Source: a virus
Strand: one strand, 5' to 3'
Virus record (IMG/VR): IMGVR_UViG_3300029957_000045
Coordinates: 1-22,230 of that record
Length of the DNA stretch: 22,230 bases
Part shown: piece after piece, positions 1 through 22,230 of the stretch
Position numbering within the stretch: position 1 is the stretch's first letter
Layout: each line of letters begins with the position of its first letter
The notes under the pieces: model-generated
Told to the model about the DNA's origin: nothing
Seen by the model: the letters and a program-made list of their open reading frames with translations, nothing else
The model's database searches: none
Program-made: the position numbers and the translations under genes

Positions 1-375
1 AATCAGCAGCAGGGAGCCGCCTACATATTCGCAAGGATCGTACTCATCGCCAGGCACGAAACCGAGCATCTTTATCATTACCAGTTTCCGCAGCCTTTCA
101 AACTCAGCCTGGGCCGCCGTGCCGGTGGGGTCACGCAGATTGCTGATGGCCAGGGCAATGCCAAACTGCTCTTTCACCGGCTGCAGGATCGCACCGCCTC
201 CGCCCAGCTGGTTGGATCCGGCCTGATCACGCAACGGCAGCACATATGCAGATGGAACCGCCTTGAGATCGTCTTTTGCCGCCGCAAAATTTGCCGACGT
301 TGCGACTTTATAAAACTCTTTCTTGCCAGCCGTTTCAACGGTCCTTAACTGATCTACAACCGGGATCAGCAGCAT
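1..375 (-). CDS. Mu gp37-like (DUF1834-type) virion protein, 3' end cut by window
   Basis: An open frame starts at an ATG at 375 and stays open for 125 codons to the window edge, so the C-terminus is missing. The translation starts MLLIPVVDQLRT and contains a GSNQLGGGG stretch and a LPLRDQAGS segment, consistent with the gp37/DUF1834 family. That family follows gp36 in Mu-like head-tail joining modules and is thought to act near the head-tail interface or tail terminator. The ATG overlaps the TGA of the upstream gp36-like gene by one base (TGATG), indicating coupled translation. The family call rests on position and general sequence character; an unrelated small head-tail connector is the main alternative. 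Confidence 0.7.
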   Translation of the reverse strand, partial: MLLIPVVDQLRTVETAGKKEFYKVATSANFAAAKDDLKAVPSAYVLPLRDQAGSNQLGGGGAILQPVKEQFGIALAISNLRDPTGTAAQAEFERLRKLVMIKMLGFVPGDEYDPCEYVGGSLLLI

Positions 376-791
376 CAGTAACCACTCAGCGCGTTATCGT
401 TAAATACCCTATCCGGTGCTGAATAATTAACGCTTCCTGTTTCCTGGATTTCCTTGTTCGATGTGTCGATGGACAGGGATGCCGTTCCTCTGGAAATGTC
501 ACGCAACTTGCCGATAGCGGCGTCATACCGCGCCTTGATCTGCTCGGATGCGCGCACATCCCAAAGGCGATATCGCGCAATGTCGCAGGCCAAACGAACC
601 AGTTCATCGCTGGTTTGGGTAAGAGGCAATGGGTAACGGCTAACTAGGTAACTGTTGATCTCGGAATCGGCATCGACCAACGCAGAAGTCAGCACGACCG
701 CATCGATTTCCCCTATGTTAGATCGATCAGTCAGCTCGATGAGTTCCTGATCTCCAAAACGCTCAACAAGGTTTTGCTGCGTGGCGTACAT
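375..791 (-). CDS. Mu gp36-like protein (DUF1320), head-tail connector
   Basis: This 138-residue protein starts MYATQQNLVERFG and continues with IELTDR, then SEINSYLVSRYPLPL and LACDIARYRLW. These are hallmarks of the DUF1320/gp36 family of Mu-like phages, small helical proteins placed between the capsid gene and the tail genes and inferred to be head-tail adaptors. Length matches the family. It lies 2 nt after the gp35-like gene and overlaps the next gene by one base, so all three are probably made from one message. The last 25 residues or so are polar and probably flexible. Family assignment is by recognition of the conserved core; the role is inferred from the family. Confidence 0.85.
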   Translation of the reverse strand: MYATQQNLVERFGDQELIELTDRSNIGEIDAVVLTSALVDADSEINSYLVSRYPLPLTQTSDELVRLACDIARYRLWDVRASEQIKARYDAAIGKLRDISRGTASLSIDTSNKEIQETGSVNYSAPDRVFNDNALSGY

Positions 792-793
792 GA

Positions 794-1123
794 TCAGGCG
801 GCGGGTTTAATCTTTTCCCACACGGCATTGCGCTCAGCTGCGGTTACGCCCCAGCCAGTGATCGCGCCAATTGCGCCTACATCCGGTCGGCCATCCTTGA
901 GCCAGAGATCGTTGTTGGCCGGATCGATCTGCTTGATCGCTTCGGCAATGGCAGCTTCACGCTCAGCTGGATCTATGGGGACGGCTACGCCGGGTGCTTC
1001 TTCGATATGGCCGACAGCCTTCAGATCGGTAGCAACATCATCGTCCAGCGTGATCTTGCTACCGACCTTGATGTCCTTTCCATCCAGCTTGATGGGCTCT
1101 TTGGTGATGTAATCCTTTTGCAT
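794..1123 (-). CDS. Mu gp35-like small virion-associated protein
   Basis: This 109-residue protein begins MQKDYITKEPIKLDGK. The ATG at 1123 is chosen over an upstream in-frame start at 1147 because GAGGAG sits about 8 nt before it. The N-terminal half is polar (KVGSKITLDDDVATDL). The C-terminal half ends in a small helical module (GRPDVGAIGAITGWGVTAAERNAVW) resembling the HeH/LEM-like domain found in some gp35-type proteins of Mu-like phages. Its place between capsid and gp36 also fits gp35. The molecular role in Mu-like phages is not well established; a head decoration or head-tail role is inferred only from position. Confidence 0.65.
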   Translation of the reverse strand: MQKDYITKEPIKLDGKDIKVGSKITLDDDVATDLKAVGHIEEAPGVAVPIDPAEREAAIAEAIKQIDPANNDLWLKDGRPDVGAIGAITGWGVTAAERNAVWEKIKPAA

Positions 1124-1146
1124 GGTTTTATCTCCTCTTAGCGTCA

Positions 1147-1171
1147 CCCGGCCTTACTCATGAAGGCCGGG
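1147..1171 (-). promoter_or_regulatory. Strong intercistronic hairpin after the capsid gene
   Basis: A perfect 9-bp stem (arms CCCGGCCTT and AAGGCCGGG, 7-nt loop) sits between the capsid stop and the gp35-like start. No U-tract follows it on the minus strand, so it is not a classical intrinsic terminator. It may stabilise the 3' end of the capsid message or attenuate readthrough, which would give high capsid expression relative to downstream genes. That role is inferred. Confidence 0.55.
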
Positions 1172-1199
1172 GACGATTCGCGCTCTCGGGGTGTATTGA

Positions 1200-2255
1200 T
1201 TAAGCGGATGCGTTGGTGATCAGATAGCCCGCGCCAGATGCTGCCATGACAGGAGCGCGAGCATCGTTCACCGGGTAGGCCCACAGCTTGGCGTTGCGGT
1301 CCATGTAGGGCGTTTCAACCATCGGGTAGTTGCGAAGGCGGTAGGTGTAGCCGTAGCTTGGCAAACCGGCGTCGGCCATGCTGCCGAGTTCGGTGTAGGC
1401 TACCACCACATGCTTACCCCAAACGTCGTTCAGCGCGCCTGCGGCGTCTTCGTAGATGGCATCGCCCACACGCACTTCCTTGACGCCCCACAACGTTGCC
1501 AGCATGTCGGTGGTCACGGAATCGCGGCCGGTGTACTTCAGGCGATCAATAATGGCCGGGTGTTGCTTCAGGGCATTGAATGCCTTGGGCGACAACAGCA
1601 CCATGTTTGGACGCTTGCCGGTGGCGGCGCGGATCGCTTCCTTGGCGGTTTCGATATCTTTCGACGGTGCCGAAGTGCCGGAGTAGTCCGACCATTGGCT
1701 GGCACCGGCCAGAGTGGTTTTGTTGGCTGCCTGATAGTTGGCAGCATTCAGCGCGATCGCAGCGGCGTCGTATTCGCTTTTCAGCAGAATGGTGTTTTGC
1801 GTCTTGCCGACTGCCACGCGCCCCAGATCGATGCCAGGAACAGAGTTCGCTTCCTGCATGATCTCGAACGGCACCGCACCTTCCAGGGAGTGGTCGGTCA
1901 GTGCATAGGGATTCCCTAAGTAACCGTATTGCACGCGCTTGGTGTTGGCACCGGGAGATCGGCCGGTGTTATACAGGCGGAAATCTTCGCGACCGAACTG
2001 GATGATCTTGCCCGCACGCTGTTCGACAGGAACCACCGGGAAGAGATATTGTGCTACCAGCTCGTTGTTCTGGTAACCCTGGGCGACCGTCGTCAGGATC
2101 GGGTCGACCACGCGTGCCTGGCTGAGTGTCATATTGCCAACCATCAGCATGGCGACGCCCGCTTCTTGGTGATACATGCCGAAGTGCCACAACGCGGCGA
2201 AGACAAAAAGACCGAATACCATTGCCAGAGCATTTAGAGATAACTTGAATTTCAT
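1200..2255 (-). CDS. Major capsid protein with hydrophobic N-terminal extension
   Basis: This 351-residue protein follows the cement-protein gene and precedes gp35, the standard position of the Mu-like major capsid protein, the main head subunit. The core from about residue 42 (MTLSQARVVDPILTTVAQGY, then LVAQYLFPVVPVEQRAGK) has the character of HK97-fold capsids of this group, with a helical middle and a C-terminal region rich in YRLRNYP-type segments. The start at 2255 has a good AGGAG 5-6 nt upstream, so the first 40 residues, including a long hydrophobic run (residues 8-24), are probably translated. That run is odd for a soluble capsid subunit; it may be removed by the prohead protease or act as a scaffold-like region. 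An internal start near residue 36 or 42 is the alternative. Confidence 0.85.
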   Translation of the reverse strand: MKFKLSLNALAMVFGLFVFAALWHFGMYHQEAGVAMLMVGNMTLSQARVVDPILTTVAQGYQNNELVAQYLFPVVPVEQRAGKIIQFGREDFRLYNTGRSPGANTKRVQYGYLGNPYALTDHSLEGAVPFEIMQEANSVPGIDLGRVAVGKTQNTILLKSEYDAAAIALNAANYQAANKTTLAGASQWSDYSGTSAPSKDIETAKEAIRAATGKRPNMVLLSPKAFNALKQHPAIIDRLKYTGRDSVTTDMLATLWGVKEVRVGDAIYEDAAGALNDVWGKHVVVAYTELGSMADAGLPSYGYTYRLRNYPMVETPYMDRNAKLWAYPVNDARAPVMAASGAGYLITNASA

Positions 2256-2288
2256 TACGTTCTCCTGTTTGAAAAAAAGTGAGACCGA

Positions 2289-2630
2289 TCAGTTCGGGAT
2301 GAGGATAACTTCGACGAACTGGCCTGCAGCGGATGCCGATTCACCCGGAGCCAAACGGCCCAAGGTAACGCCAGCAGCCTTGGTGATCGCACGTCCTGTT
2401 GCGTCGCACTCGATCAGCGAACCGGCCACGATCGCGGCGCCGGTTTCTACAATCTCCGTACCCAAAACGGTAGTGGTGTAGTTGTCGCCGATTGCGCCCC
2501 CCATCTGGGCGACGCCCTGGGCATTGACGCCAGCACCCGCCACCGCACCTGCCGGGGTGACAAAGCGATTTGCAGCGATCACCGCCGTAGCAATCTGGCT
2601 GACTGCCAGTAAACTGATTCCGTTGCGCAT
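2289..2630 (-). CDS. DUF2190-type capsid decoration (cement) protein
   Basis: This 113-residue protein has an alternating small and beta-forming pattern. It contains RFVTPAGAVAGAG near the start, IECDATGRAITKAAG in the middle and a C-terminal FVEVILIP strand. This matches the DUF2190 family of small trimeric capsid-stabilising proteins encoded beside phage capsid genes. AGGAG lies about 7 nt before the ATG. It sits between the protease/scaffold gene and the capsid gene, as expected for a decoration protein made in large amounts. There is no signal peptide of clear bacterial type, although the first 20 residues are fairly hydrophobic. Family call is by recognition; binding to the capsid is inferred. 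Confidence 0.75.
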   Translation of the reverse strand: MRNGISLLAVSQIATAVIAANRFVTPAGAVAGAGVNAQGVAQMGGAIGDNYTTTVLGTEIVETGAAIVAGSLIECDATGRAITKAAGVTLGRLAPGESASAAGQFVEVILIPN

Positions 2631-2659
2631 CTTGTTCTCCTGTTAATTGATGGGTTTGA

Positions 2660-3790
2660 TCAGGCGCTCACGGCAGCCAGGGCGGCTTCGTAAGTCACGT
2701 TTTTTTCAGCCTGGTAGGCAACCGCCTTGCGGTGTATCTCCAGACGAGCGGCATCGACGGTGTAGCCAGCCGGAGCCGCGAAATTGACAGTTTCCTCGTC
2801 GCACCTCTTGCCGCCAGACACTTCCCCGAACTCAACTTGTTTCGGCTGTGCCTGCAGAAATTCCTTCAACGCATCGATCAGCGGCTTCTTGGCATCACCC
2901 TCACCGAACTCGACTACTTGTTCCTGGTCGGCCATGAAATCCATTGTGGCCACGGCGACATCCTTATTGACCGGAAGCAGCTTGCCTTCACCAACCAAAC
3001 CCTCGGCAAAAGACAAATGAGCTGCGTGGCGGGTAGCCGAAGCTGCAACTCTGTCACGCGCCTTTGAGGCATCGATCTCAAGTTTCAATCTGGCGTTTTC
3101 TGCCTCCAGCGCGGCTTTTTCTTCTGGTGTCACTTGGGTAGCTCCTTCTGAGAACTGTGCGGGGTCGCCCACACTGGCGTTTAAATCTTCCTGCCTGGAT
3201 TCGCGCAGTTCGTCCTGGGCGGACTGTTCGAGTTCCTGCACGTTGTATTGGGGAATCACTTTGTCGGCTTCTTCCTGGCCGAATTTACCGATGAACCATT
3301 CGCGCAATTGACGCCACAGGCTTGCATTAGTCACATCGTCCCATTCGGCAAAAACGACCACGCCTTCTTCATCGTCAGCAAAACTGATCCCGTGCTCGTT
3401 CAAACCTTTAACGGCAGGTGGCTGTGCTCCAAGGAAGCCAACATGACGCAAGTAATACACGCCCGGAACGGGATTGCCGGGCGCAGTTGGTAAATAGAAG
3501 GATGCGGAAACGTGCGGGAACATTTTCTTACCCACCCATTCGGCAAACTCAGGGAGAACATCTTTCGGGTCGGCGCTGAGAATGCCATCCGAGAAGTCCA
3601 AAGAAGCAACCCCGCCGAAACGGGGCTTGTTGTGTTTGGGGTGACCAACGACGAGTGGCGCTTCGTACTTTGCCGGATCATATGCAGCCGCGCAGGCTGT
3701 CATGTCTGATTCTGAAAAGTCCAGCGTTGTGCCGCGCATGTCGGTACGCTTGCCGGGCTTGAAAATCTGGATGGAGTTGGATTTGCTCAT
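2660..3790 (-). CDS. Mu gpI-like prohead protease with C-terminal scaffold region
   Basis: This protein of about 376 residues carries an N-terminal protease-like half (IQIFKPGKRTDMRG, then PLVVGHPKHNKPRFG and VYYLRHVGFLGAQPPAVKGL, typical of the Mu I-protein family). A charged, coiled C-terminal half (about residues 215-270, EEKAALEAENARLKLEIDA) resembles a scaffold. In this family the enzyme cleaves head proteins during maturation, and the C-terminal part can also act as internal scaffold. The ATG at 3790 was chosen because the conserved IQIFKPG follows directly; starts at 3799 or 3814 would add 3-8 residues and none has an ideal ribosome site. A 95-nt gap separates it from the gpG-like gene. 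Confidence 0.82.
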   Translation of the reverse strand: MSKSNSIQIFKPGKRTDMRGTTLDFSESDMTACAAAYDPAKYEAPLVVGHPKHNKPRFGGVASLDFSDGILSADPKDVLPEFAEWVGKKMFPHVSASFYLPTAPGNPVPGVYYLRHVGFLGAQPPAVKGLNEHGISFADDEEGVVVFAEWDDVTNASLWRQLREWFIGKFGQEEADKVIPQYNVQELEQSAQDELRESRQEDLNASVGDPAQFSEGATQVTPEEKAALEAENARLKLEIDASKARDRVAASATRHAAHLSFAEGLVGEGKLLPVNKDVAVATMDFMADQEQVVEFGEGDAKKPLIDALKEFLQAQPKQVEFGEVSGGKRCDEETVNFAAPAGYTVDAARLEIHRKAVAYQAEKNVTYEAALAAVSA

Positions 3791-3909
3791 GGCGCCCATT
3801 TTCCAAGGGCGCACATGTTGGGGCGATACTGAATGGCTTCGGTACTGGAGTATCAGGATTTATAGAGTGCTTGTTTTAAAGTACCAGACCTCACCTCAAT
3901 AAGCAAAAC

Positions 3910-4446
3910 TCATCTATTCCAGGCGTCCTGCAGAGTAGTACGCAAAACGTCTGCAATTTTTTCATTCAATTCATCCGGCAAGCCACGCGCTTCATCCGGA
4001 AAGAATTGCCTGGCCGGAATATCTCCCCACAAGTGCGGGAACTCCTGCTTGGTGCCGCCGAAGTTTTGCATAGCCGCGTAGGGCATCAGGGATGTCAACG
4101 TCACCAGGTCATTGCCGATCACGGTATAGGCGAACTGGGTGGACAGATCCTTGGTTTCTCCGATCAACGGCTTCTTGCCTGCCAGTACCTTCTCGCCACG
4201 CGAGGAAACGTTGCCTTTCCTGGTGAAGTTTTTGCGATTTCCGTGCAGCAGGTTGCGCAGCAGCGTGTCTGCGTTTTGCTCCCAGGCGCCGCCATACGGG
4301 TCTTCGCTCAATTCAAAGCGTTTTTTGGTGAAGTCCAGCAGCACTTCGCCGATCACCATCAGAGCACCGGACGGATCCTCTTCGGCCGCGATCAGCCGAT
4401 TGAAGGCGTCCACCACACCGGGATCAGTTGTCTCAATCTTGATCAT
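3910..4446 (-). CDS. Phage virion morphogenesis protein (Mu gpG / tail-completion family)
   Basis: This 178-residue protein has a helical N-terminus, LLDFTKKRFELSEDPYGGAW, and a later block of YAAMQNFGGTKQEF and IPARQFFPD. Those last motifs are typical of the phage virion morphogenesis (Mu gpG, P2 S-like tail completion) family. These proteins help complete the tail or join it to the head. Length matches the family. It follows the gp30-like head gene after a 107-nt gap and precedes the protease, which is the Mu order. AGGA precedes the ATG. Confident on family; the exact stage of assembly is from family knowledge. Confidence 0.88.
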   Translation of the reverse strand: MIKIETTDPGVVDAFNRLIAAEEDPSGALMVIGEVLLDFTKKRFELSEDPYGGAWEQNADTLLRNLLHGNRKNFTRKGNVSSRGEKVLAGKKPLIGETKDLSTQFAYTVIGNDLVTLTSLMPYAAMQNFGGTKQEFPHLWGDIPARQFFPDEARGLPDELNEKIADVLRTTLQDAWNR

Positions 4447-4467
4447 GCGTTATCCTGTCTGTGTCGC

Positions 4468-4545
4468 GAGCGGTTGGTTTCCAATGGGTAATGGTTGCAA
4501 TCGCGCAAGCGCCTGCATTATCCGGTTCGAGTCCGGCACCGCTCA
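4468..4545 (+). other. tRNA-like sequence (acceptor stem and T-arm only)
   Basis: On the plus strand, GAGCGGT (4468-4474) pairs perfectly with ACCGCTC (4538-4544). The latter directly follows a T-arm-like block (4521-4537) containing the consensus GGTTCGAGTCC. U8- and G10-like bases and a GGTAA in the D-loop position are also present. However, no 5-bp anticodon stem with a 7-nt loop can be drawn, the D stem is poor, the length is about 5 nt too long and no CCA follows. It fills most of the gap between two head genes and is antisense to their transcript. It could be a decayed tRNA or a mimic, or it could be chance. Confidence 0.35.
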
Positions 4546-4553
4546 CGGCACCC

Positions 4554-5789
4554 TCATAGCAACACATATCTGCTTGCCCCTAGTTGCGTCGCATCGATTA
4601 CTCCGCCCGTTACAATGAAGTTCGAGATGATGGTTGAGCGCACGCCATCCACCCGTACCTTGTTCGCGTAGTTGATGCGCACGATCACCTTGCCTTCAAC
4701 GCCTGGCATATCAAAAGCGTAGAGCAAAGTCCCGTTGTCGGTATCCAGGTACACGTCTGCCTTGTCCAGGTATTTGGGCAGATCCAGCCAGACATCGAGC
4801 GGAAGCTGTGCCGATTTTGCATCCCTGATCGCGTGGATCAGTTCGTGATCGCGCAGCCAGATTGCGGCATCGTTAAGCGCGATGCCACGGCTCGACAATG
4901 CCGACACTGTGTCCGGCGAAACCACCGAAGCGACCACGCTAGCGCCTGCTGGTTCCATGCTGGCGGCCGCGATTGCAACCATTTCGCGCACTGCTGCAGC
5001 TTGCTCGGCCATCAGTACCGTCTTGAGAGAATCCCACATCGCTGCGCCAATCGGCGCATCGAGCTTGATCAGCTTCTGGTTGATGAAATCCAGTAAAGGT
5101 CGATCCGCATTCGCACCAGGCGCGTAGTCGAACCCCTTGTCGATCCCCACCGGCGCGCCAGTCTTCGGATCGATGGCATCCCAACCTGCGGGAGCTTGGC
5201 CTTTGCCGTTGGCGATGGCCAGCATGTATTGCTCTTTCGTAACTGCCGTGACCCAGCAATGACAGCCCCAACCATTTGTCGGAAAGTGCGTAAGCCAGAA
5301 CGGATGCGTATAGTGCAGCGTTAAACCGTCCCAGCTTTCATGCAGCGGACGGGGATACATCAGGCCGTCCATATGATGGTATTGCCAATACGGTGAAATC
5401 TTGAGCAGAGCGGGATCAGTCAATTGCTTCCACCGTCCGGCCGCGTAACTCGTGCTCATATTGGTCTGGTAGATGACTTTGGTGCGCCAGGCTTCGCCTG
5501 CCTTCGTACCCTCACCGGTCCAGCCGGTCCATCCATGTTCGGCCACGATGCGCTTGAAATTCTTGCGGAAGGCTTCCAGCCCGGTGCCGTTCTCGATGGA
5601 ATCGTCAATTGCACCGCGCAGATCCTGCAGCAGATCCGCTCCCTGGGCACCGGCCACGATGAACGCGCGATCGTGCGCCATGCGCTCGATATCGTCCCAG
5701 ACCTCGGTGGGCAGATTCAGCTTTTTCCGGAAGAATGCCAGTTGCTCGGCAAACGCCTGGTGTATCGGCGCGTACTTTGACACGGTCAC
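4554..5789 (-). CDS. Head morphogenesis protein (Mu gp30/SPP1 gp7 family) with possible C-terminal toxin-like domain
   Basis: This 411-residue protein contains the family hallmark HPFWLTHFPTNGWGCHCWV at residues 162-180. The N-terminal part is helical (AFAEQLAFFRKKLNLP, DDSIENGTGLEAFRKNF) and is followed by the conserved WRTKVIYQTNMSTSYAAGRW. Proteins of this family are minor capsid proteins needed for head assembly or DNA ejection. The last 110 residues or so (AIRDAKSAQLPLDVWLDLPK, then YLDTDNGTLLYAF and a strand-rich tail) are extra to the core. They resemble the PBECR-type RNase-like domains described on polyvalent phage proteins; this is an inference from general pattern only. A GTG start overlaps the portal stop (GTGA), so translation is coupled. 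Confidence 0.88.
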   Translation of the reverse strand: MTVSKYAPIHQAFAEQLAFFRKKLNLPTEVWDDIERMAHDRAFIVAGAQGADLLQDLRGAIDDSIENGTGLEAFRKNFKRIVAEHGWTGWTGEGTKAGEAWRTKVIYQTNMSTSYAAGRWKQLTDPALLKISPYWQYHHMDGLMYPRPLHESWDGLTLHYTHPFWLTHFPTNGWGCHCWVTAVTKEQYMLAIANGKGQAPAGWDAIDPKTGAPVGIDKGFDYAPGANADRPLLDFINQKLIKLDAPIGAAMWDSLKTVLMAEQAAAVREMVAIAAASMEPAGASVVASVVSPDTVSALSSRGIALNDAAIWLRDHELIHAIRDAKSAQLPLDVWLDLPKYLDKADVYLDTDNGTLLYAFDMPGVEGKVIVRINYANKVRVDGVRSTIISNFIVTGGVIDATQLGASRYVLL

Positions 5790-7258
5790 TTACCGTTCTG
5801 GACATCCGCCATCCCTGCCAGCGCAGCCAGCTGGAATGCTTGAGCCATGATCTTGCGCAGATCCTCTACCGGTAGATCGCCGTAGGCGCTCAGCAGAGAC
5901 TCCTGCAGCCCGGCCATGCTGTCGGCCTTGTCGACCAAGTTTTCGACATGGCTCATTACGGCATTCCACGCCTCGGTAGTGGCCGCATCGTCCAGTCCAT
6001 CAGGCGCTTCAGCGAATTGAGCTGCCCGTGAAGTTTGGTCGCCAGCGCTCGGATCGATGGTTTTCGGATCCGGCGGCGTCTTGGTTTCTACCCACTCTCC
6101 GCCATACGTGTCCTGGATGTATTTCAGCGTAGGTTTGAATCCCAACTTGTTGATCTTCTCATCGCGATCCGCCAGCTTGTTCTGGTCTTCCTCGTCTTCG
6201 CACTTGCGCCACACCTTTGGAAGTGCTGCGCCGGGGAAATTCCATTCGACCAGCCATTTCACCACGGTGGCATTCAGGCTGGCGCATACCAGATCCGCAT
6301 CTGCTTTAACGATGTCGTCTCGCACATCGCCCTGCAAGTCATCATTGCCAAGCCTTCCGGGCGTACCCTGCGTACTGGCGGTTTGACCCAACACGATACG
6401 GGCAATGGCCGCATCCATGCGGTCGCATAGGGTGGCGTAATCAGCGGTACCGCCACGTGTCGCCTCCAGCAGCTCTGCCGTCATGCCTTCGGGAAAGATA
6501 ATCGCGCTGTCGGTCTGGATTGCGCGTAATGCTTCCAGAAGTTTATCCTGCTCATCTTTGGCCGTACCCGACTGATATTTTCCGACAGCGGTAGGGCTGC
6601 CGAACTTCTCCAGAAAGATCAACCAGAACTTGATGCCGCTGCGCTTGAAGAATACCGGCCAGTAAAGCCAGTGCGCCAATCCAAGGCCATAAGGCTCGTC
6701 GTCATGGTCGCTGCCGGTGGCAAAGTGCCAGAACTTCTTATCCGGCAACTCTTCCCCCATTGGATTCTGCGAAGTGCGCAGGCGCAGAGACATGTCCGGC
6801 GCAAAGCCGAAACGGCGCCGGTCGCGTACCTTGATTCCTTTGCGCGCTGTATCCAGGACGATCTGGTTGGCTTCAACGGCGTAAATAGGTTCACCCACAG
6901 CGTACCCGTAAAACACGCCATACAGCATCTTCTCCGTAATTGAATCGAATGCAATGTTCTTGAGCTGCTGATCGATGAACTCCGCTGCCTTCTTGTCGAT
7001 CAGTTTCTTGCCGCCCGGCATCACCTCCCAGGGTTTCGATACGACGGCCCGCAACCGTTGTTCAAAACATGCCTTGACCTGTTCGTCGCGCAGCACCTCC
7101 TGATAGATCAGCAGATCCCCGTTTCCCTTGAGGGCTAACAGGCGATCCGTATTCGGCAACAGAGGCAGGCCATCTACGTAGCCGCGCGTGATGTCACGAC
7201 CGTCTCGTGTCGTGGCGATTTCGTTCTTGACGTCTTCCATTTTCAAGTTCTGTTCCAT
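5786..7258 (-). CDS. Portal protein, DUF935 family (Mu gp29-like)
   Basis: This protein of about 490 residues contains TTRDGRDITRGYVDGLP near the N-terminus, the typical opening of DUF935 portal proteins. It continues with LRDEQVKACFEQRLRAVVSKPWEV, then PYGLGLAHWLYWPVFFKRSGIKFW, and ends with a charged tail. Portals form the dodecameric ring through which DNA enters and leaves the head. The ATG at 7258 has GGGGT just upstream and is preferred over an in-frame start at 7321; the residues between the two starts are basic and not family-like. It lies downstream of the large terminase with a 145-nt gap that shows only short dyads, and it overlaps the next gene. Length is near the roughly 510 residues of Mu gp29. 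Confidence 0.92.
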   Translation of the reverse strand: MEQNLKMEDVKNEIATTRDGRDITRGYVDGLPLLPNTDRLLALKGNGDLLIYQEVLRDEQVKACFEQRLRAVVSKPWEVMPGGKKLIDKKAAEFIDQQLKNIAFDSITEKMLYGVFYGYAVGEPIYAVEANQIVLDTARKGIKVRDRRRFGFAPDMSLRLRTSQNPMGEELPDKKFWHFATGSDHDDEPYGLGLAHWLYWPVFFKRSGIKFWLIFLEKFGSPTAVGKYQSGTAKDEQDKLLEALRAIQTDSAIIFPEGMTAELLEATRGGTADYATLCDRMDAAIARIVLGQTASTQGTPGRLGNDDLQGDVRDDIVKADADLVCASLNATVVKWLVEWNFPGAALPKVWRKCEDEEDQNKLADRDEKINKLGFKPTLKYIQDTYGGEWVETKTPPDPKTIDPSAGDQTSRAAQFAEAPDGLDDAATTEAWNAVMSHVENLVDKADSMAGLQESLLSAYGDLPVEDLRKIMAQAFQLAALAGMADVQNGK

Positions 7259-7403
7259 GCTTACCCCAGAATCGTTAAAACGCGATTGGCTGCGTTTTTT
7301 CCGCCTAATCCATACATCCACCGCACTTCAACCGCCTTCGCCGTTTTTAACGGTGCTCTAACGGCATCTATTCGGCTACGCGCATCCTGCGTCGATACGC
7401 AAA

Positions 7404-9155
7404 TCACATAAAACCTGTCAAACCACCCGAGACGGCCGTCCTCCGATCACCGGATCCGCGCAGTTCCATCGGCGCACTGCGCGACACCGCGATCATCCAC
7501 AGGATGTGCAGCGCGCACAGGCCGTCGTAGTGGTGGGAAGATTGCTTTTCCGGCCAGCTATCCATCTCGGCCAGCAGTAGTGTCAGCGCCGGGTTGAACA
7601 GGATGCGCGGATCGAGCGCGTCGGTGATGTATGGCTCCAGAGAATCGATGCGCACCTCCGGATCGACCGTGGCTGTGACCGCCACCAGCGGCAGCGCCAC
7701 GCCCTTGGCCAGCCCGGCCGTCACGAACGACTGGCGCATGTGTTCGTAGGCGTTGTTGTTTTCAAAGCCGATGGCCTGGCATCTGAATTCCTGTTGAAAT
7801 GCGATCAGGTCGGCTTCCAGCTTGCTCGGCACACGGCGCTTGATGGCCGCGTAATCAACGTGCAGCCGCTGGCGCTGCGTGTCGTAATAGCCGCCAACGA
7901 TTGCAGATGGATCGGACTTCTCGCCCTTGCCCATCGACGGGTCACAAGCGCCGAATGGCTTCCAGTGCTGCAAGCGCGACACGAAGAACTGCACCGGGCT
8001 GAATACCTTATCCTCGTCGCTGCGTGGGTCGCCCTGCATTTCGGTGGAGAACGCCTTGATGTTCTTGGCGCGCTGACGCATCAGCCAGAACAGGCTGCGT
8101 ACGCCCGGCCAAGAGATCTGGGCCCCTTCGTCCATCTCGGCCTTGTGCGCCTGGTAGAACAGGTGCGACGGCAACTGGCTTTCCTCCAGCACCTCGCCGC
8201 GTTCGTTGGCGGCTTCCTCGGCGGGCTTGTCCTGGTTGAGCATCAGCGCCTGGCACTCTTCCCACAGATCCATGCGCTTGGGCAGCTCGATCAGCGCGCG
8301 GAAGTGATGCACCAGATGGCCGATGGCGGCCTTTGCCCGACTGATCGGATCGTTCTTGTTCAGTACGGTACCGACGCCGACGAATTTAACGGTGCCGTCC
8401 GGTGGGCCGAGGAAGTCCACGGCCTTCTCCAGCCAGTCCCAGCGGTTATTGCACTCGGTCGGGCTTTTCGCTTCCTTATCGGTGATCAGATCGTCGCCCA
8501 GAAGCAGCTTGGGGCGGCTCGATCCGTGGAAGGTACCGCGAATGGCCTGCTCGGCACCGAAGGCTTCCATCTTCACGCCGCTGCGGGTGGTGAACTCGCC
8601 GATCTTCCAGTTTTTGGTTGCGCCGCATGCCTCGGGGAAGTCTAGCGCCAGCGCCGCGTTAACCGTCAGCTCGACTTTGACGACTTCAAGCAGCTTGGTC
8701 GGAAGCTTGGTCTCTGCGCCCAGCATGGTGATGTAGTCGATGAAATACGGAAGCTGATTGGACTCAATCCATCCGATCTCTTGACGGACCAGAACCTTTT
8801 GCAGCAACGCTTGTATTGCCACCCAGCACGGGCCGACCTTGGTGGCCAGTGAGGACTTGGCCTCTCCGCGCGGTGCCACCCACCATTCCTTCGCGCCGCC
8901 CGGCTTAGCCAGCAGCTGTGGGAATCGCTTGAAAAAATGCTTGTGAAACTGCGACGCAGGCGGGCGGATATGGTGCGGGAAGTAGGTGTAGCAGAAGAAC
9001 TCGAAGTCGCCGTCGACCAGCACGCGCTTACGGCGTGCCAGGCGTGCAGCTGGCGACGGATCGAGGCCGACCTGCAGCGCCTCAATCTCTGCGCGCAGCC
9101 CACGGGCCAGCTCGGCGATCTCGTCACGGAAGGTTTTTTCAGCGGCGTTAGCCAT
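7404..9155 (-). CDS. Terminase large subunit (Mu gp28-like)
   Basis: This 583-residue packaging motor and nuclease has a Walker A-like block at residues 95-102 (PRGEAKSS). A Walker B-like LLLGDD lies at 217-222, and a RuvC-like nuclease start, ACDPSMG, has its likely metal-binding Asp at 405. Also typical is FCYTYFPHHIRPP near residue 55. In the cell it would bind the portal, cut phage-host DNA and pump it into the head. The ATG at 9155 is chosen because GAGG lies about 4 nt upstream and it overlaps the stop of the small terminase by 8 nt. A longer in-frame start at 9212 lies inside the previous gene. Length matches the family. Confidence 0.93.
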   Translation of the reverse strand: MANAAEKTFRDEIAELARGLRAEIEALQVGLDPSPAARLARRKRVLVDGDFEFFCYTYFPHHIRPPASQFHKHFFKRFPQLLAKPGGAKEWWVAPRGEAKSSLATKVGPCWVAIQALLQKVLVRQEIGWIESNQLPYFIDYITMLGAETKLPTKLLEVVKVELTVNAALALDFPEACGATKNWKIGEFTTRSGVKMEAFGAEQAIRGTFHGSSRPKLLLGDDLITDKEAKSPTECNNRWDWLEKAVDFLGPPDGTVKFVGVGTVLNKNDPISRAKAAIGHLVHHFRALIELPKRMDLWEECQALMLNQDKPAEEAANERGEVLEESQLPSHLFYQAHKAEMDEGAQISWPGVRSLFWLMRQRAKNIKAFSTEMQGDPRSDEDKVFSPVQFFVSRLQHWKPFGACDPSMGKGEKSDPSAIVGGYYDTQRQRLHVDYAAIKRRVPSKLEADLIAFQQEFRCQAIGFENNNAYEHMRQSFVTAGLAKGVALPLVAVTATVDPEVRIDSLEPYITDALDPRILFNPALTLLLAEMDSWPEKQSSHHYDGLCALHILWMIAVSRSAPMELRGSGDRRTAVSGGLTGFM

Positions 9156-9648
9156 ATGCCCTCGCCAGATCATCACCAAACGGCCCGAGGATCTCCGCGA
9201 ACGCAGCCGCATGCTGCGGATAGTTCGCGCGCACGAAGTCGGCTAGGCGCTTCGCCACGTCCGTGGCCACGGCCAGCTTATCCGTCTCCGGCATCAGCTT
9301 GCGGCTTGCTGCCATCAGCTTGTTGTACGCATCGGCGAGGCTGGCCAGCATCTGCACCTTGTCGCCGGGAGCCATGTCCGGCGCGTCCTGAATGGATTGC
9401 ACCGTGGCCTGCACTTGCTGCACCACGATGCCGAGTGTCTGGCGCACCACGTCCTCGATGCCACCGCCCGCGATCATCTGCGCAGCGCGTGCCTTGTCCC
9501 AGTCGTCGCCCAGCTCTTTGCCTTCCCGTTTCCAGTTGCGCACGGTGGCATAAGGCACGCCGTTCTTGGTCGCCGCTATCTCAAGCCCGAGCTGGTTAAA
9601 AACGTAATCGCCGCGCACGGCGCGGCGGACAGCGTCATCGTGTGCCAT
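9148..9648 (-). CDS. Terminase small subunit, DUF1804 family (Mu gp27-like)
   Basis: This 166-residue protein has an N-terminal HTH-like segment (AATKNGVPYATVRNWKREGK, residues 25-44), typical of DNA-recognising small terminases. A helical oligomerisation region and a C-terminal DVAKRLADFVRANYP block follow, as seen in DUF1804. It would bind the packaging start region and hand DNA to the large subunit. GGAG precedes the ATG. It overlaps the gp26-like gene upstream by 14 nt and the large terminase downstream by 8 nt, so the three are probably translated as a coupled block. Confidence 0.9.
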   Translation of the reverse strand: MAHDDAVRRAVRGDYVFNQLGLEIAATKNGVPYATVRNWKREGKELGDDWDKARAAQMIAGGGIEDVVRQTLGIVVQQVQATVQSIQDAPDMAPGDKVQMLASLADAYNKLMAASRKLMPETDKLAVATDVAKRLADFVRANYPQHAAAFAEILGPFGDDLARAYG

Positions 9649-9937
9649 TGGTCTCTCCAGGAGAAGGGCGACGTACGCCCGGCGTCTGTGACCGGCCCAG
9701 CGCTACGTCCTCGCCGCGCACCGTAAGGCGCACGACATCCAGTTCGAGCTGCTCGACCAGTTCCATTTCGGCCAGCCAGGCGATGTCGACCGCGATCTTG
9801 TCGAGGCTGGCCACGTAACCGATCAGGTCGATCTGATGACGCAGCGCGCTGCGGTTCAGCGTGTATCCGTTCGCAAAGTACAAGGCCATCAGAATGGCCA
9901 GGCGGCGGGATGCCGTGATGGCTTCCTGTGAGTTCAT
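9635..9937 (-). CDS. Mu gp26-like winged-helix phage protein (VpaChn25_0724-type)
   Basis: This 100-residue protein begins MNSQEAITASRRLAILMALYF and continues with a winged-helix-like pattern (RHQIDLIGYVASLDKIAVD, then IAWLAEMELVEQLE and VVRLTVRGEDVA). It ends in a polar tail. This matches the small phage family at the gp26 position of Mu-like genomes, sometimes labelled VpaChn25_0724 family. Its role is unknown; a DNA-binding or packaging-related role is suggested by the fold and by its place directly upstream of the small terminase. The ATG at 9937 overlaps the gp25-like stop (ATGA) and is preceded by AAGGGA. A much longer in-frame extension upstream is a shadow of the neighbouring gene. 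Confidence 0.75.
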   Translation of the reverse strand: MNSQEAITASRRLAILMALYFANGYTLNRSALRHQIDLIGYVASLDKIAVDIAWLAEMELVEQLELDVVRLTVRGEDVALGRSQTPGVRRPSPGETNGTR

Positions 9938-10275
9938 TTCATTCCCTTCGCGGTGATCTGGTTGAGGATCAATTTCAGCGTATCGCTCTGGCCACGGTTC
10001 TCTCCGACCAACTGATTGACAGTTGCCGCCAGCTGGTTGATCGAGTCGTAAACCTTGGAGATATCGGTATGATCGGGTGCGTTTTCGGACGTGGCCTCCA
10101 GCTTTGCGATGCGCTCTCCGTAGATATCGAACTTGTCGTCGATGTCCTCTTCGAGCTTGCCGATGCGGTCGTTGGTCACCTTGTCCTTGTTCGACAGGTA
10201 CACATAGATGCCGATGCCACCGGTCATGAGGAAGGTCAGTACCTGAAAAAGGAATTTCGCCAGTTCTAAATCCAT
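9934..10275 (-). CDS. Mu gp25-like DUF2730 protein, membrane anchor plus coiled coil
   Basis: This 113-residue protein has a hydrophobic segment at about residues 8-27 (FLFQVLTFLMTGGIGIYVYL). A long heptad-like coiled-coil stretch follows (RIGKLEEDIDDKFDIYGERI, later INQLAATVNQLVGENR). This architecture and its position fit DUF2730/gp25 of Mu-like phages. Function is unknown; an inner-membrane or virion-associated coiled coil is what the sequence shows. It ends in an ATGA overlap with the gp26-like gene and lies 2 nt after a zinc-finger gene. Confidence 0.72.
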   Translation of the reverse strand: MDLELAKFLFQVLTFLMTGGIGIYVYLSNKDKVTNDRIGKLEEDIDDKFDIYGERIAKLEATSENAPDHTDISKVYDSINQLAATVNQLVGENRGQSDTLKLILNQITAKGMK

Positions 10276-10277
10276 CT

Positions 10278-10493
10278 TTATTTACCTTCCATAAATTCAT
10301 TCCACGCCTGGCACTCGACGCAGAGCTGCACACCAAATACCGCTTTGCGTCTCGCCTCGGGTATGCGTACACCGCAGCCAGGCGCTGAGCACCACTTTGC
10401 CGATTCTTTTTCCGGCTTCGGCAGGATCGCCTGCTTCTGCCGTATCTCCCATTCATCCAGCTCCAACTGCTGTGCCCTGTCTTCCGGTCTCAC
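10278..10493 (-). CDS. Small TraR/DksA-type C4 zinc-finger protein
   Basis: This 71-residue protein starts VRPEDRAQQLELDEWEIRQK and has a C-terminal four-cysteine finger: CSAPGCG, then about 17 residues, then CVEC. This is the TraR/DksA-like finger found in many Mu-like late regions. DksA/TraR proteins act in the RNA polymerase secondary channel; whether this short form does so is unknown. The GTG at 10493 is chosen because AGGAG lies 5 nt upstream, overlapping the previous gene's stop. The longer in-frame extension to 10613 lies wholly inside the previous gene and has no finger-like features. Confidence 0.8.
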   Translation of the reverse strand: MRPEDRAQQLELDEWEIRQKQAILPKPEKESAKWCSAPGCGVRIPEARRKAVFGVQLCVECQAWNEFMEGK

Positions 10494-10501
10494 TTTTGCT
10501 C

Positions 10502-10789
10502 CTAAATATTGCTCGAAGCGACAGTCAGATAGCCCTGGCTTGCAGATTTGTATGGCGTATCCGTTTCCCACCGATATAACCATTTGCCTTTTTCTGTCAG
10601 ATCCACATCGCACCTGAATTCACCCACTCCGATACGGGTGATGGCGCCGGGATAGGCGTAAGTGATAGTTGAACCGCTCGGAGATTTAACCTTGAACGCA
10701 ACCGACCCAGGGTCGGCAGGCAAATTGGTAGCCGGATCGCTGATTTTCACAGAACAGCGAGCCACCTCGCCAACGATCCAACTAGACAT
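10502..10789 (-). CDS. Small beta-rich late protein of unknown function
   Basis: This 95-residue protein starts MSSWIVGEVARCSVKI and contains SVAFKVKSPSGSTITYAYPG and KGKWLYRWETDTPYKSASQG, a strand-rich pattern like an immunoglobulin-like or fibre-accessory domain. I do not recognise the family with certainty; similar small proteins occur among phage structural genes. The ATG at 10789 has GGAG about 8 nt upstream and overlaps the stop of the repeat protein by 8 nt. It directly precedes the zinc-finger gene. A virion or tail-fibre accessory role is inferred from position only. Confidence 0.65.
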   Translation of the reverse strand: MSSWIVGEVARCSVKISDPATNLPADPGSVAFKVKSPSGSTITYAYPGAITRIGVGEFRCDVDLTEKGKWLYRWETDTPYKSASQGYLTVASSNI

Positions 10790-11657
10790 GCGCAATCTCC
10801 GCCTTAAGCAAGGCTGCGCGAGTCAGCGATGGTGTGGCAGAACAGCTGCGCGAAATTCGCGTGTAGAGATATGCAGCAGGCGCGATAGTTGTCACGATCC
10901 GCGCGGGCAACATCCGTATGCTGACGGTCAGTTCCCCCGTTGCAAGCGCTTCTGACAATGTCGACCCAGAGAGTGTAATGCTGGCTGTCAGATCACCTGA
11001 TGCGCCGATCAATGATGCAGCTTGCCCGCCGAGGTTGATCTGGACGCTCAGTACGGCTACAGCCTGCGTGGATGCTTGCGCATTGCCCGCAAGCTGCGCG
11101 GAACTGGTAAGTTGACCCGATGCAGCGGCCTGAGAATATGCAGCGCCAGTGATGCGTATGGCACTTGTCAGACCAGCAGCAGCTACTGCTTGCGCTAGCG
11201 CATTGCCTGCCAGCTTTATCTGTGCAGTAAATTGTCCATTAGCAGCGACAAGTGCAATTGCCGCACCGGTCAGCGATATCTGCGAGGTGAGGCCGCCTGT
11301 AGCGCCTACGCTGGCAAGTGCAGCTCCGGTTAGTTTGATGCCCGTTGTCAGCACGCCACTGGCCGTAGCCTGGTCGACGGCATTGCCGCCCATGTTGATG
11401 GAGGTGTTCAACGTACCGGTTGCGTTTGCCTGTGCAGCAGCCGCACCGGCAAGGGCCGCAGCAGGTGCTACGCCTGACGTCAGATCGCCCGAGGCTGTGG
11501 CTTGGGCTGCGGCATCGCCTGCCAGTGCGGCGCTCTGTACGCCAAACAAAAGCGACGGCCCGATAACACGCCATGCAGAGTTAGTCGATGCCTTGGTGGT
11601 CAGCGCGCCTAATGGATTCCATCTGCCACGCTGTGGGTAGCGTCTAAGGTTAGCCAT
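10782..11657 (-). CDS. Alanine-rich repeat protein, probable fibre or virion structural protein
   Basis: This 291-residue protein has an N-terminal polar region (NLRRYPQRGRWNPLGALTTK), then about ten tandem repeats of 20 residues (roughly residues 47-250). The repeat pattern is G-[AN]-A-x(3)-A-x-A-x-G-x-L-T-x(2)-I-x-L. A C-terminal region without repeats follows (IVTTIAPAAYLYTRISRSCS). A regular small-residue/LT/I-x-L repeat suggests a beta-solenoid or fibrous rod. GAGG precedes the ATG; the gene overlaps the previous one by 8 nt and the next one likewise. Its place in the late operon suggests a virion protein. The exact role is unknown. Confidence 0.7.
   Translation of the reverse strand: MANLRRYPQRGRWNPLGALTTKASTNSAWRVIGPSLLFGVQSAALAGDAAAQATASGDLTSGVAPAAALAGAAAAQANATGTLNTSINMGGNAVDQATASGVLTTGIKLTGAALASVGATGGLTSQISLTGAAIALVAANGQFTAQIKLAGNALAQAVAAAGLTSAIRITGAAYSQAAASGQLTSSAQLAGNAQASTQAVAVLSVQINLGGQAASLIGASGDLTASITLSGSTLSEALATGELTVSIRMLPARIVTTIAPAAYLYTRISRSCSATPSLTRAALLKAEIAHV
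10908..11519 (-). repeat. About ten degenerate 60-bp repeats encoding 20-residue units
   Basis: Within the alanine-rich gene, residues about 47-250 align as units of 20. Examples are GNAVDQATASGVLTTGIKLT, GAALASVGATGGLTSQISLT and GAAYSQAAASGQLTSSAQLA. The first unit carries about 4 extra residues. Repeats are clear in protein but diverged in DNA, suggesting old duplication with drift. Alignment was done by eye. Confidence 0.75.
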
Positions 11658-12444
11658 TGGCTACCTCAAACTCGCATTCCGGAATGCCAGAGCTGGTAGA
11701 GTCGGCGCAGACAGCCATGTACAAACAACTGCTGTCGAACACCTGAGGCATGCCTGTCTTATCCAGGCCGTGTATATCGCCGTCGTTGGCGATTTTTACT
11801 CGGCCGGTCCAAAGTGGCCGAAGTACGAGCACATTGAATGTGCCTACGGTAGATACCGTAGCTGCAACGCTTTCGATCTTTTGTACACCGCTATCGCCAG
11901 CCTGTAATGGAAGCTGGATCAATCGACCTATGGTTGGTGCAGTGCCCAGCGCAACTGTGCCTGTTGTTCTTCCTGCTGTCCCTGCTTGATTTGTATAAGT
12001 GACGGCAACTGACAAGTTGCCGGTAAAAGCTGTAACAGCCTCGATCCATATCTGAGTGCCTTTGAAGTCAGATCCACCAGGCACTCGTGCGGCATAACTG
12101 GGCTGAGCTGCCAATGCCGTGTTTGCATTGAACGCATAGGCTCCTGCTTTGAACAGCAGATCGAAAAGTTTCACTCTGCAGGCCACAGAGCTACCGAAGT
12201 CAGCAATGGTGATGTTTCCGGTATTGCCACCGCCGAACGCATTGAGCAATGGCGCACCTGTGGTTGTATCGTCTGGTACTACACCTGCAGCTGTGCTGGT
12301 ACCGGCCAACGTACCGGCGCCGGGATTACCCGCAAGATCCCAGACACTGAACCATGCCGCCGCGATAGTTGTACGTGTAGCCGTTTTAACCAGGCCAACG
12401 TATTGCTTGGCTGCGGCGATGTATCCATCGAGCGTATTCATCAT
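11650..12444 (-). CDS. Putative virion (tail or fibre-associated) protein
   Basis: This 264-residue protein starts MMNTLDGYIAAAKQYVGLVK. It is rich in Gly, Thr and Ala with strand-forming segments (GNTGNITIADFG, GNLSVAVTYTNQAGTAGRTT, GTFNVLVLRPLWTGRVK) and two cysteines near the end. There is no signal peptide. I do not recognise a named family; composition is like phage tail or decoration proteins. It overlaps the small gene upstream by 4 nt and the repeat gene downstream by 8 nt, so it belongs to one block with them. A structural role is inferred from composition and context. Confidence 0.68.
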   Translation of the reverse strand: MMNTLDGYIAAAKQYVGLVKTATRTTIAAAWFSVWDLAGNPGAGTLAGTSTAAGVVPDDTTTGAPLLNAFGGGNTGNITIADFGSSVACRVKLFDLLFKAGAYAFNANTALAAQPSYAARVPGGSDFKGTQIWIEAVTAFTGNLSVAVTYTNQAGTAGRTTGTVALGTAPTIGRLIQLPLQAGDSGVQKIESVAATVSTVGTFNVLVLRPLWTGRVKIANDGDIHGLDKTGMPQVFDSSCLYMAVCADSTSSGIPECEFEVANG

Positions 12445-12629
12445 TCAACCCCGTTATCTCGCAGCCATTGATTCATTGTCTGGATCTCTGCGCAGTAACG
12501 ATCAAGCAAGACAGGGCTGTGCCATATTCCACGCACGTTGATCGAGATACCACGCATCTCGGTATCGGCAACCAGAGATACCAGTTCGGCGCCGGAGTCA
12601 TCCACAATCGTTGAGCTGCGCTGAGCCAT
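12441..12629 (-). CDS. Small late protein of unknown function
   Basis: This 62-residue protein starts MAQRSSTIVDDSGAELVSLV and ends with IQTMNQWLRDNGVE. There is no membrane segment or motif I recognise. It lies 2 nt after the signal-peptide fibre-like gene and overlaps the next gene by 4 nt (stop TGA against ATGATG), a typical coupled position that supports it being real. A small virion component or chaperone of the neighbouring fibre-like proteins is possible but unsupported. Confidence 0.6.
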   Translation of the reverse strand: MAQRSSTIVDDSGAELVSLVADTEMRGISINVRGIWHSPVLLDRYCAEIQTMNQWLRDNGVE

Positions 12630-12631
12630 GA

Positions 12632-13135
12632 TCAGTTATCGATCTGGAAGGTAGCTGCGCCAGCCGCAAAACTCGGTGCGCTGTCGCCGTTGTTGATCGT
12701 CTTGGATACCGTCAGCGAGGTGCGCCACAGCAAATTTCCGCTTGTAGAGGCATCGAACACGCAGTACTCAACCACAGATCCCCAGTTGGCCGTTGGCGCC
12801 GGGAAAGTGATCGTAGTGTTATTGCTGGTAGTTCCACTGGTGCCGGTGCTGGCAGTGGTGCTGCCCGTGCTTTGCGTACCCGCCCAATTCGCCAGACTTG
12901 AGGTGACTGCCACCCTGGCATAGCTGCCGCCCGATACTTCGGTACCACAGGCGGCGTCCGAACCGCTGCTGGTGGCAAGCGCGAAGTACACCGTAGCAGG
13001 CATGGTGTACGTCTGCCCGCGCAGCATCGCGTCGACGATCTTGTTTTCGAGATAATCGGAAAGTGCACCAGCTTGCACCGCGCTGGTAAAGGCCAGCATC
13101 AACAGCCCGGCTATAAAGTTTTTAAGTTTGTTCAT
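12632..13135 (-). CDS. Fibre-like protein with N-terminal signal peptide
   Basis: This 167-residue protein begins with a clear Sec-type signal (MNKLKNFIAGLLMLAFTSAV, likely cut after QAG/A at about 22-23). ALSDYLENKIVDAMLRGQTY and PATVYFALATS then start a domain seen in phage fibre-like proteins. A Ser/Thr-rich middle and a strand-rich C-terminus (EYCVFDASTSGNLLWRTSLT) follow. AAAGGAT precedes the ATG. The mature domain looks like a virion or fibre component, so the signal peptide is unusual: either the protein is exported, or the N-terminus has another use. It follows the spanin genes by 11 nt. Confidence 0.72.
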   Translation of the reverse strand: MNKLKNFIAGLLMLAFTSAVQAGALSDYLENKIVDAMLRGQTYTMPATVYFALATSSGSDAACGTEVSGGSYARVAVTSSLANWAGTQSTGSTTASTGTSGTTSNNTTITFPAPTANWGSVVEYCVFDASTSGNLLWRTSLTVSKTINNGDSAPSFAAGAATFQIDN

Positions 13136-13146
13136 GTTTTATCCTT

Positions 13147-13404
13147 TTAACGGTTGATCGGGGAATCGTTTGCACACTCAGCCAGCTTATGGAGCTGGTC
13201 TCGACACTGCGTATAAAGTTCCATCGCCTCGATGTGGTTCTGCAGCAAGTCGGCCAGATGCCCTGATGCCGCCTTGGGTGGAACCGGACAATCGGTAGTC
13301 AGGTTGGCTGCGCATGGTCTTGATTGAACCGGAATTGGCTGCATTCCACTCGCGCATGCCGTCAGCATCAAGGCTGCAATCATTGAGGTGAGGAATCGTT
13401 TCAT
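13147..13404 (-). CDS. Rz1-like outer-membrane spanin lipoprotein
   Basis: This 85-residue protein has a lipoprotein signal (MKRFLTSMIAALMLTAC) with lipobox LTAC at residues 14-17, followed by a proline-containing stretch (PIPVQSRPC, PVPPKAASG). Rz1 proteins sit in the outer membrane and bind the inner-membrane Rz to fuse the two membranes at the last step of lysis. AAGGAG lies about 7 nt before the ATG. The gene starts inside the Rz gene in another frame and runs 40 nt past its end, the classic nested Rz/Rz1 layout, here longer than usual. Confidence 0.88.
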   Translation of the reverse strand: MKRFLTSMIAALMLTACASGMQPIPVQSRPCAANLTTDCPVPPKAASGHLADLLQNHIEAMELYTQCRDQLHKLAECANDSPINR

Positions 13405-13648
13405 CGGCTTTCTCCTTGATGTTTCGGTATGTCACGCGGATCTGTTCACGCGATGTTTCACGCAAGCGCGATACCTTTTCTTTAAAGTCGTTGATTTCAT
13501 CAGCGCTGTCTTGCGCTTTCTGCTGCGCCTTCGCTTGACCGGATACACAGGCGGACGAAGCGGCCTTATTGCCAGATGCGTAGCCGCTGCTGAATAGCAC
13601 GAGCGCTGCGATCAGCGTGGCCAGCCAGAAGCGCGGATCAAGCAGCAT
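13187..13648 (-). CDS. Rz-like inner-membrane spanin
   Basis: This 153-residue protein has an N-terminal membrane anchor (FWLATLIAALVLFSSGYASG, about residues 7-26). A charged coiled-coil stretch follows (QQKAQDSADEINDFKEKVSR, RETSREQIRVTYRNIKEKAD), as in type II Rz spanins. It pairs across the periplasm with the Rz1-like lipoprotein encoded inside it. The ATG at 13648 has GGGGAG about 7 nt upstream and overlaps the holin stop; an upstream TTG at 13663 is less likely. The C-terminal part past residue about 85 is polar and lies over the rz1 reading frame, so its sequence is constrained by two genes. Confidence 0.86.
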   Translation of the reverse strand: MLLDPRFWLATLIAALVLFSSGYASGNKAASSACVSGQAKAQQKAQDSADEINDFKEKVSRLRETSREQIRVTYRNIKEKADETIPHLNDCSLDADGMREWNAANSGSIKTMRSQPDYRLSGSTQGGIRASGRLAAEPHRGDGTLYAVSRPAP

Positions 13649-13871
13649 CTTTCGTCTCCCCAAGCGAGATCGGGGCGATGGTAATTACGCGAAGAGCGGC
13701 GTTTAAAACCGTCAGGGCTACCGCGAACCAGGCATATACATTACCGGGCAGATAGGGCTGCAACAGCGAGAACTGCGCTTCAATCGCTATCAGCACTGCA
13801 GCGATCACGTTGAGCCTGATGGTCCTTGATTTCCACCAGGGTTTTACTTCAACGGCTTGAACGTCGTTCAT
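13638..13871 (-). CDS. Holin-like membrane protein
   Basis: This 77-residue protein has two hydrophobic segments (IRLNVIAAVLIAIEAQFSLL and YAWFAVALTVLNAALRVITI), a short charged N-terminus (VKPWWKSRT) and a polar C-terminus. This is class II holin-like topology. Its place between the endolysin and the spanins supports a holin role: a timed inner-membrane pore for the endolysin. The ATG overlaps the endolysin stop (ATGA) and has GGAG upstream. A pinholin or simple accessory membrane protein is the alternative. Confidence 0.82.
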   Translation of the reverse strand: MNDVQAVEVKPWWKSRTIRLNVIAAVLIAIEAQFSLLQPYLPGNVYAWFAVALTVLNAALRVITIAPISLGETKDAA

Positions 13872-14257
13872 GGCTTTCTCCAGTTCGGGTTTTGGTTATG
13901 AGCGGTTTCTTTAAGAGAGCCAGTCCAGCGGCCAGCCCAGATAAGACCGAGCGATTCTGCGATCATGCCCGCCTTCAGATAGGAAGGATCTTTGCCGTCT
14001 CCAATGTACTTGCCGTTGCGGATCACCCCAACATCGAATGCCTCAGATGCCGGATTGCCCTGTTTATCTTTGGCGTTATGGGCGGACTGGCCAGCCTTGC
14101 ATTTCGATGTACCGGAGGCGAAGCATGCGCTCTGCTCTTCATCACTGCGATCAGTGCAGATGATGACGATGTCCAAGCCCTGACGATGGCACTCGGCCAG
14201 ATACAGCTGCGACTTGTCCTGCATGTATGGTGACAGCCTGGTTAGATCGCGGCTCAT
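13868..14257 (-). CDS. Endolysin, M15-type L-Ala-D-Glu peptidase
   Basis: This 129-residue protein has a LAS/M15 layout. QSAHNAKDKQ and EAFDVGV supply the metal-binding His and Asp (about residues 60 and 75). A C-terminal ETAHNQ supplies the likely catalytic Glu and third ligand, though the usual His-Phe pair is changed to His-Asn. SDEEQSACFASG and WAGRWTGSLKETAH fit phage peptidases such as the T5-type endolysin. It would cut the peptide cross-bridge of peptidoglycan. There is no signal peptide, so release through the holin is expected. The ATG at 14257 has GGAG 11 nt upstream and overlaps the upstream small gene (ATGA), which decides it over a TTG at 14293. Confidence 0.86.
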   Translation of the reverse strand: MSRDLTRLSPYMQDKSQLYLAECHRQGLDIVIICTDRSDEEQSACFASGTSKCKAGQSAHNAKDKQGNPASEAFDVGVIRNGKYIGDGKDPSYLKAGMIAESLGLIWAGRWTGSLKETAHNQNPNWRKP

Positions 14258-14418
14258 TTGGTGGCACTCCAGCGGATTGGAGTAAGTACGCAAGCAGATG
14301 TCTCATGCGTGTAATGCCCAACAGATCGCTTGCTACACTCTCCGTGCTGGGGCATGCGCGAATCGCTGTGGCGCGTCCAGAGCGCACAGGTACCGCAGTT
14401 ATTTGTCTGACTTAACAT
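14254..14418 (-). CDS. Small cysteine-motif protein, first gene of the late operon
   Basis: This 54-residue protein has the motif NNCGTCALW near the N-terminus, then GECSKRSVGHY and a late SACVL. The C-x2-C ... C ... C spacing resembles small zinc-binding proteins found in phage genomes. Its TGA overlaps the endolysin ATG (ATGA), strong evidence of translation. The ATG at 14418 has no obvious ribosome site; a longer in-frame start at 14490 would begin inside the upstream terminator and is unlikely. Function is unknown. It is the first cistron after the terminator and palindrome and so would lead the lysis operon. Confidence 0.6.
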   Translation of the reverse strand: MLSQTNNCGTCALWTRHSDSRMPQHGECSKRSVGHYTHETSACVLTPIRWSATK

Positions 14419-14451
14419 GTGCGCATGATTACGCGCGCGCGGAGTGGTGGC

Positions 14452-14473
14452 GACACTGAATTGGTTCAGTGTC
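14452..14473. promoter_or_regulatory. 22-bp perfect palindrome, possible operator at head of late operon
   Basis: Two 9-bp arms (GACACTGAA and TTCAGTGTC) flank a 4-nt centre. The site directly follows the terminator and precedes the first lysis gene. On the minus strand it overlaps TTGACA, a -35-like match, but no good -10 lies 17 nt away. A Mor/C-type activator or repressor site is suggested by place and symmetry; this is inference. Confidence 0.5.
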
Positions 14474-14500
14474 AATAAAAAGCCCCGCATGGAGCGGGGC
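14474..14500 (-). terminator. Rho-independent terminator after the lipoprotein gene
   Basis: On the minus strand a perfect 7-bp GC stem (GCCCCGC / GCGGGGC, 5-nt loop) is followed by TTTTTATT. This is a clear intrinsic terminator. It lies about 27 nt after the lipoprotein stop and would separate the middle operon (ending mor-lipoprotein) from the lysis operon. Confidence 0.9.
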
Positions 14501-14527
14501 AGATTATCTAGATTAGAGTAGCAACAG

Positions 14528-14962
14528 TTAATTACTTGCGGGGGAGCAAGTTTCTTTTCCAGAAAGCCATTCAGGTATTGTCCTGTGTGTTAGATATACA
14601 ATTTTTGGGGTCGTGCCGGTTGTCTTTATTATCGATCCACCCTGCAGGTCATCTGACACGGTCACAGTGCGGCTTTGAATCGAATCTTCTGCTTTAGATG
14701 CGCCAACAAGGCCAACATGGTAAATCTCAATTATTCCCTGCTTGTTTGCAGTATCCAGATCAGCCTGAACATCGTAGCCGTTTCCAAAAAGACCTATAAC
14801 GCGATAACAGGCACGCATTTGTTTTGCAATAACTCTGTATGCATTCTGGTACGGAACAGCGCTATTCTGTATAAATGAATTGACGTTCTCTTGTCCAGGC
14901 GGAAGCGTCAAATTAACACATCCGACCATCAGTATTGCAACGACAATAATCAGCTTCTTCAT
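14528..14962 (-). CDS. Lipoprotein, moron-like
   Basis: This 144-residue protein has a signal with lipobox (MKKLIIVVAILMVGC; Cys at 15), so it is lipid-anchored after export. The mature part includes PYQNAYRVIAKQMRACYRVI and later SRTVTVSDDLQGGSIIKTTG, and I do not recognise a named family. AGGGAG lies about 8 nt before the ATG. It is more AT-rich than its neighbours by eye, lies between mor and a strong terminator, and is the only such gene here, a pattern typical of a phage moron. Superinfection exclusion or a host surface effect is possible; neither is shown by the sequence. Confidence 0.8.
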   Translation of the reverse strand: MKKLIIVVAILMVGCVNLTLPPGQENVNSFIQNSAVPYQNAYRVIAKQMRACYRVIGLFGNGYDVQADLDTANKQGIIEIYHVGLVGASKAEDSIQSRTVTVSDDLQGGSIIKTTGTTPKIVYLTHRTIPEWLSGKETCSPASN

Positions 14963-14992
14963 ATTGTTCTCCCTTCGTTTAACTGCCGCACT

Positions 14993-15373
14993 CTAAAACA
15001 GACTCACTTGCTTGTCATCCATCACCGTACTGCCGAGGATATTCCATATCCACCGATCGCTGAGGTGATAACGGCGTGCCAGCTCGTCTACTGGTACACC
15101 CTGGCTGTATAGCTGCACGATCTCGCGGTTACGGGCCTCACGCAGGCCGCGCGCGCATTTGGCGACGTAGAGCCAACGGCCACCGCCAGTTTGCTTGACC
15201 AGCGAGGTCAGCGCATCGATACCGATACACTGCGCCAGGGGGTGCTCTGCGTTTATGTTGCGTAAAGCCGGTAGGCGCGGGGTAGTGCCGCCGAAACGTT
15301 CCACTAACTTGAGCGCAGCAGACTCACCGATAATCTCGACGATCTCCAGCAGGTTGACAGGTGCGGTATTCAC
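14993..15373 (-). CDS. mor: Mor-family middle-operon transcription activator
   Basis: This 126-residue protein contains GGGRWLYVAK at 63-72, then RNREIVQLYSQGVPVDELAR and RYHLSDRWIWNIL (residues 81-113). These are the dimer-side strand and HTH of the Mor/C activator family. In Mu, Mor activates the middle promoter that makes C, which turns on late genes; only one such gene is seen here, so it may do both jobs. Its GTG start overlaps the upstream stop (GTGA), so it is coupled to the small membrane protein. A likely target is the region around 14452-14473 ahead of the lysis genes; that link is inferred. Confidence 0.88.
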   Translation of the reverse strand: MNTAPVNLLEIVEIIGESAALKLVERFGGTTPRLPALRNINAEHPLAQCIGIDALTSLVKQTGGGRWLYVAKCARGLREARNREIVQLYSQGVPVDELARRYHLSDRWIWNILGSTVMDDKQVSLF

Positions 15374-15612
15374 TTCGTTATCTTCCTCTCTGGGTCAAAC
15401 ACCGCACCCCTGGGCTGCCACACCAGATCGCGCTCTTCCAGCCAGGCTTGAACCATTGCCCCATTGATCTGCGTCAGCACCTTTGGGTCGACCACCAAAG
15501 TGGTCTCGATCTTGGCATTCCTGATCACGGCTGGCTTGCGGTTAAACCACCAGCCAGCAGCACAGCCAAGGTAGAAGCCTAGGATCAGCGCGTCCCACAG
15601 GTTGAGGCTCAT
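15370..15612 (-). CDS. Small membrane-anchored protein between gemA and mor
   Basis: This 80-residue protein starts MSLNLWDALILGFYLGCAAG, a single hydrophobic segment, followed by WWFNRKPAVIRN and a soluble part (TTLVVDPKVLTQINGAMVQA, RDLVWQPRG). The ATG at 15612 overlaps the gemA stop (ATGA) and its own stop overlaps mor (GTGA), so all three are coupled. Function is unknown. An in-frame upstream extension lies inside gemA and is rejected. Confidence 0.7.
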   Translation of the reverse strand: MSLNLWDALILGFYLGCAAGWWFNRKPAVIRNAKIETTLVVDPKVLTQINGAMVQAWLEERDLVWQPRGAVFDPERKITK

Positions 15613-16040
15613 TTGCTCCGCTCCTTGTGGCTGCGCGTGCGATCCAACACCCCGGCCAATATCCACAGCTGGCCTTCGTCCATCATCTCCAGCTTGCGTT
15701 CAACGCCGGTCTGGCGTTTGCCTGCGCCTTCGGCATAGGCTTTGCCTACCTTCATGCTGCGGCACACTGCGCATATCTTGCGCAGCAGCGGCTGGCGATC
15801 CGGCGCGGCTTTGTCGATGAAGGCCCACTCGTTGACCTTCTGCACCGGCTTCCAGCCGCAGGAGCGGAAGTGTTCCAGCACGCGGTTGCGGCCAGCCTGA
15901 TCTAGATCGCCCGCCGACCGCACGCGCGCAACAGCCCACAGGATGTCGCGGTAGGCATCGTCAGCCATGCCGAGATCGCGCTTGGCAGCGTGGATCGAGG
16001 CGAGGTCTCGGCGTCGCTGGTCGGTGGGGTAGCGTTTCAT
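15609..16040 (-). CDS. gemA: GemA-like regulatory protein (Mu gp16, DUF1018)
   Basis: This 143-residue protein has DLASIHAAKRDLGMADDAYR near the N-terminus, then RVLEHFRSCGWKPV, matching the GemA/gp16 (DUF1018) family. In Mu, GemA affects host gene expression and DNA supercoiling early in infection. A CAVC pair in the C-terminal half (residues about 90-93) may be part of a metal site but is incomplete. The ATG at 16040 overlaps the upstream stop (ATGA) and the gene end overlaps the next one likewise. Its place two genes before mor is the Mu-like order. Confidence 0.9.
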   Translation of the reverse strand: MKRYPTDQRRRDLASIHAAKRDLGMADDAYRDILWAVARVRSAGDLDQAGRNRVLEHFRSCGWKPVQKVNEWAFIDKAAPDRQPLLRKICAVCRSMKVGKAYAEGAGKRQTGVERKLEMMDEGQLWILAGVLDRTRSHKERSK

Positions 16041-16228
16041 GCGAAATGTTTATCGTGGATGCGTTCGATGATCGCGATCTGATTCTCGGTCAATTCCATC
16101 GCCTTGGATTTATCCCTGGCGTTGTACTTGTCCACTATCGAGCGGATGAACGTGTTTTCCCAATCGGTCACCTCCTTGGTGCCGTGCAGGCCGCTGATGC
16201 GTACGATCATGGTTCCGATGCTGGTCAT
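16037..16228 (-). CDS. Small early protein of unknown function
   Basis: This 63-residue protein starts MTSIGTMIVRISGLHGTKEV and ends with ELTENQIAIIERIHDKHFA. It is mostly helical in its second half, with no motif recognised. AAGGGGG precedes the ATG, and both ends overlap neighbours by ATGA, good support for translation. It lies directly upstream of gemA and may be a partner or accessory in the same early block; nothing in the sequence shows its role. Confidence 0.65.
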   Translation of the reverse strand: MTSIGTMIVRISGLHGTKEVTDWENTFIRSIVDKYNARDKSKAMELTENQIAIIERIHDKHFA

Positions 16229-16470
16229 TTCGCCCCCTTTGGATAGGCATCATTGAGAACACGTTGCAGCAGTGCTGCGGCGGTCTTGCTCTTGCGTGCC
16301 CAGTTCTTGATGGAGCCCTGTTTCAACAATTGGCCGCGCCGCCCCCAAATTGACCAGACATAATTTCCGCTGTTGTGCGTACCCGATCCGTCATTGCAAA
16401 TCACAATCCGCACCAGGTTACTGGTCTGTCCAGTTATGGCGCTGTGCAAATTCATTTTCACTTCCAACAT
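16225..16470 (-). CDS. Small basic early protein of unknown function
   Basis: This 81-residue protein has IVICNDGSGTHNSGNYVWSI in the middle and a basic helical C-terminus (KNWARKSKTAAALLQRVLND). A strand-then-helix layout with a basic end could bind nucleic acid, but no family is recognised. The ATG at 16470 is chosen over the ATG at 16455 because GGAGG lies 5 nt upstream. It is separated from the HU gene by a 61-nt gap that holds a large hairpin, and it ends in an ATGA overlap with the next gene. Confidence 0.65.
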   Translation of the reverse strand: MLEVKMNLHSAITGQTSNLVRIVICNDGSGTHNSGNYVWSIWGRRGQLLKQGSIKNWARKSKTAAALLQRVLNDAYPKGAK

Positions 16471-16492
16471 ATCGACCTCCGTTAAACCATCT

Positions 16493-16528
16493 CTCGCAGC
16501 CCGCTATCTCTAACGGGCTGGAAGCGAG
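16493..16528 (-). promoter_or_regulatory. Two-part hairpin just after the HU-like gene
   Basis: Arms AGCCCG/CGGGCT (6 bp, 10-nt loop) are extended by CTCGC/GCGAG (5 bp) with an asymmetric 4-nt bulge. It begins 3 nt after the HU stop on the minus strand. No U-tract follows, so full termination is doubtful; an attenuator or mRNA-processing or stability element separating HU from the downstream genes is a reasonable reading. Confidence 0.5.
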
Positions 16529-16531
16529 GGT

Positions 16532-16804
16532 TTAGGCCACTGCATCCTTCAGCGCCTTGGCAGCGGTGAAGTGCGGTTTCTTCTTGGCTGGAATGTCTAT
16601 CTCGGCACCGGTGGCCGGGTTGCGGCCCTTGCGCGCTGAGCTGGTCTTCACGGCCAGCTTGCCGATGCTGGGCAGGGTGATGTCGTGGCCATTCGCCAGG
16701 GCTGTATGCACGGTATCGGCGGCGGCTTTCAGCACTGTTTCGATGTCTTTCTTAGCCAGTCCGGTTTCGCCTGCGATGGAGCTGATCAGTTCTGCTTGGT
16801 TCAT
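16532..16804 (-). CDS. HU-family DNA-binding protein
   Basis: This 90-residue protein starts MNQAELISSIAGETGLAKKD and has the HU signature region (GRNPATGAEIDIPAKKKPHF) forming the DNA-binding arms, then a C-terminal helix. Length and motif match bacterial HU/IHF proteins, which bend DNA. In Mu-like phages a DNA-bending protein assists transposition complexes, and phage-coded HU proteins occur in the early regions of several. The ATG at 16804 is chosen because GGAG lies about 6 nt upstream; a longer in-frame start at 16861 has no HU-like residues. It has its own gaps on both sides, each with a hairpin, so its expression may be tuned separately. Confidence 0.92.
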   Translation of the reverse strand: MNQAELISSIAGETGLAKKDIETVLKAAADTVHTALANGHDITLPSIGKLAVKTSSARKGRNPATGAEIDIPAKKKPHFTAAKALKDAVA

Positions 16805-16871
16805 TTGCTTCTCCTTGGTTGGTGGGTAAATCGTTAATGTTGGGCAGTAGATACGAACCACGGTGTGCCCT

Positions 16872-17384
16872 TTAGCCGTGGCCCTTTTTCAGGAAATCAT
16901 CGTAAACTGCAGACGGTTCTGTCTGATCCCGCCAGGCCCGTCCGTCTCCGCCGTTCTCTTCTGTTTCCAGCGCGCCTAGTACGTCCGCAAGCATCATGCA
17001 GTGGTTGGACATGTCCACCAGCGCCTTGATGGATCGCTCGTTCTTGTGCGGAAATAGCGCCTGCTCGATCTGGCGCGCGGCGGTGCATACATTGACCGTG
17101 AGATCGATGTCGGTCTTCTTCTTCCAGCCTTGGCCCTTGTCAGCATCCTTCTCGCGCAGCCGCGCTTCCATCAGCAGCGCGAAGGCCAGCACTTCCGGCC
17201 GCAGCTCCTGGACGTGGAACTTCATCGGCATACATGAGGCTTCTACCAAATCGCGTTCGAGAATATCGATCTGATTGTCGATGTTCTCGCGCTTGATCTG
17301 ATTGCTCATGCAGTCGGTAGATAACTCTATCTGATCGAGCAGATTCTTCGCGGCAAGCCGGAGTGCTTGATGTTTATCGCTCAT
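16872..17384 (-). CDS. MazG-like / dATP-dGTP pyrophosphohydrolase-like protein with weak active site
   Basis: This 170-residue protein is helical, with RPEVLAFALLMEARLREKDA, then GQGWKKK and later KALVDMSNHCMMLADVLG. The pattern is like phage all-alpha NTP pyrophosphohydrolase (MazG-like) proteins, where EXXE and EXXD pairs bind metal. Here the expected second Glu reads ALVD and no clear EXXE is seen. It may be inactive, or the family guess may be wrong. The ATG at 17384 has GGAAGAG just upstream and overlaps the 39-aa gene stop (ATGA). A weak dyad (CCACGG/CCGTGG, 16858-16881) overlaps its stop. Confidence 0.5.
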   Translation of the reverse strand: MSDKHQALRLAAKNLLDQIELSTDCMSNQIKRENIDNQIDILERDLVEASCMPMKFHVQELRPEVLAFALLMEARLREKDADKGQGWKKKTDIDLTVNVCTAARQIEQALFPHKNERSIKALVDMSNHCMMLADVLGALETEENGGDGRAWRDQTEPSAVYDDFLKKGHG

Positions 17385-17500
17385 TGCTCTTCCCCCTCTA
17401 TCTCTTCGCAGCCGATCTCGATCAGCCCCATCGCCCAAAGGATCACAAGCAAGCACACGGCAAAGACTGTCCCCAGCCCGATAACGGTGAAGATGTTCAT
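17381..17500 (-). CDS. 39-residue single-span membrane peptide
   Basis: This tiny frame starts at the ATG at 17500 (MNIFTVIGLGTVFAVCLLVI) and ends LIEIGCEEIEGEEQ. It has one hydrophobic span (about residues 5-26) and a strongly acidic tail. Its start overlaps the Gam stop and its own stop overlaps the next start, both by ATGA, so it is very likely translated. Function is unknown; small early membrane peptides of phages often affect host membrane or proteins, but nothing specific can be read here. Confidence 0.72.
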   Translation of the reverse strand: MNIFTVIGLGTVFAVCLLVILWAMGLIEIGCEEIEGEEQ

Positions 17501-18018
17501 GCTGTGACCTCTTGCTCGAACGGCGTGATCACAAAGTCCTCGACGCCGCTGACGATGCTGATGCCTGCCACGCCTTTCACTTCCTCCGGCGCGTTGAGGA
17601 TGGCTTCTTTGTTGATCTCTTCCTTGGTGCGGACGAACTTGCCGAGGCCGAGGCGATGCAGGGTTTCGATGACGCTGTCCGCGCCGGTGATGCGCACGCT
17701 TGGCGGGCGCTGACGCCACTGGATCTCGCCGGTGATGAAGTTGGCGGTCTTCACCTTGCCGCCGTTGGTCAGGTCGTCGCGGTGGGCTTCGCAGTAAGCC
17801 TGCACGCCTTCCTGCAAGCCCTCGATCTGTTTGATGAGCGCATCCAGCGGGCCTTGGTAGGTCTGGGTGATGTGCGCGATAGAGTCGTTCATCTCGGCCT
17901 GCGTGCGTGCCAGTTGGCGTTGCAGATCGCCCAGGTGTTTGATATCGGCAGCGGCTTCGCCGTTGTTCTGCGGCACGTCGATCTGTGCCTTGGCTTTGAG
18001 TCTGGTCTTTGGTGCCAC
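17497..18018 (-). CDS. gam: Gam-family host-nuclease inhibitor
   Basis: This 173-residue protein has a long coiled-coil start (DLQRQLARTQAEMNDSIAHI), followed by GKVKTANFITGEIQWRQRPP and later LGLGKFVRTKEEINKEAIL. This is the layout of Mu Gam, a Ku-like protein that binds DNA ends and blocks host exonucleases. The GTG at 18018 is chosen because AAGGAG lies 5 nt upstream; a TTG at 18048 lies inside an upstream palindrome. It is downstream of the DGR and HTH genes in the same direction, so it would share the early transcript. Length matches Mu Gam (about 174). Confidence 0.93.
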   Translation of the reverse strand: MAPKTRLKAKAQIDVPQNNGEAAADIKHLGDLQRQLARTQAEMNDSIAHITQTYQGPLDALIKQIEGLQEGVQAYCEAHRDDLTNGGKVKTANFITGEIQWRQRPPSVRITGADSVIETLHRLGLGKFVRTKEEINKEAILNAPEEVKGVAGISIVSGVEDFVITPFEQEVTA

Positions 18019-18036
18019 GGTGTTCTCCTTGTGTAG

Positions 18037-18054
18037 GTCGGGTTTCAACCCGAC
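18037..18054. repeat. Perfect REP-like palindrome upstream of gam
   Basis: Arms GTCGGGTT and AACCCGAC are separated by 2 nt, with GTAG beside them and a GGGT flank. It lies between the HTH gene stop and gam. Such short GC palindromes occur as dispersed REP-like units in proteobacterial genomes; whether this is one needs a genome search. It could also act as a transcript hairpin before the gam ribosome site. Confidence 0.45.
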
Positions 18055-18058
18055 GGGT

Positions 18059-18376
18059 TTAAGTTGGTAGATGAAGCTGCCCGAGCAGATCTGGCAGCGG
18101 GATATTGCGCAGCTTGGCTTCGAGGCCGAGGCTGTGCAGTGCGCGGCGGCGCAGGAATGAGCAGGTATCTTTCAGCTCATCCGGCGTGGCGGCGATGTAG
18201 TAGCCATGCTTGGGCGTGCCGCAGATGGCGTGGCCTTCGTCACGCAGACCGCTGATCAGCGTGCGCACGTTGCGTTCGGTGGTGTCGGCCAGCACGGCGA
18301 GCCGCCGGACGCCGATACCGTTGCCCTTGCCGATGTGACGCGAGAGCAGGTTTAGAAGCTGGTCACTGGTTGCCAT
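18059..18376 (-). CDS. Winged-helix/HTH protein overlapping the RT gene
   Basis: This 105-residue protein starts MATSDQLLNLLSRHIGKGNG, then has a clear HTH pattern (GVRRLAVLADTTERNVRTLI) and a wing-like GYYIAATPDEL. The C-terminus contains FLRRRALHSLGLEAKLR and is helical. GGAGG lies 5 nt before the ATG at 18376. The gene overlaps the 3' end of the reverse-transcriptase gene by 14 nt, so it is co-transcribed with the DGR and gam. It may regulate the early operon or the DGR; the target is unknown. The frame is open much further upstream but that part lies over the RT gene. Confidence 0.8.
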   Translation of the reverse strand: MATSDQLLNLLSRHIGKGNGIGVRRLAVLADTTERNVRTLISGLRDEGHAICGTPKHGYYIAATPDELKDTCSFLRRRALHSLGLEAKLRNIPLPDLLGQLHLPT

Positions 18377-19766
18377 AATTGCCTCCGTGGCTGGTTGAAT
18401 TTCTGAACGTCTTGGTGAAACCCTTATCGATACAGTGCCCGCGATAGCGCAGCACGTTGGCCAGCAACGCCCGATCATGGTGGCTATGCGTTGCCTGTCG
18501 CAGGAGGCCGAAATAGCTATTGGCTGTCTCGAACAACTCGTCAGCTGGCATCTGGCGCGTGCGGCTGATCGCCTCATTGAATGCCCGGCGGCGGGTGACT
18601 CTGTGCCACGGCTTGATCACCTGGCCAACGAAGTCCACTCCACGATCAATAGGCTGCAAAATAGTCTTGGATGGATTCAGACGCAGGCCGAGGTGCTGTG
18701 GCAACCACGCATCGATGTCGGCGCGAGCAACGTTCAACCACTGCGGTGATGCGTGCAGCAGCACCATATCGTCCACATAGCGCACGTAGTGGCGGCAATG
18801 CAGATCGTGCTTGATGTGCTGATCCAGTTCGTCCAAGAGGACATTGGCGAAGAATTGGCTGCTCAGATTTCCGATGGGTAACCCAAGGTGCGTAGGCTGG
18901 CTGGTGAGCCGCTTATGCGGCGGTACGCGATCCAGTAGCGCAGGATCGCCCTGGAACTCGAAGTTCTGACGCGGATCGTGGAACAACACCAGTTCGGCCA
19001 GATCCATCCACCAGCCATCGATGCGCTTAGCCAACAGATCGTGCACCACCCGCTTGTCGATGGAGACGAAGAAGTTGGCGAGATCCAGCTTGAGGTAATG
19101 CGCTGGCTTGCTCCAGTTCTGCGTAAGGCTGCGGATCTTCGCTTCCAGCCTTTGGGCACCGTACAACGTGCCGCGTCCAGGAATGCAGGCGCAACTGTCT
19201 GCGATGAAGCCTGCGTATAAACGCGGGGCGATCCGGTTATAGAGCAGGTGGTGCACGATGCGGTCACGAAACTCTGCTGCCCATACCTCGCGCGGCTTCG
19301 GGCGAGTGATGACAAAACAGATGCTCTTGCCGGGCCTATACGAGCCGTTGCGCAGCTCTTCATCGAGCTGGCACAGGTTGCGTTCCAGATTCATCTCGAA
19401 AGCCAATGCGCTGGCGCTGTTGCGCTTTGTATCGCGGCAATTCAGATAGGCTTGTACTAGCTCTTCAAAAGAAAAATCAGCATGGTGGCACTGGGGTTGA
19501 GCTGCGGACGGCCACAGCGCGGCACTTGTTGTTGGTGTTATTCCAATTCTGGTTTCCATTGTTGAAGTTCTGATACCAGGCGGAACCTGCCGAACGCTGC
19601 GGTTAATCGTGCTATCTACGTCACCCCGCCGACTGTCGCGATCAGTCAGCGAGGAAACTGCGCCAGACCTGCCTTGGGCAACTAACCCAGCGGTATCTGC
19701 GGTGCGCATGGCGGTGGCCTGTATGGACAGCGGCACGACCAGATCAACATTTCGCACAGTCGTCAT
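18363..19766 (-). CDS. DGR reverse transcriptase; template repeat lies inside its reading frame
   Basis: From the ATG at 19766 the protein has 467 residues. The RT domain runs from about residue 98 (FSFEELVQAYLNC) and has RPKPREVWAAEFRDR at 155-169 and motif A LDLANFF at 227-233 (Asp 228). The DGR-type motif LPIGNLSSQ is at 296-304, YVDD at 330-333 and LNPSKT later, so catalytic residues are intact. DGR RTs copy a template RNA with adenine errors, with Avd, and place the cDNA in target genes. The ATG overlaps the avd stop (ATGA). There is no ATG, GTG or TTG in frame between template and RT domain. Residues about 56-89 are the template read in another frame, and residues 1-55 show no known domain. 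An ATG inside the template (19559) is a weaker alternative start. Confidence 0.93.
   Translation of the reverse strand: MTTVRNVDLVVPLSIQATAMRTADTAGLVAQGRSGAVSSLTDRDSRRGDVDSTINRSVRQVPPGIRTSTMETRIGITPTTSAALWPSAAQPQCHHADFSFEELVQAYLNCRDTKRNSASALAFEMNLERNLCQLDEELRNGSYRPGKSICFVITRPKPREVWAAEFRDRIVHHLLYNRIAPRLYAGFIADSCACIPGRGTLYGAQRLEAKIRSLTQNWSKPAHYLKLDLANFFVSIDKRVVHDLLAKRIDGWWMDLAELVLFHDPRQNFEFQGDPALLDRVPPHKRLTSQPTHLGLPIGNLSSQFFANVLLDELDQHIKHDLHCRHYVRYVDDMVLLHASPQWLNVARADIDAWLPQHLGLRLNPSKTILQPIDRGVDFVGQVIKPWHRVTRRRAFNEAISRTRQMPADELFETANSYFGLLRQATHSHHDRALLANVLRYRGHCIDKGFTKTFRNSTSHGGNYGNQ
19502..19599 (-). repeat. DGR template repeat (TR), 98 nt
   Basis: This block matches VR1 and VR2 over 98 nt. 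The outer 24 and 27 nt are identical in all three. The inner 47 nt hold 23 adenines (coding strand), and all differences to the VRs (13 and 11) fall on these. In the target frame the core reads YQNFNNGNQNWNNTNN, rich in AAC/AAT codons as in known DGR templates. A TAA just 5' in the target frame shows it is not itself a target gene. It lies inside the RT reading frame (different frame). Confidence 0.97.
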
Positions 19767-20131
19767 GGCCTTGACCCTGACGAAGCGGGCGACATTGCGT
19801 ATTTGCGCCATCCACCAGCCTGCTTGCCGACCTTGTCGGTCAACGCGATGGCCTTGGCATATTGGCCGGTCGAGATGAGCAGCTTGTCGCGCGATAGGCG
19901 CAACAGCAGCTCGGCAACCTGCAACCGCTCGATCAATGCGTCGAGATGCGGCGTCTTCTCTCTCGCACAGTTGGCGCGGAAGATCAGCGTCACGATCTCT
20001 ACGCACTCATCCCGCAATTTGCTACCGATGCTTTGCTTGAAATCTCGCCGCATGTTCGTAGACAAATCCGTGATGGCGTCGAGCAGGTCGTAGGCCACTT
20101 TGTAGATGGGCAGTTCTGAGGTGATTGCCAT
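19763..20131 (-). CDS. avd: Avd-type accessory variability protein
   Basis: This 122-residue all-helical protein starts MAITSELPIYKVAYDLLDAI, then has NMRRDFKQSIGSKLRDECVE and LDALIERLQVAELLLRLSRD. This fits the four-helix-bundle Avd family, whose barrel-shaped pentamer binds the DGR template RNA and the RT. Length is close to the roughly 128 residues of the Bordetella phage protein. It lies between VP1 and the RT and overlaps the RT start by 4 nt (ATGA). The ATG at 20131 is preferred over a TTG at 20152; the ribosome site is weak (GAG well upstream), suggesting low expression or coupling to VP1. Confidence 0.92.
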   Translation of the reverse strand: MAITSELPIYKVAYDLLDAITDLSTNMRRDFKQSIGSKLRDECVEIVTLIFRANCAREKTPHLDALIERLQVAELLLRLSRDKLLISTGQYAKAIALTDKVGKQAGGWRKYAMSPASSGSRP

Positions 20132-20155
20132 GCTGAATAAATCAATTCTCAATAG

Positions 20156-20524
20156 TTAAAGGGGTACGCTGCGGACGGCCACAGCGCGGCACTTGCCGTT
20201 GGTGGTATCCCAACCCTGGTACCCAAAGCTGAAGTGCTGACACCAGGCGGAACCTGCCGAACGCTGTTCGCCAGACCAGTACCAGTCCGGCGTGAATGTC
20301 TCTCCCAGATTGGCAAACAGCAGGGATTGCTCGCGGCGCGTGGGCAACCTGCCGCCCGCGTCCTCGGCAAACTTGACGGCCTCGTCCCAGCTCACGGCTT
20401 GTGCCTCACCAGGCAGCCGGATGATGTGCTGATCAGGCTCGCCGTTCTTGCCGAGCAGCAGCCCGGCGTACTGTTCGCCTGCCTTGAGCAGGGATTCCAG
20501 AAATGCTTTCTTTGCGTTGTTCAT
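20156..20524 (-). CDS. DGR target protein VP1 (C-type-lectin-like, DUF1566-like)
   Basis: This 122-residue protein contains WDEAVKFAEDAGGRLPTRRE (46-65) and DWYWSGEQ, then the variable block SAWCQHFSFGYQGWDTTNGK and the closing strand CRAVAVRSVPL. These are typical of DUF1566-like/C-type-lectin-like folds used by DGR targets, where the variable residues form the ligand face. Nine codons differ from the template: residues 95, 97, 99, 100, 102, 104, 106, 107 and 110. GGAGG lies 5 nt before the ATG. No signal peptide or membrane span is seen, so it is probably cytosolic or virion-carried. The ligand is unknown. VP2 lies 9 nt upstream and shares the KAGE-x-Y and DWYWS-x-EQRSAGSAW segments. Confidence 0.93.
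   Translation of the reverse strand: MNNAKKAFLESLLKAGEQYAGLLLGKNGEPDQHIIRLPGEAQAVSWDEAVKFAEDAGGRLPTRREQSLLFANLGETFTPDWYWSGEQRSAGSAWCQHFSFGYQGWDTTNGKCRAVAVRSVPL
20169..20266 (-). repeat. DGR variable repeat VR1 (in VP1)
   Basis: 98 nt aligned to the template without gaps; 13 differences, all at template adenines (coding strand). The 27-nt 3' end is identical to the template and GC-rich, as expected of the initiation-of-homing side. After it VP1 has CCCTTTAAC and later TTCAGCAT, shared with VR2 but not with the template. Confidence 0.96.
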
Positions 20525-20533
20525 TGCGACCTC

Positions 20534-20926
20534 CTAATTGATGAATGCTGAAGTGTTAAAGGGAACTCTGCGGACGGCCACAGCGCGGCACTTGAAGTTG
20601 GTGGTATACCAATCCTGGCTCCCATCGCTGAAGCTCTGAAACCAGGCGGAACCTGCCGAACGCTGTTCGCTTGACCAGTACCAGTCCTTCTTAAAACGAT
20701 CAGGCAGGTGCTTGTGGAACATGGATTGCTCAACGCGATCCGGCAGATCACCGCCGATGGATTTGGCCCAATCCATCTGGGTCTGCCAGTCGGCATCGTC
20801 GTTGTCTCCGTCGAGGATGATGGTGTGGTGACCGGTGCCGTCCGGACGGATGAATGCTCCGCCGTAGATCTCGCCTGCCTTGAGTTCGGGAATGGTGAAT
20901 TTGCTTGGTTTGGTTGCTTGGTTCAT
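20534..20926 (-). CDS. DGR target protein VP2 (C-type-lectin-like, DUF1566-like)
   Basis: This 130-residue protein starts MNQATKPSKFTIPELKAGEI, then has WQTQMDWAKSIGGDLPDRVE, DWYWSSEQ and the variable block SAWFQSFSDGSQDWYTTNFK, and ends CRAVAVRRVPF plus eight extra residues (NTSAFIN after F). The fold and role are as for VP1. Nine variable codons are at residues 96, 98, 100, 101, 103, 105, 107, 108 and 111. AGGAG lies about 6 nt before the ATG. It leads the DGR block and follows the zinc-motif early gene by 9 nt, so it is driven by the early transcript. The N-terminal two thirds differ from VP1, so the two probably have different fixed parts and share only the diversified face. Confidence 0.93.
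   Translation of the reverse strand: MNQATKPSKFTIPELKAGEIYGGAFIRPDGTGHHTIILDGDNDDADWQTQMDWAKSIGGDLPDRVEQSMFHKHLPDRFKKDWYWSSEQRSAGSAWFQSFSDGSQDWYTTNFKCRAVAVRRVPFNTSAFIN
20568..20665 (-). repeat. DGR variable repeat VR2 (in VP2)
   Basis: 98 nt aligned to the template without gaps; 11 differences, all at template adenines. It differs from VR1 at many of the same positions with different bases, so the two were mutated at least partly independently. The 3' flank CCCTTTAAC...TTCAGCAT is shared with VR1. Confidence 0.96.
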
Positions 20927-20935
20927 CTAAGTCTC

Positions 20936-21481
20936 CTATGGTTGATTGCTATTGCTGCGTAGTACTTCTTTGACGGATGCAGGCATCTCGCTGCGCGGTT
21001 TTTCTTTTGTCGGTCCAAGCACCTGGTCGACAGATTTCAGTACTGCGCTGCCGACCTGCGTATGCCCACCGCGCTTTGCCTCAGTGCTGGCTTCCTGTTT
21101 GGATTCGGCCTTGCTGCTGTAGCCTTCGATGATCGCCAGCAGGTAGCCGTGGCTCTTGAGCGGCAGGGTGAGTGCGTCGCGCTTGGCCAGCATCTCGTTC
21201 AGCGCGGCCACCCAGTAATCTTGCGGGGCAGACCAGATGCGGCCGTTGCGCTCGATCTTGGCCTCGGCGATCAACGGCAGCAGTTCATTCAGCAGGTTCG
21301 CCACGCGGTCGAATGAGAGCTGGCGCTGCGCCGGGCGGAAGAGGGCGAGGTACTGCACCAGCAGCTTGCCAAGAGGCGCAGGGATCGCCAGGGCGGCCAT
21401 GACTGCCTCGCGCGCGCCTTCGTTGCCGATCAGCACGTCGATGGAGAAGGCAGCGCCGCAGGCTGGGCAGGAGGTTTTCAT
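20936..21481 (-). CDS. Early protein with N-terminal zinc-type CxxC motif
   Basis: This 181-residue protein starts MKTSCPACGAAFSIDVLIGN, then has LLVQYLALFRPAQRQLSFDR and LLNELLPLIAEAKIERNGRI, followed by a helical region and a charged tail. It resembles a phage early-region family often seen near replication or transposition genes. The single Cys pair suggests metal binding or dimerisation. The role is not known to me. The ATG at 21481 overlaps the upstream stop (ATGA); a long in-frame extension upstream is a shadow. It lies 9 nt before VP2, placing the DGR directly downstream of it. Confidence 0.75.
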   Translation of the reverse strand: MKTSCPACGAAFSIDVLIGNEGAREAVMAALAIPAPLGKLLVQYLALFRPAQRQLSFDRVANLLNELLPLIAEAKIERNGRIWSAPQDYWVAALNEMLAKRDALTLPLKSHGYLLAIIEGYSSKAESKQEASTEAKRGGHTQVGSAVLKSVDQVLGPTKEKPRSEMPASVKEVLRSNSNQP

Positions 21482-21831
21482 AGGGGCACCCCCAACTGTT
21501 CGATGTGCTTGAAGATGCGCGAGGTGATGCGGCCAATGGCGGTGCAGCAGGCTTCGTCGTCGTGGCTCAGCACGCCGTTTAGCGAATGAATGACGGCGTG
21601 CGTTACTTCGTGCGGCACATATTCGCGCAGGCGACCTTGTAACGGCAGCACGATGATTCCGACGTGGCGTGTTACGCGCTGAGCGGGCAAGAAGAATGCA
21701 TACACGGTCTTCCCGTCGTAGCAACGCCGCGCAACGGCCTGATGTTCGCGGTGAACGTCGGCTATGGTAGGCAGCAGCTTGACCTTGATGCGGATCGCGC
21801 CGTGGCTGACGGTGAAAGTTTTAGCGACCAT
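21478..21831 (-). CDS. Small HExxH putative metallopeptidase
   Basis: This 117-residue protein has YVPHEVTHAVIH with HEVTH at residues 74-78 and a downstream DDEACCTAIGRI that could give the third metal ligand (Glu 93). This is the core of zincin-type metallopeptidases, here very short. An N-terminal strand-rich part precedes it. Small HExxH proteins occur in early regions of Mu-like phages; the substrate is unknown and activity is not shown. Its start overlaps the upstream stop by one base (TGATG) and its end overlaps the next start (ATGA). Confidence 0.75.
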   Translation of the reverse strand: MVAKTFTVSHGAIRIKVKLLPTIADVHREHQAVARRCYDGKTVYAFFLPAQRVTRHVGIIVLPLQGRLREYVPHEVTHAVIHSLNGVLSHDDEACCTAIGRITSRIFKHIEQLGVPL

Positions 21832-22121
21832 CAGTGCACCTTCGCTTTCTGCGCTGCGCGCCGATCATGGAGCTGCTTGATCTGCAACAGGATGGCGGCT
21901 TGATCTCCGGCCTCGTAGCTATCGACCATCGCGGACAACATCGCGTTGAGCCGGTGTGCGACCTGGTTGATCTGGTGCAGCTTGGCGCACGCATCGGACA
22001 GTTGTTGTGCCTGATCGATGGCCTCGCCCTCCAGTCGCATGTATTGCTGCAACAGCTCGGATGGGGTAAGCCTCTCGGCATTGCACAGCGTGGGCAGGCG
22101 GGTGATGAGCAGGTCGCTCAT
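21831..22121 (-). CDS. Helical early protein of unknown function
   Basis: This 96-residue protein starts MSDLLITRLPTLCNAERLTP and is almost wholly helical (LLQQYMRLEGEAIDQAQQLS, LHQINQVAHRLNAMLSAMVD). No motif is recognised; the layout suggests a coiled-coil or small helical bundle. The ATG at 22121 overlaps the upstream gene stop (ATGA). It is one of the coupled early genes leading into the DGR block. Function unknown. Confidence 0.68.
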   Translation of the reverse strand: MSDLLITRLPTLCNAERLTPSELLQQYMRLEGEAIDQAQQLSDACAKLHQINQVAHRLNAMLSAMVDSYEAGDQAAILLQIKQLHDRRAAQKAKVH

Positions 22122-22230
22122 GCTTCACCTCGCGCGCCTGTCAAGCGGAGCAAGGCCACTATGAATGGGTTGGCCGGTTGGTGGTGTTCGCTTGGCTCTA
22201 CTTCCCAGCAGACCAGGCAATCCAAGCGCG
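22118..22230 (-). CDS. C-terminus of an early gene cut by the window edge
   Basis: A minus-strand frame enters from the right edge and ends at a TGA (22118-22120) that overlaps the next ATG (ATGA). The visible 36 or so residues include a CLVCWEVEP segment with a Cys pair and end LLRLTGARGEA. The coupling argues that it is real, but too little is visible to name it. Confidence 0.5.
   Translation of the reverse strand, partial: RLDCLVCWEVEPSEHHQPANPFIVALLRLTGARGEA

What the first reader, a model, noticed from the sequence alone, without database searches (positions are those of the whole stretch)
18363..20926. Complete DGR with one template and two variable repeats, all differences at adenines
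TR (19502-19599), VR1 (20169-20266) and VR2 (20568-20665) align without gaps over 98 nt. The 13 TR/VR1 and 11 TR/VR2 differences all fall on template adenines (23 in the variable core, 15 of them changed in at least one VR). The RT has intact LPIGNLSSQ and YVDD motifs, and an Avd-like gene is present. This is direct evidence that mutagenic retrohoming has acted and that the system was functional recently.
Basis: partly seen in the sequence, partly recalled or inferred. Interest (0 to 1): 0.95.

Follow-up and report, generated by a model that had tools for sequence, protein, structure and literature searches.

The report
Self-mutating lectin cassette in phage
A Mu-like bacterial virus carries an intact machine that rewrites part of two of its own small binding proteins at random; the machine is of a known type, but its genes sit among those expected to be switched on early in infection rather than among tail genes, and the structured RNA beside its template lies on the opposite side from the textbook example.

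Summary
TR 19502-19599, VR1 20169-20266 and VR2 20568-20665 align without gaps, and all 13 and 11 differences fall on template adenines. The RT's best PDB match is the BPP-1 DGR enzyme, Avd matches PF22296, and both targets are small stand-alone proteins; the modelled one has a C-type-lectin fold.
Two things go beyond an ordinary phage DGR. (1) Placement: the cassette lies upstream of gam and mor, in what should be the early operon. In 47 related records integrase, where found (38), is usually close downstream; tail or terminase markers, where found (17), are 12-31 kb from the RT, mostly on the other strand. (2) RNA: Rfam's RT-15 RNA (RF03018) abuts the TR's 5' edge and is present in 47 of 47 lineage records but 0 of 7 phages with distant DGRs. 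No long 3' spacer exists. BPP-1 has its structured RNA 3' of the TR.
In two near-identical pairs of relatives nearly all differences are at template-A sites, so the lineage is active. The lectins are probably early, non-virion binders; that is inferred. New variant of a known kind.

The parts
20534..20926 (-). target gene 2 (130 aa, stand-alone C-type-lectin-fold protein)
   Evidence: ORF; AlphaFold2 model pLDDT 91.1; fold match Bd2740 CTD Z 13.3, Lcl CTD Z 12.9; weak Lcl_C below cut-off
20568..20665 (-). VR2
   Evidence: 11/11 differences from TR at template A
20156..20524 (-). target gene 1 (122 aa, paralogue of target 2; not modelled itself)
   Evidence: ORF; phrog_4245 4e-8; weak Lcl_C below cut-off; about 50% identical to target 2 in alignment A4
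20169..20266 (-). VR1
   Evidence: 13/13 differences from TR at template A
19763..20131 (-). avd (accessory variability determinant); start taken at an ATG inside the longest ORF
   Evidence: PF22296 bAvd 1e-12 over cut-off; phrog_3206 6e-32
19600..19794 (-). RT-15 RNA (Rfam RF03018), overlaps the last 32 nt of avd and abuts the TR
   Evidence: 160.6 bits, gathering 82, E 4.8e-39, model 1-192/192; covariation in 52 copies
19502..19599 (-). template repeat TR, 28 adenines
18363..19559 (-). DGR reverse transcriptase; start codon uncertain (in-frame ATG at 19559 inside TR, or upstream)
   Evidence: RVT_1 1.2e-13; phrog_1423 3e-116; PDB best hit 8ub7 3.6e-38, which is the BPP-1 RT
20936..21481 (-). 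upstream gene (phrog_2161, unknown function), 9 nt before target 2
   Evidence: gap
18059..18376 (-). downstream gene (phrog_2113, unknown function; only sub-threshold HTH matches), overlaps RT end by 14 nt
17497..18048 (-). Mu Gam-like end protection gene (early gene in Mu, recalled)
   Evidence: PF07352 1.5e-39
14993..15373 (-). Mor transcription activator: taken to mark the end of the early region
   Evidence: PF08765 4e-11

Best explanation
This is an intact Avd-type diversity-generating retroelement in the early operon of a Mu-like temperate phage. A transcript carrying RT-15 RNA followed directly by the TR is bound by RT and Avd and copied with errors at template adenines; the cDNA overwrites VR1 and VR2, so two small stand-alone lectin-fold proteins acquire new binding faces. 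SHOWN: cassette anatomy, adenine specificity, position between Mu-like early genes, RT-15 abutting the TR across the lineage, diversification in near-identical relatives. INFERRED: that RT-15 is the 5' handle of the template RNA (recruiting RT-Avd and perhaps placing the primer, as the 3' spacer does in BPP-1); that the lectins are made early inside the cell and are not virion parts; that their ligands are variable host factors, most likely defence or host-takeover targets.
For: TR/VR: 24 of 24 differences at A. RT closest in the PDB to BPP-1 RT: 3.6e-38, next hit 1.5e-7. Avd. Operon gaps -14 to +24 nt, plus one 163-nt gap that RT-15 fills. Mu Gam, GemA, Mor, Portal_Mu, Mu F; AAA/TniB (MuB-like) gene upstream in near-identical L002. 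RT-15 in 47 of 47 lineage records, one each, and in 14 of 14 tested genome loci, two of which are the same sequence. 43 pairs, 26 with changes on both sides, 96.8% of cells paired, 27-43% when slid, 0 of 500 shuffles as high (the structure came from the same alignment, which flatters it, but Rfam's independent model agrees). Activity: L037/L038 14/95 VR template-A sites differ, 0/2781 outside TR and VRs; L041/L077 27/65 against 4/2408. Integrase in 38 of 47 records, downstream of the RT in 34, median 4.1 kb; tail-tip marker 14-31 kb away in 12 records, opposite strand in 10; terminase 12-30 kb away, opposite strand in 5 of 5. No stop within the VR in 168 readable of 173 target copies; window targets lack a hydrophobic segment.
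Against: No expression or proteomic data: early and non-virion are read from gene order and strand. In the window late genes are on the same strand, so read-through cannot be excluded. Most of the 47 records gave no tail or terminase marker. Four of 113 upstream neighbours matched a family called 'virion structural protein'. 11 of 168 targets have a segment hydrophobic enough to be a membrane helix. VRs are identical in the only near-identical contig, and three other groups of near-copies show no VR change. No direct evidence that RT-15 and TR act as one RNA; a search for long-range pairing between them was inconclusive.
Confidence: 0.72

Rival explanations
1. Ordinary tropism-switching DGR: the two lectins are minor virion receptor-binding proteins that happen to be encoded in the early operon and join the tail later.
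For: Viral targets of DGR clades 1, 4 and 6 are mostly annotated as tail proteins (PMC8144416, section 9 read). The modelled fold is the C-type lectin used for receptor binding; the top fold match is Bdellovibrio Bd2740, which I recall as one of that predator's chimeric fibre proteins (PMC10769870, seen only in a search listing).
Against: Neighbours are chiefly integrase, methyltransferase, repressor and recombination genes; tail or terminase markers, where found, are 12-31 kb away and usually on the opposite strand. Targets are small, with no fibre shaft: stop-to-stop at most 288 aa in 164 of 167. Seven distantly related phage DGRs sit by tail, baseplate, capsid or lysis genes where annotated.
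Confidence: 0.2
2. Lysogeny function: the lectins are made in the lysogen and exclude other phages or modify the host.
For: In Magia, Haboob and phPA-G the cassette lies downstream of the repressor gene on the same strand, so transcription with the repressor, as for lambda rex (recalled), is possible. Repressor families are among the upstream neighbours. Bacterial DGRs have been linked to putative conflict systems (PMC10907252, search listing only).
Against: In the window the cassette sits between a MuB-like gene and gam, an operon expected (recalled Mu biology) to be repressed in a lysogen. No own promoter was looked for or shown.
Confidence: 0.2
3. RT-15 is only a regulatory leader controlling RT or avd expression, not part of the template RNA.
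For: It overlaps the 3' end of avd and precedes the RT; its function is not known to me.
Against: Its 3' edge meets the TR edge within 6 nt in the window and the 15 lineage loci listed (TR starts). Where methyltransferase-like ORFs separate TR from RT (L007, L033) RT-15 stays with the TR. The RT coding region after the TR shows no extra synonymous constraint beyond a weak rise in the first 15 codons.
Confidence: 0.25
4. Relic or chance: duplicated lectin genes with ordinary divergence.
For: VRs identical in L002.
Against: 24 of 24 changes at A; the target pair is 88% identical in DNA across the VR region and shares only short stretches elsewhere; RT frame open; active relatives.
Confidence: 0.02

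Closest known systems
Bordetella phage BPP-1 DGR (brt/avd/TR/mtd)
   Different: BPP-1: target annotated as tail protein, bbp7 abuts TR, structured RNA RF03022 lies 3' of TR between TR and brt (144 nt by the record's annotation). Here: early operon, RT-15 5' of TR, RT motif 50 nt after TR, two small targets
Rfam RT-15 RNA (RF03018)
   Same: Full-length match far above gathering score
   Different: Here tied to a DGR template repeat in 47 of 47 lineage records. The paper I recall as describing the RT-x motifs is not held, so this link may already be known
Burkholderia phage Magia DGR and Shewanella phage vB_Sb_QDWS DGR
   Same: Same RT lineage (67%), related lectin targets, placement near repressor, recT and integrase genes, RT-15. 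Magia's record already notes 'possible DGR target'
   Different: Genomes with integrase; the window is Mu-like
Quimbyvirus DGR (PMC8008677, passages read)
   Same: One DGR target away from structural genes, near methyltransferases
   Different: Its first target is by tail fibre genes and its RT is split over three frames; in this lineage the mapped targets lie with the RT, though tail-region targets were not looked for systematically
DiGReF architecture group 3 (PMC3521204, section 13 read)
   Different: The section read gives no RNA element and no placement in phage genomes for these

Membership tests
Diversity-generating retroelement | RT of the DGR family | tested here: met
   PDB best hit 8ub7 3.6e-38, full-length match of the BPP-1 RT; phrog_1423
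Diversity-generating retroelement | TR/VR with substitutions at template adenines only | tested here: met
   24 of 24
Diversity-generating retroelement | Accessory protein (Avd) | tested here: met
   PF22296 48.9 bits, cut-off 40
Diversity-generating retroelement | VR at the C-terminus of a lectin-fold target | tested here: met
   (model of target 2 only)
Diversity-generating retroelement | VR replaced by cDNA in living populations | tested here: inconclusive
   Not seen between window and L002; seen in relatives
BPP-1-type DGR template RNA | Structured non-coding spacer between TR and RT | tested here: not met
   RT motif starts 50 nt after the TR with no canonical start codon between; RT-15, 5' of TR, is the only Rfam match over gathering
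RT-15 RNA (RF03018) | Score over gathering, full length | tested here: met
   160.6 against 82 bits
Lcl_C (PF07603) | Score over curated cut-off | tested here: not met
   23.9 and 17.6 against 34.9 bits; fold similar to Lcl CTD
Mu-like phage | Mu-type head and early genes | tested here: met
   Gam, GemA, Mor, Portal_Mu, Mu F over cut-off
Mu-like phage | MuA transposase | not tested
   Window ends before that region; a MuB-like AAA/TniB gene is in L002
Tail-tropism DGR | Target is a virion protein | not testable with these tools
   Needs proteomics; placement argues against

The most novel reading that the evidence does not exclude
A whole DGR lineage of temperate proteobacterial phages works as a mirror image of BPP-1: the RT-15 RNA 5' of the template replaces the 3' spacer as RT-Avd binding site and primer platform (retron-like geometry), and its product is an intracellular, early-made, self-diversifying pair of lectins aimed at host defence proteins rather than a receptor-binding tail.
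Probability: 0.3. Interest if true: 0.88.

Novelty: new variant of a known kind. Interest (0 to 1): 0.66.

Why it matters
Phage DGRs are usually explained as tail-fibre tropism switching. Here an RT lineage (171 stretches in IMG/VR; 48 loci in bacterial genomes) appears to have its targets in the early, immunity-proximal region; placement was mapped in the window and 47 records only. If these lectins act inside the cell, phages own a targeted hypermutation system against something other than receptors, perhaps host defence. The RNA layout makes a mechanistic question testable: how is cDNA primed when the 3' spacer that BPP-1 needs is absent and the conserved structure lies on the other side of the template? 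A compact, spacer-less template RNA would also interest those building directed-evolution tools.

Tried and rejected
Long-range pairing between the invariant AUCUGGU of RT-15 and the TR: RNAalifold on 33 sequences joined it to ACCAGA in the TR body, but Haboob and phPA-G lack ACCAGA while keeping AUCUGGU. A 5-bp match with CAGAU at the TR 3' end exists in 28 of 33 but not in the window (CAGCU), and hardly varies. Left as inconclusive.

Hidden 3' spacer inside the RT coding sequence: four-fold-site identity along the RT alignment is 0.58 in the first 15 codons, then 0.42-0.50, within the 0.34-0.56 seen elsewhere. No clear support.

TR as coding sequence of the RT: the RT frame is open through the TR in 73 of 76 loci, but the three frames of the TR are open in 69, 62 and 59 of 76 loci anyway, so openness proves nothing; I keep only the short spacing and the missing start codons as evidence. 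The layout class is known too (DiGReF group 3), and short or overlapping layouts occur outside this lineage (Bacteroides F2, 38 nt to the annotated start; VP58.5 and ACA1 annotated RTs overlap the TR).

BPP-1 'variable region 2' near cI as an early-region DGR target: it is a tandem repeat without a BLAST match to the TR. Rejected.

DRT or other defence RT: PADLOC RT models match the RT (best 1.8e-33), but none of the seven other proteins scanned matches, and the TR/VR data decide for DGR.

The careful RT tree did not finish; in the quick tree the 79 lineage rows form one side of a branch with support 58 only (long outgroup branches), so monophyly is suggested, not proven.
Full report
OBSERVATION. 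The window is a 22,230-base IMG/VR virus record. On the minus strand VR2, VR1 and TR are three copies of a 98-nt unit at 20568-20665, 20169-20266 and 19502-19599. TR against VR1 differs at 13 sites and against VR2 at 11, every one a template adenine. The encoded TR peptide is Asn-rich and 9 of its 32 residues differ in the VRs. Outside the VR region the two target genes share only short stretches of DNA similarity, as expected when one template overwrites two diverged paralogues.

PARTS. RT: RVT_1 and phrog_1423. In the PDB its best hit is 8ub7 at 3.6e-38, the next being 1.5e-7; 8ub7 is the BPP-1 RT, since the BPP-1 protein matches it over 328 of 328 residues at 4.5e-230. Avd: PF22296; no PDB sequence hit. 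Targets: 130 and 122 aa, below the Lcl_C cut-off. An AlphaFold2 model of target 2 from 60 window and locus sequences has pLDDT 91.1 and a C-type-lectin fold: Bd2740 C-terminal domain Z 13.3 (rmsd 2.2, 101 residues), Lcl C-terminal domain Z 12.9 (rmsd 4.5, 112 residues).

PLACE IN THE PHAGE. The window carries Gam, HU, GemA, Mor, Portal_Mu, Mu F and a capsid E protein. The near-identical contig L002 (5776 bp overlap, 2 mismatches) extends upstream and shows an AAA/TniB, MuB-like gene. The order is thus MuB-like ... phrog_2161, target 2, target 1, avd, RT-15, TR, RT, phrog_2113, gam ... HU, GemA, Mor ... head genes. From phrog_2161 to gam the gaps are -14 to +24 nt, apart from the 163 nt between avd and TR. 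This is the early operon as known for Mu (recalled); expression was not measured.

THE LINEAGE. An RT search gave 171 relatives in IMG/VR, the best 80 kept, and 48 in GTDB genomes, by their titles mostly Gallionellaceae, Burkholderiales and Pseudomonas. A repeat scan found TR/VR pairs in 84 of 94 loci (duplicates and overlapping loci included; 94 recounted): 173 pairs, 2145 mismatches at A and 31 elsewhere. The scan favours A mismatches by design, so the window's own count is the unbiased one. In the genome set 46 of 48 loci have pairs (1076 against 16). Of 173 target copies, 168 could be read; none has a stop within the VR. Start choice was capped at 225 aa, but uncapped stop-to-stop frames are at most 288 aa in 164 of 167. 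So the targets are small lectins, usually two per locus, not long fibres.

ACTIVITY. Among contig pairs over 88% identical, L037/L038 differ at 14 of 3219 positions, all VR template-A sites (14/95; 0/232 other VR sites, 0/111 TR, 0/2781 elsewhere). L041/L077: 27/65 VR template-A sites, 2/153 other VR sites, 4/2408 elsewhere. Pseudomonas phages Haboob and phPA-G (L091/L092): 25/66, 0/137 and 60/2653. Against this, L013-L016, L043/L045 and L078/L079 are identical throughout the compared cassette, and window and L002 differ only outside the repeats.

EARLY REGION, NOT TAIL. Of 223 downstream and 207 upstream neighbour ORFs I scanned 111 and 113 (plus-strand, mostly the longer ones). Downstream, integrase (phrog_1, 20 members) and DNA methyltransferase (phrog_116, 12 members) lead. 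Upstream, phrog_210 (unknown, 9), a repressor family (phrog_4, 7) and RecE-type exonucleases lead, but 4 members match phrog_19855 'virion structural protein'. Only the top 25 families of each list were visible. In 47 whole records (for RT places), PF00589 integrase is found in 38, downstream of the RT in 34, median 4.1 kb; three lie over 40 kb away on the linear record. The tail-tip family PF13550 matched 13 records, 9 over cut-off; I dropped G011, whose sub-threshold match lies over the target gene. The other 12 (3 of them below cut-off) lie 14-31 kb from the RT, 10 on the opposite strand. Terminase PF03237 was found in 5 of 47, at 12-30 kb, all on the opposite strand. The remaining records gave no marker and say nothing either way. 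In contrast, phages with distant DGR RTs have the cassette beside tail, baseplate, capsid or lysis genes where annotated: BalMu-1, Lagaffe, Bacteroides F2, ACA1, Bise, BPP-1; the seventh, VP58.5, has no product names.

THE RNA. Rfam finds one RNA in the whole window: RT-15 (RF03018), 19794-19600, 160.6 bits against a gathering score of 82, full length, its last base adjacent to the TR's first. The same family is found once in each of 47 of 47 lineage records and in 0 of 7 phages with distant DGRs, and in 14 of 14 tested genome loci, of which L145 and L149 (RT 47-53% identical to the window's) are one and the same sequence over the shared 4462 bases. My alignment of 52 copies gives 43 pairs, 26 with changes on both sides, 96.8% of cells paired; slid controls reach at most 42.8%. 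That structure was derived from the same alignment, which flatters it. BPP-1 instead has RF03022 'Phage_DGR' 3' of its TR, and BalMu-1 has RT-14 3' of its TR; the other five distant phages gave no Rfam hit in the stretches searched. In BPP-1 the spacer between TR and RT is reported to recruit RT-Avd and prime cDNA (introduction passage of PMC12875486). Here there is hardly room for one: the RT motif begins 50 nt after the TR (28-87 nt in 46 genome loci), and in 38 of 76 distinct loci, the window included, no ATG, GTG or TTG lies between TR and motif, so the RT must start in or before the TR unless it uses a rarer start codon (the script counted the window twice, and L030 was skipped because the motif pattern failed). 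The outgroups have 65-344 nt from TR to motif, so F2 is short as well. L007 and L033 carry methyltransferase-like ORFs (named by eye, no family search) between TR and RT, yet RT-15 stays at the TR: RT-15 travels with the template. The lineage thus has an inverted layout relative to BPP-1.

HOW IT LIKELY WORKS. Shown: adenine-specific transfer from one TR to two lectin genes, and its recent action in relatives. Inferred: RT-15 and TR form one RNA; RT-15 binds RT-Avd and brings a primer to the TR 3' end, as retron msr RNA lies 5' of its template (recalled); new lectin variants are made early and tested against variable host factors. Counter-defence is my favoured role because of expected timing, lack of any secretion or fibre part in the window's targets, and methyltransferase neighbours in relatives. 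A virion or lysogen role remains possible; in Magia, Haboob and phPA-G the cassette is downstream of the repressor gene on the same strand.

NOVELTY. A non-structural phage DGR target was proposed before for Quimbyvirus (PMC8008677, passages), and second VRs near counter-defence genes were reported in gut prophages (PMC12629997, passages). The survey PMC8144416 (sections 8 and 9 read) assigns viral targets of three clades mostly to tails. TR-RT overlap is a known layout class. In the listings of ten searches of the held library I saw no paper on an early-operon DGR lineage or one that ties RT-15 to DGRs, but the paper I recall for the RT-x motifs is not held, so that tie may be in print.

Noticed in passing
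L007 5461-6000 and L033 5002-6000: Methyltransferase-like ORFs (by eye) sit between TR and RT in two relatives, and the RT there has an ATG a few codons before its first motif; natural separations of template RNA from RT gene.
   Followed up: partly
L017 11812-12479 (minus strand): A second TR/VR-like pair (14 A mismatches, 0 others) on the other strand of the same contig, possibly a second DGR.
   Followed up: no
L102 (BPP-1) 33229-33558: BPP-1's annotated 'variable region 2' in bbp36, near cI, is a tandem repeat with no BLAST match to the TR.
   Followed up: yes
L096 (BalMu-1) 3795-3938: Rfam RT-14 RNA lies just 3' of the BalMu-1 DGR template: RT-14, RT-15 and Phage_DGR may all be DGR template-RNA elements on different sides of the TR.
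   Followed up: partly
window 18059-18376 and 20936-21481: Two unknown genes (phrog_2113, phrog_2161) flank the DGR in the relatives L003, L009 and L083 as well.
   Followed up: partly
L083, IMGVR_UViG_646564569_000001: 39-kb record with the RT nearest to the window's apart from L002 (86%); with Sideroxydans and Gallionellaceae genome hits it hints at an iron-oxidising betaproteobacterial host.
   Followed up: no

Follow-up and report, generated by a model that had tools for sequence, protein, structure and literature searches.

The DNA analysed here (hereafter the window), a virus record of 22,230 nt, includes phage head and packaging genes assigned by PHROG and carries a diversity-generating retroelement (DGR) on its minus strand in the order targets, avd, RT-15, template repeat (TR), and reverse transcriptase (RT). 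In such elements an RNA template is copied so that a receptor gene is mutated. The first target gene (20534–20926, minus strand) encodes 130 aa with a weak Pfam match to the C-type-lectin-like Lcl_C, and the second (20156–20524, minus strand) encodes 122 aa with a weak Lcl_C/FGE-like match; the Lcl_C and FGE matches lie below the curated Pfam cut-off. The VRs are at the C-terminal ends of the targets, at about 20665–20568 and about 20266–20169 (both minus strand), respectively. The TR (19502–19599, minus strand) is 98 nt long, and when it was compared with the VR of target 1, 11 mismatches were found over the 98 nt, every one of them at a TR adenine. The product of avd (accessory variability determinant; 19763–20131, minus strand) was matched by Pfam bAvd (PF22296, 48.9 bits, cut-off 40) and by PHROG Avd. 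The RT was recognised by Pfam RVT_1 and PHROG reverse transcriptase, its domain starts with FEELVQAY from 19469 and contains the YVDD motif, and the reverse transcriptase chain of PDB 8ub7 matches it at 6e-38. A DGR-type reverse transcriptase, an adenine-specific TR/VR pair, and Avd are all present in the window. The phage DGR is active-looking, and the A-specific differences between TR and VR suggest mutagenic homing of cDNA into the VR. One TR serves two tandem small targets (20156–20926, minus strand), each with its own VR, and paired targets seem to be present in relatives as well. The first 14 nt of a small winged-helix-like ORF (18376–18059, minus strand), which is preceded by a GGAGG, overlap the end of the RT, and the ORF possibly belongs to the cassette operon.

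The interval between avd and the TR is filled by the structured RNA RT-15 (Rfam RF03018; 19600–19794, minus strand; cmscan 160.6 bits, cut-off 82, model positions 1–192), which extends from the avd end to the base exactly before the TR and abuts it. The original prediction, in which an ATG overlapping the avd stop opens an RT frame that continues across the TR into the RT, was correct to the base. This ATG (ATG_A, 19766–19764, minus strand) shares bases with the avd TGA (19765–19763) in the form ATGA and lies in the 5′ hairpin of RT-15. From it the minus-strand frame runs from 19766 to 18363, 467 codons without a stop, passing through RT-15 and the TR; the 467-aa product has about 98 residues from RT-15, the TR, and the linker, followed by the DGR reverse transcriptase domain. 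The TR covers about 33 codons of this frame, offset by one base from the VR/target frame, and the linker from the TR end to the RT domain (19470–19501, minus strand) is about 32 nt long and in frame. The claim that no in-frame ATG, GTG, or TTG lies between the template and the first conserved RT residues was also confirmed for the interval from the TR end (19502) to 19469. Beyond what the original prediction described, RT-15 occupies the avd-to-TR interval and two further in-frame ATGs are present: ATG_B (19709–19707, minus strand), inside RT-15, in its junction, and preceded by AGG at 19720–19718 (AAGG or GAGG in most relatives), and ATG_C (19559–19557, minus strand), within the TR. With several in-frame ATGs, the window has more than one candidate for the exact start.

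One open frame in GC-rich DNA is weak evidence by itself. RT relatives were collected from viral contigs, GTDB genomes, and phage records and reduced to 292 loci with distinct RTs. RT-15 was found in 259 of the 292 loci and adjoined the RT in 250, and both the TR end and the RT anchor could be placed in 243 loci with distinct RT sequences. Between the TR and the RT, a stop in the RT frame was found in none of the 243 loci, and stops in the other two frames were found in 18 and 99 loci. The distance from the TR end to the RT anchor took 13 lengths in one phase (239/243) and a single length in another (4/243). When the TR-to-RT gap was traced on the RT tree, parsimony counts based on a single FastTree tree gave at least 55 changes of length but only 2 of phase; assuming that 2/3 of indels shift the frame, the binomial P for this phase retention was about 3e-23. 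Two controls were taken from the same DNA. The avd frame changed phase 47 times relative to the RT frame, and the distance from ATG_B to the 3′ RT-15 motif underwent 30 phase changes among 65 length changes. This indicates that RT-15 itself tolerates frame shifts, and that neither shared ancestry nor RNA structure accounts for the TR-to-RT phase. A chance open frame was ruled out by the phase counts over the 243 loci. The TR lies over the 5′ end of the RT ORF, as in DiGReF group 3, and the frame is kept in relatives.

A sequencing error or a programmed frameshift was also considered, in which the RT would be made from the out-of-frame ATG at 19483 by a slip on a T run, since one extra T puts this ATG into the RT frame. 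Relatives at 64–85% identity share the layout and the phase and do not depend on ATG 19483, however, and the phase of the RT frame upstream of 19483 is conserved. Because the phase is common to relatives, we rejected a frameshift from this ATG or an assembly indel, which we regard as extremely improbable.

According to the original prediction, close homologues with a start codon just before the RT domain and stops in the upstream frame would mark the open frame as chance. Such an arrangement was found only in minorities. The 4 out-of-phase loci, which represent 2 losses of phase, have a new ATG in the linker, 12 codons before the AY anchor; the coincidence of both losses with this ATG fits a model in which the RT depends on the upstream frame. 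Two further loci in which the TR end could not be placed look like these 4. The other minority consists of loci in which another gene separates the TR from the RT, and there the RT has a start of its own. For example, in locus L005 (84% RT identity) a methyltransferase-like gene (2246–2980; labelled from motifs, with no Pfam match) lies between the TR and the RT and is fused in frame to the leader and TR, and the RT has the new start MNTMPDF-TFEELV. In locus L235 (1126–2481), the leader and TR continue in frame into a PAPS-reductase-like protein, and the RT has its own ATG. Locus L028 was rejected as an example of this coupling because its inserted methyltransferase frame is broken and stops are present in the leader.

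The distribution of start codons was then compared among the 243 loci. No ATG, GTG, or TTG was present between the TR end and the RT domain in 198 loci, and CTG, ATT, ATC, and ATA were also missing from the linker in 183. In DGR RTs of the outgroup, which lack RT-15, an ATG was found within 30 codons in 33/38 cases, compared with 41/243 of the RT-15 loci. These numbers bear on the possibility that the open frame is a by-product of the conservation of RT-15 as RNA and of target codons in the TR, and that the RT is made from a non-AUG codon near its domain. It is true that RT-15 is conserved as RNA, that the TR evolves with the VR frame, and that, of the three frames, the RT frame alone is open in the motif GACGTAGATAGC. 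This reading nevertheless leaves unexplained why the unconserved linker lacks stops and holds its phase through all its changes of length, and why phase is lost only together with the gain of an ATG of the RT's own; RNA constraint alone permits frame shifts, as in RT-15, and the four non-AUG codons named above are missing from most linkers. We consider it highly improbable.

All of the 243 loci have a start codon somewhere in the open frame. The only start codons of the frame are inside the TR in 49 loci and solely upstream of the TR in 38. ATG_B is in frame and open to the RT in 136 loci; these have no stop up to the RT (by definition for the RT-15 and TR portions), and stops abound in their other two frames. 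Within RT-15 or the TR, stop codons are confined to loci without an in-frame open ATG_B, and only part of these loci have them. In 97 of these 107 loci an ATG is present in the TR or just before the RT, and the other 10 have it elsewhere in the open frame. An independent-pairs test of ATG_B loss against ATG_C presence had too few well-supported pairs and lacked power. A Shine–Dalgarno (SD)-like match of at least 4 bases precedes ATG_B in 77% of cases, compared with 5% at random positions, and an SD is found at ATG_C in 2% of cases. ATG_B as a universal start would be too simple, because it is kept as RNA in 57 of 76 loci where it is out of frame and it is lost in the close loci L008 and L012.

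A start within the TR, at ATG 19559 in the window, would mean that ribosomes read only about half of the TR and that the open frame upstream of this ATG is incidental. The 49 loci that can start only in the TR speak for this, and the RT of phage Cruim01 is annotated so. However, ATG_C is missing from the close loci L003, L006, L007, L009, L010, L012, and L013, is almost without an SD, and cannot serve the 38 loci whose starts are all upstream of the TR; moreover, the upstream frame in the clade of the window stays in phase through varied indels. A start within the TR is therefore unlikely in the window, in our opinion. Annotation gives no consistent answer for the RT-15 family in GenBank. The RT of Burkholderia phage Magia (L082) starts at ATG_B, with an RBS, those of Shewanella phage QDWS (L083) and Pseudomonas phage LPPA56 (L085) start inside the RT domain, and that of Pseudomonas phage Cruim01 (L086) starts inside the TR. 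Magia and Cruim01 have the same RT-15/TR/RT layout as the window, and their starts are known from annotation only.

In the 14 closest loci (76–100% RT identity; the RT of L002 is identical to that of the window, leaving 13 distinct relatives), the avd stop forms part of an ATGA that gives the open RT frame an ATG, and the 15th locus differs. The distances from the ATGA to the RT range from 291 to 363 nt, and despite many indels all are multiples of 3 and free of stops. ATG_B is absent from L008 and L012, ATG_C is lacking in the TR of the seven loci named above, and in L009 (80% RT identity) a start is possible only upstream of the TR. With ATG_B lost in two loci and ATG_C missing from several, the ATGA is the most constant candidate in this clade. 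The predicted ATGA coupling of avd and RT was thus conserved in frame in the closest relatives of the window, but it is not general (41/241 loci), and a test of the ATGA correlation on independent branches lacked power.

The peptide encoded upstream of the RT domain was examined for signs of selection. In the RT-15 part, substitutions at positions 1, 2, and 3 of the RT-frame codons numbered 672, 642, and 746, respectively, which is nearly even; selection on the leader at the protein level was rejected, as the third-position excess is only slight. In the TR, substitutions are most frequent at RT position 2, where the wobble position of the target frame falls. This pattern indicates that RNA structure and target codons, and not the RT peptide, shape the leader sequence. 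Conservation of the 5′ frame at the protein level, which had been proposed as a check, was not borne out: the reading frame is kept among relatives and the peptide is hardly constrained. Thr, Arg, Ser, and Ala are abundant in the leader, whose mean net charge is about +3. The leader is predicted to be disordered: AlphaFold gave a pLDDT under 50 for residues 1–81 of the ATG_B product and placed no secondary structure ahead of the first helix of the RT. The alignment with PDB 8ub7 begins at residue 80 of the same product. The leader peptide looks like a tolerated passenger. It would remain on the mature enzyme, probably with no essential sequence-specific role.

In the DGR of Bordetella phage BPP-1 (mtd-avd-TR-spacer-brt), the spacer between the TR and brt forms a structure, brings in bRT-Avd, and provides the adenine used for priming (PMC12875486). 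The window resembles BPP-1 in its RT family, Avd, adenine-specific TR/VR pair, and order of target, avd, TR, and RT. Unlike BPP-1, its TR and RT domain are separated by about 32 nt, which appear to be translated and have no conserved structure, and the TR has its structured RNA on the 5′ side; no structured spacer of the BPP-1 type lies between TR and RT. Rfam RT-15 was matched by 15 of the 16 relatives scanned, and the remaining one, L029, matches the derived nucleotide profile instead. Among relatives, the consensus structure of RT-15 has an energy of −45.2 kcal/mol and 14 pairs with two-sided changes, whereas the region 3′ of the TR showed no conserved structure (consensus −1.65 kcal/mol and a single such pair). 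Taken alone, the window has an unexceptional MFE fold (z −0.73), and the evidence for RT-15 structure is the consensus fold, not the MFE of a single sequence. Synonymous variation in the 5′ part of the RT was normal among relatives, with no reduction. A possible 4-bp pairing between the TR end and the RT varies too little for a test, and no unusual fixation was seen for its Cys codon. It had been proposed that, with the usual spacer absent, its function would fall on RT coding sequence. This is unsupported, and a spacer RNA hidden there was rejected for want of synonymous constraint and of a conserved fold, the covarying RNA being RT-15.

Because conserved structure lies on the 5′ side of the TR and none on its 3′ side, we propose that RT-15 replaces the spacer as the recognition RNA, so that RT and Avd would recognise RT-15 instead of a 3′ spacer RNA. 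No function for the RT-15 family was found in the searches made, and this analysis gives it a plausible role. RT-15 is catalogued as non-coding RNA, whereas in this system its 3′ part additionally codes for RT and contains the probable start codons of the RT. Weak RT-15-like matches (19–21 bits) were observed 270–330 nt upstream of remoter RTs in L153, L154, L155, L161, and L290, and they may be a remote version of RT-15. The RTs of these five loci have their own ATG at −16, and that of L290 also has one at −12.

Taken together, we are confident that the RT has no start next to its domain, and that ribosomes very probably begin upstream and read RT-15 and the TR in frame into the RT. Reading-frame conservation, the absence of stops, the logic of the start codons, and the presence of structure on only the 5′ side of the TR were established by comparison. 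In the window, translation would most likely begin at 19766, the ATG at the avd stop, or at 19709 inside RT-15, and the ribosomes would pass through RT-15 and then the TR, in frame, to the RT. The TR would then have three roles: it would be template RNA, would donate target codons in one frame, and in another frame would be mRNA for an RT leader segment of about 33 residues. That the template doubles as mRNA for the RT N-terminus had been part of the original prediction, and the conserved phase of relatives, the stop-free linker, and the start-codon distribution argue for it. Alternatively, the leader could be a regulatory peptide whose translation tunes the folding of RT-15, with the RT made by re-initiation. 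Start codons do lie within RT-15, and in loci with ATG_B out of frame a short ORF_B stops upstream of ATG_C. Re-initiation could take place in any frame, whereas the frame leading from the TR into the RT is kept, and we find this alternative improbable.

If RT and Avd recognise RT-15 and not a 3′ spacer, translation and template use of one RNA would compete. Both upstream start codons are inside RT-15, so that assembly of the RNP and translation may exclude each other. We speculated, tentatively and with more doubt than conviction, that RT-15 is a switch: the mRNA would be translated through its own template until RT-Avd binds RT-15, halts translation, and turns the RNA into a cDNA template. 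The reverse transcriptase LtrA binds DIVa of the lactococcal Ll.LtrB group II intron at a site that overlaps the LtrA translation start, which allows autoregulation. The analogy concerns the possible switch only, since Ll.LtrB is a group II intron and has no TR/VR. If the switch is true, the recognition RNA of RT and Avd would be 5′ of the template, and translation through the template would be part of homing control.

The layout is already known from annotation. TRs that overlap RT ORFs were described in 2012, from annotated ORFs, as DiGReF structural group 3 (PMC3521204). The open literature searched contained no evidence of conserved translated dual coding through the TR in connection with RT-15. 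Such coding would place three overlapping constraints on one 98-nt element, which would have to serve as RNA template, as target codons, and as RT leader codons in another frame, and ribosomes would be forced to share one RNA with the reverse transcriptase. This would mean that many RT starts in the clade are mis-annotated, for example those placed inside the RT domain in phages QDWS and LPPA56, and that cloning the RT from the conserved domain alone would leave out part of the product made by the phage. The RNA recognised by RT and Avd in these systems may be the 5′ RT-15 and not a 3′ spacer, and the clade in which the template appears to be translated as the N-terminus of the RT spans both phages and bacteria.
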